64,000 bases of DNA from Nesterenkonia sp. (GTDB taxonomy: Bacteria > Actinomycetota > Actinomycetes > Actinomycetales > Micrococcaceae), in NCBI RefSeq assembly GCF_029265375.1, contig NZ_JAJUJJ010000002.1, positions 1-64,000 of the forward strand, written 5' to 3'. The notes beneath the pieces are model-generated. The model was not told the origin of the DNA and made no database searches. It worked only from the letters and a program-made list of their open reading frames with translations. The position numbers were made by a program, and so were the translations under genes. Of this stretch, positions 1 through 64,000 are shown one piece after another. Positions within the stretch are counted from its first letter, which is position 1, and every line of letters starts with the position of its first letter.

Positions 1-414
1 GCCGGGACAGGGGCCGGCCGTGACGGGTCCCGGAAGCCGGTGCGGATCGTGAAACTCGACCGCACCACCAGCAAGAACCTGCAGAACCTGCTGACCACCC
101 AGAACCCCGAACAGATCACCCAATTCATCACCGGCCAGCTCGCCGGCGGGAAGAACCTCCTAGAGGCGGCATCCACCGGACGGTTCGCCACCGGCACCCT
201 GCGCACCGCCATACAGCTGCGAGACCAAACCTGCCAGGCCTACCAATGCACCGAACCGGCATACCGCACCGAGGTCGACCACCAGACCAGCTACGAAACC
301 GGCGGGCCCACCAGCGCGGCGAACTCCCAGCTGCTCTGCCGCCACCACCACGAACTCAAAAGCCACCGCCTCCTGCCAGAACTCAACACCAGCACAGACC
401 CACCACCCGACTAG
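1..414 (+). CDS. HNH endonuclease domain protein (DUF222 type), 5' truncated by window edge
   Basis: The reading frame is open from base 1, so the N-terminus lies outside the window; about 137 C-terminal residues remain. The visible part carries an HNH nuclease-like module: a Cys pair (CQAYQC), a VDHQ motif, an Asn in AANSQLLC and a final CRHHHELKSH. Actinobacterial DUF222 proteins usually end in exactly this kind of domain and occur in many copies per genome; their function is not established and some are linked to mobile elements. No transposase or integrase is seen next to it. The frame stops at 412-414, with a hairpin directly downstream. The family call is good, the biological role is unknown. 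Confidence 0.75.
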   Translation, partial: AGTGAGRDGSRKPVRIVKLDRTTSKNLQNLLTTQNPEQITQFITGQLAGGKNLLEAASTGRFATGTLRTAIQLRDQTCQAYQCTEPAYRTEVDHQTSYETGGPTSAANSQLLCRHHHELKSHRLLPELNTSTDPPPD

Positions 415-420
415 AACAAC

Positions 421-444
421 GGCGGCCAGACCACACCGGCCGCC
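421..444 (+). terminator. Hairpin after the HNH gene
   Basis: A perfect 7-bp inverted repeat, GGCGGCC (421-427) and GGCCGCC (438-444), starts 7 bases after the HNH stop codon. There is no T-run, which is common for actinobacterial terminators. The remaining 445-620 before the convergent isomerase gene shows no convincing gene. Confidence 0.45.
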
Positions 445-620
445 AGAGCTCACGCCGTCATCACAGCAGCCAGCCGCACACCCCACCGAGGACCCCAACC
501 CCAGGGACCAGCCGGAGCCTCGTGCGGCCAGGCACCCCTGCACTCCCCCGCCGCGGCGGAACGGGACACGAAACTTGACAACTCCATAGCGCCCCCGGGC
601 CTGCGTTCCTGCTGCGGCCG

Positions 621-1436
621 TTAGTGCTGCCCTAGATGGTTCCGGGCGAATTCCAGGGATTCGGCCAGCATGCGTTCCCGCTCCCCGACCTTCCTTGCTC
701 CACGGGTGGCGACCTCTACTGCCACTGCACCCTGGAACCCGGTTCCGCCGAAATCCGGTGCGCCGAGAAGGTCCAGTGCTTCACTCACCCGCTGATTCCC
801 ATGCCCGGGCACCAGGTGGTCATCCTTGAACCCGTTGGACCATCCGTCGGTGAGGTGCACATGCCGCAGCCGGGATCCCAGCTTCCTGACCGCCTCATAG
901 GAGTCGTCCTCTGCGGTCGCGGCATGAGAGAAGTCCCAGGTCACGTGCGGGTAGGGAAGGTCCACTGGGTTCCAGTGCGGCAAGTACATCTGCGCCTCGC
1001 GTCCGCCGGCGCGCCACGGGTACATGTTCTCCACCGCAATGGTCACCCCCGTGCGCTCCTCGATGGCGGCAATGCCCTCTGCGAACTGGGAGGCATAGGT
1101 GCCCTGCCAGCGGAAGGGCGGGTGAGCCACCACGACGTCGCAGCCGACTTCCTGAGCGAGGGCGGCAGAACGCTCCAGCTTCTCCCACGCCGAACCCCAT
1201 ACCTGTTGGGTCAGCAGCAGGGTCGGGGCATGGATCGCCAGTACGGGCATGCCGAATCGCCATGTGTGCTCGTTGAGCACCGAGGCCTGTTGGGTCTCGG
1301 CGCGATGGGTCACCATGACTTCCACCCCGTCGTAGCCGAGGTCCTCGGCGATGGAGAAGGTCTCGGCCACGCCCATCGGGTAGACCGAGGACGAGGACAG
1401 GCCCACTGGAATCCGGGGCGGCTGCTTCTCAGCCAC
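621..1436 (-). CDS. Sugar phosphate isomerase/epimerase-like TIM-barrel protein
   Basis: A 271-residue protein of the xylose-isomerase-like/AP endonuclease 2 TIM-barrel family. Metal and active-site motifs are spread as expected: EVMVTH near the N-terminus, HAPT, HPPF, ENMYPW, LRHVHLTDG, and VEVATRG near the C-terminus. The GTG start at 1436 is chosen because it overlaps the ppx stop codon by 8 bp (GTGGCTGA) and has a GGAG seven bases upstream; an upstream in-frame ATG would lie inside ppx. The same ppx-isomerase pairing occurs in mycobacteria (Rv0496-Rv0498 region). Substrate unknown; members act on sugar phosphates, inosose or hydroxypyruvate, so the name is structural only. Confidence 0.8.
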   Translation of the reverse strand: MAEKQPPRIPVGLSSSSVYPMGVAETFSIAEDLGYDGVEVMVTHRAETQQASVLNEHTWRFGMPVLAIHAPTLLLTQQVWGSAWEKLERSAALAQEVGCDVVVAHPPFRWQGTYASQFAEGIAAIEERTGVTIAVENMYPWRAGGREAQMYLPHWNPVDLPYPHVTWDFSHAATAEDDSYEAVRKLGSRLRHVHLTDGWSNGFKDDHLVPGHGNQRVSEALDLLGAPDFGGTGFQGAVAVEVATRGARKVGERERMLAESLEFARNHLGQH

Positions 1437-2475
1437 GGGCGTGCTCCACGGCGATGGCGCGGACATCCTTATGAGTGGGCCGGCGCAGCGCACGGTCGAG
1501 GTCCACATGCCCCACGGCCGGCGCGTGCGGGATCTCTACCGAGGTGTCGCGGGCCAGAGCGTCGAGCCGGCGCAGGATCAGGCCCTCGCGCAGCGCCCAG
1601 GGGCAGATCGTGAGCTGCTCCACCCCGAAGGTCTTCATCGCAGTCTCGGCCACCAAGGCCCCAGCGAACACCTGGGCCGACCGCATCTGGGAGACCCCCG
1701 GCAGCTTGGCGCGCTCGGCGGAGCTGAGCTCCCCGAGCTGCTTCACCAGGGGTTTGAGGTCCTTGGCCGCCAGGGTCCGCTTCACATAGGGGCCGGCGGC
1801 CGAGGGAGCTGCGCCGGTGAGCCGCCCAAGCGATCGGAACGTCTTGGAGGTGGCGGTGATCTCCACCTGGTCGCGCAGCTGCGGGAACTCCCGCCGGGCG
1901 GCGTCCATCTCCTCGCGCACATAGGCCTTCAGCGCATTGACCTCCGCTTTGGTCGGGGGGTCCTGGCTGAGCCACTGGCGGGTGAGCCGGCCTGCGCCCA
2001 ACGGAACGGACAGGGCGGTGGAGGGCAGCTCGTCCTGTCCGTAGGCGATCTCCAGCGAGCCGCCGCCGATGTCGAAGTTCAGGGTGTGCCCGGCGCTCCA
2101 CCCGCGCCAGCGACGCACCGCGAAGAAGGTCATGGCCGACTCCTGGGCGCCGGTGAGCTCGGTGAGCTCCACATCTGCTTCGGCCTGCACCCGCGCGATG
2201 ACCTCAGCCCCATTGGCGGCCTCGCGGATCGCCGAGGTGCAGAAGGAGAGCATGTCCTCAGCCCGATGCCGGGCCGCGAAGCGCACCGCCTCAGAGATGA
2301 AGCCGATCAGCTTCTGCTGCCCCTCCTCGCTGATCGCGCCCGCATCGTCGAGGTACCGCACCAGGGACAGCGGACGCTTGTGGGAAGCGAACGCCTCCGG
2401 CTTCGCCCCGATATGGGCATCCACCAGCAGCAGGTGCACGGTGTTGGAGCCGATGTCCAGCACACCCAGACGCAT
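1429..2475 (-). CDS. ppx: Ppx/GppA family exopolyphosphatase or guanosine pentaphosphatase
   Basis: A 348-residue protein of the ASKHA fold. The N-terminal phosphate-binding loop reads LDIGSNTVHLLL, and the second nucleotide-binding loop NFDIGGGSLE is at about residue 140. Family members hydrolyse polyphosphate or convert pppGpp to ppGpp in the cytosol. The length fits the short actinobacterial Ppx1/Ppx2-type proteins, which lack the C-terminal HD-like domain of E. coli Ppx. It is cotranscribed with the downstream isomerase-like gene (8-bp overlap) and lies just downstream of topA on the same strand. Which activity dominates cannot be told from sequence. Confidence 0.85.
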   Translation of the reverse strand: MRLGVLDIGSNTVHLLLVDAHIGAKPEAFASHKRPLSLVRYLDDAGAISEEGQQKLIGFISEAVRFAARHRAEDMLSFCTSAIREAANGAEVIARVQAEADVELTELTGAQESAMTFFAVRRWRGWSAGHTLNFDIGGGSLEIAYGQDELPSTALSVPLGAGRLTRQWLSQDPPTKAEVNALKAYVREEMDAARREFPQLRDQVEITATSKTFRSLGRLTGAAPSAAGPYVKRTLAAKDLKPLVKQLGELSSAERAKLPGVSQMRSAQVFAGALVAETAMKTFGVEQLTICPWALREGLILRRLDALARDTSVEIPHAPAVGHVDLDRALRRPTHKDVRAIAVEHARG

Positions 2476-2496
2476 GACGTCCCCTCCGTGGCTCGT

Positions 2497-5208
2497 TCAG
2501 GCCTTCGTGGCAGTACGACGCCGCCCGCCCGACTTCTTCTTCGCCGGGCCCTTGGCTCTCTTCTCTGCGAGCAGTGAGTATGCCTGCTCTGCGGTCAGCT
2601 GGTCCAGCGAGACGCTGCGCGGAACAGTCGCATTGGTCTCCCCGTCCGTCACGTAGGGGCCGAACCGGCCGTCCTTGACCACCACAGGCTTCTCCGTGGT
2701 CGGGTCGGCGCCGAATTCCGCCAGCGGAGGCTTGGCCGTGCCGCGTCCGCGCTGCTTGGGCTGGGCGTAGATCTTCTTCGCCTCCTCCAAGGTGATGGTG
2801 AACAGCTGCTCCTCCGACTCCAGGGAGCGGGAGTCGGACCCCTTCTTCAGGTAGGGGCCGAAGCGGCCGTTCTGCGCGGTGATCTGCTCGCCGTCGTCGT
2901 CGGTGCCCAGCACCCGGGGGAGAGAGAGCAGCTTGAGCGCGTCCTCAATGGTCACCGTCTCCAGGTCCATGGACTTCAGCAGGCTGGCAGTGCGTGGCTT
3001 GGGCTGCTTGGGCTTCTTCTTGGGCTTCGGTTTGCCGTTCTTGTAGTACTCGGTGGGCTGAGCGTCCATATGGGCCTGGATCTCTTCCTCAGTCATCTCC
3101 TCGATGACCTCGGTGACATAGGGCCCGTACCGGCCGTCCTTGACCACAATCTCACGCCCGGTCTCCGGGTCGGTGCCCAAAACCCGCCCGGAATGCTGGG
3201 CCTGTTCGAAGAGTTCCTCGGCCTTCGCGGCAGTCAGCTCGTCCGGGGCGAGGTCGGCCGGGATATTGGCGCGCAGCGGGTCGCCGTCGGGATTCTCCGG
3301 GTCCGGGCGCTCCAAATAGGGGCCGTAGCGGCCCACGCGGACCTCCACGCCGTCGGCGACCTCGATGGTGTTCACCGCGCGAGCGTCGATCTCGCCGAGA
3401 TTGTCCACCACAGCCTTCAGGCCCTCTTCGCCGGAGGACGCCCCGAAGTAGAAGCCCTGCAGCCAGGCCTCCCGCTCGATCTCTCCGCGGGCGATCTGGT
3501 CCAGGTCGTCCTCCAGCCGGGCGGTGAAGTCGTAGTCCACGTACTGGCCGAAGTGCTCCTCCAGCAGCCGGATCACGCTGAATGCGGTCCAGGAGGGCAC
3601 CAGGGCGGAGCCCCGTTTGGTCACATAGCCGCGGTCCATGATGATGGAGATGGTCGGCGCATAGGTGGAGGGCCGGCCGATCTCCCGCTTCTCCAGCTCA
3701 GCCACAATGCTGGCCTCGGTGTAGCGCGCCGGAGGCGAGGTCTCATGGCCCTTGGCCTCAACATCAGTCCCGGTCAGCGGCTCGCCCTCGCTGAGCTCGG
3801 GCAGACGCTTGTCCTTGGACTCGGTCTCCTTCTTCTCCGAGTCGTCGGCGACCTCCTCGTAGGCGGCGAGGAACCCGGGGAAGGTGATCACCGTGCCGGA
3901 GGCCCCGAAGGTGGCGCGACGGCCGTCCTGGGCGGTGCCGGTCAGCCGCACACTGGCGGTGAAGCCCTCGGCATCGGCCATCTGGGAGGCCACCGTGCGC
4001 TTCCAGATCAGCTCATAGAGCCGGAACTCGTCGGCGGACAGCTCGGACTTCACCTGGCGGGGGGTGCGGAAGGAGTCCCCGGCCGGGCGGATCGCCTCGT
4101 GAGCCTCTTGCGCGGTCTCATTGCGGCGGGAGTAGTACCGGGGCTTCTCCGGGACTGATTCGGCGCCGTAGAGCTCGCGGGCCTGCTTGCGGGCGGCGTT
4201 GAGCGCCTCAGTGGACAGCGTGGTGGAGTCGGTACGCATATAGGTGATGTAGCCGTTCTCATACAGCCGCTGCGCTACCTGCATGGTCACCCGGGAGGAG
4301 AACCGCAGACGGCGGGCCGCGTCCTGCTGCAGGGTGGAGGTGATGAACGGCGGCTGGGGTCGGCGGGAGTAGGGCTTGTCCTCCACCGAATCCACACGGA
4401 ACCGCGCCTGGGTCAGCGACTCAGCCAGGGACTCTGCGTCCTCGCGGGTGAGAACGACGACGTCGCGGCGGGACTTCTTCAGCTCCCCGGTGTCGGTGAA
4501 ATCACTGCCGGTGGCGATCCGCTCGTCGTCGACTGCGTGCAGCTTGGCCGAGAATTCTTCGCCGCTGTCGGTGGCGAATTGGCCGGAGAGGTCCCAGTAG
4601 GAGGCCGGCACGAATGCCATGCGTTCGCGTTCGCGCTCCACAATCATGCGGGTGGCCACCGACTGGACGCGTCCGGCCGAGAGTCCCTTGCCCACTTTGC
4701 GCCACAGCACCGGGGAGATCTCATAGCCGTAGAGGCGGTCCAGAATCCGGCGGGTCTCCTGGGCGTCCACCAGGTCGGTGTCGATCTCCCGCGGGCTCTG
4801 CATGGCACGCTGGATGGCCTCTTTGGTGATCTCGGTGAAGGTCAGCCGGTAGGTGGGCACTTTGGGCTTGAGCACCTCGTAGAGGTGCCAGGCGATGGCC
4901 TCCCCTTCGCGGTCGGCGTCAGTGGCCAGGTAGAGCTCATCGGCGTCCTTGAGCAGCTTCTTCAGCTCCCGGACCTTCGACTTCTTGGACTCAGAGATCA
5001 CGTAGTAGGGCTCAAAGCCGTTCTCCGGATCCACCGCGAACTTGCCGAAGGGCCCCTTCTTCATGTCCTGGGGGAGCTCCGAGGGCTGCGGCAGATCGCG
5101 GATATGCCCGGCGGAGGCGTCCACGATGAAATCATCGCCGAGGTATTTGGCGATGGAGCGGGACTTGGCCGGGGACTCGACGATGACGAGCTTCTTGCCT
5201 TCGGGCAC
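2497..5208 (-). CDS. topA: DNA topoisomerase I
   Basis: A 903-residue type IA topoisomerase that relaxes negative supercoils. The TOPRIM domain has Glu11 in VIVESPAK and the acidic triad D97, D99 and E101 in TDADREGE. The catalytic tyrosine is Y323 in ITYMRTDS. The C-terminal third has no zinc fingers; instead four GR[YF]GPY repeats mark the actinobacterial C-terminal domains, and the protein ends in a Lys/Arg-rich tail typical of mycobacterial and streptomycete TopA, where it aids strand passage. The gene is essential in relatives. The methyltransferase gene lies 60 bp upstream on the same strand, as in many actinobacteria. Confidence 0.98.
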   Translation of the reverse strand: MPEGKKLVIVESPAKSRSIAKYLGDDFIVDASAGHIRDLPQPSELPQDMKKGPFGKFAVDPENGFEPYYVISESKKSKVRELKKLLKDADELYLATDADREGEAIAWHLYEVLKPKVPTYRLTFTEITKEAIQRAMQSPREIDTDLVDAQETRRILDRLYGYEISPVLWRKVGKGLSAGRVQSVATRMIVERERERMAFVPASYWDLSGQFATDSGEEFSAKLHAVDDERIATGSDFTDTGELKKSRRDVVVLTREDAESLAESLTQARFRVDSVEDKPYSRRPQPPFITSTLQQDAARRLRFSSRVTMQVAQRLYENGYITYMRTDSTTLSTEALNAARKQARELYGAESVPEKPRYYSRRNETAQEAHEAIRPAGDSFRTPRQVKSELSADEFRLYELIWKRTVASQMADAEGFTASVRLTGTAQDGRRATFGASGTVITFPGFLAAYEEVADDSEKKETESKDKRLPELSEGEPLTGTDVEAKGHETSPPARYTEASIVAELEKREIGRPSTYAPTISIIMDRGYVTKRGSALVPSWTAFSVIRLLEEHFGQYVDYDFTARLEDDLDQIARGEIEREAWLQGFYFGASSGEEGLKAVVDNLGEIDARAVNTIEVADGVEVRVGRYGPYLERPDPENPDGDPLRANIPADLAPDELTAAKAEELFEQAQHSGRVLGTDPETGREIVVKDGRYGPYVTEVIEEMTEEEIQAHMDAQPTEYYKNGKPKPKKKPKQPKPRTASLLKSMDLETVTIEDALKLLSLPRVLGTDDDGEQITAQNGRFGPYLKKGSDSRSLESEEQLFTITLEEAKKIYAQPKQRGRGTAKPPLAEFGADPTTEKPVVVKDGRFGPYVTDGETNATVPRSVSLDQLTAEQAYSLLAEKRAKGPAKKKSGGRRRTATKA

Positions 5209-5268
5209 TGATCTCCTTGATACGAATTGGTGGGTACGGTGCAGCTGCGGGGCGCCGTCGAGTGCTCA

Positions 5269-6861
5269 CTATATATGAGACGACGACGGCGTCTGACCCG
5301 CGCTGGCGGGTTCGATGAAGCCGTCCTGGTAGAGCTCCAGCACCTCGGCGCGCAGCTGATCCTCCGCAGCGTCGGTCAGGGAGCACACCGCGGTGATCAG
5401 CTGGGAGGCAGTGTATTCCCCGTCCGCGGCGGCTAAGAAGCCGGCGGCCGCGGAGCTGATGGGACGGCTGCGGCGCAGACCTGCCCCCTGGCGGGCGAAG
5501 ATGACCTCCGGGTGGGCGGCGCCGAAGCGCTGGTAGCGCTCCTCGGTGACATCGACAGCGGTCACCAAGGCGGTGTTCAGCACCTGATCCGGCTGCTGCA
5601 GGACGGCTGCGGCCCGGTCGACGACGTCTCCGATCACCGGACCCAGCGGCTGCTGCACCTCGCCGGTGATCTCTTCGAAGTGCTGCCACCGCTGCTGGTG
5701 GTCCCGCCGGCGCAGCCAGATGAGGCCGAATCCGATCTGGTCGACCTCGCGCTGAGCGAAGTCTCGCAGGTAGTCGGCGTAGCGGCGGCGGTACTGGTCG
5801 ATGCTGCGTTCTTCGGAGGCATCGCGCAGCCAGGTCTCGGCGTACTCGGCCGGGGTCTGCACATCGCGCTGGATGAACCAGGCCTCCAGATCGGCCTGCT
5901 CCACCCAGGCCTTGGGCCGCTGCCACCAGTGCGCCGCACCGCGGGGAACCTCCCAGTTGCCCAGCATCTGCGCAGTGCCGCCGGCGGCGAGCACCCCAGG
6001 CAGTTCGGTGATCAGCTCACCCATGAGCTCATCGCCCTGCCGGCCGCCGTCGCGGTAGGTGTAGCGGTCCGTCTCCGTCTCCTGCGGCGAGCGCGGTGTG
6101 ATCACAAAGGGCGGGTTGGAGACCACCAGGTCGAAGCGCCGGCCCGCCACAGGCTCCAGCAGGCTGCCCTGGACCAGCTCCACCCGGTCCTGGAGGTGTT
6201 CGGGGTCCAGGCCCAGGGCTGAGGCGTTGAGCACCAGGTTGAACCGGGCGAACTCCAGCGCGCGGGCCGAGAGGTCGGTGCCGGTGACGTGCTCGCAGTG
6301 GTCCAGCAGGTGAAGCAGCTGGATTCCGCAGCCGGTGCCGATGTCCAGACCGGTGCGCACCGGCCGCCGGTGAGTGATCGAGGCCAGGGTCAGGCTGGCC
6401 TGACCGACGCCGAGCACGTGGTCGTGCGGCAGCGGGCCGGCCACCTGGTGGGCGGAGAGATCACTGGTGACCCACATATCGCGGGTGCCGGCGCGGGTCT
6501 CCACCTGGTAGGGGCGCAGGTCCACCAGCGGGGCGACCTCAGAGTCGGAGCGCCGGGTGATCAGCCCCAGCTGCTGCAGCCCGGCAGCGCCGGTGCGTGG
6601 CAGGGCGGCGTCCACCTGTTCGGCGGTGACTTCCAGCGACACCAGCCACAGGGCGGTCAGCACCGCACAGGCCTGCTCCGGGGATTCCAGGATGCGCAGC
6701 TGGCCGGGAACCACCTGTTCACGGTCCAGCGCAGAGACCGCTTCGGGGCCCAACACCTGTGCGACGCCGTGGTGGGTGAAGTCGGCGTCGGCAAGGTCGT
6801 GGGCCAGCGCAGTGATCAGGTCCACGTCCTGCGCAGCCGGCGGCGAGGAGCTGAGCGTCAT
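5269..6861 (-). CDS. SAM-dependent methyltransferase, HemK-like (NPPF type)
   Basis: A 530-residue protein. The central Rossmann domain has a SAM-binding motif, LDIGTGCGIQ, at about residue 195, and the N6/N5-methylating tetrapeptide NPPF at about residue 255 (VVSNPPFVITP). The N-terminal ~170 residues resemble the DUF7059-type domain found in actinobacterial homologues; the C-terminal ~170 residues have no motif I can name. NPPF/NPPY enzymes methylate amide or exocyclic amino groups (glutamine of release factors, or adenine/guanine), but the substrate of this long actinobacterial family is not known to me. It ends 60 bp before topA and starts 7 bp after the trhO stop, so the three genes probably form one transcript. 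Confidence 0.8.
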   Translation of the reverse strand: MTLSSSPPAAQDVDLITALAHDLADADFTHHGVAQVLGPEAVSALDREQVVPGQLRILESPEQACAVLTALWLVSLEVTAEQVDAALPRTGAAGLQQLGLITRRSDSEVAPLVDLRPYQVETRAGTRDMWVTSDLSAHQVAGPLPHDHVLGVGQASLTLASITHRRPVRTGLDIGTGCGIQLLHLLDHCEHVTGTDLSARALEFARFNLVLNASALGLDPEHLQDRVELVQGSLLEPVAGRRFDLVVSNPPFVITPRSPQETETDRYTYRDGGRQGDELMGELITELPGVLAAGGTAQMLGNWEVPRGAAHWWQRPKAWVEQADLEAWFIQRDVQTPAEYAETWLRDASEERSIDQYRRRYADYLRDFAQREVDQIGFGLIWLRRRDHQQRWQHFEEITGEVQQPLGPVIGDVVDRAAAVLQQPDQVLNTALVTAVDVTEERYQRFGAAHPEVIFARQGAGLRRSRPISSAAAGFLAAADGEYTASQLITAVCSLTDAAEDQLRAEVLELYQDGFIEPASAGQTPSSSHI

Positions 6862-6868
6862 CGCAGCC

Positions 6869-7843
6869 TCATACGCTCACCGACTCAGCGGCCTGGTGGC
6901 GGCGCCGCGGCCGTGTCAGGGCTCCGGAGTTGGGGTGCTGGGGGTTTTCGGCCAGCCGCTTCCGGCAGGCTTGGCACCGAGTGGTCTCTGGGATGTGCCG
7001 GCAGTCGGTGCAGTAGAGCTGCAGGGTGGAGCAGCCGCGGTCGAGGCAGTTGTAGAAGGTTGAGGTCGGCGCCGCGCAGCTGACGCATTCGCCGATGGTC
7101 TTCGCCTGGTCGCTGAACCGGGTGTTCATCCGGCCGTCGAAGACGTAGAGCTCGCCCTCCCAGTATCCGGAGTCGCCGTAGGTCTCCCCGTAGCGGACGA
7201 TGCCGCCGTCGATCTGGTAGACCTCCTGCCAGCCGCGCTCCTTCATCAGCGCGGAGAGCACCTCGCAGCGGATGCCCCCGGTGCAGTAGGTCACCACAGG
7301 CTTGTCCTTGAGGTGGTCGTACTTGCCGGAGTCCAGCTCGGTCACAAAGTCCCGGGTGGTCTCAGTCTCCGGCACCACCGCGTCTTTGAAGCGGCCGATC
7401 TGGGCCTCCATCGCGTTGCGCCCGTCGAAGAAGGTGACCTCCACGCCCTCGGCCCGCTTGGCCTCCACCAGCTGGTGCACCTGTTCGGGAGAGAGGTGCT
7501 CACCGCCGCCGATGACGCCGTCGTCGTTGACTTTGACCTCATCGAGGCCGAAGGCCACCAGCTCGGGCCGGACCTTGACGCTCAGCCGCGGGAAGTCCTC
7601 TGCCCCGCCGTCGGACCATTTGATCTCCATCCCGCGGAAGGGCTGGTAGCTGCGGGTCTGCTTCACGTACTGCTTCACCGCTTTGAGGGGTCCGCCGACG
7701 GTGCCGTTGATACCGTGCTCCGAGATGATGATGCGGCCTCGCAGCCCCAGTTCGCGGCAGAGAGTGTGCTGCCAGAGCTTGACGGCCTCAGGATCTTTCA
7801 GGGGCACAAACTTGTAGTACAGGGCGATGCGGGATGTGCTCAC
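6869..7843 (-). CDS. trhO: tRNA uridine(34) hydroxylase, rhodanese family
   Basis: A 324-residue protein of the TrhO/YceA family, which installs 5-hydroxyuridine at tRNA position 34 using O2. The N-terminal acylphosphatase-like domain contains [14 protein letters not shown]; the rhodanese domain has the catalytic cysteine in [11 protein letters not shown]; the C-terminal region has paired cysteines ([28 protein letters not shown]), a zinc-like module usual in the family. The GTG start at 7843 is chosen because family proteins begin just before the RIALYYKF-like strand; an upstream in-frame ATG at 7879 would add 12 unlikely residues. GGAGG lies only 2 bases from this GTG, so the start is not certain. 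Confidence 0.9.
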
Positions 7844-7881
7844 ACCCTCCAGAGTACGCGGGTTTCGCTGCCGGCACATAC

Positions 7882-7897
7882 GCCCCTGATCAGGGGC
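7882..7897. promoter_or_regulatory. Perfect 16-bp palindrome between divergent genes
   Basis: GCCCCTGATCAGGGGC is a perfect palindrome 38 bp upstream of the trhO start and about 200 bp upstream of the divergent GNAT gene. It may be an operator; no regulator is known. Confidence 0.35.
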
Positions 7898-7975
7898 TCA
7901 GGCCCTGCAATCCCGGGGATGGAGGATGTGCTGCCGACCACTGAGATGAGGGGCACCCCCTACCATCGGAGCCGA

Positions 7976-8076
7976 CACTCCCTATATGTTGGGAGTGAGC
8001 GAGCCGGGACCCGGCTCCGAATGAGTACGTGCAGTTGAGAGAGTGAGCCGGGCCACAGGCCATCGCCGCGATGGCC
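7976..8076 (+). other. Hairpin-rich leader upstream of GNAT gene
   Basis: Three perfect inverted repeats follow each other: CACTCCC/GGGAGTG (7976-7982 with 7991-7997), GAGCCGGG/CCCGGCTC (8001-8008 with 8010-8017), and GGCCATCGC/GCGATGGCC (8058-8066 with 8068-8076). The last ends 25 bp before the ATG at 8102. They could be a structured 5' leader or protein-binding sites. I do not recognise a known riboswitch. Confidence 0.4.
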
Positions 8077-8101
8077 GGGAAGCGGACGAACGGAGTGAAG
8101 A

Positions 8102-8809
8102 ATGACTTCTGAGCTGAGCGATGCACTGGTCCAGACGTGGGTGACCGGCTGGGCCCGCACCCACGGCTATGAAGTGCGCCATGACGGCAATGTGCACTCC
8201 GCACGTCTGAGCGCTGATTCCGACGACTGGGAGTACGTTATGTTCGACCCCAGCGAGGCGGACCTGCGCAAGGCCGCCTCGGCTGTGGCGAAGAGCCCCA
8301 ACCGGCTGCTGACCGTCATCGCCGAGCCGGATTCGGACATCATGGCGGCCAAGGAGGTCGACGGGCTGAGCCTCATCAGCGATGAGGAGAAGCTGATGGT
8401 CGCCGATATGGAGATCCAGGATGTGGAGGATCCCATCACTCCGGAGAGCTTCACCGCCCACCGCGAGGATTTCGAGGGCTGGACCCTGTTCACCGTGAAG
8501 CAGGGGGAGAATGTGGCCGCCCGCGGCCGGATGGCGGCGGTGGATGAGTTCTGCATCCTGGACCGCATCTACACCTCCCCGGACTACCGGCGGCAGGGGC
8601 TGGGCACCTTTGTGACCCGCGCGCTGCTGGCCATCGCGCATGAGCACGACGTCGAACAGGGACTTCTGGTGGCCACCGCCGACGGTCAGGAGCTCTACGA
8701 GTATTTGGGCTGGACGCATCTGGGCGATGTGCACGTCTTCGGCTCCCCGGATTCCGGCGGCCGCAGCCGTCCCTCCCACTCGCAGATCGACGAGGAGATC
8801 TCGCAGTAG
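8102..8809 (+). CDS. GNAT family N-acetyltransferase
   Basis: A 235-residue protein. The C-terminal half is a GNAT acetyltransferase with the acetyl-CoA pyrophosphate loop YRRQGLGTFV (about residue 160) and a final Tyr-containing motif LYEYLGW. The N-terminal ~95 residues form a second, poorly conserved domain often seen in actinobacterial GNAT proteins. Substrate unknown. The start ATG follows an AAGA-rich stretch with GGAGTGAAGA. The downstream helicase gene begins only ~50 bp later on the same strand. The unusually structured leader (7976-8076) suggests post-transcriptional or operator control. Confidence 0.8.
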   Translation: MTSELSDALVQTWVTGWARTHGYEVRHDGNVHSARLSADSDDWEYVMFDPSEADLRKAASAVAKSPNRLLTVIAEPDSDIMAAKEVDGLSLISDEEKLMVADMEIQDVEDPITPESFTAHREDFEGWTLFTVKQGENVAARGRMAAVDEFCILDRIYTSPDYRRQGLGTFVTRALLAIAHEHDVEQGLLVATADGQELYEYLGWTHLGDVHVFGSPDSGGRSRPSHSQIDEEISQ

Positions 8810-8862
8810 ACGCTGAACACGGCGCCCTTGAGCTGCTGCGCGCCGCGGGGCTGCCCACTGAG

Positions 8863-11229
8863 GTGGGGCCTGAGGCGCGGATCCGGCATATCCGAACCCT
8901 CCCGGCTCGGCAGGCGGAGACCGCCGACTGGCCGGCGTGGGTGCCGGCTGAGCTGCGGGCCGCCTATCGCCAAACCGGTGCGGGCAGGCTCTACGCGCAC
9001 CAGGTGGAAGCAGCTGAGGCGCTGCATGCGGGCAGGCACGTAGTTGTCGCCACCGGCACGGCCTCGGGCAAATCGCTGGCCACCCAGCTGCCGGGTCTGG
9101 CCGCTGTCTGCGGCGCTCCTGCCTGCGATGGGGTGGCTGCCCACCCCACCGGTGAGGCGACTGTTCTGTACCTGGCCCCCACCAAGGCGTTGGCCGCTGA
9201 CCAGCTGGAGGCGCTGCAGGAGCTGGCAGAGACCGTAGGGGCTGCCGGTCCGGCTGGGGGAATCCGGCCGGCCTCCTATGACGGTGACACCGATCCCCAG
9301 ACCAGGCAGTGGGTGCGGCGTCACGCCAATGTGGTGCTGACGAACCCGGATATGCTCAACGCCGGGATTCTGCCCAACCACCGCGGCTGGGCTCAGTTCC
9401 TGGCCCGGCTGCGGTATGTGATCGTCGATGAGGCGCACACCGCCCGCGGGATCTTCGGTTCACACACTGCGCTGCTGCTGCGCCGACTGCGCAGGGTGGC
9501 TCGCTCCTACGGTGCTGACCCGGTCTTCGCCGGCGCCTCGGCCACCAGCGGCAGCCCAGCAGAGAGCTTCGCCCGGCTGATCGGCGAAGCCTGTCCCAAC
9601 CAAGACCCCTCGACCAACCACGATGCACACCGGACAGTGGTGGCCGTCACCCGTGACAGCTCCCCCCATGCGCCGGTGGATGTCTACCTCTGCGAATCGG
9701 CGGCTTCAGAGATCTCAGGGGACAACGGGGCGCCGCTGAAACGCAGCCTGACCGTGGAGGCCGCCGACCTGCTCACCGATCTGGTGGTGGCAGGGCGCCG
9801 GACTCTGACGTTCATCAAGTCTCGGCGCGGAGCAGAGACCATCGCCGCCGTCGCCCGCGACCAATTGGCAGAGATTGATCCCGCGCTGAGAGAGCGTGTG
9901 GCCGCCTACCGCTCCGGCTATCTGACCGAGGAGCGGCGCCAGCTGGAGGAAGCTCTGCGGACCGGGCAGCTGCTGGGCGTGGCCTCCACTCCCGCGCTGG
10001 AGCTGGGGATCGATATCGCCGGACTGGACGCAGTGATCATCGCCGGATGGCCGGGCACCCGGGCCTCCTTCTTCCAGCAGCTGGGCAGAGCCGGACGCGC
10101 CGGGCAGCGCGGCGCGGCCTTCTTCATCGCAGGCGACGACCCGCTGGACGCCTATCTGCTGGAGACCCCGGAGACAATCTTCGACACTGCAGTGGAGGAT
10201 GCGGTCACTGACCCGCTGAACCCCCATGTGGCCGCGCCCCACCTGCTGGCTGCCGCCCAGGAGATGCCGCTTGTGCCTGAGGATATGGGTCAGGAGGGAC
10301 TCTTCGGGCCCCTGGAGTGGCTGGTGGACTCGCTGACCAGCCAGGGGCATCTGCGCCGTCGCCCGCGCGGCTGGTTCTTCGCCCACGACGACGTCTCCGC
10401 GGCCTCCTGGGTCAGACTGCGCTCCGACGGGGCCGGACCCTGCACCATCGTCAACGCCGAGGACGGCACCGTCATCGGAGACATCGGTGCTGCCCAGGCG
10501 CAGTCGCAGGCCCACCCCCAGGCGGTCTATGTCCATCAGGGACGCAGCTACCTTGTGGAGGAGCTGGACCTGGAGCAGGGCACGGTGCTGGTCACCCCGG
10601 CAGACCCGCCGTTCTACACCCAGGCCCGGGAGACCACCTCCATTGAGGTGATGCAGACACTGCGGGAGCAGGACTGGGGAGATTTCCAGCTGCGGTTCGG
10701 GGAGGTGGAGGTCACCTCAGCGGTGATCGGGTTCCAGCGCAAAGCGCTGGGCAGCTCGGAGGTGCTCTCCGATGAGCCGCTGGACCTGCCGCCCTCGACC
10801 CTCCGGACCCACGGGGTGTGGATCACCGCACCGGAGACCGCGCTGGTGCGGGCCGGGGTCATCGTGGAGCATGTCCCCGGGGCGCTGCATGCTGCCGAAC
10901 ACGCCATGATCGGACTGCTGCCGCTGCTGACCAGCTCAGACCGGTGGGACATCGGCGGGGTCTCCACCGCACTGCATCGCGACACCGAGCTGCCCACCAT
11001 CTTCGTCTATGACGGCCACCCCGGCGGCGCCGGCTTCGCCGAACGCGGCTTCGACATGGCCCTGCAGTGGCTGCGAGCCACCGAAGAGACGATCGCCGCC
11101 TGCGACTGTCCCGAAGGCTGCCCGCGGTGCGTGCAAAGCCCCAAATGCGGGAACCGGAACTCTCCGCTGCACAAGCAGGGGGCGCTGAACCTGCTGCGCG
11201 CCGCCGCAGGCGAGGCTTCCGCCGGTTAA
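8863..11229 (+). CDS. DEAD/DEAH-box helicase with DUF1998 zinc-binding C-terminus
   Basis: A 788-residue superfamily 2 helicase orthologous to M. tuberculosis Rv3649 and similar to yeast Hrq1/Bacillus MrfA-type helicases. Motif I is ATGTASGKS (about residue 65), motif II is VDEAHTARG, motif III SATSG, and motif VI QLGRAGRAGQ. The C-terminal DUF1998 domain ends in a four-cysteine cluster (CDCPEGCPRC, then CG). MrfA-like proteins act in DNA repair. Start uncertain: GTG at 8863 is the first standard start codon, but the frame stays open and coding-like for ~17 codons upstream, so a CTG start at 8833 or 8836 is possible. It leads the + strand half of the Tad region, as its homologue borders that region in mycobacteria. 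Confidence 0.92.
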   Translation: MGPEARIRHIRTLPARQAETADWPAWVPAELRAAYRQTGAGRLYAHQVEAAEALHAGRHVVVATGTASGKSLATQLPGLAAVCGAPACDGVAAHPTGEATVLYLAPTKALAADQLEALQELAETVGAAGPAGGIRPASYDGDTDPQTRQWVRRHANVVLTNPDMLNAGILPNHRGWAQFLARLRYVIVDEAHTARGIFGSHTALLLRRLRRVARSYGADPVFAGASATSGSPAESFARLIGEACPNQDPSTNHDAHRTVVAVTRDSSPHAPVDVYLCESAASEISGDNGAPLKRSLTVEAADLLTDLVVAGRRTLTFIKSRRGAETIAAVARDQLAEIDPALRERVAAYRSGYLTEERRQLEEALRTGQLLGVASTPALELGIDIAGLDAVIIAGWPGTRASFFQQLGRAGRAGQRGAAFFIAGDDPLDAYLLETPETIFDTAVEDAVTDPLNPHVAAPHLLAAAQEMPLVPEDMGQEGLFGPLEWLVDSLTSQGHLRRRPRGWFFAHDDVSAASWVRLRSDGAGPCTIVNAEDGTVIGDIGAAQAQSQAHPQAVYVHQGRSYLVEELDLEQGTVLVTPADPPFYTQARETTSIEVMQTLREQDWGDFQLRFGEVEVTSAVIGFQRKALGSSEVLSDEPLDLPPSTLRTHGVWITAPETALVRAGVIVEHVPGALHAAEHAMIGLLPLLTSSDRWDIGGVSTALHRDTELPTIFVYDGHPGGAGFAERGFDMALQWLRATEETIAACDCPEGCPRCVQSPKCGNRNSPLHKQGALNLLRAAAGEASAG

Positions 11230-11411
11230 GCCAGCTGCATCCCTCGGCGAGATTTCCCCTGGAAGAACCCCGGGGCCGGGGCGCGCCCCTCACTCCACAG
11301 TCCCACCAGGTGGCGCCCGCTCCAGCGGTGCTCCCCCGCACAGTGGACATGTCCCTGCCGCCAGGCAGGGGCAGCGTGCGGCCGGAGAGCCCGGCCGGGA
11401 AGGGAATTCCG

Positions 11412-11630
11412 ATGCCACAGATACGCGAAACCACACCTGAGGACCACCGGACGCCAAGCGCCGCCCTGCAGAGACTCCACCGCGAGGAGGAGGGCCTGGC
11501 CACCGCCGAGTACGGCATCGTCATGCTTGCCGCAGTGGCTTTCGCAGGCCTGCTCACCGCCGTGCTGAGCTCTGAGACTGTCCGCGGCTGGCTGGAAGCA
11601 CTGGTGCAGCAGGCGCTCAACGCCGGATAG
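11412..11630 (+). CDS. DUF4244 Flp-pilin-like small protein
   Basis: A 72-residue protein equivalent to Rv3656c. A short charged N-terminus is followed by EEGLATAEYGIVMLAAVAFAG, in which the E-Y-G motif before a single hydrophobic segment resembles the prepilin processing region of Flp pilins, and then a short C-terminal tail. It is probably the structural subunit assembled by the Tad machinery. The ATG at 11412 has AAGGG eight bases upstream; a longer start at 11349 would precede the family's usual N-terminus. tadE starts 9 bp downstream. Confidence 0.8.
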   Translation: MPQIRETTPEDHRTPSAALQRLHREEEGLATAEYGIVMLAAVAFAGLLTAVLSSETVRGWLEALVQQALNAG

Positions 11631-11639
11631 GGAGCTGCG

Positions 11640-12020
11640 GTGCACACGCGCCAGACCATCCGGCACCAGGAGAGTGAGCGCGGCTCGGTCACCACTGAGT
11701 TCGCCGTCGCGCTTCCAGCGGTGGTGCTGGTGCTGCTGCTGGTGGTCTCGGTGGCGCTGGCCGGCGCCGCGCGCGTCGCGCTGGAGGATGCCGCCCGGGC
11801 CGCTGCCCGGGAGCTGGCCCGGGGCGCGTCCGCCGAGACGGCCCAGCAGACGGTGGTCTCCACCGCCGGCGCTGATGCAGAAGTCCACATCACCCAGCAG
11901 GGAGCCTATACCCATGTGCGGCTGACTCAGCCGGTGAGCATCCTCGGGCTGGTGGAAACAGGAGCCGAGCACACCGCTGAGGCACAGGTGCGCACTGAGC
12001 ATGCCGGAGGGATGCCGTGA
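11640..12020 (+). CDS. tadE: TadE family pilus assembly protein
   Basis: A 126-residue protein matching the TadE-like family (Rv3655c equivalent). The N-terminus ERGSVTTEFAVALPAVVLVL is the diagnostic processing site plus hydrophobic helix, with the conserved Glu of TTEF; the rest is a small extracytoplasmic domain. TadE proteins are pseudopilins that are cleaved like Flp. Start GTG at 11640 has GGAG five bases upstream. The stop codon lies inside a 17-bp tandem duplication at the junction with the next gene. Confidence 0.85.
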   Translation: MHTRQTIRHQESERGSVTTEFAVALPAVVLVLLLVVSVALAGAARVALEDAARAAARELARGASAETAQQTVVSTAGADAEVHITQQGAYTHVRLTQPVSILGLVETGAEHTAEAQVRTEHAGGMP

Positions 12021-12037
12021 CCGGAGGGATGCCGTGA
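12004..12037 (+). repeat. Perfect 17-bp tandem duplication across a stop/start junction
   Basis: CCGGAGGGATGCCGTGA occurs at 12004-12020 and again, immediately adjacent, at 12021-12037. Each copy contains a GGAGG ribosome-binding site, a GTG and an overlapping TGA. The first copy ends tadE; the second supplies the start of the next gene. Confidence 0.97.
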
Positions 12038-12483
12038 ACAGGTCGGCGGCGAACCGATGCACCCGGCGCGGCCCATGCGAGGAGCGCGGTTCGGGCACTG
12101 TGCTGGCTGTGGGCCTGCTGGGCGTGCTGGTGGTCCTGGTTGCGGTGGTCTACGCGCTCGGGCTGGCGGCGGCGGTCAACACCCAGGCCGCGCGGGCCGC
12201 AGACTTAGCAGCCTTGGCAGCGGCGGACACCGCCCGGGGGCTAGCGCCCGGGGACCCCTGCACCGAAGCCCGCCAGGTGGCCCAACACAACCAGGCGGTG
12301 CTGGAGGACTGCAGAGTCGGCGGCGCCTATGCCGGAGAGGTGCGGGTGCAGGTCAGCCGGGAGGCCACGATGGGCGCATTCGGCCACTTCCTGCCGCTGC
12401 CGCCGCTGCGCGCGACTGCTTCGGCCCGAGCAGGGCCTCCGGAGGCGCTGGAGGCCGACCCGCCGGGAGCCGACAGCGGGTAG
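12034..12483 (+). CDS. Rv3654c-like TadE/G-type membrane protein
   Basis: A 149-residue protein with an N-terminal RGSGTVLAVGLLGVLVVLV helix followed by a stretch of Ala-rich DLAALAAADTARG, the hallmark of the 'helicase/secretion neighbourhood TadE-like' family (Rv3654c in mycobacteria). A cysteine pair (GDPCTEA and EDCRVGG) may form a disulfide outside the membrane. Start GTG at 12034 is chosen because it has GGAGG seven bases upstream; ATG at 12001 is in frame but lies inside tadE. It is the last gene of the + strand half of the Tad locus. Confidence 0.75.
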   Translation: MNRSAANRCTRRGPCEERGSGTVLAVGLLGVLVVLVAVVYALGLAAAVNTQAARAADLAALAAADTARGLAPGDPCTEARQVAQHNQAVLEDCRVGGAYAGEVRVQVSREATMGAFGHFLPLPPLRATASARAGPPEALEADPPGADSG

Positions 12484-12484
12484 A

Positions 12485-12490
12485 TAGACT
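12485..12490 (+). promoter_or_regulatory. -10-like TAGACT before uvrA-like gene
   Basis: TAGACT sits 8 bases before the ATG at 12499, with no Shine-Dalgarno sequence, consistent with a leaderless transcript. Confidence 0.4.
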
Positions 12491-12498
12491 CACACTCC

Positions 12499-14874
12499 AT
12501 GGAGACCAGCGCGCACACTGCAGACACCCATGAGGCGATCAGAGTCGAAGGGGCTCGTCAGAACAACCTGCAGAACATCTCGGTCACCATCCCCAAGCGG
12601 CGCCTGACAGTCTTCACCGGGGTCTCCGGTTCGGGGAAGTCCTCGCTGGTCTTCGGCACGATCGCTTCAGAGTCCCAGCGGATGATCAATGAGACCTATT
12701 CCGCTTTCCTGCAGGGGTTCATGCCGCAGCTGGCCCGGCCCGATGTGGATGTGCTCGAGGGCCTGACCACCGCCATCATCGTGGACCAGGAGCGGCTGAC
12801 CGCCAATATCCGCTCCACGGTGGGAACAGTCACCGACACCCATGCGATGCTGCGCATCCTGTACTCCCGGATCGGTGAACCGCACATCGGCTCGCCCAAC
12901 GCATTCTCCTTCAATGTGGCCACCGCCTCCGGCAAAGGAGCCCTGACAGTGGAGAAGTCCTCCTCGCCCAGCAAGCCGCAGCGGGCCGAATTCACTGTGC
13001 TCGGCGGTATGTGCCCCCGCTGCGAGGGCACCGGCAATGTCACCGACCTGGACATCGACCAGGTGGTGGACCGGTCCAAATCCCTCAATGACGGCGCCAT
13101 CACGGTCCCGGGCTACAAGCCCGGCCGCTGGTCAGTGCGGTTCTACGCCGAGTCCGGATTCTTCGACCCGAACAAGCCGGTCGGCGAGTTCACCGAGGAC
13201 GAGCTGCACCATCTGCTCTACCAGGAGCCGGTGAAGCGGAAGATCGGCGGGGCAAATATGACCTACCAGGGGCTCATCCCGCAGATCCAGAAGTCCTTCC
13301 TCTCCAAGGACCGGGAGGCGATGCAGACCCATATCCGCGCATTCGTAGACCGCGCAGTCACCTTCATCGCCTGCCCCGACTGCGGCGGCACCCTGCTCAA
13401 CGAATCCGCCCGCAGCTCCAAGGTGGGGGGCATCAGCATCGCTGAGGCCTGCGCCATGCAGATCACCGACTTGGCCGAATGGGTCCGCTCCCTCCACGCT
13501 CCGGAGGTGGCACCGCTGCTGAAGTCTCTGGGCAAGACCTTGGATCACTTCACCGAGATCGGACTGGGCTACCTCTCCCTGGACCGGCCCTCCGGAACGC
13601 TCTCCGGCGGAGAGGCCCAACGCGTCAAGATGATCCGCCACCTCGGCTCCGCGCTGACCGATATCACCTATGTCTTCGACGAGCCGACCGCGGGCCTGCA
13701 CCCGCACGACATCCAGCGGATGAACAAACTGCAGCTGCGCCTGCGGGACAAGGGCAACACGGTTCTGGTGGTCGAACACAAGCCGGAGGTCATCGCCATC
13801 GCCGACCATGTGGTGGATATGGGACCTGGTGCCGGCACCCAGGGCGGAGAGGTGGTCTACACCGGAGACGTGCACGGACTGGCCAGCTCCGGAACGCTGA
13901 CCGGCAACCATCTGGCCTACCGCGCCCAGCTGAAGGAGCAGGTGCGCACCCCCGCCGGTGCGGTGGAGATCCACGGAGCCGATACCCACAATCTCAACAG
14001 CGTGGACGTTGATGTCCCGCTGGGTGTGCTCACCGTGGTCACCGGGGTGGCCGGATCGGGCAAGTCCTCCCTGATCCACGGGCATCTGGCGCTGGACAAT
14101 GGGACCCCCAGGGAGGAGGTGGTGGCCGTGGACCAGGCACCCATCAAGGGTTCGCGCCGCTCCAATCCGGCCACCTACACCGGCCTGCTGGAACCTGTGC
14201 GCAAAGCTTTCGCGAAGGCAAACGGCGTCAAACCGGCCCTGTTCAGCGCCAATTCGGAGGGCGCCTGCCCAGCCTGCGCGGGGTCCGGGGTGATCGAGAC
14301 GGATCTGGGCATCATGGCCACTGCCACATCCCCCTGCGAGGAGTGCGAAGGCCGCCGCTACCGCCCAGAAGCGCTCGAATACACCCTGGCGGACCGCAGC
14401 ATCACTGAGGTGCTGGATCTGTCGGCGGCTGAGGCCCTGGAGTTCTTCAGCTCGCCAGAGGCCAGACTGCCCGCGGCCGCCAAGATCCTGCAGCGGCTGT
14501 GCGACGTCGGCCTGGGATACCTGCGGCTGGGGCAGCCGCTGAACACACTCTCCGGCGGCGAGCGCCAGCGCATCAAGCTGGCCACCCACATGGGTGGCGA
14601 CGGCGGCATCTACATTCTCGACGAGCCCACCACCGGCCTCCACCTAGCCGATGTGGAGAACCTGCTCGGACTGCTGGACCGGCTGGTGGACTCGGGCAAG
14701 ACGGTGGTGGTGATTGAGCACCACCAGGCTGTGATGGCCCACGCCGACTGGATCATCGACTTAGGACCGGGAGCCGGGCACGACGGCGGCGAGATCGTCT
14801 TCACCGGCACACCGCAGCACCTGACCAAAGCAGAGACGGTCACCGGCCAGCACCTGGCCGACTATCTCCGGTGA
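12499..14874 (+). CDS. Short UvrA-like ABC ATPase (UvrA2/DrrC type)
   Basis: A 791-residue protein with two UvrA-type ABC modules. Walker A loops are GVSGSGKSS (about residue 40) and GVAGSGKSS (about residue 517); signature motifs SGTLSGGEAQR and LNTLSGGERQR; Walker B YVFDEPTAG and YILDEPTTG. Zinc-binding pairs CPRC, CPDC, CPAC and CEEC are present. Compared with canonical UvrA (~950 aa) it lacks the UvrB-binding insertion after the first Walker A, so it is a UvrA2-type paralogue; some of these confer resistance to DNA-intercalating drugs. It sits between the two halves of the Tad locus and its last 13 bases overlap the convergent tadC. Confidence 0.85.
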   Translation: METSAHTADTHEAIRVEGARQNNLQNISVTIPKRRLTVFTGVSGSGKSSLVFGTIASESQRMINETYSAFLQGFMPQLARPDVDVLEGLTTAIIVDQERLTANIRSTVGTVTDTHAMLRILYSRIGEPHIGSPNAFSFNVATASGKGALTVEKSSSPSKPQRAEFTVLGGMCPRCEGTGNVTDLDIDQVVDRSKSLNDGAITVPGYKPGRWSVRFYAESGFFDPNKPVGEFTEDELHHLLYQEPVKRKIGGANMTYQGLIPQIQKSFLSKDREAMQTHIRAFVDRAVTFIACPDCGGTLLNESARSSKVGGISIAEACAMQITDLAEWVRSLHAPEVAPLLKSLGKTLDHFTEIGLGYLSLDRPSGTLSGGEAQRVKMIRHLGSALTDITYVFDEPTAGLHPHDIQRMNKLQLRLRDKGNTVLVVEHKPEVIAIADHVVDMGPGAGTQGGEVVYTGDVHGLASSGTLTGNHLAYRAQLKEQVRTPAGAVEIHGADTHNLNSVDVDVPLGVLTVVTGVAGSGKSSLIHGHLALDNGTPREEVVAVDQAPIKGSRRSNPATYTGLLEPVRKAFAKANGVKPALFSANSEGACPACAGSGVIETDLGIMATATSPCEECEGRRYRPEALEYTLADRSITEVLDLSAAEALEFFSSPEARLPAAAKILQRLCDVGLGYLRLGQPLNTLSGGERQRIKLATHMGGDGGIYILDEPTTGLHLADVENLLGLLDRLVDSGKTVVVIEHHQAVMAHADWIIDLGPGAGHDGGEIVFTGTPQHLTKAETVTGQHLADYLR

Positions 14875-15506
14875 ATCCCCGGCGCTCCGGGCTGAATCCC
14901 CACGGCACTGGCCGGAATCCCCACGGCGCCGGCTGGAATCCCCAGTGCCTCAGGAAGCATGCTCAGCACCACCGGCACCACTCCCAGCAGGATGAACGCC
15001 GGCAGGAAGCAGACTCCCAGCGGCAGCATCATCTTCACCCCCAGCTCCTCAGCGCGCCGCTGAGCCTCATGCCGGCGGGCGGTCCGCAGCTGCTCGGCAG
15101 CGGCCATCAGCATCGAGGCGCTGGGGGCGCCGGTGGCGTGGGCGAAGCTGAGCTGCTCACACACTGCGGAGAGCTGCTCGTCCCCACGCACCTGTTCGGC
15201 GGCCTGCTCCCAGCCGGCCCCGGCGGCCAGGGCGTGGTGCACCCGGCGCAGGTCTGCGGCCTCCGGCACGGCGTCGGCAAGTCGGATCAGCGCCGCCTCT
15301 ATCCCTACGCCGGCCTGCAGCAGCGCCGCGGCGAGATCCAGCAGCATGGCGGCGTCGGCCGCCGCATCCGGCTGGGTGGAGCCGCGTCCCCGGCGCAGCC
15401 TCAGCCTCCCGCGCAGCGGCCTGCCGGTGGGTCCGGCGCCGGGCATCAGCAGCAAGGCTGAGGCCGTCACCAGGACGGCGGCAAGGATCCCCCACAGCTC
15501 ACTCAT
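14862..15506 (-). CDS. tadC: Type II secretion F-domain protein TadC-like
   Basis: A 214-residue inner-membrane platform protein equivalent to Rv3657c. It has an N-terminal transmembrane segment, a cytoplasmic T2SSF domain (DAAMLLDLAAALLQAGVGIE...), and C-terminal hydrophobic segments. With TadB it forms the membrane platform on which TadA acts. The last ~25 residues are a degenerate GI[PQH] heptad repeat (GIPAGAVGIPASAVGI) encoded by a 21-bp DNA repeat, which looks like an extension added to the normal end of the family. Overlaps tadB by 8 bp upstream and uvrA-like convergently by 13 bp. Confidence 0.8.
   Translation of the reverse strand: MSELWGILAAVLVTASALLLMPGAGPTGRPLRGRLRLRRGRGSTQPDAAADAAMLLDLAAALLQAGVGIEAALIRLADAVPEAADLRRVHHALAAGAGWEQAAEQVRGDEQLSAVCEQLSFAHATGAPSASMLMAAAEQLRTARRHEAQRRAEELGVKMMLPLGVCFLPAFILLGVVPVVLSMLPEALGIPAGAVGIPASAVGIQPGAPGIHRR
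14873..14956 (-). repeat. Four 21-bp tandem repeats at the uvrA-like/tadC junction
   Basis: The core GAATCCCC recurs at 14873, 14894, 14915 and 14936, an exact 21-bp period; the middle two units are closest (GAATCCCCACGGC shared). The repeat encodes the Gly-Ile heptads at the TadC C-terminus, and its first unit contains the stop codon of the convergent UvrA-like gene. Confidence 0.9.
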
Positions 15507-16227
15507 CGCCCACCGCCGCGATCATGCGCGCACTCCAGAAGCCTCCTGCTGCCAGAAGCGCCAGCCCGGCGGTCAGGCACAGCGTCCCCCAGCCGCCGCC
15601 GAGCAGGGCAGCTAGCGGTGAGGCTCCCATGATCTGCCCGAGCATCACGCCGCCGATGGGCAGCAGTGTGAGGATCTGCTGGGTCAGCTTCGGCCCGGCC
15701 ACCGCGGTGCGCACCTGGGCGGACAGCTCCGCGCGGTCCTCTGCCGAACGGGCCAGCTGCTCCACGAGTCTGGACAGCGGCGCTCCGGTGCGTTCTGACA
15801 GCCTGGCCACCCCAGCCAGGCGGTGCAGCAGTGTGCGCAGTGCAGCCGCATCGCAGTGCGATGCAGCTCTGCGCAGCCCCTCGGCGGCCCCGAGTCCGGT
15901 GTGCAGCGAGGCGGCGACGGTGGAGCACACCGAGCTCAACGGATGCTCCGGCGCAGTGCGGCGCCAGTGCGCGGCCAAATCTGCCCATGCCTGAGCCTCG
16001 CTCCGGCCGGACTGCAGCAGAGCAGCGTACTGCCGCAGCAGAGCGGCGGTCTCCTCCGGCTGCGGCTCCGCGACTGCCTTCCGCATCCTCAGCAGAGAGC
16101 CGGCGGCTCTGCGCAGCGTGAACGTACGGGGCACGGGGCGCCTGGGGCCGGCATCCGCAGGGGGGAGCAGCACCAGGATCGCCGCGACGCTCAGCGCCGC
16201 CGCTGGTGCCCACGCCAGCAGGCTCAT
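15499..16227 (-). CDS. tadB: Type II secretion F-domain protein TadB-like
   Basis: A 242-residue membrane protein equivalent to Rv3658c. It begins with MSLLAWAPAAALSVAAILVL (transmembrane), has a cytoplasmic T2SSF domain containing ETAALLRQYAALLQSGRS and LVEQLARSAEDRAEL, and ends in two hydrophobic segments. Partner of TadC in the Tad platform. ATG at 16227 is chosen because it overlaps the tadA stop as ATGA; longer in-frame starts run back into tadA. Its 3' end overlaps tadC by 8 bp, so all four genes of this half are translationally coupled. Confidence 0.82.
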   Translation of the reverse strand: MSLLAWAPAAALSVAAILVLLPPADAGPRRPVPRTFTLRRAAGSLLRMRKAVAEPQPEETAALLRQYAALLQSGRSEAQAWADLAAHWRRTAPEHPLSSVCSTVAASLHTGLGAAEGLRRAASHCDAAALRTLLHRLAGVARLSERTGAPLSRLVEQLARSAEDRAELSAQVRTAVAGPKLTQQILTLLPIGGVMLGQIMGASPLAALLGGGWGTLCLTAGLALLAAGGFWSARMIAAVGDE

Positions 16228-17360
16228 CTCAGCAGCTCCTGCCAGGGCCCGGTCTGCCATCCTGGGCCGCGCCGCAGACTGTGGTGCTCCCAGGTCAGCA
16301 CCGGGAGCATCTGCAGACGTCCGTCCCGGTAGGCGACCTGCGACAGCTCCACCGGTGTTCTTCTGGTCCCGTGACGCTGAACATGGATGACCACGTCCAG
16401 TGCGGCGGCGGCCTGCACGGCGACGGTCTCCGGCGTCATGCCGGCCAGCGCCCCCATGGCCGCAAGACGCGCCGGCACGGCGTCCGAGGAGTTCGCGTGC
16501 ACTGTGCCCGCGGCTCCCTGATGTCCGGTGTTCATGGCGGTCAGAAAATCGCGCAGCTCCGCGCCCCGGCACTCCCCGACAATGAGGCGGTCTGGACGCA
16601 TCCGAAGGGTCTGGCGGACCAGCTGGCCCATATCCACCTGGCCCGCTCCCTCCACATTGCCCTGGCGCTGCTGCAGGTGCACCACGTGCGGATGCACGGG
16701 CATCAGTTCTGTGGTGTCCTCCACCACCACGATCCGCTCACCTGCGGGCACTTCGCCAAGCATCGCCCCCAACAGGGCGGTCTTGCCCGATCCGGTGGCT
16801 CCCGAGATCAGGCAGTTCATCCGCTGCCCCACCACCGCCCCGATGACCTTCAGCCACTCATCGCGGGCCTCCCACTGATTCGCCAGCTGCTCCAATGAGG
16901 CGGTGGACCGGCGAGCCACCCGCACGGAGATGAGGGTGCCCTCCACGGCCACCGGCGGGATCACCGCGTGGATGCGGTACGGGCCGATCCGGCCGTCGGC
17001 GCACGGATGGCCCTCGTCCAGCCGGGCCCCTGCCGCCGCAATCAGTCGGCGCGCCAGCGTGCGGGCCTGCTCTTCGGACTCCAGCTGCACCCCGGTGCTG
17101 CGCAGCCCCTGCTCGCCGTCGGTCCACACCGTCCGGCTGCCATCGAGGATCACGTCCGTGACTCCCTCGGCGTCGGCGAACTGCTGCAGCGGACCGAGGC
17201 CGACCAGCTCGTCACGCAGCCGCTTCACCAGCTGCGCCGCAGTGGCTGAGCCCAGGGCTAGGCCTTCGACGCGCACCAGGTCAGCGATCCGGGCCGCGGT
17301 GACCGGTTCTGCCGAAGTGGTCAGCTTCTCCCGCAGAAGCTCCAGCTGCGGCTCATCCAT
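16224..17360 (-). CDS. tadA: TadA/CpaF-type secretion ATPase
   Basis: A 378-residue hexameric ATPase of the type II/IV secretion family that powers Tad pilus assembly (Rv3659c equivalent). Walker A is GATGSGKTALLG (about residue 188); the Asp box VVVEDTTEL and the Walker B region MRPDRLIVGECRGAEL follow, with the His box HQGAAGTVHANS. The start at 17360 overlaps the ssd stop codon by 8 bp (ATGGATGA). ATGA overlap with tadB downstream. Confidence 0.93.
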   Translation of the reverse strand: MDEPQLELLREKLTTSAEPVTAARIADLVRVEGLALGSATAAQLVKRLRDELVGLGPLQQFADAEGVTDVILDGSRTVWTDGEQGLRSTGVQLESEEQARTLARRLIAAAGARLDEGHPCADGRIGPYRIHAVIPPVAVEGTLISVRVARRSTASLEQLANQWEARDEWLKVIGAVVGQRMNCLISGATGSGKTALLGAMLGEVPAGERIVVVEDTTELMPVHPHVVHLQQRQGNVEGAGQVDMGQLVRQTLRMRPDRLIVGECRGAELRDFLTAMNTGHQGAAGTVHANSSDAVPARLAAMGALAGMTPETVAVQAAAALDVVIHVQRHGTRRTPVELSQVAYRDGRLQMLPVLTWEHHSLRRGPGWQTGPWQELLR

Positions 17361-18474
17361 CCCATCCCTCCGGCGGCTCGATGTGCAGTCCCTGAAGCAG
17401 CCCGGCGACAATGCGAGCACCCCGCCTGCTGCGCAGCAGGTGGTAGGCCTCACCCACATGGTCGCTGCGCGCCAGCCAGCGCTGTTCGGCCAACTCGGCA
17501 GTCACCGGGAGACCGACAGCCTGCTGCATCTCTTCCGGACCCCATCCGGCGGCTGCAGTGCGATTGAGCGCCAGCACCGCAGCCGAATGCGGCAACAGCT
17601 CCCGCAGCCGCTTGGCTGCCGCCGCTGCCCGCGGGGAGGCGCGGGCGACCAGTATGGTGCGCTCGGCCGGCTCCGGCAGCGCGGTGATGATCTCGGCCCG
17701 GGTGCCGACGTCGACAATGACTGCATCGAAGGCCCGGCGGGCGGCCCGGAGCACGGCAGGAAGAAGGCGGCGGCAGTGCTGAGGATCGGCGCTGCCGGTG
17801 AGGACCGCCACCCCGTCGGCCCCAGGCAGCGCATTGGCAAGATGCTTCGCCGAGATCTCACCTTCGGTGGCCAGCAGCCGCTCCCAGTCCAGGCGACCCT
17901 CAGGCAGACCGTGGTCGCCCTCCAGCTCGCTGCGGTGCGCACCGGTGACCAGCTCCAGCGCCCCGCTTCCCGGGCCCGGGCAGGCATCCAGCAGCGCCGG
18001 GCGCTGACCGCGCACCGCCAGCTCTGCCGCGCAGAGGTAGGCCACGGTGGTGGCTCCCGCTCCGCCGCCGGTGGACGCCACCGCCACCACTGGGCCCTGC
18101 GCCCGGTCCAGCACCCGGGAGACCAGCACTTCGCTCAGCCACCGTTCGGCCTGCGGCAGCGGCACTGGCACCAGTCCAGGTTGGGCCGCTGCGGCCTCCC
18201 ACAGGGCAGACGGCTCGTCGCCCACCAGCAGGACCCCCTCTGCCTGGGCAGCGGTGGGCGGCAGAGCCTGCGGTGTGCACAGCACCGCAGCCCAGTCGCC
18301 GTCGGGGGCCTCGCCCCAGGAGGGGGCGGTGTGCAGGCGCACCCCGGCCACCGCGGCCAGCAGCGCGATCTCCTCATGCAGGGATTCCTCCGCACCGATC
18401 AGCAGCACGGCATCCTCCTGCGGCAGCTGGTCCGCACGATCTCGGTAGGCAGCCTCTGCTTCGCGGCGTCTCAT
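17353..18474 (-). CDS. ssd: CpaE-like/Ssd MinD-family ATPase homologue
   Basis: A 373-residue protein equivalent to Rv3660c (Ssd) and CpaE/TadZ: an N-terminal receiver-like domain and a C-terminal MinD/ParA-like domain. The deviant Walker A region reads STGGGAGATTVAYLCA, lacking the usual lysines, so ATPase activity may be weak or absent. TadZ/CpaE proteins position the pilus machinery at the pole; Ssd affects septation in mycobacteria. It is the first gene of the ssd-tadA-tadB-tadC block, each overlapping the next. The 18475-18658 gap upstream contains no gene that I can see. Confidence 0.8.
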   Translation of the reverse strand: MRRREAEAAYRDRADQLPQEDAVLLIGAEESLHEEIALLAAVAGVRLHTAPSWGEAPDGDWAAVLCTPQALPPTAAQAEGVLLVGDEPSALWEAAAAQPGLVPVPLPQAERWLSEVLVSRVLDRAQGPVVAVASTGGGAGATTVAYLCAAELAVRGQRPALLDACPGPGSGALELVTGAHRSELEGDHGLPEGRLDWERLLATEGEISAKHLANALPGADGVAVLTGSADPQHCRRLLPAVLRAARRAFDAVIVDVGTRAEIITALPEPAERTILVARASPRAAAAAKRLRELLPHSAAVLALNRTAAAGWGPEEMQQAVGLPVTAELAEQRWLARSDHVGEAYHLLRSRRGARIVAGLLQGLHIEPPEGWDG

Positions 18475-18658
18475 GAGTGTGAGTCTGCACAGCGGCGCCC
18501 CCAGCCACCGAGCCGCCCATCCCGCCGTGCCCGCGCCGGCGTGGCTTCGCCTGTGCCCGGCTCCCTGGGGAAATATTCAGCCGGACCAGGTGCTGCGCGG
18601 CACGGGCTGAGAAGCCCCCGGTTCACAGTTCACGCGGCGCAGTTCAGGCTCGCGGAAC

Positions 18659-19402
18659 TCACGCGCGGTGATACAGCAGCGGGTCCAGCTCCCGGGAGGC
18701 GTCCCAGGGATGCTCCAGACCCAGCCGATCGAGGATCCGGTCCAGCAGTATCCCGGTGAAGCCCCAGACCAGCACCGGGTCAGAGGAGCCCGCTCCGGTG
18801 TCGGACCCCTCCAGCAGGAACGCCGGGGAGGGCAGTCGGTGGCCGCCGCGCCGGACCACCGCGGTCCACCGGTTTGACGGGTCGGTCAGAGCAGCGGTGC
18901 GTACCTTCAGCACCCGGGCGACCTCCCCAGAATGTGGGGTGAGCACACCCGGGTCCTCGGTGCAGGCCAGAACCGGGGTGACAATGAATCCGCTGACCGG
19001 CACCAGCGCCTGAGGAAGCGAACCGACCACCTGTACGCGAGCCGGGTCCAGGGCTACTTCTTCTTGGGCCTCGCGCAGCGCTGCAGCGGCGACGTCGGCG
19101 TCGAAATCCTCCACCGCGCCGCCGGGGAACGCCACCTGACCGGGATGCTTGGCCAGCGCGGCGCTGCGTTCTGTCAGCAGCACCCGGGGGCCGTCAGCCT
19201 CCGGCCAGAACAGCACGAGCACGGCGGCGTGGCGGCTCTGCTCCATCGGCACTTCCGCGCCGGGCCGCAGGTTCAGCGGGATGCGGCGCCACCACCGGCC
19301 TTGGGCAGCATCCTCAGGGTGCTGCCGGGTGAAGTCTGCCCCCTGCTCAACCAGCCCGCCCAGTGTCCGGCTCAGCTGCGTGAGGCTCTGCGCGTCAGGC
19401 AC
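18659..19402 (-). CDS. NUDIX hydrolase, CoA pyrophosphatase-like
   Basis: A 247-residue protein (Rv3672c equivalent). It contains the CoA-specific NUDIX signature around [20 protein letters not shown], followed by the NUDIX box [20 protein letters not shown] then EEVAL. The box is slightly off consensus: Asp replaces the first Glu and Val the final Gly. Family enzymes cleave CoA or oxidised CoA to 4'-phosphopantetheine and 3',5'-ADP. The GTG start at 19402 overlaps the nth stop by 8 bp; no close Shine-Dalgarno, so translation is probably coupled to nth. Confidence 0.85.
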
Positions 19403-20192
19403 TGAGCGTGTAGCCCTCCTCGCGCAGCTGGCGGCGGGTCCAGCCGGCACGCAGCTTCTCCAGCAGGTCCTCGCGCCCCGGGGCCAGCTCGTACTTCAGC
19501 AGCTTCTTCGCCTCCTCGGGGTCGGTCTCCCCTGTCCCGTAGCTGGGGCACAGCTGCGCCACCGGGCACGCCCCGCAGGCCGGGCGCCGTGAGTGGCAGA
19601 TGCGCCGGCCGTGATAGATCAGCCGGTGACTCAGATCCGTCCAGTCCTTGGGTTCGAACAGCTCGGCGACGTCGCGCTCGACCTTCACCGGGTCAGTCTC
19701 CTCGGTCATTCCCAGCCGGCGGGCCAGGCGCCCAAAATGGGTATCCACCGTCAGGCCGGGTTTGCCGAAAGCATTGCCCAGCACCACAAACGCCGTCTTC
19801 CGGCCCACACCGGGCAGCTGGACCAGCTCCTGCAGGGAATCCGGCACTTCACCGTCGTGGTGCTCCACCAGCGCATTGGACAGCCCCAGCAGCGCACGCG
19901 TCTTGGCCTGGTAGAAGCCGGTGGGACGGATCAGCTCGGCCAGCTCCTGCTCGTCGGCGGCGGCCATGGCGAAAGCGTCGGGGTAGCGGGCGAACAGCCG
20001 TGGGGTGGTCTGGTTGACCCGCACATCGGTGGTCTGGGCAGAGAGCACGGTGGCCACCAGCAGCTCAAACGGGTTCTCAAAGTCCAGTTCGGCCACCGCA
20101 TAGGGGAAGGTCTCCCCCAGGATGCGATTGATCCTGCGCACGCGCCGCTTCTTCCCGATCAGGGTCTTGTCCACCGGTGTGTTCTGCGCCAT
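19395..20192 (-). CDS. nth: Endonuclease III
   Basis: A 265-residue base-excision repair glycosylase/AP lyase for oxidised pyrimidines. The helix-hairpin-helix is LPGVGRKTA with the catalytic Lys, followed by the catalytic Asp in [13 protein letters not shown]. The [4Fe-4S] cluster is intact with C-x6-C-x2-C-x5-C spacing in [17 protein letters not shown]. The ATG at 20192 is preceded by TAGGAT seven bases upstream, suggesting a leaderless transcript. Linked with NUDIX and a MarP-like gene as in mycobacteria (Rv3671c-Rv3674c). Confidence 0.96.
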
Positions 20193-20199
20193 TCGAACC

Positions 20200-20205
20200 A
20201 TCCTA
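20200..20205 (-). promoter_or_regulatory. -10-like TAGGAT before nth
   Basis: On the - strand TAGGAT lies 7 bases before the nth ATG, fitting a leaderless promoter. Confidence 0.45.
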
Positions 20206-20294
20206 TGCATCCGGCCGCGGCCGCAGCAGCACCGCGCAGTGAGCTGAATCACATCATTGCCGCTCGTCTCGCCTCAATCTGGCGCACGCGCTAT

Positions 20295-20310
20295 TGTGAT
20301 GCTGGACACA
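20295..20310 (+). promoter_or_regulatory. Putative Crp/GlxR binding site upstream of acs
   Basis: TGTGATGCTGGACACA differs from the Crp/GlxR consensus TGTGA-N6-TCACA by one base. It is 92 bp upstream of acs. A Crp-family gene lies at 24730 in this window, and acs is a known Crp/GlxR target in other actinobacteria. Confidence 0.5.
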
Positions 20311-20401
20311 GACGTCACAGAGACCGTTGCGCGGCGGCGATCGGTACACCGTGCCGCTCCCTAGAGCCGGCGATGAGCGGTCTCGCGAACAGGAGGAGCG
20401 C

Positions 20402-22390
<1,989 letters not shown>

Positions 22391-22404
22391 TCCATTCCGG
22401 CTGA

Positions 22405-22457
22405 GCGAAAGCGGCGGGCACCCCTCCGGTGGCGAGGCTGGGTCCCGCCGCTTTCGC
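22405..22457 (+). terminator. Long hairpin terminator after acs
   Basis: Perfect 14-bp inverted repeat, GCGAAAGCGGCGGG (22405-22418) and CCCGCCGCTTTCGC (22444-22457), starting 15 bp after the acs stop. The -10-like element of aroQ begins right after it. Confidence 0.8.
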
Positions 22458-22458
22458 A

Positions 22459-22464
22459 TAGGCT
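22459..22464 (+). promoter_or_regulatory. -10-like TAGGCT before aroQ
   Basis: TAGGCT followed by 6 bases and then ATG at 22471, without a ribosome-binding site: a leaderless promoter candidate. Confidence 0.5.
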
Positions 22465-22470
22465 GGCCCT

Positions 22471-22911
22471 ATGACTGGGCGACTGCTGATTGTGCATGGT
22501 CCGAACCTGAACCTGCTGGGCACCCGGGAGCCGGAGATCTACGGCACCGGCACCTTGGAGGACATCAACGCCCTGTGCCGCGCCGCAGCCGCTGAGCACG
22601 GCCTTGAGACGGAATTCGTGCAGTCCAATCATGAGGGTGTTCTGGTGGACGCGATCCAGGCCGCCCGGGGCTCGGCCGACGGCATTGTGATCAACCCGGC
22701 CGCCTACACCCATACGTCGGTGGCGATCGCCGATGCCCTGGCCGCCGTCGGGCTCCCCACCGTGGAGGTCCACCTGTCCAATGTGCATGCCCGGGAGCCG
22801 TTCCGCCGGCACTCCTATGTCTCACCGCATGCCAGCGCTGTGATCGCCGGTGCGGGGGCCAACGGCTACCAGTTCGCCGTGGAGCATCTGGCTGACCTGC
22901 TGCGCGGCTGA
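22471..22911 (+). CDS. aroQ: Type II 3-dehydroquinate dehydratase
   Basis: A 146-residue dodecameric enzyme of the shikimate pathway. Active-site motifs are all present: [17 protein letters not shown] (Arg and Tyr of the lid), [20 protein letters not shown] and [14 protein letters not shown]. Length is typical. It is monocistronic, bounded by the acs terminator upstream and a convergent VOC gene downstream, and appears to be transcribed without a leader. Confidence 0.95.
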
Positions 22912-22923
22912 GCAGCCGTTTTC

Positions 22924-23316
22924 TCAGCCCGCCTCCACCTCGGCGTCCGAGCGAAGGACACAGAACAGGTTGCCCTCCGGATCGGAGAACACCACCCACC
23001 CGGACCCCGGCCCATAGATGCCCCGGTGATCGGCCACCTCCGCGGCCCCGAGCGCACGCACCCTCTCGATCTCGGCATCCCGCGTTCCGCCTCGCGGACG
23101 CAGATCCAGGTGGATCTGCCTGGTGGGCGAGGGGTCTTCAACTTCCAGAAACAGCATCCGGTGTCCAGTACCGGGATCGACGATCATGCAGTGATCGTGC
23201 CCGGGCCCATTGGGGTCACCGGGGACGTCAGTGTAGTCCAGCAGGCGCTTCCACCATTCGGAGAGCTCATAGGCGTTGGCGCAGTTGATGGTGGTGTGAG
23301 ATACGTAACACGTCAT
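22924..23316 (-). CDS. VOC family (glyoxalase/bleomycin resistance-like) protein
   Basis: A 130-residue single-domain VOC protein with two beta-alpha-beta-beta-beta halves. The C-terminal GWVVFSDPEGNLFCVL is the classic VOC signature, and the N-terminal half has YVSHTTINCANAYEL and HLDLRP. Most such actinobacterial proteins have unknown substrates. The ATG at 23316 has TAGAGT six bases upstream and no Shine-Dalgarno. It converges on aroQ with a 12-bp gap. Confidence 0.8.
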   Translation of the reverse strand: MTCYVSHTTINCANAYELSEWWKRLLDYTDVPGDPNGPGHDHCMIVDPGTGHRMLFLEVEDPSPTRQIHLDLRPRGGTRDAEIERVRALGAAEVADHRGIYGPGSGWVVFSDPEGNLFCVLRSDAEVEAG

Positions 23317-23322
23317 GCCCCG

Positions 23323-23328
23323 ACTCTA
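23323..23328 (-). promoter_or_regulatory. -10-like TAGAGT before VOC gene
   Basis: On the - strand TAGAGT is followed by 6 bases and the ATG, fitting a leaderless promoter. Confidence 0.45.
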
Positions 23329-23371
23329 CGCCCGACTGCTCGGCCCGCCGCTCGGCCTGCGCTGCGGAGAG

Positions 23372-24544
23372 TCAGCGGTCCACGCACTGGCCTGTGGAGA
23401 CAGTGTCGGTGAACGTATCGGGGGCAGCCAGCACGTCCCCGGCGCTCTCTGCGGTCACCGCGAATCCCACCGAATTGCCCTCCACGGCCCGGGCGAAGAC
23501 CACCCCGGCCACCTCGCCGTCGGCGTTGACCAGCGGACCGCCGGAGTTGCCCTGCCGGACATCGGCGCTGACCTGGTAGATCTCCAGCTCAGAGGGGGAC
23601 CCGCCGTAGATGTTGTTCACCGAGGACACGTCGCGAGCCTGCACCAGGGCTGGGCCGGCCACGAACGGCCCGCCGGAGGGATAGCCCATCACATAGCCCT
23701 GCTCCCCCGGCTCCATAGGTCCGCCCACCGGCGCAGGAGCAGCCGCTAAGGTGTCCACTGCCAGCAGCGCGATGTCGCTGGCCGGGTTGAAGTAGACCGC
23801 CCGGCCGGTGACCACCTGCCCGTCGGGCAGCTCCACCGAAGGTTCACTCACCCCAGCGACGACATGCGCATTGGTCACCACCCGGTTCGGCGAGACGGCC
23901 ACGCCGGATCCAGTCTGGGACTGTCCGCAGGCCTGCGCAACGCCGGTGACCCGGGCGACCGACTGCGTGGTTGCCAGGGCGGCCTCGGTCAGTTCGCCGC
24001 CTTCCGGAACCTCCTCCGCCTCAGGGACCAGCAGCTGGGCAATCTCCGGGATGTCTGAGGCCATCACAGTGCTGCGGACCTCAGCGAACATGGTCTCCAC
24101 CGAGTCGGGCACCGCCCCATCGATGGTCTGCAGCACCACCGACTGCCGCATGTGCTGGTTGACCTGGGGAAAGCCCATGGCCTGCACAGAGAAGCTGAGC
24201 GCTGCGATCACGATCAGCGCGACCGCCAGATTCAGCGCCCCGCCGATCAGCGAGCTGACAGTGCGCACCATCGGGGAGCGGAAGAGCCGCTGGACCTCCG
24301 AACCGGCCGCAGTGCCCAGCGCATGGCCGGCGGCGATGAGCACCAGAGCGCAGCCGATGACCGCGGCGATGCGCCCCAACGGATGCGGAACCCAGCCGGC
24401 CACCAGCGGGATGGCGAAGAACGCTGCGGTGGCGCCCACCAGGAATCCGGCGGCTCCTCCGATGGTGACCCAGACGCCTCGGGCCAATCCGGCCACCAGG
24501 AATCCGATCAGCACCAGCACCAGCACTACGTCCAGCAGCGTCAC
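23372..24544 (-). CDS. marP: MarP-like membrane serine protease (CvpA + trypsin)
   Basis: A 390-residue protein like Rv3671c. Residues 1-120 form a four-helix CvpA/colicin V-like membrane domain. After a linker comes a chymotrypsin-like periplasmic protease with H227 (TNAHVVAG), D257 (PASDIAL) and S334 (QGNSGGPLV). C206 and C387 match the cysteines that form the redox-controlled disulfide in mycobacterial MarP. MarP protects against acid and oxidative stress by processing a cell-wall hydrolase. The gene order near nth, NUDIX and crp is shared with mycobacteria. Confidence 0.9.
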   Translation of the reverse strand: MTLLDVVLVLVLIGFLVAGLARGVWVTIGGAAGFLVGATAAFFAIPLVAGWVPHPLGRIAAVIGCALVLIAAGHALGTAAGSEVQRLFRSPMVRTVSSLIGGALNLAVALIVIAALSFSVQAMGFPQVNQHMRQSVVLQTIDGAVPDSVETMFAEVRSTVMASDIPEIAQLLVPEAEEVPEGGELTEAALATTQSVARVTGVAQACGQSQTGSGVAVSPNRVVTNAHVVAGVSEPSVELPDGQVVTGRAVYFNPASDIALLAVDTLAAAPAPVGGPMEPGEQGYVMGYPSGGPFVAGPALVQARDVSSVNNIYGGSPSELEIYQVSADVRQGNSGGPLVNADGEVAGVVFARAVEGNSVGFAVTAESAGDVLAAPDTFTDTVSTGQCVDR

Positions 24545-24667
24545 GCCCGCCGGCCCCCTTTCACCTGCATCAGTCCGCCCCTAAGAATGGCACATCTGCT
24601 GCCCGGCGGGTTGAGGTGGGGCAACACGTGGCCGAAAGACCCTTGAAAAGTATTAGCTTGTCATATG

Positions 24668-24696
24668 TTGGACCTGATAACTTCTAAAGGAATACT
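24668..24696 (+). promoter_or_regulatory. Putative crp promoter
   Basis: TTGGAC (24668-24673), 17 bp, then AATACT (24691-24696), in a stretch that is visibly AT-rich for this genome, 33 bp upstream of the crp ATG. No clear Crp site is seen here. Confidence 0.45.
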
Positions 24697-24729
24697 GCTG
24701 ACAGTCCAAGACTCAAGAATGGATCGGCC

Positions 24730-25407
24730 ATGGATCTCGACGTGCTGCGCCGCGCCCCCCTCTTCGCCACGCTCGATGACGATGTCTTCGCAGCGCTGAC
24801 CAATGAGCTCACCGAGGTGGAGCTCTCCCGCGGGTCGTCCGTGTTCCACGAAGGCGATCAGGGCGATCAGCTCTACTTCATCGTCTCCGGCAAGATCAAA
24901 CTGGGCCGCTCGACCCAGGACGGCCGTGAGAACCTCCTTGCTGTGCTGGGCCCCGGCGAGATCTTCGGCGAGATGGCGCTGTTCAACCCCGCTCCGCGCA
25001 CCGCCACCGCCACCGCGGTCTCCGAGACCCGACTGGCAGGCCTGAAGCATCAGAGCCTCAAGGACGTCATCACCTCCAACCCGGACGTCTCCGTCCAGCT
25101 GCTGCAGGCCCTGGCCCAGCGCCTGACCCGCACCAATGAGTCCCTAGCTGACCTGGTGTTCTCCGATGTCCCCGGGCGTGTGGCCAAGGCCCTGCTGGAC
25201 CTGGCCGACCGCTTCGGCCGTCCTGCCCCCGACGGCATCCTGGTCACCCACGAGCTGACCCAGGAGGAGCTGGCCCAACTCGTCGGCGCCTCCCGCGAGA
25301 CCGTCAACAAGGCGCTGGCCGAGTTCGTCCAGCGCGGCTGGCTGCGCCTGGAGGCCCGCGCCGTGGTCATCCTGGACATCCAGCGCATCCGCCAGCGCTC
25401 CCGCTGA
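24730..25407 (+). CDS. crp: Crp/Fnr family transcription regulator (Crp/GlxR type)
   Basis: A 225-residue regulator closely resembling Rv3676 Crp and corynebacterial GlxR. It begins MDLDVLRRAPLFA; the cyclic-nucleotide pocket reads GEIFGEMALFNPAPRTATA with the conserved Arg and Thr; the helix-turn-helix is LTQEELAQLVGASRETVNKA. It probably binds cAMP and controls acetate, carbon and respiratory genes; a Crp-type site precedes acs in this window. The divergent neighbour is the MarP-like gene and DUF4177-ridA follow downstream. Confidence 0.95.
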   Translation: MDLDVLRRAPLFATLDDDVFAALTNELTEVELSRGSSVFHEGDQGDQLYFIVSGKIKLGRSTQDGRENLLAVLGPGEIFGEMALFNPAPRTATATAVSETRLAGLKHQSLKDVITSNPDVSVQLLQALAQRLTRTNESLADLVFSDVPGRVAKALLDLADRFGRPAPDGILVTHELTQEELAQLVGASRETVNKALAEFVQRGWLRLEARAVVILDIQRIRQRSR

Positions 25408-25456
25408 GCCCGCCAGTCCGGGCCCGCACCCGCTCCGGCGCGCGTCTTTCGTGAGT

Positions 25457-25462
25457 TAGGCT
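25457..25462 (+). promoter_or_regulatory. -10-like TAGGCT before DUF4177 gene
   Basis: TAGGCT then GGGGCC then ATG at 25469, a leaderless promoter candidate. Confidence 0.5.
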
Positions 25463-25468
25463 GGGGCC

Positions 25469-25633
25469 ATGGCTGAACTGACCCAGTGGGAATACGCGAC
25501 CATTCCGTTGATCATCCACAACACCAAGGGCATCCTCGACCAGTGGGGCGAGGACGGCTGGGAGCTGGTCACCGTGCTTCCGGGCCCCGACGGCAACGCC
25601 CCGGTCGCCTACCTGAAGCGCCCCAAGCAGTAG
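25469..25633 (+). CDS. DUF4177 small protein
   Basis: A 54-residue protein (Rv3678A-like). It starts MAELTQWEYATIPLI, and has the DUF4177 core LDQWGEDGWELVTVLPG, ending in AYLKRPKQ. Function unknown; in many actinobacteria it sits directly before a RidA gene, as here (27-bp gap). The start has no Shine-Dalgarno but a TAGGCT six bases upstream. Confidence 0.85.
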   Translation: MAELTQWEYATIPLIIHNTKGILDQWGEDGWELVTVLPGPDGNAPVAYLKRPKQ

Positions 25634-25660
25634 TCCCTCTCGCCCCGCAGGAGCACCTGA

Positions 25661-26122
25661 ATGTCTGCCGTTGAAGACCGCCTGTCCGAACTGGGTCTGA
25701 CCGTCCCCGAGGTTGTCCCGCCCGTGGCCGCCTACCAGCCCGCCGTCGTCGCTGACGGCGTCGTCTACGTCTCCGGCCAGCTGCCGCTGGTCAACGGCGA
25801 GCTTCCGTCCACCGGAAAGGTAGGCGCGGAGGTCACCGAGGAGAAGGCCTACGAGCTGGCCCGGATCTGCGGACTGAACCTGATCGCCGCGCTCAAGCAG
25901 GCCGTCGGAGACCTGGACCGGATCACCCGGATCGCCAAGGTCGGCGGATTCGTGGCCTCCACCCCGGAGTTCACCGGCCAGCCGAAGGTCATCAACGGCG
26001 CCTCCGAGCTGCTCGGCCACGCCTTCGCAGACGCCGGCGCCCATGCCCGCAGCGCCGTCGGCGTCCCAGTGCTGCCCCTGGACACCCCGGTCGAGGTGGA
26101 CCTGATCGCACATGTCGCCTGA
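25661..26122 (+). CDS. RidA family enamine/imine deaminase
   Basis: A 153-residue RidA/YjgF-like protein of the longer actinobacterial type (Rv3678c). The YVSGQLPL strand and the invariant Arg in ARSAVGVPVLPLDTPVEVD are present; that Arg binds the carboxylate of 2-aminoacrylate-type substrates. It detoxifies reactive enamines formed by PLP enzymes. A GCAGGAG-like site lies 8-10 bases upstream. Its 3' end overlaps the ATP-grasp gene by 11 bp, so the two are coupled. Confidence 0.9.
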   Translation: MSAVEDRLSELGLTVPEVVPPVAAYQPAVVADGVVYVSGQLPLVNGELPSTGKVGAEVTEEKAYELARICGLNLIAALKQAVGDLDRITRIAKVGGFVASTPEFTGQPKVINGASELLGHAFADAGAHARSAVGVPVLPLDTPVEVDLIAHVA

Positions 26123-27353
26123 GCGCGACGTCCTGCCGGTCATCGTCGGCACGGACCTCAACGCCTACCACATGGCCGCCTCCTTCCATGAGGCCTACGG
26201 CATCCGGCCGCACCTGATCGGCAAGGTGCAGATGGGCTTCACCCACTACTCCACCATCATCGGGGCCACCACCTTCGTGGACAGGCTCGACGACACCGAG
26301 GTCTTCGTCCCCACTCTGCGCGACTATGCCGAGCAGCTGGACACCGACGCCGAGCTGCTGCTGGTGGGCACCAACGACCACTATGTCCGGCTCATCGTGG
26401 AGAACTCCGAGGCCCTGGCCGAGCACTACCGGTTCAACTACCCCAACGAGACCCTGCTGAACCAGCTGCAGGTCAAAGACCAGTTCTATCCCCTGGCCCA
26501 GCAGCACGGCCTGCAGATCCCGGAGACCCACATCCACCAGGTCGGGCAGCCGCTGGAGGCAGAGATCTCCCGGTATCCGGTGATCCTCAAACCCGGCGAC
26601 GGCGTGCAGTACTACCGGCACAAGTTCCCCGGCCAGGAGAAGGTCTACCGGCTCTACAGCTACGACGACGTCGCAGCCACCATTGAGACCATTGAGGCCA
26701 GCGGGTACCGGGGCACGGTGATCATCCAGGACTTCATTCCCGGCGACGACACCTTCATCTGGGACTCGGTGCTGTATCTCAACAGCGAATCCCGCGCGGA
26801 GTTTGTGAACTTCGGTCAGGTGGTGCTGCAGGAGCATGAGGCCTCAGCCATCGGCAACTACACCGCCATCGTCTCCCGGTTCAACCGGGAAGTGATGACC
26901 CAATTGAAAGATTTCCTTGAGGCCGTGGGCTACACCGGTCTGGCGAACGTGGACCTGAAGTATGACGCCCGCGATGACGCGTTCAAGGTGCTGGAGGTCA
27001 ATGTGCGTCAGGGCCGCTCCTCCTGGTACGCCACAGCGCAGGGCCACAACCTGGCAGCCGCGCTGGTGGAGGACGTGATCTATGGCCGGCGCAGCAGCGA
27101 GTGCACCTTCGTGGACGAGGAGGTGCTGTTCACGGTGGTGCCCACCAGCATTCTGCGCCGCTACGTCACCGAACCTGCGGTGCACGCCGATGTGGTGCGC
27201 CTGATCAGGGAGAAGAAGGTCCGCAACCCGCTGTACTACAGCGGGGACCGCCGGGCGCACCCGAATTCGCTGCTGCGGCTGGCCTGGCTGACCGTGCGCG
27301 GTATGCGCTACCGGAAGAAGTACGCCCGCGCCACCTGGCGCGACCAGCTCTGA
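26112..27353 (+). CDS. ATP-grasp carboxylate-amine ligase
   Basis: A 413-residue ATP-grasp enzyme. N-terminus PVIVGTDLNAYHMAASFHEA matches the fold opening of D-aspartate ligase-like proteins; the ATP-grasp core has VILKPGDGVQYYRH, VIIQDFIPGDDTF, and the metal-binding end FKVLEVNVRQGRSSW. Relatives include Enterococcus Asl, which adds D-Asp to the peptidoglycan stem, so a role in making the interpeptide bridge is plausible because Micrococcales often have acidic bridges; a dipeptide or other amide ligase is equally possible. Overlaps ridA by 11 bp. Confidence 0.75.
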   Translation: MSPERDVLPVIVGTDLNAYHMAASFHEAYGIRPHLIGKVQMGFTHYSTIIGATTFVDRLDDTEVFVPTLRDYAEQLDTDAELLLVGTNDHYVRLIVENSEALAEHYRFNYPNETLLNQLQVKDQFYPLAQQHGLQIPETHIHQVGQPLEAEISRYPVILKPGDGVQYYRHKFPGQEKVYRLYSYDDVAATIETIEASGYRGTVIIQDFIPGDDTFIWDSVLYLNSESRAEFVNFGQVVLQEHEASAIGNYTAIVSRFNREVMTQLKDFLEAVGYTGLANVDLKYDARDDAFKVLEVNVRQGRSSWYATAQGHNLAAALVEDVIYGRRSSECTFVDEEVLFTVVPTSILRRYVTEPAVHADVVRLIREKKVRNPLYYSGDRRAHPNSLLRLAWLTVRGMRYRKKYARATWRDQL

Positions 27354-27385
27354 GCGCAGATCAAATCTCGGTCTCCGGGGTCCGC

Positions 27386-28354
27386 TCAGCCCTCACGCCC
27401 GGCGCCGGGGCCGGCCTGCCGGTGGTGCAGGGCGTCACTGACCTCAGCCAGTTGTGCTCGCAGCGCCTGGATCTCCTCGCGCAGCTCGGCGGCCCCAGGC
27501 CCGGATGCTGAGCCAGGGTGCGAGTCCGATGGGGTCTGCGCCTCCGCCTGTGACGCGGCGGCGGGCTGGCCGTGCTGCTGCTGGCTGTCGTGCTGCGAAC
27601 TTGCCTGGAACTGGCTGCTCTGGACGCTGGGCATGTCATGCAGGGTGTTCATCGCATCCACGATGACCGCGATGATCAGGTTCAGCGCGGTGAAGGCCGC
27701 CAGCACGATGAACGGTATGAAGAACGCCCACGCCCAGGGGTGATGGTCCATGGCGGGGCGCACGATGGTCTCCCAGCTGGAGAGGGTGGCGATCTGGAAC
27801 AGGCTGAACAGGCTGGCGCCCATCGTGCCGAAGAACTCCGGCATCGTCTCGCGGAAGAAGGTGGTGGCCATCACTGAGGCGACGTAGAAGATCAGGGCCA
27901 GCAGCGCACCGGTGGAGAGGATCCCCGGCACCGCGTGCAGCAGTGCGGCTACCACCTTGCGCAGCTGCGGAAGCGCGGACACCAGTCTGAGCACACGCAG
28001 TACTCGCAGCGCCCGCAGCACCTCGAAGCCGCTCCCGGCAGGCACCAGCGCCACCGCGACCACCACAAAGTCGAAGACGTTCCACGCATCGCGGAAGAAC
28101 CGCCACCCGAAGGCCAGCAGCTTCAGCAGGATCTCCACCACAAAGATGGCCAGGCAGATCGTGTCGATGCCCACCAGCACCCCACCGGCGGCAGAGGCGA
28201 TCCTCTCCGAGGTTTCCAGGCCCAGCACCACAGCGTTGATCAGGATCACCAGGATCACGAACCGCTGCACGGGTGCGGATTCCACCCATTCGCCCAGCCG
28301 GCGTCGCCAGGGGGCATGGTGGGGTGAGGTCAGATGCGAGGCAGGAGTGGACAT
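27386..28354 (-). CDS. Voltage-gated ion channel, single-domain NaChBac-like, with atypical filter
   Basis: A 322-residue six-helix channel monomer. S1-S3 occupy residues ~30-105, S4 carries Arg114, 117, 120 and 123 at every third position (LRALRVLRVLRL), the pore loop is at ~178-198 and S6 at ~210-232. The tail contains a Gln/Ser-rich linker and a coiled coil (AAELREEIQALRAQLAEV), as in bacterial sodium channels. The selectivity filter reads TLSSWE (190-195) where NaChBac has TLESW, so the ring Glu is replaced by Ser and a Glu appears three residues later. ATG 28354 was chosen since upstream codons have no coding character. Ion selectivity cannot be predicted. Confidence 0.85.
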   Translation of the reverse strand: MSTPASHLTSPHHAPWRRRLGEWVESAPVQRFVILVILINAVVLGLETSERIASAAGGVLVGIDTICLAIFVVEILLKLLAFGWRFFRDAWNVFDFVVVAVALVPAGSGFEVLRALRVLRVLRLVSALPQLRKVVAALLHAVPGILSTGALLALIFYVASVMATTFFRETMPEFFGTMGASLFSLFQIATLSSWETIVRPAMDHHPWAWAFFIPFIVLAAFTALNLIIAVIVDAMNTLHDMPSVQSSQFQASSQHDSQQQHGQPAAASQAEAQTPSDSHPGSASGPGAAELREEIQALRAQLAEVSDALHHRQAGPGAGREG

Positions 28355-28418
28355 CGCAGATATCGTATCCGCTCCCGCCTCGACGCCGCGCCGCCGGAGG
28401 CGGGGAATCAGCCTCTGT

Positions 28419-30398
28419 TCAGGCCCCCATGGAGGCGGACCAGGCATGGTGCAGCTTGGCAAAGTAGCCTCCGGCATCGATGAGCTCCGCCGGAGATCCG
28501 TCCTCCACCACGCGTCCGTCCTCAATGACCAACACTCGGTCGGCGATCGCCACGGTGGAGAGCCGGTGGGCGATGATCAGAGCAGTCCGGTTCCCCAGCA
28601 GGCGCTCCAGCCCCTGCTGCACCAGCTGCTCGCTGGGCAGATCCAGCGATGAGGTGGCCTCATCCAGGATCAGCACCGCCGGATCCGCCAGGAAGGCGCG
28701 GGCGAAGGAGACCAGCTGCCGCTGTCCGGCCGAGATCCGCCCGCCGCGTTTGCTGACGTCAGTGTCGTATCCCTCCGGCAGGGCAGTGATGAACTCGTGG
28801 GCGCCCACCGCCTGGGCCGCAGCGATGATCTCCTCTTCGCTGGCATCAGGGCGGCCCAGGGCAATGTTGTCCCGGATCGAGCCGGAGAACAGGAAGGCCT
28901 CCTGGGTCACCATGGCCACGTGCCGGTGGTGGTCGGTCTCGGCGAGCTCACGCAGCTCCACCCCATCCAGGGTCAGGGACCCGGACGTGACGTCGTAGAA
29001 CCGGGCGAGCAGCTTCACCAGGGTGGACTTTCCGGCGCCGGTGCGGCCCACCACCGCTACGGTCTGGCCGGCGGGGATGTGCAGGTCCAGCTGCTTCATC
29101 ACCACCGGGGCGTCGTCGCTGTATCTGAACTCAGCATCCCGGAACTCGATCTCCCCGCGGCATTCGGGCAGCCGCTTCGGCCGGGGGACCTCGCGGACCT
29201 TGGGCGCCTCCTCCAGCAGGCCGGAGACCTTCTCCAGGGCTGCGGTGGCCGACTGAAGCGAGTTGTAGAACATCGCGATCATGTCCAGCGGCTGGAAGAC
29301 CCGCTTGGTAGCCAGCGCGATGGAGGCCAGCAGACCGGCGCCCAGATCCCCTTCCAGCACCCGGAATCCGCCCCAGAGCAGCACCAGGGCCACCGAGACG
29401 TTGCCGATGAGCATCAGCGAGGGCTGCAGCACCCCGAAGAGCCCGATGGAGCGGACCATATCGTCGCGGTAGATCTTGGCCAGCCTCTTGTACTGGCGTG
29501 AGCGGGCGTTCTCCCGCCGGAAGGCCTGGACTGCGCGGATGCCGGTCATGGTCTCCACAAAGTGGACGATCATCTTCGCGCTGGAGATGCGGGTGCGGCG
29601 GTAGGCGACCTCCGCGTTGCGCTGGTACCAGCGCCCCAGGAAGTAGATCGGCACGATCGCAGCCAGCAGCACCAGCCCGGACCGGAAGTCGGTGGCCCAA
29701 ATGTAGAGCGTGGTGAAGAGCATGAACATCAGGCCCTGCACCAGCTGGTTGACTCCGCCGTCGAGCAGCTCCCGCAGCGCCTCCAGGTCTGAGGTCTGCC
29801 GCGAGATGACCCGGCCGGAGGTGTAGTCCTCGTGGAAGTCCAGGCTCAGCGCCTGGGTCTTGCGGAAGACCTCATCACGCAGCTTGAACAGCATCGCCTG
29901 GGAGGCCTCGGCGGTCATGCGGGTATAGAAGTACAGCAGCACACCGGCGGTGACCGCGCAGATCAGGTAGAGCCCGGCGGGGACCCACAGGCCCGTCATG
30001 TCCCCGTCGATCAGCCGCGGGAGCCCCCAGTCGATGGCCAGCCCTCCGGCGATGAACGGCGTGGCGGCCTGGGCGCCCTGGGAGACGACGACGGCGAGGG
30101 CGGTCAGCAGCAGCTTCAGCCGCACCCCCTTGGAGGCGCGCACCAGCAGGCCCAAAGACCGCCGTCGGATGAACTTCCGCTCCTCGGGGGTGAGTTCTAC
30201 GTCCTCTTCACCGGCGGTGCCGCGCAGATGGCGGAAATCGTCTTCTTCGGGCGCCGGCGCATCCTGGGAGAGGTCCAGCTCGCCGCTTCCGGCCACAGCA
30301 AAGGGCAGCTGGTCCTCAGCGGTATGGTCCCCGGTAGTGCTCGGGCGTCCGTTGCTCGGCGTCGGCTGCGCGGCGCGGGTGCGGGTATCCTGGGTCAT
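28419..30398 (-). CDS. Heterodimeric ABC exporter, catalytic half
   Basis: A 659-residue half-transporter: a ~75-residue acidic N-terminal extension, six transmembrane helices (90-380), and an ATPase domain. Walker A is canonical, GRTGAGKST with K457; Walker B has the catalytic Glu, LILDE (E580); but the signature is ISAGQ (555-559) instead of LSGGQ. It pairs with the preceding gene (ATGA overlap) to form a multidrug/lipid-type exporter of the TM287/288 or Rv1272c/Rv1273c type. Its Walker A/B together with the partner's intact LSGGQ would make the single active ATP site. Confidence 0.9.
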   Translation of the reverse strand: MTQDTRTRAAQPTPSNGRPSTTGDHTAEDQLPFAVAGSGELDLSQDAPAPEEDDFRHLRGTAGEEDVELTPEERKFIRRRSLGLLVRASKGVRLKLLLTALAVVVSQGAQAATPFIAGGLAIDWGLPRLIDGDMTGLWVPAGLYLICAVTAGVLLYFYTRMTAEASQAMLFKLRDEVFRKTQALSLDFHEDYTSGRVISRQTSDLEALRELLDGGVNQLVQGLMFMLFTTLYIWATDFRSGLVLLAAIVPIYFLGRWYQRNAEVAYRRTRISSAKMIVHFVETMTGIRAVQAFRRENARSRQYKRLAKIYRDDMVRSIGLFGVLQPSLMLIGNVSVALVLLWGGFRVLEGDLGAGLLASIALATKRVFQPLDMIAMFYNSLQSATAALEKVSGLLEEAPKVREVPRPKRLPECRGEIEFRDAEFRYSDDAPVVMKQLDLHIPAGQTVAVVGRTGAGKSTLVKLLARFYDVTSGSLTLDGVELRELAETDHHRHVAMVTQEAFLFSGSIRDNIALGRPDASEEEIIAAAQAVGAHEFITALPEGYDTDVSKRGGRISAGQRQLVSFARAFLADPAVLILDEATSSLDLPSEQLVQQGLERLLGNRTALIIAHRLSTVAIADRVLVIEDGRVVEDGSPAELIDAGGYFAKLHHAWSASMGA

Positions 30399-32335
30399 CG
30401 CGGCACCTCCTGATGCTCGGAGGTCACTGGGCCGGTCCGGGCATCGACGGTCTGCGGTGCCGCGTCCTGTTCGGCGGGGATGGCGTCCATCAGCTGCTCG
30501 CCGGTGGGGGCGGGGGGCTTCATAATGGCCCGATAGGTCCCGCTGCGCTCCAGCAGTTCGGCATGGGTGCCGACGTCGATCACCTCGCCGCGGTGCAGGA
30601 CTGCCACTCGGTCAGCCAGCGCCACTGTGGAGGGGCGGTGAGCCACGATCAGTGTCGTGGTGCCGCGCAGCACATCGCGCAGCCGCGCCGTCACTCGCTC
30701 CTCAGTGCGCACGTCCAGGGCGGAGAGCGGATCATCCAGCAGCAGCACCGACGGTTTGGCGGCGATGGCCCTGGCCAGCGCCAGCCGCTGCCGCTGACCG
30801 CCGGAGAGGCTGAGTCCCTCTTCGCCGATGCGGGTGTCCAGACCCTCCGGCAGGTTCTCCACGAACTCGGCGTCGGCGGTGTGCAGCGCCTCGGCGAGCA
30901 CACTGTCCAGCTGGTCGGCCTGCGGCGCCTTCTCCCGCGGCGGGTGCTGGGGGTCCTCGGCGTCGCGTTCGTGACCGGTGCCCAGCAGCACATTGGAGCG
31001 CACCGAGGCGGAGAACAGGGTGGGGTCCTCGAAGGCCACGGCGATCCGCGAGCGCAGGTCCGGCAGATCGTAGTCGCGCACGTCCACGCCGTCGACCCGG
31101 ACTGATCCGCCGGTGACGTCGTAGAGCCGCGGGATGAGGTTCAGCAGGGTGGAGGTGCCGCCGCCGGTGGCGGAGACCAGCGCCATCGTCTCGCCGGGCT
31201 CGATGCGCAGGTTCACCCCCTTGATCAGATCTTCAGTCGCGTCGGGATAGCGGAAGCGGACGTCCTGCAGCTCCACCACTCCGCGTTCGGGCGCGGTGGC
31301 CGGCTGCTCCGGGGAGACGATGTCCGGGGTCACGTCCATCACGTCCACGTGGCGGTCGATGGCGGTCTTGGCCATGAACACCATGCCGATGAGCATGCCG
31401 ATCCCCTCGATGGGGTTCTTCAGCACCACCGCGGTGGCGAAGAAGGCCACCAGGGCGCCTTCGGAGACCGCTCCGGTGGCCACCTGCCACAGGCCCACAA
31501 AGATGCAGGCGGCCAGCACACCTTCGGGCAGCAGGACCATCAGCATCTGGAACTTGGCCAGGGTGCGCATCTTGGAGACTTCCAGCTCCCGCAGGCGGCC
31601 TGCCTCGCGGACGAAGCTGCTGCGCGCCCAGTCGCTGCGGCCGAAGGCCTTCAGCACCCGGATCCCGTGGACCGACTCCTCCACTTTGGTGGCGACCTCG
31701 CCGGCCTGGTCCTGGGATGACCGGGAGTAGTGTACGAACTTCTTCCGGAAGGCCGGGCCCAGCAGGATGACGGGGACGGCCGCGCAGAGGAACAGCAGCG
31801 CCAGGGCCGGCACGGCGCGGAACATCAGCACGAAGCCGACCAGCACGGTGATGGAGGCGGTCACCAGCATCAGCGAGCCGAAGGCGAAGAAGCGGCGCAG
31901 CATATTGAGATCCGCGATCGCACGGGACTGCAGCTGACCGGCCTCCCAGGCGCTGTGGAACGTCGAGGACTGGTGGATCAGCCGGTCGAAGAGCGAGGTG
32001 CGCATACTGGTCTCGGCGTCGGAGGCCGGCGGAATCACGAAGTACCGGCGCAGATAGACCAGCACAGCCTCGAGCACGCCCAGGGCCAGCACCACGGCGA
32101 AGGCTGCCCACACCACGGAGGTCAGGGCGCTGTCGGCCTCGAAGTTGTCCACCATGGCGCCGAGCACCTGGGGGATGGCCAGGGCGATGATCCCGGCCCC
32201 GATGGCGGCGAGCACGCCGAAGGTCCAGCGCAGCTTCAGCCCTTCGAGATAGGGAACCAGGCGCGCCAGTGCTTGAAGGAGGGTTCGACGTCGTCCGTTC
32301 TCGACGTCACGCTGCGCCCGCTCAGACTGTTGCAT
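30395..32335 (-). CDS. Heterodimeric ABC exporter, degenerate half
   Basis: A 646-residue half-transporter with six transmembrane helices (~35-325) and an ATPase domain. Walker A reads SATGGGTST: Thr394 replaces the essential Lys and Ser388 the first Gly. Walker B ends LLLDD, with Asp535 in place of the catalytic Glu, and the Q-loop has Glu (AFEDPTLF). The signature motif SLSGGQ (509-514) is intact. So this half cannot hydrolyse ATP in its own site but completes the partner's site. The Thr codon (31154-31156) is unambiguous in the sequence. It is the upstream gene of the two-gene operon. Confidence 0.9.
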   Translation of the reverse strand: MQQSERAQRDVENGRRRTLLQALARLVPYLEGLKLRWTFGVLAAIGAGIIALAIPQVLGAMVDNFEADSALTSVVWAAFAVVLALGVLEAVLVYLRRYFVIPPASDAETSMRTSLFDRLIHQSSTFHSAWEAGQLQSRAIADLNMLRRFFAFGSLMLVTASITVLVGFVLMFRAVPALALLFLCAAVPVILLGPAFRKKFVHYSRSSQDQAGEVATKVEESVHGIRVLKAFGRSDWARSSFVREAGRLRELEVSKMRTLAKFQMLMVLLPEGVLAACIFVGLWQVATGAVSEGALVAFFATAVVLKNPIEGIGMLIGMVFMAKTAIDRHVDVMDVTPDIVSPEQPATAPERGVVELQDVRFRYPDATEDLIKGVNLRIEPGETMALVSATGGGTSTLLNLIPRLYDVTGGSVRVDGVDVRDYDLPDLRSRIAVAFEDPTLFSASVRSNVLLGTGHERDAEDPQHPPREKAPQADQLDSVLAEALHTADAEFVENLPEGLDTRIGEEGLSLSGGQRQRLALARAIAAKPSVLLLDDPLSALDVRTEERVTARLRDVLRGTTTLIVAHRPSTVALADRVAVLHRGEVIDVGTHAELLERSGTYRAIMKPPAPTGEQLMDAIPAEQDAAPQTVDARTGPVTSEHQEVPR

Positions 32336-32463
32336 ATCGCAACTACTTTACTCCTTGTGAAATGCGCCGTCCACTGGGATTCCGGGGCTGGGTCGGCAGC
32401 CTCCGGCAATCCTTGCAGGAGGGGTTGAAGAGATGCGCCGGATGAATTGACGGCCTCGTTACC

Positions 32464-34710
32464 ATGGTAGCTATGGCGTCTCGCAAGTCCCCTCTTTTTG
32501 ACACGGCTACCACCGTGGGCAAAATTATGTCCTTCCTGGGCATCAGCGCCCTGTGCGGCCTGCTCGCTGCGGGTCTGGTCTTCCCCCTGGCGGCCACCGG
32601 GGGCGCAGCCGCCTCGGCCGGCAGCGACGTGCTGGAGGAAGTTCCCACGGAGCTGGCCGAAGAGCCGCTGTCCACCCCATCGCGGATCTACGCCAACGAC
32701 GGCGAGACGCTGCTGGCCACCTTCTATGAGGAGAATCGCCAACCGGTCAGCTATGACCAGATCTCCCAGCACATGAAGGACGCGCTGATCGCCATTGAGG
32801 ATGAGCGGTTCTTCGAACATGGCGGCGTCGACGCTCAGGGTGTGGCCCGCGCCATGGTCCACAACCTGACCCGGCCCACCCAGCAGGGCGCCTCCACGCT
32901 GACCATGCAGTACGTCAACAATGTGCTGAACAACGCCTCCGTGGTCCGCGGTGAGGGAACGATTCTGGGATCCTTCGCCCAGGAGAAGACCTATGCGGAC
33001 AAGCTGCGTGAGATGAAGCTGGCGGTCTCGGTGGAGCAGGAGATGACCAAGGAGGAGATCCTTGAGGGCTACCTGAACATCGTGATGCTCGGCGGCACCA
33101 ACTACGGGGTGGAGGCCGCTGCCCAGTACTACTGGGGCATCCCGGCCTCAGAGCTGAATATTCAGCAGTCGGCCACTCTGGCGGGACTGGTGCAGTCGCC
33201 CAACTACTATCGGCCGGACCAGAACCCGGAGGCGGCCCTGGAGCGGCGCAACGTGGTACTGGGGACCATGCTGCGCAACGGCTTCATCACGGAGGAGGAG
33301 TACGACGAGGCCGTCGCCTCTGAGCTGGACCTCGACGTGACTCCGACGCGCTCCGGTTGCGTGGAAGCCACCATGGGCCACTACTTCTGCGACTACGTGG
33401 CGAAACTTATCCGCAACGACGAGACATTCGGCGAGACGGAGGAGGACCGCGAGCGTCTGCTGTACCGCGGCGGATTGAACGTGGTCACTACTCTGGACCC
33501 GGATGCACAGACAGAGGCCGAGGACACTGTCTACGAAACAGTGCCGGTCGACGATCCTTCCAATAACCGCGCCTCCCTGATCTCTCTCGATCCCGAGACC
33601 GGCAATATTCTGGCCATGGCCCAGTCGACGGTGTATGACCCGGAGCCTGAAGACGGCAATACCACCGTGAACTACAACCTGAACTTTGAGTACGGGCAGT
33701 CCGGAGGCTTTAACGTCGGTTCAACCCTCAAACCGTTCATCGCCGCAGCCTACGTGGAGGAAGGCGGCTCCATGGACGACGTTGTCGATGCCTCAGTGGA
33801 TGAATATGAGTATCACGAGGAGTGGACTGCCTCCTGCATGCCTGGCGGTACCGTTCCACTGCTTCCCGACGGGGAAGGTGATGAGTCCGAGGCGTGGACA
33901 CTCGAGAACGTCGGCGACAACATGAATCGCCGTATGACCATCGACTACGGCCTGTACTACTCAATCAACACCGCCACCGCAGCGACCGCACACGATATGG
34001 ACCTCTGCGCCATTGACGACATCCTCGACCGACTTGAGATCAAGCGCGCCAAAGAGTTCAACGGCACCTTTGACGTGAACCTGGCCAGCACCCCTGCTGC
34101 CATGCTCGGCGCTGCAGAAATCTCTCCCCTCACGTTGGCTAGGGCATACGGCGCATTCGCCAATGATGGCGTCATCTGTCAGCCGCGTGCGCTGCTGGAG
34201 GTCACTGACCAGCAGGGCACTGAGTATGACCTTCCCGAAGAAGATTGCGAGGAGAGGGTCGACCCCGACGTCATCGCGCAGGTCAATGACACGCTCGTCA
34301 ACATTGCAGAGCGTCCGCTCGGAGATTCTCCCTTCACCCCCGGCAATCCGCCATTCCCCATGCTTGGAAAGACCGGCACTGCCGCGGGATCCTCCAATAC
34401 GTGGTTCGCCGGTTCCACTGAAGGCATGACGAGCGTGGCCCACATCGGCCGGACAGATGGCAACGCGCGGCAGCTGACGCCGACCATCAATGGCGTTACC
34501 TATGAGGACGGCTTCTACGGCTCCTCGCTGGCCCAACCCATGTGGTACGACTACATGGTCGAAGTGGCCGAAGCCTATCCCACCGGGGATTTCCGCGAAT
34601 CCTCCAATTCTCCGTTCAGCGACCGCCGCGATTACCGCTACAGCTCGCCGATCCCGGGATCCAGCTCCGACAACGGCGACTCGGACGACGACGACTCAGA
34701 CGACGACTGA
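32464..34710 (+). CDS. Class A penicillin-binding protein (transglycosylase/transpeptidase)
   Basis: A 748-residue bifunctional peptidoglycan synthase. An N-terminal transmembrane helix (~21-45) is followed by a GT51 domain with catalytic Glu112 in IEDERFFEHGG and TLTMQ, then a transpeptidase domain with S420-x-x-K (GSTLKP), SIN at 500-502 and KTG at 636-638. The C-terminus is Ser/Asp-rich and very acidic (ends DSDDDDSDDD). The outer domain holds several Cys (299, 309, 458, 515, 572, 595), possible disulfides. Either ATG at 32464 or ATG at 32473 may be the start. The metallophosphoesterase follows by 3 bp, as after ponA2 (Rv3682-Rv3683) in mycobacteria. Confidence 0.93.
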   Translation: MVAMASRKSPLFDTATTVGKIMSFLGISALCGLLAAGLVFPLAATGGAAASAGSDVLEEVPTELAEEPLSTPSRIYANDGETLLATFYEENRQPVSYDQISQHMKDALIAIEDERFFEHGGVDAQGVARAMVHNLTRPTQQGASTLTMQYVNNVLNNASVVRGEGTILGSFAQEKTYADKLREMKLAVSVEQEMTKEEILEGYLNIVMLGGTNYGVEAAAQYYWGIPASELNIQQSATLAGLVQSPNYYRPDQNPEAALERRNVVLGTMLRNGFITEEEYDEAVASELDLDVTPTRSGCVEATMGHYFCDYVAKLIRNDETFGETEEDRERLLYRGGLNVVTTLDPDAQTEAEDTVYETVPVDDPSNNRASLISLDPETGNILAMAQSTVYDPEPEDGNTTVNYNLNFEYGQSGGFNVGSTLKPFIAAAYVEEGGSMDDVVDASVDEYEYHEEWTASCMPGGTVPLLPDGEGDESEAWTLENVGDNMNRRMTIDYGLYYSINTATAATAHDMDLCAIDDILDRLEIKRAKEFNGTFDVNLASTPAAMLGAAEISPLTLARAYGAFANDGVICQPRALLEVTDQQGTEYDLPEEDCEERVDPDVIAQVNDTLVNIAERPLGDSPFTPGNPPFPMLGKTGTAAGSSNTWFAGSTEGMTSVAHIGRTDGNARQLTPTINGVTYEDGFYGSSLAQPMWYDYMVEVAEAYPTGDFRESSNSPFSDRRDYRYSSPIPGSSSDNGDSDDDDSDDD

Positions 34711-34713
34711 GCC

Positions 34714-35646
34714 ATGAGCACTCCGCTGGTGCGCGCGTCGGTCACCGGCGCGGGCGCACTGACTGCGCTCGGCGCTGCCGCGCTGGTCTACGCCAACCGG
34801 GTGGAGCTGACCCGCTTCACCCTTCGGCGTGCCGCGGTACCCGTAGCCGGGCTGCCCGGGCCGCTGCGGATCCTGCACATCTCCGATATCCACTATGTGC
34901 CCGGGCAGCGGAAAAAGCTGCGCTGGCTGCAGCGGCTGGGCGAGCTGGAACCAGACCTGGTGGTCGACACCGGTGACAACCTCTCTCGCCAGGATGCTGT
35001 GCCGGAGGTTCTTGACGCCCTGGCTCCGCTGCTGCAGTTCCCCGGCTGCTTTGTGCCCGGCTCCAATGACTACTACGCACCCCGGTGGAAGAACCCGCTG
35101 AGCTATCTGGCCGGACCCTCCCACCTGAGTCCGGATGCTCAGACACTGCCCACCGGCGACCTGTTCTCCGCCTTCGAGCAAGCTGGTTGGGCAAATCTGA
35201 CCAACGCACACAGCGCCGCCGAGGTCGCTGGCCTGCGCGTGGAGTTCTCCGGGGTGGACGACCCCCACCTGAACCAGGATGAGTTCAGCGGCTGGACCGG
35301 GTACCAGGACCCCAGCCTCCCGCGGCCGGACCTGCGGATAGGCGTGGCGCACGCCCCGGTGCGTCGAGTGCTGCAGACCTTCGCCGACTCGGGGGCCGAC
35401 CTGGTGCTGGCCGGCCACACCCACGGCGGGCAGGTCTGCCTGCCCAGTCTCAGCGGCCGCGGGCGAGCGCTGGTGACCAACTGCGATCTGCCTGCGGCCC
35501 ACGCCAAAGGGCTTCATCAGGTCCCGGCATCCGACGGCGGGCGCACCTGGGTGCACGTCTCCGCAGGGATCGGCACCTCGGCTAAGGCGCCGATCCGCTT
35601 CTTCTGCCCTCCCGAAGCCACCCTGCTGACGCTCACCCCCGCGTAG
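34714..35646 (+). CDS. Membrane-anchored metallophosphoesterase
   Basis: A 310-residue calcineurin-like phosphoesterase (Rv3683 equivalent). An N-terminal hydrophobic segment (~10-28) may anchor it. Metal ligands are in LHISDIHYVPG, VDTGDNLS, PGSNDYY (where GNHE is usual) and AGHTHGGQV. It shares a transcript with the PBP gene, which suggests a cell-envelope role such as undecaprenyl- or lipid-phosphate metabolism, but the substrate is unknown. Confidence 0.88.
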   Translation: MSTPLVRASVTGAGALTALGAAALVYANRVELTRFTLRRAAVPVAGLPGPLRILHISDIHYVPGQRKKLRWLQRLGELEPDLVVDTGDNLSRQDAVPEVLDALAPLLQFPGCFVPGSNDYYAPRWKNPLSYLAGPSHLSPDAQTLPTGDLFSAFEQAGWANLTNAHSAAEVAGLRVEFSGVDDPHLNQDEFSGWTGYQDPSLPRPDLRIGVAHAPVRRVLQTFADSGADLVLAGHTHGGQVCLPSLSGRGRALVTNCDLPAAHAKGLHQVPASDGGRTWVHVSAGIGTSAKAPIRFFCPPEATLLTLTPA

Positions 35647-35827
35647 AGCAGACCGGGCCATATCCAGCGCGGCGGGAGCCCCACCGGATATCTCACCCCC
35701 GCGCAGACCTGACCGAACAGGACCACCGGGCAAAGTCAGCTGGCAGCGCGGGGGCGGCACCCCTGGTCCTGATTCACCACGGATCCCGACTCAGCGGGGA
35801 CCGATTCAACGGGCCCGACTCACCGGG
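35632..35827. repeat. Short direct repeats in the metallophosphoesterase-purDC intergenic region
   Basis: CTCACCCCCGCG occurs at 35632-35643 and exactly 60 bp later at 35692-35703. Further on, four related 13-14-bp units lie at 15-17 bp intervals: 35769-35782, 35786-35798 (CCGACTCAGCGGG), 35801-35813 (CCGATTCAACGGG) and 35815-35827 (CCGACTCACCGGG). No gene is seen between 35647 and 35873. Confidence 0.7.
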
Positions 35828-35873
35828 ACTCCTCCGTGTCAGGGACGCCCTTCAACTCAGGGACCCGGAACTA

Positions 35874-38243
35874 TCAGAGGCTCGGTTCAGCTCCGGTGAT
35901 GCGGCGGAAGGCGTCCACATAGCGTTCGCGGGTGGCGCGAACAATATGCTCCGGCAGCGCGGGAGGCTCCTGGCCGCCGGCACGGTCCCACCGGGAATCC
36001 GGGCTGGTGAGCCAGTTCCGGACGAACTGCTTGTCGAAGCTGGGCTGCGGGCCGCCGGGCTGCCACGCTTCTGCGGGCCAGAAGCGGGAGGAGTCCGGGG
36101 TCAGCACCTCATCTGCCAGTACCAGTTCGCCGTCGTCATCCAGCCCGAACTCAAACTTGGTGTCAGCCAGCAGGATCCCCGCCTCCCGGGTCCGCTCCTC
36201 GGCTAGCCGGTAGATGCGCAGACTGGTCTCGCGCAGCCGGCGGGCCAGATCGGCTCCGTTCTGCTCTGCCAGTGCGTGAAAGGTGATGTTCTCATCATGG
36301 TCGCCCTGCTCCGCCTTGGTGGACGGGGTGAAGATGGGTTCAGGAAGCTGCGATCCGTCCTGCAGCCCCTCCGGCAGGCTGATGCCGGTGACGGTGCCGT
36401 GCTTCTGATACTCCAGCAGTCCCGATCCGGTGAGGTATCCGCGCACGATGGCCTCAGCGGGCACCATGGTCATCCGCCGTACGATCAGTGCGCGGCCGGC
36501 CACCTGCTGCGGCACCCCGTCAGGGCCCGGTTCGCTGGTGACCACGTGGTGGCCGATCCCCTCGGCATCCAGCTGCTGGAACCACCACAGGCTCAGCTGG
36601 GTCAGGATGGCGCCCTTGCCGGGGATGCCGGGGGTCAGCACATGGTCATAGGCGCTGATGCGGTCAGTGGCGACCATCAGCAGCACGTCCTGGCCCGCCC
36701 AGGCGGAGCCGGGTGCCGGCTGGTACAGCTCCCGGACTTTCCCGGAGGCCACGTGCTGCCAGCCGGGCAGCTGCTGGCCGGGGGCCCAGTCCGCGCCCGC
36801 GGCGCTTCGCTCGGCTGCCGCTGCCGCCGAGGGTGCCGGGGCTGGACTCGGTGCTGCGGCCGACGCATTCGGCGCCCCAGGGCCGCCGGTCTGCGCCGGA
36901 ATCGAGGAGGTCGCCGTCTGCACCGAATTCGACGGGGAGGTCACGCTGATCTCTCCGCGCACTGCTTTCGCGGCGATGTCGGTGCGGTACTGCATACCGG
37001 GCCAGCTGATCCGGTCGGCGCCCGCGTAGGCCCGCTGCACCGCCTCCTGGAGGCTCTCGCCGGTGGCTACCACGGCCACCACGCGTCCTCCAGAGGTGAC
37101 CAGGGCGCCGTCGTCGTTGACAGCAGTCCCCGCGTGCAGCACCGCCACGCCGTCAAGCTGCTCAGCGTCCTCCACCCCGGTGATCACGTCCCCCTTGCGC
37201 GGGGAGTCGGGGTAGTTCTCCGCAGCGAGGACGACGTCGACCGCGCTGCCGGGGCGCCACTGCAGCTGCCGGTCCTCTCCGAGGCGGCCGCAGGCAGCAT
37301 CCAGCAGCAGACGGCCCAATCCGGTCTCCAGCCGCTCCAGCACCGCTTGGGTCTCCGGGTCGCCGAACCGGACGTTGAACTCCACCACTCGCACGCCGCG
37401 GGAGGTCACCGCCAGCCCGCAGTACAGCACGCCGACGAAGGGGGTGCCGCGGGCGGCCATCTCCTGCACGGTGGGGCGGGCCACCTTCTCCACCACCACG
37501 GAGGTGAAGTCGCGGACTGCGCCGTCGTCGTCGGTCTCGGTGTAGTTCTCCAGCCAGTCCAGGGGGGTGTAGGCACCCATCCCGCCGGTGTTGGGGCCCT
37601 GGTCCTGGTCGAAGATGCGCTTGAAGTCCTGGGCAGGGCTCAGCGGCACCAGGTTCTGTCCGTCGCAGAGCACGAAGAGGGAGACTTCGGGGCCGTCGAG
37701 GAACTCTTCGATCACCACTGTGCCGCCGGCGGCGAAGCAGGATTCGGCGTGGGCCAGTGCCGCGGAGCGGTCTTCGGTGACCACCACGCCCTTGCCGGCA
37801 GCCAGGCCGTCGTCCTTGACCACGTAGGGGGCGCCGAAGCGGTCCAGCGCATCGGCTGCGGCGGTGGGGTCCGCGGCGTGGACGGCCTGGGCGGTGGGCA
37901 CACCGGCGGCGGCCATGACTTCCTTGGCGAAGGCCTTGGACGCCTCCAGCTGGGCCGCCTGCTGGGAGGGGCCGAAGACTGGGATGCCGGCCTCGCGCAC
38001 GGCGTCGGCGACTCCGGCGGCCAAGGGGGCCTCGGGGCCGATGACCACCAGGTCGAATCTGCCGTCGACTGCCAGAGCGGCGATTGCAGATCCGTCGTCA
38101 GCGGCTGCGTCGTGGCAGGTGACCTGCCGGGCGATTCCGGCATTGCCGGGGGCCGCCTCCACGGCCTGGACTGCGGGGTCGCGCCGCAGTGCGCGGATGA
38201 TTGCGTGCTCTCGCCCACCGGGGCCCACCACTAGAACCTTCAC
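35874..38243 (-). CDS. purD/purC: PurD-PurC fusion: GAR synthetase and SAICAR synthetase
   Basis: One uninterrupted 789-residue frame holds two purine enzymes. Residues 1-~432 are phosphoribosylamine-glycine ligase ([15 protein letters not shown]-grasp motif [21 protein letters not shown]). Residues ~433-490 are an Ala/Pro/Ser linker. Residues ~491-789 are SAICAR synthetase ([64 protein letters not shown]). These are steps 2 and 7 of IMP synthesis. The GTG start at 38243 has TAGGCT eight bases upstream and no ribosome-binding site. PurC has no separate start with a good ribosome site at the linker, so I read it as a true fusion. Confidence 0.93.
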
Positions 38244-38251
38244 AGTGCCCC

Positions 38252-38257
38252 AGCCTA
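38252..38257 (-). promoter_or_regulatory. -10-like TAGGCT before purDC
   Basis: On the - strand TAGGCT is followed by 8 bases and the GTG at 38243, a leaderless promoter candidate, divergent from the one for the pentapeptide gene. Confidence 0.45.
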
Positions 38258-38276
38258 CCGGGGCGGGCCTGCGGCA

Positions 38277-38282
38277 TAGAGT
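38277..38282 (+). promoter_or_regulatory. -10-like TAGAGT before pentapeptide gene
   Basis: TAGAGT, then 6 bases, then ATG at 38289; no Shine-Dalgarno. Confidence 0.45.
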
Positions 38283-38288
38283 GGCCGT

Positions 38289-38936
38289 ATGGATGCGCCC
38301 CGGATCACTGCACCCCGCCTGGAGGGACTCGAGCAGATCGCTGCCGACGAGCTCGCCACAACCTTCTCCCTGGAGGGCAGACTGCTGCGCTCCGAGGAGA
38401 TCACCGGCAACCACCTTCGCGAGGTGAGCGTGGTGGAGTCCCGCCTGGAGCACCTCACCCTCACTGACGCCGACTTGACCGGCATCAGCCTGGCTGAATC
38501 AGAGGTGCACCGCCTTTCGGCCGCCCACCTGAAGGCACCACGGTCCCGGTGGCGGGAGGTGGCCGTCACCGGCTCGCGCATCGGCGCAGCCGAGCTGTAT
38601 GAGGCCGAGTTCTCTGGGGTCCGGGTGAGCGGCAGCAAGCTGGACCACCTCAATCTGCGCGCAGCGCAGCTGAGTGATGTGCTCTTCGAAGACTGCAGGA
38701 TCGGGGAGCTGGATCTCGGCGGGGCACGAGTCCGCCGGATGCGGCTGATCCGCTGCACGGTGGACACGGTGGCGCTGGAGGGCGCCGAACTGGCAGATGT
38801 GGATCTGCGCGGGGCAGAGCTGAGAGCCGTGGTGGGCCTGGCCTACCTGCGGGGTGCGCTGATATCCGCCTCCCAGCTGCAGGAACTGGCTCCGCATCTG
38901 GCCGCCCAAGCCGGGATCCAGGTGGATTTCGATTAG
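38289..38936 (+). CDS. Pentapeptide repeat protein
   Basis: A 215-residue protein made largely of degenerate A(D/N)LxX pentapeptides forming a right-handed quadrilateral beta-helix (for example [54 protein letters not shown]). The last ~30 residues form a non-repeat cap with [13 protein letters not shown], similar to other actinobacterial members. Some pentapeptide proteins (MfpA, Qnr) mimic DNA and protect gyrase; most have no known role, and nothing here shows which applies. Divergent from purDC by 45 bp. Confidence 0.85.
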
Positions 38937-39015
38937 CTGATCACCGCCTGCGTGCTACCGATATCCCTCGCTTTTCAGCGGGCGGCCTCTGCGGGCCACA
39001 TGTGAAAAGCCAGCG

Positions 39016-39047
39016 ACGGCACGGGCCAGTTTGGCCGTGGGTGCCGT
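39016..39047. terminator. Bidirectional hairpin terminator
   Basis: Nested inverted repeats ACGGCAC/GTGCCGT (39016-39022, 39041-39047) and GGCCA/TGGCC (39024-39028, 39032-39036), between the convergent pentapeptide and MerR genes. A second small stem, GCTTTTCA/TGAAAAGC, lies at 38970-39010. Confidence 0.65.
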
Positions 39048-39118
39048 GCGCGGGCGCTGCGGCGAGGCGCGCGGCGGGGTGCCGAGCGGGCGGGCGCGGC
39101 ACCGCTTCACGCAGCGGT

Positions 39119-39982
39119 TCAGCGGTGGTTGCGCCGCACCCACTCTTGGAGGGCGTCGCGGACCAGCTGCGCACCCTCGGCGCCGCCGTAGTTGGCGGCA
39201 AAGCGTTCGTCGGCCACATACATCTCAGCCAGGCCGAGCAGATAGTCGGCGTCCAGCTGACCATCGGTCCGCGGTGCGCTCGGGACACCCTCCAGCCACG
39301 CGATGTGCTGCGAAGCCAGGTCCTGAGCGCGTGCAGAGTCCGGAACTGCGCCGTCGTCGGCGGCGGAGCGCCACGCGGCGTTGAGCGACTCGACCTCCGC
39401 AGTGAAGCGGCTCTTCTCCTCGGGGCTGAGTCCCTCCCACCAGTCGCTGCTGCGTGTCCAGGCATCGGCTCCCCAACGCTGGATGACCTCGTCCTTGTGC
39501 TGTGTGTGGTCGAACCCGTCGAACATGGTGTCCGCCATGAGCTCACCACCTCCTTCCAGAGTTGTGATCGTGTGTTGAACCGAGGCGATCTGCCGCCCCA
39601 GTCGCTCCTGCTGGGAGCGCAGGCTTCTCAGATGCTCGCGGAGCACCTGGGCCTGCGCGGCCCGATCAGCCCCGGCGCCTCGGTCGGCGGGGGCTGATCG
39701 GCCGGCCGGAGCGGGTCGGTCGCCCGGAGCGGGTCGGTCAGCCTCCAGTGCTCGGCTGATGTCCGGAAGGCTCAGGCCCATCTGCCGCAGCAGCAGGATG
39801 CGCTGCAGGCGGAGAAGCGCCTCGGCGTCATAGTGCCGATAACCATTGACGCCCACCCGTGAGGGCGGCAGCAGCCCGATGGCGTCATAGTGCCGCAGGG
39901 TCCTACTGGTCGTCCCGGTGAGGCGAGCGACCTCCTGAATGGACCACTCGGCCTCCCCGGCGGCGGCAGTTTCGGCCGTCAT
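39119..39982 (-). CDS. MerR family regulator with TipAS-like antibiotic-binding domain
   Basis: A 287-residue regulator. Residues ~12-80 are a MerR winged-helix domain (SIQEVARLTGTTSRTLRHYD...GLLPPSRVG.NGYRHYD). A coiled-coil dimer helix follows at ~110-140, separated by an Ala/Pro/Asp/Arg-rich stretch of repeated DRPAP-like units, which is unusual. The C-terminal ~120 residues resemble the TipAS domain, which traps thiopeptide antibiotics (LADTMFDGFDHTQHKDEVIQ). TipA-type proteins activate their own promoter on drug binding. The gene has AAGGAG before its ATG and a MerR-type promoter just upstream. Confidence 0.88.
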   Translation of the reverse strand: MTAETAAAGEAEWSIQEVARLTGTTSRTLRHYDAIGLLPPSRVGVNGYRHYDAEALLRLQRILLLRQMGLSLPDISRALEADRPAPGDRPAPAGRSAPADRGAGADRAAQAQVLREHLRSLRSQQERLGRQIASVQHTITTLEGGGELMADTMFDGFDHTQHKDEVIQRWGADAWTRSSDWWEGLSPEEKSRFTAEVESLNAAWRSAADDGAVPDSARAQDLASQHIAWLEGVPSAPRTDGQLDADYLLGLAEMYVADERFAANYGGAEGAQLVRDALQEWVRRNHR

Positions 39983-40009
39983 GCTGCACTCCTTTCAGCT
40001 GGTGCCTCC

Positions 40010-40040
40010 ACGCTAGAGGTTGACGCAACGTCAAGGTCAA
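40010..40040 (-). promoter_or_regulatory. MerR-type promoter with 19-bp spacer and internal dyad
   Basis: On the - strand: -35 TTGACC (40040-40035), a 19-bp spacer, -10 TAGCGT (40015-40010). The spacer holds the near-perfect dyad TTGACGTTGCGTCAA (40020-40034). An overlong 19-bp spacer with a dyad is the hallmark of promoters activated by MerR proteins. Confidence 0.8.
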
Positions 40041-40050
40041 GAGAGGGCCC

Positions 40051-40527
40051 TCAGGGCTGCAGCTCTTTGAGATAGCACAGCATGCGGAAGTCCTCGCCCG
40101 GCTGGATATTGGTGAAGCCGTGGCGCTCGCAGAACCTCCGTGCATCGAGGTCAACTTCATCCACGTTGATGTGCATCTCGGAGCCGCCGCGCGCTTGCAC
40201 CTCAGCGATCGCCTTCTGCAGCATCAGACTCCCTAGGCCGCGGTTCCGGCGCGAAGGCTGAACATAGAGTTCATCCAGGACCGCCAGCGGCCCGTCGTCG
40301 TAGATGGTCGGCCGCAGAGTCACCAAAGCGTGCCCAGCGGGGCCGGCACGCTCGCCTGCGAGGAGCACGAATCCATGATCGCCGGCGATGATGCAGTGGA
40401 AACGTTCTGCCAGCTTCTCCACCGGCGGGCACGGCGAATTGAACTCCGCATCGAATCACGCCTGCAGAGCAGCGGCGGCAGGAGCTTCCTCCGCAGAGGC
40501 CAGCCATACGGTGGGCGGGAGTCCCAT
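40051..40527 (-). pseudogene. GNAT acetyltransferase gene interrupted by an in-frame TGA
   Basis: From an ATG at 40527 the frame reads a plausible GNAT N-terminus (MGLPPTVWLASAEEAPAAAA) and meets TGA at codon 24 (40458-40456). After the stop the same frame continues with FDAEFNSPCPP and then the rest of the domain: acetyl-CoA loop PSRRNRGLGSLML, and ARRFCERHGF near the end. Total length without the stop would be 158 residues, normal for the family. The stop probably replaced Trp (TGG) or Arg (CGA). Translation from the GTG at 40422 would give a 123-residue protein lacking strand 1 and helix 1, probably non-functional. A sequencing error is possible. Confidence 0.7.
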
Positions 40528-40785
40528 CACCTGATCATTTCAAAACAGATAAAAGATATATGCGCGCACTTTTAAACTATGTCCGCTGGTAACTTGCGTC
40601 AAGACGCCGGGGAGACTCCCGGAATTTCCCCCGCGCAGTGAAAACCGCGCCTCGTAGACGAGTTCCCGGGCAGGGGGAGGCGGCGCCTCATGCAGGACTC
40701 CCTCGCGGTGAGAGGCCTCGTCTTTTATGCACGCGCCCCCGGGCACGCTCCGCGGCGGGGCGCAGCCGCACCGGGTGCCCGCCGA

Positions 40786-40791
40786 TAGGCT
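40786..40791 (+). promoter_or_regulatory. -10-like TAGGCT before asparaginase gene
   Basis: TAGGCT, then 7 bases, then ATG at 40799, with no ribosome-binding site. The rest of the 40528-40798 gap shows no gene. Confidence 0.5.
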
Positions 40792-40798
40792 AGGGACT

Positions 40799-41821
40799 AT
40801 GAGTACTGTGCAGACCGCCTCCCCCGCCGCCTCCGCAGAACTGGCACTGGTGACCCGCGCCGGTGTGGTGGAGTCGCGCCATCTCGGCTCAGCCGTACTC
40901 CTCGGCCCCGACGGCAGCGTGGTGACCTCCCTGGGCTCGCCGGAGTCGATCATCTTCCCGCGCTCATCGCTCAAGCCGCTGCAGGCCATCGCCTCGCTGC
41001 GAGCCGGAGCCCTGATCAGCCCCGAGGCTGTCGCTCTGGCCTGCGGCTCGCACATCGGATCCCGCCGCCACCAAGAATTGGCGTCCCGCACCTTGGCCAA
41101 AGAGGGGCTGGACCAATCCGCACTGAAGTGCCCGGCGGCCCTGCCGTCCCGATCAGCGGACCTGCGCATCCACATTGAGGCAGGCAAGGCCGAAACACCT
41201 CTGGCCTTCAACTGCTCGGGCAAGCACACCGCCTTCCTGGCAGCCTGCCGCACCCAGGGGTACCGGCTGGCCACCTACACCGATCCGCAGCATCCTCTCC
41301 AGCAGCGCGTCACTGAGGTCTACCAGGAGTACACCGGCGAGGCTCCGACGCTGCACGGGGTGGACGGCTGCGGCGCCCCCGCTGCGGCGATGCCGTTGAC
41401 CGCACTGGCCCGCGGCTTCGGAAAGGTCGCCTCAGCGCTGAGCCGACGCGATGCCGAAGTCCATGCCTTCACCGTGGCCCAGGCAATGTTGGACTACCCG
41501 TGGGCGGTGCACGGCCAGGGTCAAGCGGACACTGTGGTGATGGAGGAGCTGGGCCTGCTGGCCAAGTCCGGCGCCGAAGGCGTGCTGGCCGTGGCCGCAC
41601 CCGACGGCACCGCCGCGGCGGTGAAGACCCTGGACGGCTCGGGCCGGGCCAATCACTTGGTGGCACTGAGCCTGCTCGGCGCCCACGGAGCCGTGGACCT
41701 GGACCGGCTGGAAGCTGTGCTGAAGAAGATCGTGCCGCCCATCACCGGCGGGGCGGAGAACACAGTGGCCGGCAGTCTGCGGCTCTCCGATGGGGTCACC
41801 GCCGCTCTCCGTCACCTCTGA
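40799..41821 (+). CDS. Asparaginase (PF06089 type)
   Basis: A 340-residue protein of the actinobacterial asparaginase family, distinct from the classical type I/II enzymes. Typical features: an early HLGSAVLLGPDGSVV, the SSLKPLQA motif of this family (penicillin-binding-like SxxK spacing), FNCSGKHTAFLAAC, and VDGCGAPA. It hydrolyses asparagine to aspartate and ammonia by homology. ATG 40799 is supported by the -10-like element seven bases upstream; a longer frame to 40727 is not. An SCP-like gene follows 10 bp downstream. Confidence 0.88.
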   Translation: MSTVQTASPAASAELALVTRAGVVESRHLGSAVLLGPDGSVVTSLGSPESIIFPRSSLKPLQAIASLRAGALISPEAVALACGSHIGSRRHQELASRTLAKEGLDQSALKCPAALPSRSADLRIHIEAGKAETPLAFNCSGKHTAFLAACRTQGYRLATYTDPQHPLQQRVTEVYQEYTGEAPTLHGVDGCGAPAAAMPLTALARGFGKVASALSRRDAEVHAFTVAQAMLDYPWAVHGQGQADTVVMEELGLLAKSGAEGVLAVAAPDGTAAAVKTLDGSGRANHLVALSLLGAHGAVDLDRLEAVLKKIVPPITGGAENTVAGSLRLSDGVTAALRHL

Positions 41822-41831
41822 GGAGCACCCG

Positions 41832-42188
41832 ATGCCTGCACGCCGCCGCATCTCTGCGCAGCAGGGCGCCGCCGCCGTGACAGCGTGGGTCCAGGGCGAT
41901 GCCTCCCGCGGCACCACCGCCACCGCAGTGCGCTACCTGCTGGAGGAGCTGACCGAACGCGCCCCCGGCAACTCGGTGGAAGTCCGGGTGCCGCCCTTCG
42001 GGGTCACCCAGTGCGTGGCCGGACCTACTCATACCCGCGGCACCCCGCCGAATGTGGTGGAGTGCGATGCCGCCACCTGGCTTCAGCTGGCCACCGGCTC
42101 GCTGACCTGGGAGCAGGCCTCCGCTGCCGGGCGCATCAGCGCCTCCGGCACCCGGGCAGACCTCTCCACGCTGCTGCCGCTGATCTGA
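41832..42188 (+). CDS. Bacterial sterol carrier protein-like (SCP) protein
   Basis: A 118-residue protein of the actinobacterial SCP-ortholog family (Rv0807 type). The C-terminal part PNVVECDAATWLQLATGSLT and AGRISASGTRADLSTLLPL is characteristic of SCP-type lipid-binding folds. In mycobacteria the homologue also lies directly before purF, so the neighbourhood is conserved although the function is unknown. A GAGGAGCACCCG stretch provides the ribosome site for the ATG at 41832. Confidence 0.85.
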   Translation: MPARRRISAQQGAAAVTAWVQGDASRGTTATAVRYLLEELTERAPGNSVEVRVPPFGVTQCVAGPTHTRGTPPNVVECDAATWLQLATGSLTWEQASAAGRISASGTRADLSTLLPLI

Positions 42189-42309
42189 GGCGCCCGAAGG
42201 TGGGTACGGCCGGCCCCTTTGCTCCGGCGACCTGCTGCCGGGAGTGTCGGCCTGCGCACGGGCAGCTCCCGCTGATCTGAGGGGCGCCAGGCAGCACGGC
42301 TGGGGCCTG

Positions 42310-42315
42310 TAGAAT
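42310..42315 (+). promoter_or_regulatory. -10-like TAGAAT before the purF operon
   Basis: TAGAAT, then 7 bases, then ATG at 42323; probable leaderless promoter for the small membrane protein-purF-purM unit. Confidence 0.55.
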
Positions 42316-42322
42316 TGTCCCT

Positions 42323-42619
42323 ATGCCCTCGACCACGCCGCACCGTACGGTGAGCGTCCGCACCGCCCCTAAGCTGCTGCCCTTCCTCATCGGCGCAGTG
42401 GCAGTGGCATTCACAGCCGCCGTCGTCGTCGTGTATTCCACCCCGCCGGCGGAGAACTACACCCGCGCCTCCTCCCTGGGACATATGACGCTGGTGTTCT
42501 GCATGCCGGCGCTGGCCCTGGCAGCCACCGCCTGGCTGACCGTGGAGAAGCTGCTGCGGCGCAAGAAGGAGACCTACAGCATTGCGCCTGCGGAGAGGAC
42601 AGCCGATGGCCCGCGCTGA
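42323..42619 (+). CDS. Small two-helix membrane protein upstream of purF
   Basis: A 98-residue protein with two transmembrane segments (LLPFLIGAVAVAFTAAVVVV and LVFCMPALALAATAWLTV) and a basic KLLRRKKE tail. I do not recognise a named family; similar small membrane proteins occur next to purF in other Micrococcales. Its last 14 bp overlap the purF start, so it likely provides translational coupling to purF. Confidence 0.7.
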   Translation: MPSTTPHRTVSVRTAPKLLPFLIGAVAVAFTAAVVVVYSTPPAENYTRASSLGHMTLVFCMPALALAATAWLTVEKLLRRKKETYSIAPAERTADGPR

Positions 42620-44204
42620 CGGCCGCCTGAACTTCAACCTTCTGGACGAGGATCCGCTGCCGCAGGACGAATGCGGAGTCTTCGGAGTCTGGGCTCCCGG
42701 CGAGGAGGTCTCCAAACTCAGCTACTACGGGCTCTACGCGCTGCAGCACCGCGGCCAGGAATCGGCCGGCATCGCCACCAGCGACGGCAACCACATCCAC
42801 GTCTACAAGGACGTCGGACTGGTCTCCCAGGTGTTCGACGAGACCACGCTGACCACCCTGCGCGGGCACATCTCGGTGGGCCACTGCCGCTACTCGACCA
42901 CCGGCGGCAACCAGTGGTCCAATGCCCAGCCCACATTGGGCGACACACCCCACGGCACAGTAGCCCTGGGGCACAACGGCAATCTCACCAACTCCGGCGA
43001 GCTCTACGACCGCATTGTTCAGCGCCACGGCAGGCCCAACTTCGGCGAGCTGGCCCAGGGCAACACCACTGATACCGCGCTGGTGACCGCACTGCTGAAG
43101 GATCAGCCCGGCGAGTCCCTGGAGGAGCAGGCCCTGGCCCTGCTGCCGACCCTGAAGGGCGCGTTCTGCCTGGTGTTCATGGACGAGAACACGCTCTACG
43201 CCGCCCGCGATCCGCAGGGAGTGCGTCCGCTGGTGCTGGGCCGGCTGAGCCGCGGCTGGGTGGTGGCCTCGGAGCAGTCAGCCCTGGCCACTGTGGGAGC
43301 CAGCGTGATCCGGGAGATCGAGCCGGGTGAGTTCATCGCCATCGATGCCGACGGCGTCCGGTCCCACCGCTTCGCCGATGCCGCTCCGGCCCGCTGCGTC
43401 TTCGAATACGTCTACCTGGCCCGGCCGGATGCGAACATCAACGGCCGCAGCGTCTACGAATCCCGGGTGGAGATGGGGCGCCAGCTCGCCCGGGAGGACA
43501 CCCACGACGCCGACATCGTCATTCCGGTGCCCGAATCAGGCACCCCGGCGGCGGTGGGCTACGCCGAAGCCTCCGGGCTCCCCTTCGCCCAGGGTTTCAT
43601 CAAGAACTCGTATGTGGGCCGGACCTTCATCCAGCCGAGCCAAACCCTGCGCCAGTTGGGAATCCGGCTGAAGCTCAACGTGCAGGAACACGTGGTCAAG
43701 GACAAGCGGGTGGTCGTCGTCGACGACTCCATCGTCCGGGGGAACACGCAGCGTGCCATTGTGCGCATGCTCAAGGAGGCCGGCGCCGCCGAGGTGCACG
43801 TGAAGATCTCCTCCCCGCCGATCAAGTGGCCCTGCTTCTACGGCATCGACTTCGCCACCCGCGCCGAGCTGATCGCCAACGGCGCGACTATGGAGGAGAT
43901 CACTCAGGCGGTGGGCGCAGATTCGCTGGCCTACATCAGCGAACAGGGAATGATTCAGGCCACCGGCCAGCCGCGCTCCACCCTGTGCACCGCCTGCTTC
44001 TCCGGGGAGTACCCGATCGAGCTGCCCCCGGAGGACCGCCGCGGCAAGATGCTGCTGGAGCAGCCGGTGCTGCCCGGGATGCCGCACCGCCGGGTGCAGG
44101 CCGGATGCGAACCGGGCCCCGACGCAGAGTTTGAGCTGGACGAGACGGAGGCGCCGCTGCGTGAAGAGGCCCTCAAGGACACCACGGCGAAAGCAGGCAG
44201 ATGA
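42606..44204 (+). CDS. purF: Amidophosphoribosyltransferase
   Basis: A 532-residue enzyme for the first committed step of purine synthesis. The N-terminal nucleophile Cys is in the ECGVFGVW motif at ~residue 23, preceded by a short propeptide that is normally removed. The glutaminase domain has ALQHRGQESAGIA and GNLTN; the PRTase domain has the PRPP loop VVVVDDSIVRGNT. Four Cys at conserved places (for example CTACFSGEYP, KWPCFYG) suggest the [4Fe-4S] type of Bacillus PurF. GGAGAGG lies upstream of the ATG at 42606; stop overlaps purM as ATGA. Confidence 0.97.
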   Translation: MARADGRLNFNLLDEDPLPQDECGVFGVWAPGEEVSKLSYYGLYALQHRGQESAGIATSDGNHIHVYKDVGLVSQVFDETTLTTLRGHISVGHCRYSTTGGNQWSNAQPTLGDTPHGTVALGHNGNLTNSGELYDRIVQRHGRPNFGELAQGNTTDTALVTALLKDQPGESLEEQALALLPTLKGAFCLVFMDENTLYAARDPQGVRPLVLGRLSRGWVVASEQSALATVGASVIREIEPGEFIAIDADGVRSHRFADAAPARCVFEYVYLARPDANINGRSVYESRVEMGRQLAREDTHDADIVIPVPESGTPAAVGYAEASGLPFAQGFIKNSYVGRTFIQPSQTLRQLGIRLKLNVQEHVVKDKRVVVVDDSIVRGNTQRAIVRMLKEAGAAEVHVKISSPPIKWPCFYGIDFATRAELIANGATMEEITQAVGADSLAYISEQGMIQATGQPRSTLCTACFSGEYPIELPPEDRRGKMLLEQPVLPGMPHRRVQAGCEPGPDAEFELDETEAPLREEALKDTTAKAGR

Positions 44205-45373
44205 CAGCACACCGCAGCGGCGGCGCACCGATCACCTACGCCTCCTCAGGGGTGGACGTGGAGGCCGGCGACCGTGCCGTGGAGCTGATGAAGGCCCATA
44301 TTGAGGCCACCCACACCCCGCAGGTGGTGGGCGGATTCGGCGGCTTCGCGGGCCTTTATGACGCCTCCGAGCTCAAGCGTCTGCCGCGGCCGCTGCTGGC
44401 CACCTCCACCGACGGGGTGGGCACCAAGGTGGCGATCGCCCAGGCGCTGGACAAGCACGACACCATCGGCTTCGACCTGGTGGGCATGGTGGTGGACGAC
44501 ATTGTGGTCTCCGGGGCGAAACCGCTGTTCATGACCGACTACATCGCCTGCGGGAAGGTGGAACCGGCCCGGATCGCCGACATCGTCTCCGGGATCGCCA
44601 AAGCCTCCGCAGAGGCCCGCACCGCCCTGGTCGGCGGGGAGACCGCCGAGCATCCGGGGCTGCTGGGTGAGGACGAGTACGACGTCGCAGGGGCCGCCAC
44701 CGGCGTGGTGGACGCCTCCGCGGTGCTGGGACCTGAGCGGGTACGGGCCGGGGATCTGGTGATCGGCATGGCCTCCTCCGGGATCCATTCCAACGGCTAC
44801 TCACTGGTCCGCCGAATTGTGAAGGAGGCGGGTTGGGCCTTCAGCCGGCATGTCCCCGAATTCGGACGCACCTTGGGCGAGGAGCTGCTGGAACCCACCC
44901 GGCTCTACACCCAGCCCTGCCTGGATCTCGTCACCGCGCTCAACGGTGATCCCGCTGAGGGCGAGATTTCTCCCGAGGCGCCCGTGCGCGGCTTCAGCCA
45001 CGTCACCGGAGGCGGTCTGGCCGCAAACCTGGCGCGAGTTCTTCCAACCGGCCTGCTGGCCACTGTGGACCGCTCCACGTGGGGGTGGCAGCCGGTGTTC
45101 CGCGTGCTCAGCAAGCTCGGCGGCGTGCCGCAGGCCGATGCTGAGCGGACCTGGAATCTTGGCGTGGGCATGGTGGCCGTGGTGGCCGCAGAGCAGGCTG
45201 ATGCGGCTATCGCCCAGCTCAACGCCGCGGGTCAGCGCGCCTGGGTGATGGGTGAGATCAGCCGCTACGACGCTGCTGACTCCCGTATCACTGCAGCTGG
45301 TGAGGACTTTGTGCAGGGCGCCAAGGGTGTCGACGGCGGCGGCGTGCTGCTGACCGGCTCCTACGCCGACTGA
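44201..45373 (+). CDS. purM: Phosphoribosylformylglycinamidine cyclo-ligase
   Basis: A 390-residue AIR synthetase (step 5 of IMP synthesis). Motifs: ITYASSGVDVEAGDRAVELM, STDGVGTK, GFDLVGMVVDDIVVSGA, LVGGETAEHPG, HVTGGGLAANLAR. It is translationally coupled to purF (4-bp overlap), the usual actinobacterial arrangement (Rv0808-Rv0809). Confidence 0.97.
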   Translation: MTAHRSGGAPITYASSGVDVEAGDRAVELMKAHIEATHTPQVVGGFGGFAGLYDASELKRLPRPLLATSTDGVGTKVAIAQALDKHDTIGFDLVGMVVDDIVVSGAKPLFMTDYIACGKVEPARIADIVSGIAKASAEARTALVGGETAEHPGLLGEDEYDVAGAATGVVDASAVLGPERVRAGDLVIGMASSGIHSNGYSLVRRIVKEAGWAFSRHVPEFGRTLGEELLEPTRLYTQPCLDLVTALNGDPAEGEISPEAPVRGFSHVTGGGLAANLARVLPTGLLATVDRSTWGWQPVFRVLSKLGGVPQADAERTWNLGVGMVAVVAAEQADAAIAQLNAAGQRAWVMGEISRYDAADSRITAAGEDFVQGAKGVDGGGVLLTGSYAD

Positions 45374-45444
45374 GGCTCCGGCTTTCTGTTCCGCCCCGAT
45401 GCGAGAACTGCGGCTCTCGGTGGATCGTTATTAATTTGCAATAG

Positions 45445-45454
45445 CAACATGTTG
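45445..45454. promoter_or_regulatory. AT-rich upstream region with CAACATGTTG palindrome
   Basis: A 10-bp perfect palindrome in an AT-rich stretch (about 45425-45475) upstream of the surface-protein gene, a possible operator or promoter zone. Confidence 0.3.
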
Positions 45455-45517
45455 TTTGCCGCTGCAATGTAGGTCATGCTGGTGGCACACCGTCTGTCGC
45501 CCAGAAGGAAGCCGCTC

Positions 45518-46282
45518 ATGACTGCCCCACTCCGCACTTCGATACTCTCAGCGCTGGCCGCCTTCGGGCTGTTCTTGGCCGGTTCAACGGCTGCCTCGGC
45601 GGCCGGTGAAGAGATCCCCTTTGACCTCCACGGCACCGTTGAAGGTCCAGAGATCACCTTCGAATGGGAGGAGATCCCCCAAGCCGAGGCCTACCAATGG
45701 ACCATTAATGTGGCGGGCACTGACGGCGTCTTCGACTCTGACGAAATTACCGAGACCAGCGCAGTCATCGACGTCGAGGAGATGGGTCTGGCCGGAAACG
45801 AACCAGAAGACTATCTGGAGATGGACCTGACGCTGGGCTTCGGTGTTGCCGGTGTCTTTGCTGACCCTCAGCAGTACTACGCCTTCGAGCAGCTGCGTTT
45901 CCAGCTGGTCCAGCTCGACGACGGTTCCTTCACCGTTGGCCCTCCTTATTCGGATCCGATGCTCAGCGAGGAGGAGGCTGAGGCGCACTTCGCCGAGCAC
46001 TTCACCGTGGTTGAGGATTCCGCAGAGACAGAATCTCCCACTACCGAGCCCTCCCCCACTACTGAGAGCCCCGAGCCCACCGAGGAGACCACCAGCGCTG
46101 AACCGGAGGAGACCAGCGCATCGCCCACACCACAGGAGACTGACTCTCCGGAGACAGCGCCGGCCAGCCAGGAGGACCCGCTGGGCGGCTGGGGCACTCC
46201 GCTGATGATCGGCCTGGGAGTGCTGGGACTGGTGCTCATCGGCGTCGGCATTGTCATGGCTGTCCGACGCGGGCGCGCCTAA
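45518..46282 (+). CDS. Secreted, membrane-anchored surface protein, unknown function
   Basis: A 254-residue protein with an N-terminal signal peptide (SILSALAAFGLFLAGSTAASA, cleavage probably after ASA), a ~120-residue acidic domain that looks like a beta sandwich (ITFEWEEIPQAEAYQWTINV resembles fibronectin III-like strands), a ~60-residue Thr/Ser/Pro/Glu stalk, then a transmembrane helix (PLMIGLGVLGLVLIGVGIVM) and an RRGRA tail. No LPXTG is present, so it is anchored by the helix rather than sortase. I do not recognise the family. The AGAAGGAAG site supports ATG 45518. Confidence 0.75.
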   Translation: MTAPLRTSILSALAAFGLFLAGSTAASAAGEEIPFDLHGTVEGPEITFEWEEIPQAEAYQWTINVAGTDGVFDSDEITETSAVIDVEEMGLAGNEPEDYLEMDLTLGFGVAGVFADPQQYYAFEQLRFQLVQLDDGSFTVGPPYSDPMLSEEEAEAHFAEHFTVVEDSAETESPTTEPSPTTESPEPTEETTSAEPEETSASPTPQETDSPETAPASQEDPLGGWGTPLMIGLGVLGLVLIGVGIVMAVRRGRA

Positions 46283-46662
46283 CGCGGTTGAGCGTACAAC
46301 TCACGGTCCACTTGCTTGAGGAAGATCCACAGCCGGGCTGCCGCCCAGGCGAACAGCATGCCGACTGGCAGCAGAGCCGTGCCCAGAATCGAGACGATCA
46401 GCTGCGCGGCTGTCTGTTCACCTAACAGGGGCGTCAACCGAGCGACAGAGATCAGCCCGTTGAATATCAGCGCGAACGCAGCGATGCCCATCAGTAGCCA
46501 GCTTCCGCGGCCGGGGTCGCCGAAGAGCCGATTCGCCCGCTGGGGCCAGGGGCGGCCGGTCTGACGCTGGCGCTGCCGCAGCAGTTCTTCGCGCTGAGCC
46601 ACAGTGATGTTGCCGGGCGTGACCGTGCGCTGTGTTGACTTGGGCTCATCTGCACGAGGCAT
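46279..46662 (-). CDS. Small two-helix membrane protein, unknown
   Basis: A 127-residue protein with a charged cytoplasmic N-terminus (ITVAQREELLRQRQRQTGRP) and two hydrophobic segments (SWLLMGIAAFALIFNGLISV and LIVSILGTALLPVGMLFAWA). AGGAGG six bases before ATG 46662 supports the start. Its stop overlaps the convergent surface-protein gene by 4 bp. No family recognised. Confidence 0.7.
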   Translation of the reverse strand: MPRADEPKSTQRTVTPGNITVAQREELLRQRQRQTGRPWPQRANRLFGDPGRGSWLLMGIAAFALIFNGLISVARLTPLLGEQTAAQLIVSILGTALLPVGMLFAWAAARLWIFLKQVDRELYAQPR

Positions 46663-46810
46663 GAAGGACCTCCTGCCTGCCACGCTAGGTGAGGCGCTGC
46701 CGCGTCACAAGGGGGTTATCCAGCAGGCATGGCTGAATGACGACGGCGGGGAGAAGGCACCCGCCCGCGGCGGCGAGGCACTTCATCGGCGACCCGCCGC
46801 CGGCCCCTCG

Positions 46811-46908
46811 CCACAACGGATGGGAACCAGTAGCAACCGCCCGCGAATCTCCCACCCGTTATGGCGGTTTTGACCGAAAATCCGGCCCGCTGTGCCACAA
46901 CGGATGGG
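46811..46908. repeat. Three copies of a 14-bp motif upstream of the nucleoside hydrolase operon
   Basis: CCACAACGGATGGG at 46811-46824 and 46895-46908 is identical; CCCACCCGTTATGG at 46851-46864 is the inverse complement with two transitions. The middle copy can pair with either flanking copy (12 of 14 bp). The last copy ends 32 bp before the operon's first start codon. Confidence 0.85.
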
Positions 46909-46940
46909 ACACAGTCATCTTCCGCGGCAGAATGGACTAA

Positions 46941-47978
46941 GTGATTCGGCTTTTTATTGACTGCGACCCGGGCATCGACGACGCCATCGCCCTGGGCTAC
47001 GCCCTCTGCCAGTCGGACGTGGAGATCACCGGTATCGCGGCCAGCGCCGGTAACGTCCCGGTGGATGCAGTCACCCGAAATGCGCTGGCCTGGCTGGAAC
47101 TCACCGGCCGCACCGACATTCCCGTCCACCGCGGGGCCGAGAACCCAGTAGCGCACCGCGCGGGCGACCCGGCTCCGATCTTCGCCGACGACACCCACGG
47201 TCCGCTGGGTGCAGGTCACGCAGTGCTGGATGAACCGACGACGACGGCGCATCAACTCTCCGCCGCCGAAGCCTGGGTGCAGACCGCCCGAACACATCCG
47301 GGTGAGGTGATCGGCGTCGTTCTGGGTCCGCACACCAATCTGGCACTGGCGCTACGCCTGGAACCGGAACTCCCCACCCTGCTGAAGCGGCTGTTCATCA
47401 TGGGCGGGGCCTTCAACTACCGCGGCAACACCCATCCGACCACCGAATGGAACATCACCTGGGATCCGGAGGCTGCCGCTGAGGTGTTCGCGGCCTTCGG
47501 AGCTCCGGGGACCCCGCTGCCGGTCATCGGCCCCATCGAGGCCACCGAGGCAGTGGTGATGACCCCGCAACTGTTGGGACAGATCACGTCCTCATCCTCA
47601 GCAGCACCCCGCTGGCGGCAATATCTGGGGCAGCTGGCTGAGGCACTGCGCTTCTACTTCGAGTTCCATGAATGGGACGGCCACGGCTACCTGGCGCAGA
47701 TCCATGACCCCTATGTGACCGCCGCGGCCATCGGCTGGGCACGAGCACAGACAGCAGATTCGCTCCCGGCCGCTGAACAGGAGATAATCCCGTGGGCGCA
47801 TACCGCAGATGCCGCCGTCGATGTTGAACTGATCGGCACCCTGACCCGCGGTGAAACGGTGGCCGATTGGCTCGGCCGCTGGAACCGGCAGCCCAATGCC
47901 ACCCTGATTCGCAGCCTGGATGCCTCGCAATTCTTGACGCACCTGGCCGAGACTCTGATGAGAGGACCTGACCAATGA
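46941..47978 (+). CDS. Nucleoside hydrolase (IunH superfamily)
   Basis: A 345-residue N-ribosyl hydrolase. The Ca2+-binding Asp cluster is intact, DCDPGIDDAIAL, at residues 7-18, and FIMGGAFNYRGN and HDPYVTAAAI complete the active site. It splits nucleosides into base and ribose in the cytosol. First gene of a five-gene operon with an ECF transporter and a YhhQ-like permease, each overlapping the next by 4-8 bp; that setting suggests its substrate is the imported nucleoside, possibly queuosine (as for clostridial QueK, which is in this superfamily). GTG start with weak GGAC upstream. Confidence 0.9.
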   Translation: MIRLFIDCDPGIDDAIALGYALCQSDVEITGIAASAGNVPVDAVTRNALAWLELTGRTDIPVHRGAENPVAHRAGDPAPIFADDTHGPLGAGHAVLDEPTTTAHQLSAAEAWVQTARTHPGEVIGVVLGPHTNLALALRLEPELPTLLKRLFIMGGAFNYRGNTHPTTEWNITWDPEAAAEVFAAFGAPGTPLPVIGPIEATEAVVMTPQLLGQITSSSSAAPRWRQYLGQLAEALRFYFEFHEWDGHGYLAQIHDPYVTAAAIGWARAQTADSLPAAEQEIIPWAHTADAAVDVELIGTLTRGETVADWLGRWNRQPNATLIRSLDASQFLTHLAETLMRGPDQ

Positions 47979-48841
47979 GTACCGACCCGACCTCTGGGCA
48001 GGGGTCCGCTGCAGCCGCGGCGGATCCCGGAGAAACCCAGCACACTGAATCCCTGTACCGACCGCTTCCTGCTCCCGCATGGACTCTGGCGGCCATCGCC
48101 GCCGGCTCCCTGGTCATCCTCGGCACCTATCTGTGGGTGCTGACCAGCCAGCCAGCCACGCTCGGCCAGGATCTGGGCCACACCACTCTGGGTGTGATGC
48201 TCGGCTATTTGACCGGCGCCGCTCTCATCGCCGCCGGCACACTCCCCCGCATTCCGCGCAGCGTCTACGCGCTCATGCCCGTCGCGATCGCTCTGAACAT
48301 CGTGGTGGGTCAGGTGGTGGGAACCCTCACGCCCATCCCGCTCTATCTGGACTCTCTGGGCACGGTAGTTATCGGCGTCATCGCCGGTCCCGCCGCCGGA
48401 GCCCTGACCGGCATCCTCAGCAACGTCATCTGGGGTGTGACCATCAACCCCACCGTCATCGCCTTCACCGCCGGCGCGGCGTTCATCGGTGCCGCCGCCG
48501 GCTGGGCCGCCCGCTCCGGCGCCTTCCGCGCGCTGTGGTGGGCCGTACTGGCCGGGGCCGTGGCCGGAGTTCCCGCCGGCGCACTGGGTGCACCCGTGGC
48601 GGCGTACCTGTTCGGCGGCGGACTTGGCGTGGGCACCGGCGGCGCCGTGGCCACTCTGCAGGCCGCCGGCCTGGAAATGCTGCACGCGACCTTCGCCCAG
48701 TCGGTAGTCAGCGACATCGCCGATAAGGCCATCATCTTTGCGCTGGCCTTTGCCGTGCTGTGGGCCCTGCCGCGCCGTATGCGCGGACGGTTCCCCTTCA
48801 CAGCGCATTCCTTCCGGCGCACCTCACCGCGCACCCGGTGA
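47975..48841 (+). CDS. ECF transporter S component
   Basis: A 288-residue membrane protein with about six hydrophobic helices after a ~45-residue polar N-terminus. It has the ECF substrate-specific features: LTPIPLYLDSLGTVVIGVIA, a typical S-component loop, and Ala/Gly-rich helices. It binds the small-molecule ligand; the type (not BioY, ThiT or RibU by inspection) is undefined. ATGA overlap with the nucleoside hydrolase and GTGA overlap with the T component point to a dedicated transporter. Confidence 0.85.
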   Translation: MSTDPTSGQGSAAAAADPGETQHTESLYRPLPAPAWTLAAIAAGSLVILGTYLWVLTSQPATLGQDLGHTTLGVMLGYLTGAALIAAGTLPRIPRSVYALMPVAIALNIVVGQVVGTLTPIPLYLDSLGTVVIGVIAGPAAGALTGILSNVIWGVTINPTVIAFTAGAAFIGAAAGWAARSGAFRALWWAVLAGAVAGVPAGALGAPVAAYLFGGGLGVGTGGAVATLQAAGLEMLHATFAQSVVSDIADKAIIFALAFAVLWALPRRMRGRFPFTAHSFRRTSPRTR

Positions 48842-49674
48842 CCACTCCCGACGGCGCCGGCAGCCCACGTTCTCTTAGGACGCCGGCGCCGACCGTGATG
48901 CACCCCTCCACCGAGCTGGTGCTGCTGGGCTGCGCCCTCCTGCTGGTCTACGGGGTGGCCTCACCGGTGGTGCCGGCGTCGGTCCTGGTGCTCTCCTGCC
49001 TGGGAGCGGTGCTCTCCACGCGGGTGCGCTTTGCGCGCTGGCTGGCGGCGCTGGTCGTACTGGCCGGTCCCATGCTGATCATGGTCGGCATCATCCAGGG
49101 GCTCTTCTATCCGGGAGAGGCCGTCACGGTGCTCTGGCAGGCTGGACCCGCCGCCCTCACGGTGGAGGGACTGGCGGTGGCGGCTCAGCTGTGGCTACGC
49201 GTGGCGGCCATGATTGCCCTGTGCGCCCTGCTGGCCTTCGCCTCTAACGCCTCGCGCGTGTTCGACGGCCTGGTGGGGCTGCGTCTGCCCCTGAGCGTGG
49301 CCTATATCTGCGCCACCGCCATGACCCTGGTGCCGCTGATCCGTCGTCGCACGTCCCAGGCTCTGGATTCCCGCGCGGCCCGTGGCTGGGCGACGGACCG
49401 GTGGACTATTCGGGTGCGCCTGCTGCCCGGGATCCTCGCCGGGCTGCTGACCACCTCGCTGGTCCAGCTGGATCAACGCCACGATGCGCTGGTGCAGCGC
49501 GGATTCGGCCGGCACCGTCATCCCACGCCGGCGCGGACCTACCGTAAGGCTACCGGCGAGCGCGCACTGCGGTGGGCGGCACCGGTGCTGAGCGTGGCTC
49601 TGGTCACCGCCTCCCTGACCGATGTTCTTGCGCTGCCCTCAGCAAGTGACCTCCTGGAGGTGCTCCGTGGCTGA
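48838..49674 (+). CDS. ECF transporter T component
   Basis: A 278-residue transmembrane protein (EcfT). Hydrophobic helices occupy residues ~25-150, and the cytoplasmic coupling helix carries the Ala-Arg-Gly motif (SRAARGWATD), which contacts the ATPases. GTG at 48838 is chosen for its 4-bp overlap with the S component; ATG at 48898 is an alternative. Confidence 0.85.
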   Translation: MTTPDGAGSPRSLRTPAPTVMHPSTELVLLGCALLLVYGVASPVVPASVLVLSCLGAVLSTRVRFARWLAALVVLAGPMLIMVGIIQGLFYPGEAVTVLWQAGPAALTVEGLAVAAQLWLRVAAMIALCALLAFASNASRVFDGLVGLRLPLSVAYICATAMTLVPLIRRRTSQALDSRAARGWATDRWTIRVRLLPGILAGLLTTSLVQLDQRHDALVQRGFGRHRHPTPARTYRKATGERALRWAAPVLSVALVTASLTDVLALPSASDLLEVLRG

Positions 49675-51295
49675 TCTTCCCTCTGCTCGCTCCGCCGGGT
49701 CCACCCCCCTGCTGCAGCTGCGCGGTGTGAGCTTCTGGTACCCGGAGGTGACATCCGACCACGCAACCGCGCCGGCTGCGCTGCAGGACGTCGCCCTGAG
49801 CCTGGCCGCCGGTGACGCCGTGGCCGTGCTGGGCCCCCAGGGGTCGGGGACCTCAACTCTGTGCCGTGCCGCCGCCGGGTTGCTGGCCGAACACGGGCGG
49901 CTCACCGGCAGCGTCACCGTCTGCGACGCTGCGCTCCCCGGTCAGGAGTCCGCTCAACCTGCCGGCGTCGCACCTGTGGCCCTGCTGGGCGATGATCCAG
50001 AGGCCCAGCTGACCGGCATGGCCTCGGTGATCCTGGATGAGATCCAGCTCCCGGGGCGACTGACCGGGCACCCGCTGTCCGAATGCGCGGCCCGGGCCCA
50101 GCAGGTGATGGAACTGCTGGGCATCGCTGAGCTTGCCGGCCGCCGGGTGGAGGAGCTCTCCGGAGGCGAGCGCCAGCTGACGGCCTTGGCCTCCCTGCTC
50201 ACGCTGGACCCGGCGGTCCTCATCCTGGATCAGCCCAGTCTCTCGCTCGACGCCGCGGCCCGGGCTCGCCTGCTCAACGCACTGCGGCAGCACTGCACGG
50301 CGGGTGGGGCCGTGCTGATCGCCGCCCACCAGTGGGACGAGGTGACGGCGTTCTGTCCGCGCACCCTGTTCCTAGAGGCCGGGTCGCTGCAGAACGCGTC
50401 ACTGACGAACACCGCGAAACGGGACGACGACGTCGCCCGCCTCCTCAGTCCGGCAGCTGTCGACGATGCCAGCACTGCAGCAAACCGCTCCTCACACAAC
50501 GCCGGAAGCCCGACTTGTGCCGCCCGCGGGGTGTGGGATACCACCGGGGCCGCAGCGTCCCCCACCATCGCAGAGGTTCCGGTCTCCGGGCCGTCCTCCG
50601 CACCGGGGTGGTCGCCCCTCCTGCAGACCCGGGGCCTGACCGTTGTCCGGGGCGGGAGCACTGTTCTGAATGGCGTAGACCTGTCCCTGATCCCGGGCAC
50701 CATCACGGGCGTGCTTGGTCCCAACGGAGCGGGGAAATCGACGCTGCTGCGTGCCGTGGCCGGGCTTCTGCCGAACAGAGCCACCGGCGCGGGGGCCACC
50801 ACGGTGTCTGGGACTGTCCTGGGCCCCGCCGGTGTGGACCTCACGAATCTGCCGGCCTATCAGCGCGCCGGCCACCTCGCCTGGGTGGGGCAGGATCCCG
50901 GGGTACAGCTCTCTGCCTTCACGGTGGAGAAGGAACTCTGGCAGACCCGCAGAGGTGAGGGGCGACGTCGTCGTGCACCCTCGGCGGACGAAGTGGCCGA
51001 GGTGCTCGAGCGCACCGGACTGTCCGAGCACGCCCAGACCCACCCCTATGACCTGACGCCTGCCCAGCGCAAGGATGTGGTGATTGCAGCGGCGCTGCTG
51101 CTGCAACCGCGCGTACTGCTGCTGGATGAACCCACCCTGGGCCGCGACGGGCCCTCGATGGAGCGGCTGACCCGTCTGCTGCGCGGCCTGGCGCATGCCG
51201 GCTGCGCGGTACTGCTGACCACCCATGACCATCGCTGGGCGCAGACGCTCTGCGACACCCTGATCACGCTGACCAAGACCCCGAGGACATCATGA
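49667..51295 (+). CDS. Fused ECF ATPase (EcfA-EcfA') with one dead site
   Basis: A 542-residue protein with two ABC domains. Domain 1: Walker A GPQGSGTST, with Thr62 instead of Lys (codon 49850-49852); signature ELSGGERQ intact; Walker B LILDQ, with Gln189 instead of Glu. Domain 2: Walker A GPNGAGKST (K357) and Walker B LLLDEPT (E488) intact, but the signature is LTPAQ (463-467). Thus only the composite site made of domain-2 Walker motifs and the domain-1 signature should hydrolyse ATP. GTG start at 49667 with GGAGG six bases upstream; overlaps EcfT by 8 bp. Confidence 0.9.
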   Translation: MADLPSARSAGSTPLLQLRGVSFWYPEVTSDHATAPAALQDVALSLAAGDAVAVLGPQGSGTSTLCRAAAGLLAEHGRLTGSVTVCDAALPGQESAQPAGVAPVALLGDDPEAQLTGMASVILDEIQLPGRLTGHPLSECAARAQQVMELLGIAELAGRRVEELSGGERQLTALASLLTLDPAVLILDQPSLSLDAAARARLLNALRQHCTAGGAVLIAAHQWDEVTAFCPRTLFLEAGSLQNASLTNTAKRDDDVARLLSPAAVDDASTAANRSSHNAGSPTCAARGVWDTTGAAASPTIAEVPVSGPSSAPGWSPLLQTRGLTVVRGGSTVLNGVDLSLIPGTITGVLGPNGAGKSTLLRAVAGLLPNRATGAGATTVSGTVLGPAGVDLTNLPAYQRAGHLAWVGQDPGVQLSAFTVEKELWQTRRGEGRRRRAPSADEVAEVLERTGLSEHAQTHPYDLTPAQRKDVVIAAALLLQPRVLLLDEPTLGRDGPSMERLTRLLRGLAHAGCAVLLTTHDHRWAQTLCDTLITLTKTPRTS

Positions 51296-52014
51296 GCACT
51301 CCTGTGACCCCCTTCGCCCAGGTCGGCAGCCGGTTCTACCCGACCCTGCTGGCGCTGCTGGCCGCGTTCTATCTGATCTCCAACATCGCCGCGACCAAGA
51401 CCATGGCCTTTGACCTCGGCTTCGCTGAATGGGTGGTGGACGGCGGGGTGTTCCTGTTCCCGCTGACCTATCTGATCGGCGGGCTGATCGCGGAAGTCTA
51501 CGGTTTCCGGGCCGCGTTCCGGGCCGTGCTGGTGGGTTTCAGTGTGATGGTCATCGGCGCGGTGGTCTTCGGTCTGGTCACCGCCTCTCCGGCCACAGAG
51601 GGCGCGTGGAATCAGGAAGCCTTCGAGATCCTCTTCGGCTGGGACGGGGTCTACCTGCGGATCCTGGTGGCCTCACTGCTGGCATTCCTGGCCGGACAGC
51701 TGGTCAATGCGGTGGTGATCGTCCGGATCAAGGCGCGCTTCGGCGAACGGAACCTCTGGGCACGGCTGATGTCGTCCACCGTCTTCGGGCAGATCGTGGA
51801 CACGTTCCTGTTCGGTCTGGTGGCCTTCAGCGCGTTCACCGCGTTCCTCGGGCTGGAGCCCATGATGAGCTGGGGCGAGTTCGGCAACTACCTGGTGCTG
51901 GGCGTGATCTACAAGTGCCTCATCGAATGGGTGCTGCTGCCGGTGACCTATGCGGTGGTGGGCGCGCTCAAGCGCCGCGAGCCCAGCTACCTGGGTGGGA
52001 GACCTAGCCGTTAA
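51292..52014 (+). CDS. YhhQ/QPTR-type queuosine precursor transporter
   Basis: A 240-residue membrane protein of the DUF165/YhhQ family, which imports preQ0/preQ1-type queuosine precursors. About six helices; diagnostic stretches are AFYLISNIAATKTMAFDLG, FPLTYLIGGLIAEVYGF and VDTFLFGLVAFSAF, with the conserved Glu of AEVYG. Coupled to the ECF ATPase gene by ATGA. Together with a nucleoside hydrolase and ECF system it supports a deazapurine salvage role for the operon. Confidence 0.9.
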   Translation: MSTPVTPFAQVGSRFYPTLLALLAAFYLISNIAATKTMAFDLGFAEWVVDGGVFLFPLTYLIGGLIAEVYGFRAAFRAVLVGFSVMVIGAVVFGLVTASPATEGAWNQEAFEILFGWDGVYLRILVASLLAFLAGQLVNAVVIVRIKARFGERNLWARLMSSTVFGQIVDTFLFGLVAFSAFTAFLGLEPMMSWGEFGNYLVLGVIYKCLIEWVLLPVTYAVVGALKRREPSYLGGRPSR

Positions 52015-52017
52015 AGA

Positions 52018-52054
52018 CCGGCCCGCACGCTTGTATCACAGGCGTACGGGCCGG
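52018..52054. terminator. Strong bidirectional terminator
   Basis: CCGGCCCG (52018-52025) pairs with CGGGCCGG (52047-52054), and ACGC (52027-52030) with GCGT (52042-52045). It begins 4 bases after the yhhQ-like stop and lies before the convergent hyuB end. Confidence 0.8.
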
Positions 52055-52082
52055 ACTACAGGCGACCCTGGCTTCCAGAAGC

Positions 52083-53735
52083 TCAGTCCTGGCGGCACTG
52101 CTGCGCGGTTGCTTCGGAAATGCGTCCATCGGCGCGGTCCGCTGCGAGCTGCGCTTCCGCACGCTCCTCCGGAGGACCATAGCCGCCGCCGCCCGCTGTC
52201 TCGATCGAGGCGGTCTGTCCCGGCTGCAGGACGGTGTAACCGTGGTCGACGGGCTGTGCGTCCTCGCTAAGAACACATCGGGCAGATTGCCCCGGGCCGC
52301 CTCCAAAGAGCCCCCAGGGCTGCGATTTCTGTCGGCTCGTATCTAACCAGAAGTGGACGTCGGGGGCCTCCACCCGAATCTTGCGCCGGATACCCATGCC
52401 ACCACGGTGGCGTCCTACGCCGCCGGAGTCCTCTATCAGCTCATAGGACTCCACTACCAGTGGGTACTCGGCCTCTAGACTTTCCACCGGCAGGTTGGAG
52501 GTGTTAGTCATGTGCACCTGCACTCCATCGAGGCCGTCTTTGTCATGACAGGCTCCACTGCCGCCCCCGATCGTTTCCAAGTACACGAAGTCTCGACCGC
52601 GGGAAGCGTCATGTCCCGAGAAGTGCACCCCCGTAACGGCTCCGTTTGAGGCTGCAGTCACTCTTTCGGGCAGAGCATCCACGAGAGCACCATGAATGAG
52701 GTCGACGACTCGTTGGCACGTCTCGATACGGCCATTGACTGCCGCTGGCGCCGTGCAGTTGAGGATGGATCCCTCGTCCGCGACGATCGTAACCGGCCGG
52801 TACAGTCCCGCGTTCGGCACGATGTCGGGGTCAATCAGTGTCTTTAAGGTGTAGTAAACCGTCGCATAGAGCCCTGTCCAAACGACATTGACGCTGGCCC
52901 GCACCTGCGGGGGGTTACCTGAGAAGTCGAAGAGCATCTCGTCCCCGCTGATCCGGATCCGGACGCGCAGAGTCAGCTCTTCGTCCAGCTCGGGAGCGTC
53001 GAATAGATCCTCGAAAGTGTACTCACCATCAGGAAACTCAGTGATAGCAGCACGAGTCCTACGCTCGGTGTAGTCAAGAAGGTTCGACGAAACCCCTTCA
53101 ATGACATCTACTCCGTAGCGTGAACAGAGCTCCTGATACCGAGTGATGGCCACGCCCAATGCAGCTTCCTGTGCGCGCAGGTCCGCAGTCCGTTCCTCGG
53201 GGATTTGGCAGTTCAGCAGGATAAGACTGAGTAATTCCTCCTGCTGGACCCCTTCGCGAACCAAATGCACCGGGGGGATGCGGATCGCCTCTTGGAAGAT
53301 GTGCGCGTGCCCACGGTCACCAAAATCCGCATGGTGGGCCAGGGTAGCCGCCCACGCAGAAATTCGACCACCCACGAAGATGGGGGATGCCAGGACGATG
53401 TCGGGCAGGTGCGAGCCGCCTCCGGTGTAGGGATCGTTGCCGATAAAGACATCTCCCTCACGGATATCCGCCTCACTGAAGCGGCCCCTGATGGCACCAA
53501 CGATGCCCATTAGAGAGCCGAGATGCATAGGGGAACCGCCCTCGTCCTGAGCCAGCGCTAGGCCCTCAGCGTCGAAGAGGCCAGCGGTACAGTCCCGTCG
53601 TTCTTTGATATTGGGGGAGAAAGCTGCTTTCACCAATGTCTCGCCCATTTCCTCGACGATGGTAGAGAGAGCTGAGCCCACTACCTCGACGATGACCGGG
53701 TCTAGCTGGCCAGTGGCACGTGCTGAAGTTGTCAT
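52083..53735 (-). CDS. hyuB: Hydantoinase/5-oxoprolinase subunit B
   Basis: A 550-residue protein of the HyuB family, the partner of HyuA. It has the family's VGSALSTIVEEMGETLVKAAFSPNI N-terminus, the FIGNDPYTGGGSHLPDI stretch, and the C-terminal GGVGRHRGGMGIRRKI and GGGYGPPEERA. HyuAB enzymes open cyclic amides (N-methylhydantoin, 5-oxoproline) or carboxylate ketones using ATP. ATG at 53735 overlaps the hyuA stop (ATGA). Last gene of the cluster. Confidence 0.9.
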   Translation of the reverse strand: MTTSARATGQLDPVIVEVVGSALSTIVEEMGETLVKAAFSPNIKERRDCTAGLFDAEGLALAQDEGGSPMHLGSLMGIVGAIRGRFSEADIREGDVFIGNDPYTGGGSHLPDIVLASPIFVGGRISAWAATLAHHADFGDRGHAHIFQEAIRIPPVHLVREGVQQEELLSLILLNCQIPEERTADLRAQEAALGVAITRYQELCSRYGVDVIEGVSSNLLDYTERRTRAAITEFPDGEYTFEDLFDAPELDEELTLRVRIRISGDEMLFDFSGNPPQVRASVNVVWTGLYATVYYTLKTLIDPDIVPNAGLYRPVTIVADEGSILNCTAPAAVNGRIETCQRVVDLIHGALVDALPERVTAASNGAVTGVHFSGHDASRGRDFVYLETIGGGSGACHDKDGLDGVQVHMTNTSNLPVESLEAEYPLVVESYELIEDSGGVGRHRGGMGIRRKIRVEAPDVHFWLDTSRQKSQPWGLFGGGPGQSARCVLSEDAQPVDHGYTVLQPGQTASIETAGGGGYGPPEERAEAQLAADRADGRISEATAQQCRQD

Positions 53736-55789
53736 GCTTCTTCTCCGATCGTAATCACGAGGTTTCGCAGGGAGTCGACGACGCAACGGTCCCCGGGCAA
53801 CAGAATTGTGGTGGTGTCCATCTGCTCGACAACGGCAGGACCTTGAACCACGTTGCCGGGCATCAACTTGCTGCGGTCGTAGACCGTGATGCTGCGGAAT
53901 CCCTCCTTGGGGTCGAAACAGGTCTCACGCGTCCCGATTGCGGCGCCCGAAGGATCTTCCCCGCCCAGTTCGCTATGACGCAGTTCCACGCGAGGGGCGC
54001 TGCCCTGGGCCTCTACTCGGAACGTCACCGCCTCAAGACGGGCTTCCGGTGAGGAGTAGCCATAGACCCGCTCATGCTCTGCGTGGAATGCCTGCGCAAT
54101 GACCTCCATCCCGTCCTCACCTAGTTCTTCTGGCATTTCCACCGGCAACTCGAAGTTCTGACCCGCGTACCGCAAGTCCAACCGGCGTACAAGGCGACGA
54201 CCCTCTTCAGCGACATCCTCCTCGGCGAACCACGCCGCGGCTTCAGCGGAGAGTTCAGCGAAGACGTTAGCTACCTGTGAAGCGGTCTCGTGGGTGAGGC
54301 TCGTGATACGAGTGCGCATGAAGTCTGCCTTCACGTCAGTCATCAGCAACCCCATGGCTGACTGAGCGCCAGGTATCTCGGGAACAACTACGCGGGACAT
54401 CCCCAGTTCCCGGGCGAGTCGGGAAGCGTGCAGCGGTCCAGCTCCTCCAAAAGGCACCAGAGCATAGTCCCGAGGGTCGTAGCCCTTCTGCACCGAGACC
54501 ACCCGCAAGGCACGCGCCATATTGGCTGTGACGACGCGGAGTATCCCCAAGGCGGTTTCCTCCACGGAGAGGCCGAGGGGATCTGCGAGGCGACGCACGG
54601 CATCAACAGACTTCTCGCGGTCAATCTTCATCTGCCCGTTGAGCAGATATTCAGGGTTGAGCATCTGCAGGACCACATTGGCGTCGGTAACTGCTGCGCG
54701 CTCACCATTGCCATAGCAAGCCGGCCCCGGGAACGCGCCCGCGCTCTCCGGGCCCACGCGCAGGTGACCACCCGTGTCGATCCATCCCAGAGAGCCTCCC
54801 CCAGCCCCGACGGTATGGATGTCCAACATCGGCGACCGAATAGGCCGGCCGTCCAGCTCCATGCCAGAAGTGACCTTGGGACGCCCCCCTTGGACCAGCG
54901 AGATGTCCGAAGACGTACCACCCATGTCGAAGGTGATGATGTCATCAAAGCCCGCGGCAGAGCAGATCTGCGCCGCCCCGACTACACCCGTGCTCGGGCC
55001 TGAGAGGACCAAGCGCACCGGCATGGCCTCGGCAGTCGCGAAGGGAATGACTCCGCCGTTGCTCTGAGTGATGTGTGGAACGGCGGTGAGGCCTTCGGCG
55101 GCAAGCTTCTCTCGCAGAGCCGCAAGGTAGCGGTAAACGACAGGTCCAACATATGCATTGGTGACCACGGTAGAAAGCCGCTCATACTCACGGAACTCCG
55201 GCAGCACCTCACTAGACAGGGAGACGTAAGCCTCGGGATGCTCTTCCCGGATGATGTCAGCGATGCGCCGTTCATGCTTCGGGTCCACATAGCTGTAAAG
55301 CAGGCAAACGGCCACCGCTTCAACACCGGCAGACTTCAGCTGCCGTGCCGCTTCGCGAACCTCGCCCTCGTCAAGCTCCCTCTCCACCTCGCCTGTGCTG
55401 CGCAGGCGTTCTGCCACCTCGAAACGGTGCCTCCGAGCCACGAATGGGGCGGGCTTATCAGCACGGGCGTCGTACATATCGGGGCGTCTGCCACGTCCCA
55501 ACTCAAGAAGGTCCCGGAACCCTTCGGTAGTGATCAGCCCGGTGAGCACGCCGTTGCCGGTGAGCAGCGTGTTGGTACCGACTGTGGTGCCATGGGCGAA
55601 GTAGTTGACCTCGCTAATATTTCGGCCCCCGATCTGATCAAGGATCTCGGAAACGCCACGTAGGATCGCCCGGCCCGGATCGTCGGGGGTGCTGGATACC
55701 TTACGCACATGCACATGCTGGGTAACGTCGTCGAAGGCGACGACGTCGGTAAACGTCCCACCTGTGTCGACACCGATACGAAGACTCAT
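53732..55789 (-). CDS. hyuA: Hydantoinase/5-oxoprolinase subunit A
   Basis: A 685-residue ATPase subunit. The N-terminal actin-like fold has RIGVDTGGTFTDVVAFDD; TTVGTNTLLTG, MGGTSSDISLVQGG and GGGSLGWID follow; the C-terminus carries the AEGLEAVTF-like end domain. Together with HyuB it performs ATP-dependent cyclic amide hydrolysis. It is coupled both to the PfkB gene (ATGA at 55786-55789) and to hyuB, so the kinase and the hydrolase are made together. Hydantoin, 5-oxoproline or imidazolinone are all possible substrates. Confidence 0.92.
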   Translation of the reverse strand: MSLRIGVDTGGTFTDVVAFDDVTQHVHVRKVSSTPDDPGRAILRGVSEILDQIGGRNISEVNYFAHGTTVGTNTLLTGNGVLTGLITTEGFRDLLELGRGRRPDMYDARADKPAPFVARRHRFEVAERLRSTGEVERELDEGEVREAARQLKSAGVEAVAVCLLYSYVDPKHERRIADIIREEHPEAYVSLSSEVLPEFREYERLSTVVTNAYVGPVVYRYLAALREKLAAEGLTAVPHITQSNGGVIPFATAEAMPVRLVLSGPSTGVVGAAQICSAAGFDDIITFDMGGTSSDISLVQGGRPKVTSGMELDGRPIRSPMLDIHTVGAGGGSLGWIDTGGHLRVGPESAGAFPGPACYGNGERAAVTDANVVLQMLNPEYLLNGQMKIDREKSVDAVRRLADPLGLSVEETALGILRVVTANMARALRVVSVQKGYDPRDYALVPFGGAGPLHASRLARELGMSRVVVPEIPGAQSAMGLLMTDVKADFMRTRITSLTHETASQVANVFAELSAEAAAWFAEEDVAEEGRRLVRRLDLRYAGQNFELPVEMPEELGEDGMEVIAQAFHAEHERVYGYSSPEARLEAVTFRVEAQGSAPRVELRHSELGGEDPSGAAIGTRETCFDPKEGFRSITVYDRSKLMPGNVVQGPAVVEQMDTTTILLPGDRCVVDSLRNLVITIGEEA

Positions 55790-56622
55790 GAGTTGACTAC
55801 CTTCGGGTCTGTTTCGGATACGGGATGATAGGAGATCGGATGTCCGAATGCTCCGTGGATGAGGCATACCTGGGCCGCATGGGCACTCGCCGAGGCAGCT
55901 ACCGTTTTGGCATCACGGCCACTGAGCAGACCTACCAGCACCGAGGCTATGAAGGCGTCCCCCGCCCCCAGGGTGTCAATCACAGCCACCCGCTCAGCTT
56001 TCTGGAACAGCACACCTTCCGGAGTGCCCAGGTAGGCCCCCTCACCCCCACGCGTGGCGATGACGTTCTTGGTACCCCGTTCCAGCATTGCCTCTACCAG
56101 CTCGAGGGATTCCTCCCGTGAAAGATGGTTTGTCGAGAAGCTAGCCAAAAAGAGGTGCTGGGCCAGCTCTACCGACTCTTTGAGAGTGAAGCGGCTGCCG
56201 AAGTCAAAGGACACTTTCGATTGTCCTGCCATTTCGGGAATGTTCGACCGCAGCGACCCGGTGTACGCCGTATGGACCGTGTCAAAGTTCGCCATAGCCT
56301 TCAGTTGGCTTTGGTTCAGGTCGAAGGGCTGGACGGATCGATCGGAGCCAACAAACACCCGGTCCGTATCCACGATCTCGACCTCGGCATAAGCGTTGTG
56401 ACCGTGAGCCACCTCTGTCAGGTCAGTGGAGACGCCCTCCACCTCCAGCGCCCGCTTCAGATGCCTGCCGCCCTCGTCATCTCCCAACACGCCCATGTAT
56501 GCCGCACGGGCTCCGAGCCGGGAGGCGAAGACGGCGACGTTGACCGCGTTGCCACCGGGGTAGCCGACGCCTAGGCGCCTGTAACGGTCGATGACGTTGT
56601 CGCCGGCTCCGAGGATCTTCAT
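55786..56622 (-). CDS. PfkB sugar kinase, FrlD-like
   Basis: A 278-residue ribokinase-family enzyme. N-terminal MKILGAGDNVIDRY and LGVGYPGGNAVNVAVFASRL match fructoselysine 6-kinase FrlD better than ribokinase; the C-terminal anion hole and base is in VIDTLGAGDAFIASVLVG (D of GAGD). It probably phosphorylates the sugar carbon 6 of an Amadori compound for the SIS deglycase encoded just upstream (TAATG overlap). Confidence 0.85.
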   Translation of the reverse strand: MKILGAGDNVIDRYRRLGVGYPGGNAVNVAVFASRLGARAAYMGVLGDDEGGRHLKRALEVEGVSTDLTEVAHGHNAYAEVEIVDTDRVFVGSDRSVQPFDLNQSQLKAMANFDTVHTAYTGSLRSNIPEMAGQSKVSFDFGSRFTLKESVELAQHLFLASFSTNHLSREESLELVEAMLERGTKNVIATRGGEGAYLGTPEGVLFQKAERVAVIDTLGAGDAFIASVLVGLLSGRDAKTVAASASAHAAQVCLIHGAFGHPISYHPVSETDPKVVNS

Positions 56623-57641
56623 TAGTACTGCACCTTGTACATGTATCGACGGACAGAGGTGTCATGCCCACGACGGGCAGCAACGTGGTCGAGCACCCGA
56701 CGTTCGGCACTCATGAGGGCGATGACGCTCAGGTCTTCACGAGCCTGCCCTTCGATGCCTGGGAGGCTGAACTCCTTGGTATCGACCACACCCAGCTTAG
56801 ACGTGTACTTCTGGCCGAACGTGACGACGCGCTCCCCCAAAGGACGGCTGCTGTCCTCTGCCAAGAGGGCGATAAGGGGAGTCTCCTCAAGGATCATCTC
56901 GAAAGGCCCGTGGAAGAAGTCCCCTCCGTTGATCGCTGCGGAGTTCATCCACTGCATCTCCTGGAAATAACACCAGGCCATCATCTTGGCCATACCGTAG
57001 GCCGGCCCCGCGCCGACGACATAGGAAAGCGGCGAGTCCTCCAGAACGTCGGCGATGCGCTCTCCAGCGATAGCCACCTCATCCTTGACGAGACGCAGAG
57101 CTTTAGGAAGGGCCGGCAGTGCAGCGCGCAGCGTAGCCGCCCGGTCCTCTGCGCCGAACGCCTCGAGCAGCGCCAGTGCGATCTGCTCGTTATGCACCAG
57201 CTTGGGCTCGGTAATGGAGATGGTGTCCGGATAATCCAGGTGAACGTCCCCCACGCGAGACAACCCGCTGTCGCCTTCGCGGGCGATCACCGCGACAGTA
57301 GCACCTCGTTCCTTGGCGAACTCTGCCGCGGCAACGGTTTCCGGAGTGTTGCCGGAGTGGGAAGCAGGCACGACCAGGGCTGTCTCGTCAATTCCCTGGG
57401 GATCTCGGGAGGTAAATTCGGCGCTGGTCAGGCGTTGTACTGACAACCCACGCGCATAACGGTCAAGGAGATCAAAAGCCGGGTAGGTTCCAAAGTGCGA
57501 GCCGCCGCATCCGACGAGGAACACCTTGTCCACACCCTTCTCCACCGCCTGAGCCACAATGGCCCGGGCCTTGTCGTTTTGGTCCAGGGCGTGCTGAACA
57601 CACGCCTCAAAGTCGTCAGGGACGGGAATGATTTCGCTCAT
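56622..57641 (-). CDS. SIS-domain deglycase, FrlB-like
   Basis: A 339-residue protein with two SIS domains. The first has FLVGCGGSHFGTYPAFDLL and VVPASHSGNTPETVA, the second GGDFFHGPFEMILEE, as in fructoselysine-6-phosphate deglycase FrlB. FrlB removes the amino acid from the phosphorylated Amadori product, giving glucose 6-phosphate and a free amino acid. ATG at 57641 with AAAGGA twelve bases upstream. First gene of the FrlB-FrlD-HyuA-HyuB unit; a LacI-type operator lies 40 bp upstream. Confidence 0.88.
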   Translation of the reverse strand: MSEIIPVPDDFEACVQHALDQNDKARAIVAQAVEKGVDKVFLVGCGGSHFGTYPAFDLLDRYARGLSVQRLTSAEFTSRDPQGIDETALVVPASHSGNTPETVAAAEFAKERGATVAVIAREGDSGLSRVGDVHLDYPDTISITEPKLVHNEQIALALLEAFGAEDRAATLRAALPALPKALRLVKDEVAIAGERIADVLEDSPLSYVVGAGPAYGMAKMMAWCYFQEMQWMNSAAINGGDFFHGPFEMILEETPLIALLAEDSSRPLGERVVTFGQKYTSKLGVVDTKEFSLPGIEGQAREDLSVIALMSAERRVLDHVAARRGHDTSVRRYMYKVQY

Positions 57642-57680
57642 GAGCGCTATGAATCCTTTGAAACAGGGAAAGATGAACAG

Positions 57681-57732
57681 TTGGGAGCGTTCCCAACGCA
57701 TATAGCCTTACCTACTTTGGGAACGGTGTCAA
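57681..57732 (-). promoter_or_regulatory. LacI-type operator with TTGACA promoter upstream of the SIS gene
   Basis: TTGGGAGCGTTCCCAA (57681-57696) is a 16-bp dyad, imperfect at one pair, with the central CG typical of LacI/GalR sites. Related half-sites TTGGGAACG (57717-57725) and TTGGAACG follow. On the - strand TTGACA (57732-57727) could be a -35; a -10 at normal spacing is poor, so the promoter core is uncertain. Confidence 0.6.
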
Positions 57733-58023
57733 CTGTTGGAACGAGCTGATTGAGCAAGTTCTTGCACCCCCTTGGGACAACCGAAGATTCGCCTTACGAA
57801 CGTCAAGAAGGCACTTCTCCAGCGGACTGGACCGCGGGGTGAGCGACTCGCGACCGCACGGCGCGCAGGGAAAGACCCCATGGTCCACATCAAAGGCATG
57901 GACAATAAAGGGCGAGAATTGAGACCGTTACCAGGGTGAAGCCTGCCCGGACACAGTCAAGATAGTGCCCCAAATGTAATGGCGCCACATCATAGTGCGG
58001 GACCCCTCCGCCTGCGCGATTCC
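57733..58023. other. Gene-free stretch between the two halves of the catabolic cluster
   Basis: About 290 bp between the LacI-type site and the end of the fused ATPase gene. No protein-coding frame with coding character, tRNA or terminator hairpin was seen. It separates transporter genes from catabolic genes, which may be separate transcripts. Confidence 0.6.
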
Positions 58024-59688
58024 TTATGCAACCGCAGCGGAACGCCGTGCACGCTGCACCACCGGGTCGGGAACCGGCGCCGCATCGATCAGCTTCTGGG
58101 TATAAGTCTCCGTGGGAGTACGGAGAACATCTGCAGTCCTGCCACTCTCCACCAGCTGCCCCTTCTGGAGCACCCCCACATGGTCCGCCAGGAGTTCAAC
58201 TACAGCGAGATCGTGGCTGATGAATAAGCAGGAAAATCCGAGCCTTTCCTGCAGTTCCTGGAAGATCTCCAAAACTGCTGCTTGGACTGATACGTCAAGC
58301 GCTGATGTCGGCTCGTCAGCGATGAGCACGGAAGGTTCCAGCGCCAGAGCACGGGCGATACCGATTCGCTGGCGTTGTCCCCCTGAAAGCTCGTGAGGGA
58401 AGCGCGACGCCCATTCCGCTGGAAGCTTGACCATCCGCAGCAGCTCGGCCACTCGGTCCCGGCGTTCCCCAGCGCTCATGCCTTTCCTCTGGACCACCAT
58501 GGGCTCGGCGATCGATTCCCCGATACTCACCCGTGGATTGAGAGAGGAAGCTGGGTCCTGGAACACCATGCCGTATTGGCTTCGCAACTCCTGAGCTTTG
58601 CCCCTGGCCCCGACGGCGATGCCGTTGATCCTAATCGAGCCGGACTCCACGGGAGCCAATCCCACCACTGCTTTGCCAATAGTGCTCTTGCCCGACCCAG
58701 ACTCACCTACCAACCCTAGGATCTGGCCTTGCGGGATGGTCAGGCTAACGTCCTTGACCGCCTGGAACCCGGGACGACCCCAGCGTCCGGGATAGCGCAC
58801 ATGCAGGGCTTGGATGTCGAGGGCCGCGGTGGTCCCGGCATCCTCCTGGTGAGGCACGGGAGTCGGTTCGGGGTCGATGATGGACTCAATGCGCGGGACC
58901 GCTGCAAGCAGGGCACGGGTGTATTCATGCTCCGGCGAAGCGAAGAGACTACGCACCTCGGCGCGCTCGACGATTTCGCCATGTCGCATGACTATGACGT
59001 CATCGGCCATATCGGCGACGACTCCCATGTCATGCGTGATCAGCACGATGGCCATATCCATCTCAGTCTGGAGACGACGAAGCAGAGCAAGAATCTCTGC
59101 CTGCACTGTGACATCGAGCGCCGTAGTAGGTTCATCTGCAATGAGCACCGACGGGTTCTTGGAGATCGCTATGGCAATCATTGCCCTCTGCCGCTGCCCA
59201 CCGGAAAGCTGATGGGGGAAGCTCTTGATCCGACGCTCCGGTTCCGGGATTCCTACCAGTTTCAAGAGCTCCACGGCCCGCGCTCTCGCCTGCGCGGAGG
59301 GGACTTTCTCGTGAGCCTGCAGTGCATCGACGATCTGCCGCCCAATGGTGAAGACCGGATTCAGCGCCGTCATCGGTTCCTGAAAAATCATCGCAACGTC
59401 GTTGCCCCGGACTGCTCGCAGGCGCTCCTTGGAGGCACTGACGAGGTCCTCCCCACGCAACAACGCTTCGCCTTCGCGCACCGCGTTGGAGGGCAGCAGG
59501 TCTAACACCGCCATAGAGGTGACTGACTTGCCAGAGCCAGACTCTCCCACAATCGCCAAGGTCTTCCCGGGCTCGACAGCAAAGGACACTTCACGAGTAA
59601 CCCAGGTGGTGTCGTCATCCTTGTTGAATCCGACACTAAGGTTGCGCACTTCGAGAACCGGTGGAACTGTCTGGGTCTGCATTTTCAC
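58024..59688 (-). CDS. Dipeptide/oligopeptide-type ABC importer ATPase, fused DppD-DppF
   Basis: A 554-residue double ATPase. Domain 1 has Walker A GESGSGKSV, signature LSGGQRQR and Walker B VLIADEPTTALDV; domain 2 has GESGSGKST, LSGGQRQR and VLIADEPTSALDV. Both are intact, unlike the two asymmetric systems elsewhere in this window. It powers the permeases encoded upstream. Start: GTG at 59688 overlaps the TIM-barrel stop (GTGA); ATG at 59682 is the alternative, ten bases after AGGAGG. Confidence 0.93.
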   Translation of the reverse strand: MKMQTQTVPPVLEVRNLSVGFNKDDDTTWVTREVSFAVEPGKTLAIVGESGSGKSVTSMAVLDLLPSNAVREGEALLRGEDLVSASKERLRAVRGNDVAMIFQEPMTALNPVFTIGRQIVDALQAHEKVPSAQARARAVELLKLVGIPEPERRIKSFPHQLSGGQRQRAMIAIAISKNPSVLIADEPTTALDVTVQAEILALLRRLQTEMDMAIVLITHDMGVVADMADDVIVMRHGEIVERAEVRSLFASPEHEYTRALLAAVPRIESIIDPEPTPVPHQEDAGTTAALDIQALHVRYPGRWGRPGFQAVKDVSLTIPQGQILGLVGESGSGKSTIGKAVVGLAPVESGSIRINGIAVGARGKAQELRSQYGMVFQDPASSLNPRVSIGESIAEPMVVQRKGMSAGERRDRVAELLRMVKLPAEWASRFPHELSGGQRQRIGIARALALEPSVLIADEPTSALDVSVQAAVLEIFQELQERLGFSCLFISHDLAVVELLADHVGVLQKGQLVESGRTADVLRTPTETYTQKLIDAAPVPDPVVQRARRSAAVA

Positions 59689-60557
59689 TTATCCTCCTCA
59701 AGAAATCCCGCCTCGCGGGCCGCTCGGCGCAAGTTCTCGGTGCCATAGACACAGACATCTTGACTGCTAGCGAGGGAGCGCCATGTGTGTGTTCTGGTTG
59801 CCATAGTTGGCAAGGTCACAGGGAAGTGTTCGTATACCAGCAATCCTGAGTAATCGATGTCCCGAAGAGCGGCGAAGACTGAACGCCAGGGCACCTGGCC
59901 GGTTCCAGGGACCCCTCGATTACTCTCCACCACGTGTACGTGCTTAAGTCGCTCTCCCACCAGGCGAATAGCCTCGGCGGGGTCTGTCTCTTCGATGTTC
60001 ATATGAAAGGTGTCCAACTGGACTGCAATATGGGTCGAGCCCACCGCATCAGACAGCTGGACGGCGTCCTCGGCAGAGTTGAGGAAATACCCTGAGTAGC
60101 GGCTCACCGGCTCGAGGGTAAGGGTGATGCCGTACTCCTCAGCCAAGGGGGCCACCTGCTGGAGTGCCTGCACAGATCTCTCCCACTCTTCGGTGGTTCG
60201 CCCCCGACCGGCAAAGACTCCGTTAGCGGAGTGGATTCCTCCGGCGATAGTCGAAGCCCCGAGTCTCGATGCAAGACGAATGCACCTTTCGAGATGCGCT
60301 ATCCCGCGACTTCTGATTTCAGGGTCGTCGCTGATGGTCGAAGCGTCAGCCGCCAGGGCAGTGCCAAGGACCACCTGCAGGCCAGTCCGATCTGCGGCCT
60401 CAAGCACCTCTTGCTCCGGAAAGTTTCCGGGGTCGGCCACATGAACTTCCACAGCATGGAGACCGCACCGGGCCACCTCATCGAACACCAACCCAGGATC
60501 CTCTGCGATGTCATGGACGAACATCTGGCTGTGCGCTCCGAGCCTTATCCCGTTCAT
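59685..60557 (-). CDS. Sugar-phosphate isomerase/epimerase TIM barrel, FrlC-like
   Basis: A 290-residue TIM-barrel protein with metal-ligand motifs HAVEVHVADP, LTLEPVSRY, AVQLDTFHMNIEE and KHVHVVESNRG. The family includes FrlC, which epimerises psicoselysine to fructoselysine, tagatose 3-epimerases and IolE. Placed in an operon that also encodes FrlB- and FrlD-like enzymes, an epimerase for an imported Amadori isomer is the most economical reading. Start ATG 60557 has AGGG nine bases upstream; ATG 60566 is in frame but with its site one base away. Confidence 0.8.
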   Translation of the reverse strand: MNGIRLGAHSQMFVHDIAEDPGLVFDEVARCGLHAVEVHVADPGNFPEQEVLEAADRTGLQVVLGTALAADASTISDDPEIRSRGIAHLERCIRLASRLGASTIAGGIHSANGVFAGRGRTTEEWERSVQALQQVAPLAEEYGITLTLEPVSRYSGYFLNSAEDAVQLSDAVGSTHIAVQLDTFHMNIEETDPAEAIRLVGERLKHVHVVESNRGVPGTGQVPWRSVFAALRDIDYSGLLVYEHFPVTLPTMATRTHTWRSLASSQDVCVYGTENLRRAAREAGFLEEDK

Positions 60558-60568
60558 TCCTGTCATCC

Positions 60569-61444
60569 CTAGGCCACCGTAGCCTTGGGAGCCTGTCGGA
60601 CAGCCCCTCGCTTGCGTGAACGCCGTGGGTCCAAAGACTTCTCCAGTGCATCGGCCAGGACAGAGAAACACAGGACGGTGGCAACGACGGCCGCACTGCT
60701 GAAGAAGAGCAGACCAGGGGATGTCATCATGATGGCCTGGCCCTCGGCGATCATTCCGCCCCATGACGGGGTAGGGGGCACCACGCCCAGTCCTAGGTAA
60801 CTCAGTCCCGAGGACAGGAGCATGGAGGTTGCCACCGTCATGGAAAGTTGGACCAGGACAGGCGGCAAGGCTCCAGGCAGGATGACCAGGAAGAGCACAC
60901 GCAGTGAGGAACTGCCCATCACCCGGCTGGCCTGCACGTACTCCAAGTTGCTGATGGTCAGCACCTCGCCGTAAACGACGCGGGCGAACTGCGGCGCGAA
61001 CAGAATGCCCATTGTCAGGATGAGAGTCAGCGATCCCGGCCCGAACAGCGTGACCACCAGTAGAGCAAAGACGATCGGAGGGAAGGCCAGGATCACTTCG
61101 ATACCACGCATTGCGAGCATTCGGGGAAACCCCTTGGTCGTCCCGCCGATGAGCCCGATGACGACACCGAGCACGGCCGCCAGAGCAGCAGCGCCGAAGG
61201 ATACGAGCAGGTCCACCCGAGCTCCAGTGATCAGACGGGAGAATATGTCCCGTCCAAACTGATCGGTACCGAGCAGATGGTCTGCTTCAGGAGAGATGAG
61301 ACGCTCATTGCCGTGTGCAACGGGGCTGTGCGGAGCCAACCACGGGGCCAGCAAGGCACCAGCGACGAGAAGCGCTAAGAAGAGCGCTGCAAGGAAATTA
61401 CCGGGAGACTTCAGCTCGCGGAGGAAAGCGGCCAGTCGGTTCAT
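60569..61444 (-). CDS. Peptide-type ABC importer permease, DppC-like
   Basis: A 291-residue inner-membrane permease with about six helices. The N-terminal DppC signature LLGTDQFGRDIFSRLITGAR is present, as is the EAA-loop region EYVQASRVMGSSSLRVLF. Overlaps the DppB stop by one base (TGATG). The C-terminal tail is basic (RRSRKRG). Confidence 0.93.
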   Translation of the reverse strand: MNRLAAFLRELKSPGNFLAALFLALLVAGALLAPWLAPHSPVAHGNERLISPEADHLLGTDQFGRDIFSRLITGARVDLLVSFGAAALAAVLGVVIGLIGGTTKGFPRMLAMRGIEVILAFPPIVFALLVVTLFGPGSLTLILTMGILFAPQFARVVYGEVLTISNLEYVQASRVMGSSSLRVLFLVILPGALPPVLVQLSMTVATSMLLSSGLSYLGLGVVPPTPSWGGMIAEGQAIMMTSPGLLFFSSAAVVATVLCFSVLADALEKSLDPRRSRKRGAVRQAPKATVA

Positions 61445-62391
61445 CAGTCCCTCCCCCTCGGGTCTATGAAGCCGTAGAGAATGTCTACGACAATGTTGAG
61501 AAGCACAAACAACGCGGCAATCACTAGAACGGTGCCCTGGACCACTGGATAGTCCCGGGTAGTCACACCATTGATCAGGAGCTCAGAGAGACCCGGCCAG
61601 CTGAACACGCGTTCGACGATCACGGTTCCTCCCAGGAGTGCGCCCATCTGCAGACCGGAGACGGTGACTACCGAGGTAAGGGAGTTCCGCAGGACATGCC
61701 GGGAGAAGACCCGCGACTCCTTCAGGCCCACGGAACGCCCGGTGCGCACCCAGTCTTGTTCACCGACTGAAAGAACCGCGGTACGCGTCATACGGGCCAC
61801 GACAGCGGTGAAGGCCAAAGAGAGCGAGATGGTGGGCATGATGAGGGTCTGGATATGGCCCACCGGATCGTCGCTGAAAGGAACGTAACCGCCGGAGGGC
61901 AACCACTGCATTTGAACACCGACGAAGTACACCAGCACCACGGCTGCCACATAAGCAGGGATCGCCACGCTAAAGGAGGTCACGACCATCAGCACCCGGT
62001 CGATCCAACCGCCCCGCCGTCCCGCTAGGGCTCCAAAGAGCACTCCAAAAAGCACCGAGACTAGAGTGGTAGCGAATACCAACTGCAACGTGCGAGGTAG
62101 CCGTTGACCGACTAGTTCTGTAACCGGCGTCCCGCTGCGCAGCGACTCCCCCAAAGAACCGGTGAGAAGTTGTCCCAAGAAACGGGTGTACTGCTCCCAG
62201 AGAGGCAGGTGGAGGCCCAACTGCTCGCGCAAGTTTTGGATGGCTTCCTCGGTAGGCGTGGCACCGGTCCCAGTGAGGATGATCCGGGCGGGGTCGCCGG
62301 GCACCATGTGCAGCGCCAAAAACACCACTGTGGCGACGACCCAGAGCAGGACCAACCCCACTGCGAGACGCTTGCCGATCATGGCGAGCAT
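61444..62391 (-). CDS. Peptide-type ABC importer permease, DppB-like
   Basis: A 315-residue permease with six helices. The N-terminal LALHMVPGDPARIILTGTGA stretch and the EAA loop (DWVRTGRSVGLKESRVFSRH) are diagnostic of the DppB/OppB family. It forms the channel with DppC. Start ATG 62391 has AGGAGCTC upstream. Confidence 0.93.
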   Translation of the reverse strand: MLAMIGKRLAVGLVLLWVVATVVFLALHMVPGDPARIILTGTGATPTEEAIQNLREQLGLHLPLWEQYTRFLGQLLTGSLGESLRSGTPVTELVGQRLPRTLQLVFATTLVSVLFGVLFGALAGRRGGWIDRVLMVVTSFSVAIPAYVAAVVLVYFVGVQMQWLPSGGYVPFSDDPVGHIQTLIMPTISLSLAFTAVVARMTRTAVLSVGEQDWVRTGRSVGLKESRVFSRHVLRNSLTSVVTVSGLQMGALLGGTVIVERVFSWPGLSELLINGVTTRDYPVVQGTVLVIAALFVLLNIVVDILYGFIDPRGRD

Positions 62392-62418
62392 GTGAGCTCC
62401 TTACTCGTCAGTACGTGT

Positions 62419-62451
62419 CTGTGGGGCCAGCACACTGTGCCGGCCCCACAG
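62419..62451 (-). terminator. Intergenic hairpin between binding-protein and permease genes
   Basis: Perfect 10-bp stem CTGTGGGGCC (62419-62428) and GGCCCCACAG (62442-62451). In ABC operons such hairpins lower read-through and stabilise the upstream mRNA, giving more binding protein than permease. Confidence 0.6.
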
Positions 62452-62470
62452 GAATGGACTCTCTGGCTGC

Positions 62471-64000
62471 TCACTCCTCGGTGAAGTGAGCCTGATCCAG
62501 GGTGTACCCAGAGGTGAAGGTCAGGAAGCCGGGGATGTGGGCGAAGCCTTCAAGCTCGGTCGAGTAACCGTAAGCCTGGGAACGCCAGGCCAGGCCGATC
62601 ACCGGCGCCTCTTCTAGGATGTACTCGCCCAGCTCGTTATAGACCTCTTGCCTCTCCGCAAGGTCACTAGCCCGGCGACCCTTGTCGAGCAGATCGTTGA
62701 CGGTCTCGTCGTCATAACCATAGGGCGCGTTCTGAGCTCCTGCCGGCGTCAGCATCTGATCCATCCATGCCGGGTCGTTGGTGGTACCCACGGTGCCGTA
62801 CACGGCGATGTCATATTCACCTTCCGCGCCCAGGTCAAGCCGAGTGGGCCAGTCGGGCAAGTTCATCTCGAGCTCGATCCCGATCTGCTCAAGGTCGTTC
62901 TGCACGGAAAGCGCAGTGTTCTGGTGGAAGTCATACTGGGATGAGGAGAGCATTCGGGCCGTGAAGCCATCCGGGTAGCCGGCTTCCGCTAGAAGCTCGC
63001 GAGCTCGGTCCAAATCCTGCTCGTACCACTTGTCCAGGTCCGGGTTGTAGAACTCGCTGTCCTCTGGCACGGGCATCCCGTACATTGGTGCACCTTCACC
63101 ACCTAACGCCGATTCAACTACAGCCTCACGGTCCACCGCGTAAGCCACGGCCTGACGAACCCGAGGGTCGCTGAAGGGACTGTCCGACTCGACGTTGAAC
63201 TGCAGGTACATGAAGGGACCCATAGTCTCGTCGAGGACCAGCCCATCGTTGGCTTCCACCTGGGCGTAGTTCGTCCAGCCAACGAACGAGATCATGTCGG
63301 CGCTGCCCGTCAATAGGGCATTGTCACGGGCAGCCTGGTCTGGGAGCACCTGAAACTCGATCTCATCGAAGTGAGGTTGTTCGTCCTCGTAGTAGTCCTC
63401 GAACCGCTGGACAACGAACGCGGATCCCTCCTCATAGCTGACGTATTGGAAGGGCCCCGCCCCCACGTAAGTGGGCCCGTCGTTCCCGATGGTTTCGCTG
63501 GGCAGAATCGCCCCTGAAACGTCAGCCAGGTAGGAGAGGAACGCCGCGTCGGGTTCCTCCAGGTGAACAATGACTGTGCGCTCGTCGGGAGTTTCGATAG
63601 ATTCGATGCCTTGGGCGACCGGATAGAGCTTGGCCACTGTGTCCGGGTCCGCAAGGTGCTCCAAGGTGGCCTTGACGTCCTCACTGGTGAGGTCGGTGCC
63701 GTCGTGGAAAGTCAGGCCTTCTCGAAGGTGGAAAGTGTAGGTCTGAAAGTCCTCGTCCTCAAACTCTTCAGCCAGGGCAGGGACAATTTCGCCACTCTCG
63801 TCATACATGACGAGCCCCCGGTGGAGGACGCTGTTGAGCATCATCGAGGCGCTGCCCTGGTTCTGAGGGGTAACGAGACTAGGCACGTCGCTATCAAGAC
63901 CGAAGGTCAAGGTACCGCCACCCTGACCGTCCCCGTCACCACCCTCTGCATTACTACCGCACGCGCTGAGCACGAGTGTCGCTGACAGAGCCAGCACCCC
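62471..64000 (-). CDS. Extracellular solute-binding lipoprotein, family 5 (peptide type), start beyond window
   Basis: About 508 visible residues. The N-terminal LALSATLVLSACGSN contains a lipobox (LSAC), so the mature protein is a membrane-anchored lipoprotein; the first residues of the signal lie past base 64000. The family-5 (DppA/OppA/NikA) signature region is at ~residues 50-75, and VRQAVAYAVDREAVVE and QYDFHQNTALSVQNDLEQIG are typical. It delivers the substrate to DppBC-DppDF. Family 5 proteins bind peptides but also opines and sugar conjugates, so the ligand is open. Confidence 0.9.
   Translation of the reverse strand, partial: GVLALSATLVLSACGSNAEGGDGDGQGGGTLTFGLDSDVPSLVTPQNQGSASMMLNSVLHRGLVMYDESGEIVPALAEEFEDEDFQTYTFHLREGLTFHDGTDLTSEDVKATLEHLADPDTVAKLYPVAQGIESIETPDERTVIVHLEEPDAAFLSYLADVSGAILPSETIGNDGPTYVGAGPFQYVSYEEGSAFVVQRFEDYYEDEQPHFDEIEFQVLPDQAARDNALLTGSADMISFVGWTNYAQVEANDGLVLDETMGPFMYLQFNVESDSPFSDPRVRQAVAYAVDREAVVESALGGEGAPMYGMPVPEDSEFYNPDLDKWYEQDLDRARELLAEAGYPDGFTARMLSSSQYDFHQNTALSVQNDLEQIGIELEMNLPDWPTRLDLGAEGEYDIAVYGTVGTTNDPAWMDQMLTPAGAQNAPYGYDDETVNDLLDKGRRASDLAERQEVYNELGEYILEEAPVIGLAWRSQAYGYSTELEGFAHIPGFLTFTSGYTLDQAHFTEE

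Follow-up and report, generated by a model that had tools for sequence, protein, structure and literature searches.

The DNA analysed here, called the window, is a stretch of 64,000 nucleotides from Nesterenkonia sp. An island of approximately 13 kb begins at position 52083 and continues beyond the window end. It is made of nine minus-strand genes and a divergent LacI regulator (Table 1). The earlier note had named nine genes on one strand, and gene calls and profile matches confirmed that all nine are present and that all lie on the minus strand. The low GC content, previously judged by eye, was borne out by measurement: it is 0.598–0.617 across all 2-kb bins from 52 to 64 kb, compared with 0.625–0.711 in the preceding bins of the window. 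Beyond the window, the 1-kb bins from 67 kb onward have a GC content of 0.643–0.711. A survey of the genus found the island in one of 30 Nesterenkonia genomes. The island is probably a foreign block that was acquired horizontally.

Table 1. Features of the island. Positions are those of the window unless the contig is named.
Feature	Position	Strand	Evidence
HyuB, hydantoinase B/oxoprolinase subunit	52083..53735	-	Pfam PF02538, 567 bits; ATG start overlaps HyuA stop by 4 bp
HyuA, ATP-dependent hydantoinase A/oxoprolinase subunit	53732..55789	-	PF01968, PF05378, PF19278; MSLRIGVDTGGTFTD start; 4-bp overlap with kinase
FrlD-like PfkB-family kinase, proposed 6-kinase of glycated substrate	55786..56622	-	best NCBIfam match fructoselysine 6-kinase, 163 bits
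FrlB-like SIS deglycase	56622..57641	-	top PDB match 3eua, 175.5 bits; E228 and H244
Promoter/operator of enzyme operon	57682..57732	-	TTGACACCGTTCCCAA and palindrome TTGGGA-NCGN-TCCCAA
Fused DppD–DppF type ABC ATPase	58024..59688	-	two ABC domains and oligo_HPY; 45.2% to Ti-plasmid-region ATPase
Xylose-isomerase-like TIM barrel, ketose 3-epimerase type	59685..60566	-	PF01261; PDB 2hk0 D-psicose 3-epimerase, 141.7 bits
DppC-type permease	60569..61444	-	PF00528; 42.7% to matching Ti-plasmid permease
DppB-type permease	61444..62391	-	PF00528, PF19300; 42.4% to matching Ti-plasmid permease
Family-5 binding protein, AgaA clade	62471..64000; gene starts at contig 64045, outside window	-	PDB 6hlx, tree
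Other promoter/operator, upstream of binding-protein gene	contig 64130–64189, outside window		palindrome search
LacI-family regulator, divergent, part of island	contig 64268–65404, outside window		gene call

The enzyme genes are tightly packed, and the overlaps of 1–4 bp noted earlier were read as 1 bp for FrlB–FrlD and 4 bp each for FrlD–HyuA and HyuA–HyuB. A gap of 382 bp separates the DppDF gene from the SIS gene. Since this gap contains a second promoter/operator, we read the nine genes as two transcription units. Across the whole 2.72-Mb genome, the palindrome core has exactly two occurrences, and the island contains both of them. The earlier proposal that the genes work together is thus strengthened by an operator common to the importer and enzyme operons and absent elsewhere in the genome. 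The LacI protein presumably binds this palindromic operator. Both the promoter and the palindrome modules are also found in an Aeromicrobium locus (L047).

The importer had been described as peptide-type. Against the PDB, the binding protein matches AgaA (6hlx) with 381.6 bits, the second match scores 180.1 bits and a dipeptide-binding protein 124 bits. Given the gap between the first two scores, the reading as a generic peptide importer was dropped. In the binding-protein tree, the AgaA clade comprises 15 of the 53 rows, including the window protein, and stands apart from the other family-5 proteins with a support of 99/98. By its sequence, the window binding protein is a member of the AgaA (agropinic acid) clade. 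HyuAB genes adjoin the gene of every member of this clade, and the 37 background or second-copy rows all fall outside it. HyuAB was present in all four plasmid neighbourhoods reached through binding-protein matches (among the 40 rows listed), two of which are also in the HyuA match list. A HyuAB neighbour by itself is no proof of an AgaA-type protein, because a Lentibacillus binding protein and the HyuAB-adjacent binding proteins of two loci (L172 and L175) fall outside the clade.

HyuA shows 51.4% identity over 681 residues to the HyuA of the AgaA-type importer region on the octopine Ti plasmid NC_002377, and HyuB shows 56.6% over 470 residues to the HyuB near this importer. The corresponding values for the pair on the chrysopine-type Ti plasmid pTiChry5 are 45% and 41%. 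In the HyuA tree, the window protein clusters with HyuA of AgaA-type loci, octopine Ti plasmids included (support 100/99). The tree label “aga” was assigned to eight loci by layout, and an AgaE relative is present in six of these (all but L130 and L167). The deep joins in the HyuA, binding-protein and FrlB trees are unsure owing to several long branches. Both subunits score under the curated NCBIfam equivalog cut-offs; for the caprolactamase CapAB, the scores are 590 and 247 bits against cut-offs of 1000. The genome encodes PxpA, a component of the usual bacterial 5-oxoprolinase, at another place (PxpA alone was searched for), which disfavors HyuAB being a plain 5-oxoprolinase.

The top PDB match of FrlB is named “putative fructose-aminoacid-6-phosphate deglycase”. 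The further matches are SIS proteins of the 3fkj and 9otj type at 154–166 bits, and the following match scores 109.7 bits. E228 is found in all 85 rows of the alignment and histidine at position 244 in 65 of them, including all 18 HyuAB-linked FrlB rows among those listed. We take these two to be the acid/base pair positions of SIS isomerases, by analogy with GlmS. A conserved general acid and base are described for FraB and FrlB in parts of one report (PMC9609667). The window FrlB scores 101.8 bits against the PRK11382 equivalog cut-off of 430, and the pTiChry5 FrlB is likewise below it (130.8 bits). By sequence, then, the window FrlB is a member of the family and not the E. coli equivalog. 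The FrlD score does not reach the PRK09813 equivalog cut-off of 247 bits, but it is still the top of 22 families by 83 bits. As FrlB, FrlD, HyuA and HyuB all score under equivalog cut-offs, the Frl and Hyu names are used here at the family level only.

The TIM barrel had been called FrlC-like. It scores 182 bits for D-psicose 3-epimerase (cut-off 300) and 48.6 bits for FrlC (PRK09856; cut-off 305) in NCBIfam, and we dropped the FrlC label. Judged by these scores, the protein, whose start codon was picked by eye, is closest to the D-psicose/tagatose 3-epimerases. Within the set of HyuAB-linked loci, only the window and Aeromicrobium showed a close epimerase relative.

The combination of Frl enzymes, HyuAB and a Dpp-type importer was earlier thought to be new. 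However, it is present on pTiChry5, where a cluster beside a LysR gene shares with the window the LacI regulator, the AgaA-like binding protein, two permeases, the fused ATPase, a fructoselysine-6-kinase, a SIS deglycase, HyuB and HyuA. All of these except LacI (eight genes) lie in one strand-consistent run, and the same set is found on pTiA47a. The gene set is not wholly new; pTiChry5 already carries it. The two clusters differ in several respects. HyuAB come first on pTiChry5 and last in the window, the pTiChry5 HyuA sits on another branch of the tree, and the TIM-barrel epimerase is absent from the pTiChry5 region examined. The importer proteins of pTiChry5 show 65–74% identity to those of the octopine Ti plasmid, whereas those of the window show 39–45%. 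FrlB and FrlD of the window are 29% and 32% identical to the pair in the pTiChry5 HyuAB cluster and closer, at 34.5% and 36.2%, to the other FrlB/FrlD pair of this plasmid. The substrates of the window and pTiChry5 may differ, because FrlB/FrlD are nearer to this other pair and HyuAB are nearer to the octopine Ti pair.

The region of NC_002377, for which we assume the aga gene names (the record itself has none), shares an AgaA-type binding protein, two permeases, the fused ATPase, HyuA and HyuB with the window at 39–57% identity. The window thus has the AgaABCD-type importer and the HyuAB pair of the Aga system. In the place of the window FrlD and FrlB, the aga region has an FAD oxidoreductase, and, unlike the window, the region examined has no kinase, SIS protein or epimerase. 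AgaE is the FAD oxidoreductase of agropinic acid catabolism; it is not among the island genes, where FrlB/FrlD are found instead. In the frlBONMD–frlP system of B. subtilis, Amadori compounds are handled by an FrlB deglycase and an FrlD kinase, as proposed for the window, but the importer, FrlONM, is of Type I and is powered by FrlP or by MsmX, a sugar-importer ATPase, according to parts of PMC12632257. Words starting with hydantoin, pyroglutam or oxoprolin are absent from the main text of that paper.

FrlB, FrlD, HyuA and HyuB occur together in 16 of 80 FrlB loci, the best 80 of at least 480 confirmed relatives. These loci are not independent (six are from Streptomyces and five from Paenibacillus), and those on truncated contigs were scored as misses, as was L105, which has HyuA at its end. 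The linked loci span four FrlB lineages, and the tree forces at least six label changes (gains or losses). The four genes are also found, together with the rest of the set except the TIM barrel, on pTiChry5, pTiA47a and two Neorhizobium plasmids. A Frl link was found in none of 20 background HyuA loci, which were picked from the upper part of the match list with a single locus for each genome; L167, one of the 20, also serves as an AgaA-type locus in the trees. Within the order, a scan of all ORFs revealed no HyuAB link in any of 12 further FrlB neighbourhoods. The phylum search scored at most three candidates per genome. These counts give a positive answer to the check proposed earlier, a search for FrlB/FrlD beside HyuAB in other genomes. 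Loci from Streptomyces, Herbiconiux and Nonomuraea keep the four genes with other importers, among them a symporter in a Streptomyces cluster and a sugar-type importer in a Herbiconiux cluster. As the importers differ, the importer argument is not extended to these genera.

We propose, with a probability of roughly 0.6, that horizontal transfer brought in the island as a catabolic regulon whose substrate is an N-(1-deoxyketosyl)-pyroglutamate, with 1-deoxyfructosyl-5-oxoproline (DFOP) as the most likely compound. DFOP is fructosyl-pyroglutamate, the cyclised form of fructosyl-glutamine, which readily forms the lactam, and it occurs in chrysopine-type tumours. Agropinic acid is N-mannityl-pyroglutamate. 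We infer its keto analogue DFOP as the substrate because the binding protein is AgaA-like and HyuA groups with AgaA-type loci. An Amadori compound with a cyclic amide as its amino-acid part had already been suggested, and of the three rings then considered, 5-oxoproline appears the best candidate given the AgaA kinship. In the route that we envisage, in which substrate, reaction order and every enzyme activity are predicted, the AgaA-like binding protein and DppBC–DppDF would import the substrate. FrlD would phosphorylate the sugar at C6, HyuAB would open the lactam in an ATP-dependent step, and FrlB would cleave fructosyl-glutamate-6-phosphate to glucose-6-phosphate and glutamate. The epimerase would probably admit the C3 epimer (psicosyl form), and the LacI-type regulator would sense the substrate or a derivative and control both operons. 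It would be unusual chemistry for HyuAB to open a lactam that is tertiary (N-substituted). The open form of the proposed substrate is known from the soc system of Agrobacterium and Arthrobacter, which catabolizes santhopine (fructosyl-glutamine) with other genes, socABCD. Santhopine is an Amadori compound that is also found in decaying plant material, as stated in parts of PMC4231840 and PMC8262997. The main text of the latter has no words starting with frl, hydantoin, oxoprolin or deglycase, and a dedicated route for cyclised fructosyl-glutamine was not found among the CC-licensed PMC papers listed by the literature searches.

Ring opening should come before deglycation. The earlier note had proposed the reverse, with FrlB freeing 5-oxoproline or another ring and HyuAB then opening the free ring. 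HyuAB do belong to the 5-oxoprolinase/hydantoinase superfamily and the genes overlap, but we consider this order improbable, because an amide nitrogen would be a poor leaving amine in an FrlB-type reaction. The presence of PxpA elsewhere in the genome also argues against it, as does the Aga precedent, in which the ring is opened first; AgaFG are thought to open the agropinic acid lactam with ATP. A different ring is somewhat less unlikely: a glycated hydantoin, imidazolone, other lactam or lactam opine could be taken up with the AgaA-like protein, and HyuAB would open it ahead of the FrlB step. Such a substrate would fit the distance of the window FrlB/FrlD from the HyuAB-linked pair of pTiChry5, but the binding protein is specifically AgaA-like and the ring of agropinic acid is pyroglutamate. 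A different ring would also fit with HyuAB pairs on other Ti plasmids, which are proposed, in parts of PMC6733357, to open other opine lactams (succinamopine and succinopine lactam).

Since the importer is in the Dpp/Opp superfamily, the cluster could also take up glycated peptides or general glycated amino acids, with HyuAB handling a side product. We regard this as quite improbable, given the scores for AgaA and the dipeptide-binding protein in the same PDB table (382 against 124 bits) and the symporter and sugar-type importer of the Streptomyces and Herbiconiux clusters; a peptidase was not seen among the island genes on ORF and Pfam inspection. The most disfavored reading is that HyuAB sit here by accident and have an unrelated substrate. 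In three of the 20 background loci, HyuAB have a Dpp importer nearby and no Frl genes, but chance is hard to reconcile with the 4-bp overlaps, the importer-shared operator and the recurrence across four FrlB lineages.

More broadly, there is perhaps an even chance that FrlB–FrlD–HyuA–HyuB is a general, as yet unnamed bacterial module that acts on Amadori compounds in cyclised form (glycated pyroglutamate). It would have come together several times, across three phyla, with importers of the AgaA, symporter or ribose type. In that case, the tumour-opine forms found on Ti plasmids would be particular instances of a pathway of soil and plant litter, and not the reverse. If the DFOP reading is true, it would provide a concrete pathway for cyclised fructosyl-glutamine that is open to test, and it would link the catabolism of opine lactams with bacterial deglycation. 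It would also suggest functions for HyuAB pairs, which are often without a known substrate.

The nine genes of the island all lie on the minus strand and encode, in order, the binding protein, DppB, DppC, a TIM barrel, the fused DppDF and, after a gap, FrlB, FrlD, HyuA and HyuB. FrlB overlaps FrlD by 1 bp, FrlD overlaps HyuA by 4 bp and HyuA overlaps HyuB by 4 bp. The GC content of this stretch is 0.598–0.617 vs 0.625–0.711 in the remaining window. The strand-consistent cluster, the overlaps of 1–4 bp and the lower GC content described in the earlier note were thus all recovered. The binding-protein gene begins beyond the window, where a divergently oriented gene for a LacI-family regulator is also located. 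The genome comprises 2.72 Mb in 58 contigs.

The FrlB gene was found in only one of 30 genomes of the genus, its own (E ≤ 1e-30). The queuosine-precursor transporter gene to the left of the island is present in 12 of the 30, own genome included. We fetched 8 of the 11 other transporter-bearing genomes. In six of these, the TetR and MFS genes found here on the right side of the island share a stretch with the transporter gene, with TetR at ≤0.7 kb in five and at 3.3 kb in one (L239). Sirtuin relatives (six) and ClpB (five) are also seen on the eight stretches, and none of the right-hand genes was on the stretch in the other two (L237, L238). Because the flanking genes adjoin each other in most fetched congeners, the island was most likely inserted between old neighbours. 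The right border is rearranged, since the TetR gene is flipped relative to the congeners and a lone sugar permease gene lies between TetR and MFS; no relative of this permease was found there in the six congeners with both neighbours. The only tRNA in the window (ARAGORN) is far from the island border, and no integrase was apparent by eye among the ORFs. Left of the island, an ECF transporter (CD3073-type S component, T component and fused ATPases) is followed by the queuosine-precursor (YhhQ/Vut_1 family) transporter, placing two kinds of vitamin-like uptake side by side.

Positions of features in the contig (C6; values above 64000 lie outside the window) and in fetched genomic loci (L numbers)
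Feature	Position	Source	Basis
ECF transporter to queuosine-precursor transporter (ends 52014)	C6 47975–52014	Nesterenkonia sp.	
tRNA	C6 29363	Nesterenkonia sp.	ARAGORN
Palindrome upstream of FrlB	C6 57682	Nesterenkonia sp.	
Palindrome upstream of binding-protein gene	C6 64130	Nesterenkonia sp.	
Lone ABC (sugar) permease gene	C6 66196–67155 (L004 4197–5156)	Nesterenkonia sp.	
Symporter and gamma-glutamyltransferase	L052 15970–19072	Streptomyces	family search
Symporter and gamma-glutamyltransferase	L048 16014–19084	Streptomyces	
Region of the second FrlB/FrlD pair	L162 5726–8789	pTiChry5	

The palindrome TGGGANCGNTCCCA occurs at exactly two sites in the genome, upstream of FrlB and of the binding-protein gene; its backward control pattern gave zero matches genome-wide. 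Each palindrome is preceded by TTGACACCGTTCCCAA, and the combination is found only at these two sites. In Aeromicrobium phragmitis, both modules lie upstream of the same two genes despite a different gene order. The same patterns recovered neither module in the 11 other related loci checked, barring a lone palindrome in L063. The restriction of the sites to these two genes and their recurrence in Aeromicrobium make it very probable that importer and enzymes form one regulon, and we infer that the LacI protein binds both operators.

Genome contigs were scanned with a four-row FrlB alignment, and the best 80 of 480 confirmed loci were taken. FrlB, FrlD, HyuA and HyuB were together in 16 of these 80 (Streptomyces 6, Paenibacillus 5, Herbiconiux 2, and one each in Aeromicrobium, Nonomuraea and Lentibacillus), so that the co-occurrence sought elsewhere does exist. 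The other 64 lacked HyuAB, and the link is therefore a specialisation rather than a rule. Within the window's order, neither HyuA nor HyuB was near FrlB in 12 neighbourhoods (one just 5 kb) from 297 genomes searched. Neither FrlB nor FrlD was near HyuA in 20 HyuA loci of that order (149 genomes searched, 41 with a match), three of which had a Dpp-type importer with binding protein. HyuAB linkage marks 19 of the 84 rows in the FrlB tree; these are distributed over four lineages, with at least six label changes (gains or losses) forced. In the HyuA tree (45 rows), the linked loci are spread over three clades, namely window/Aeromicrobium/Streptomyces (100/99), Paenibacillus/Lentibacillus (100/100) and Herbiconiux/Nonomuraea (100/100), and pTiChry5 HyuA, which sits on a long branch; long branches are involved in some deep joins of the trees. 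Tandem FrlB-like pairs adjoining FrlD and LacI were observed in Phycicoccus, Pedococcus, Ornithinimicrobium and Tetrasphaera (L081, L082, L085, L095, L098, L102, L108).

The Dpp-type importer proposed as part of the system is shared only in part. AgaA-type importers accompany the enzymes in the window, in Aeromicrobium, on Rhizobiaceae plasmids and in four of five Paenibacillus loci (in the fifth locus the gene is truncated). Other importers are found elsewhere: the two Streptomyces loci read, of six, have a metabolite/H+ symporter and a gamma-glutamyltransferase gene, and Herbiconiux L080 has an arabinose/allose/ribose-type permease with a sugar-binding protein, as does Nonomuraea L097 when judged by eye. 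Among solved structures, the closest relative of the window binding protein is AgaA (PDB ID: 6hlx; 381.6 bits, runner-up 180.1). Across 98 further genomes from the same order, its top match reached 205.6 bits, and at E ≤ 1e-75 only its own genome matched among 396 sampled from the phylum. In a 53-row tree of loci picked via HyuA, FrlB or binding-protein matches, it sits inside a 15-row AgaA clade (99/98), every member of which is encoded beside HyuAB; six other HyuAB-adjoining rows (Lentibacillus, L172, L175 and second binding proteins of L127, L128 and L130) fall outside. As a less circular check, four neighbourhoods were fetched via binding-protein matches (of 40 rows listed). All four had HyuAB, with FrlB/FrlD in two (Neorhizobium L222, L223) and an AgaE-like oxidoreductase in two (L187, L224), the plasmids of the latter two being also in the HyuA match list. 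The Rhodobacterales plasmids L187 and L188, from marine-sourced bacteria, carry an AgaA-type binding protein, HyuAB, an SDR and an FAD oxidoreductase; a gamma-glutamyltransferase gene is likewise near HyuAB in L188 (Roseivivax).

One region of the octopine Ti plasmid encodes a binding protein, permeases, a fused ATPase, an FAD oxidoreductase and the HyuA/HyuB pair; we take it to be agaABCD-agaEFG, where agropinic acid (N-mannityl-pyroglutamate) is presumably opened to mannopinic acid. The HyuA of one Terrarubrum and one Paracoccus plasmid is slightly more similar to window HyuA (54–55 % identity vs 51 % for Ti-plasmid HyuA), and these genes also adjoin family-5 importers. One paper states that the hydantoinase/oxoprolinase pairs of Ti plasmids could serve to open the lactams of opines, and it classes pTiChry5 as chrysopine-type (PMC6733357). 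On pTiChry5 and pTiA47a, an importer 65–74 % identical to the octopine one adjoins FrlD, FrlB, HyuB and HyuA. The window FrlB and FrlD are only 29 and 32 % identical to this HyuAB-linked pair of pTiChry5 and are nearer to its other pair. The latter, also seen in other Agrobacterium plasmids (L164, L165), is followed by an Xaa-Pro peptidase family protein and a polyamine-type ABC importer, is accompanied by a divergent LacI gene, and possibly represents another Amadori opine route. Amadori-type opines are known from chrysopine-type tumours. No title or abstract start among the matches listed from CC-licensed PMC joined Frl enzymes with HyuAB, and no paper there brought fructosamine, deglycase and hydantoinase together.

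The substrate and enzyme activities of the island are predictions from sequence. In FrlB, the acid/base Glu and His are retained in the alignment; Gln replaces the catalytic His, as in FFQGPFE, in 20 of 85 FrlB-like rows, which perhaps catalyze a different reaction. The earlier note had deglycation release the ring for HyuAB to open. We consider this order unlikely: the chemistry of FrlB requires an amine, so the lactam would be opened by HyuAB ahead of deglycation, and the genome encodes PxpA, which argues against a role of HyuAB on free 5-oxoproline. FrlD could phosphorylate either before or after HyuAB acts. Residues 10–281 of the 293 in the TIM barrel align with D-psicose 3-epimerase, and it could feed C3 epimers into the route, as FrlC does in fructoselysine use.

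By analogy with the aga region, AgaA-type import combined with HyuAB points to an N-substituted pyroglutamate as the substrate, an argument that cannot be made for the clusters found in Streptomyces, Herbiconiux, Nonomuraea and Lentibacillus. FrlD and FrlB in place of AgaE would point to a ketosyl, not a hexityl, substituent. 1-Deoxyfructosyl-5-oxoproline, one of the opines of chrysopine-type tumours, fits both indications and is probably what the AgaA-type importer takes up.
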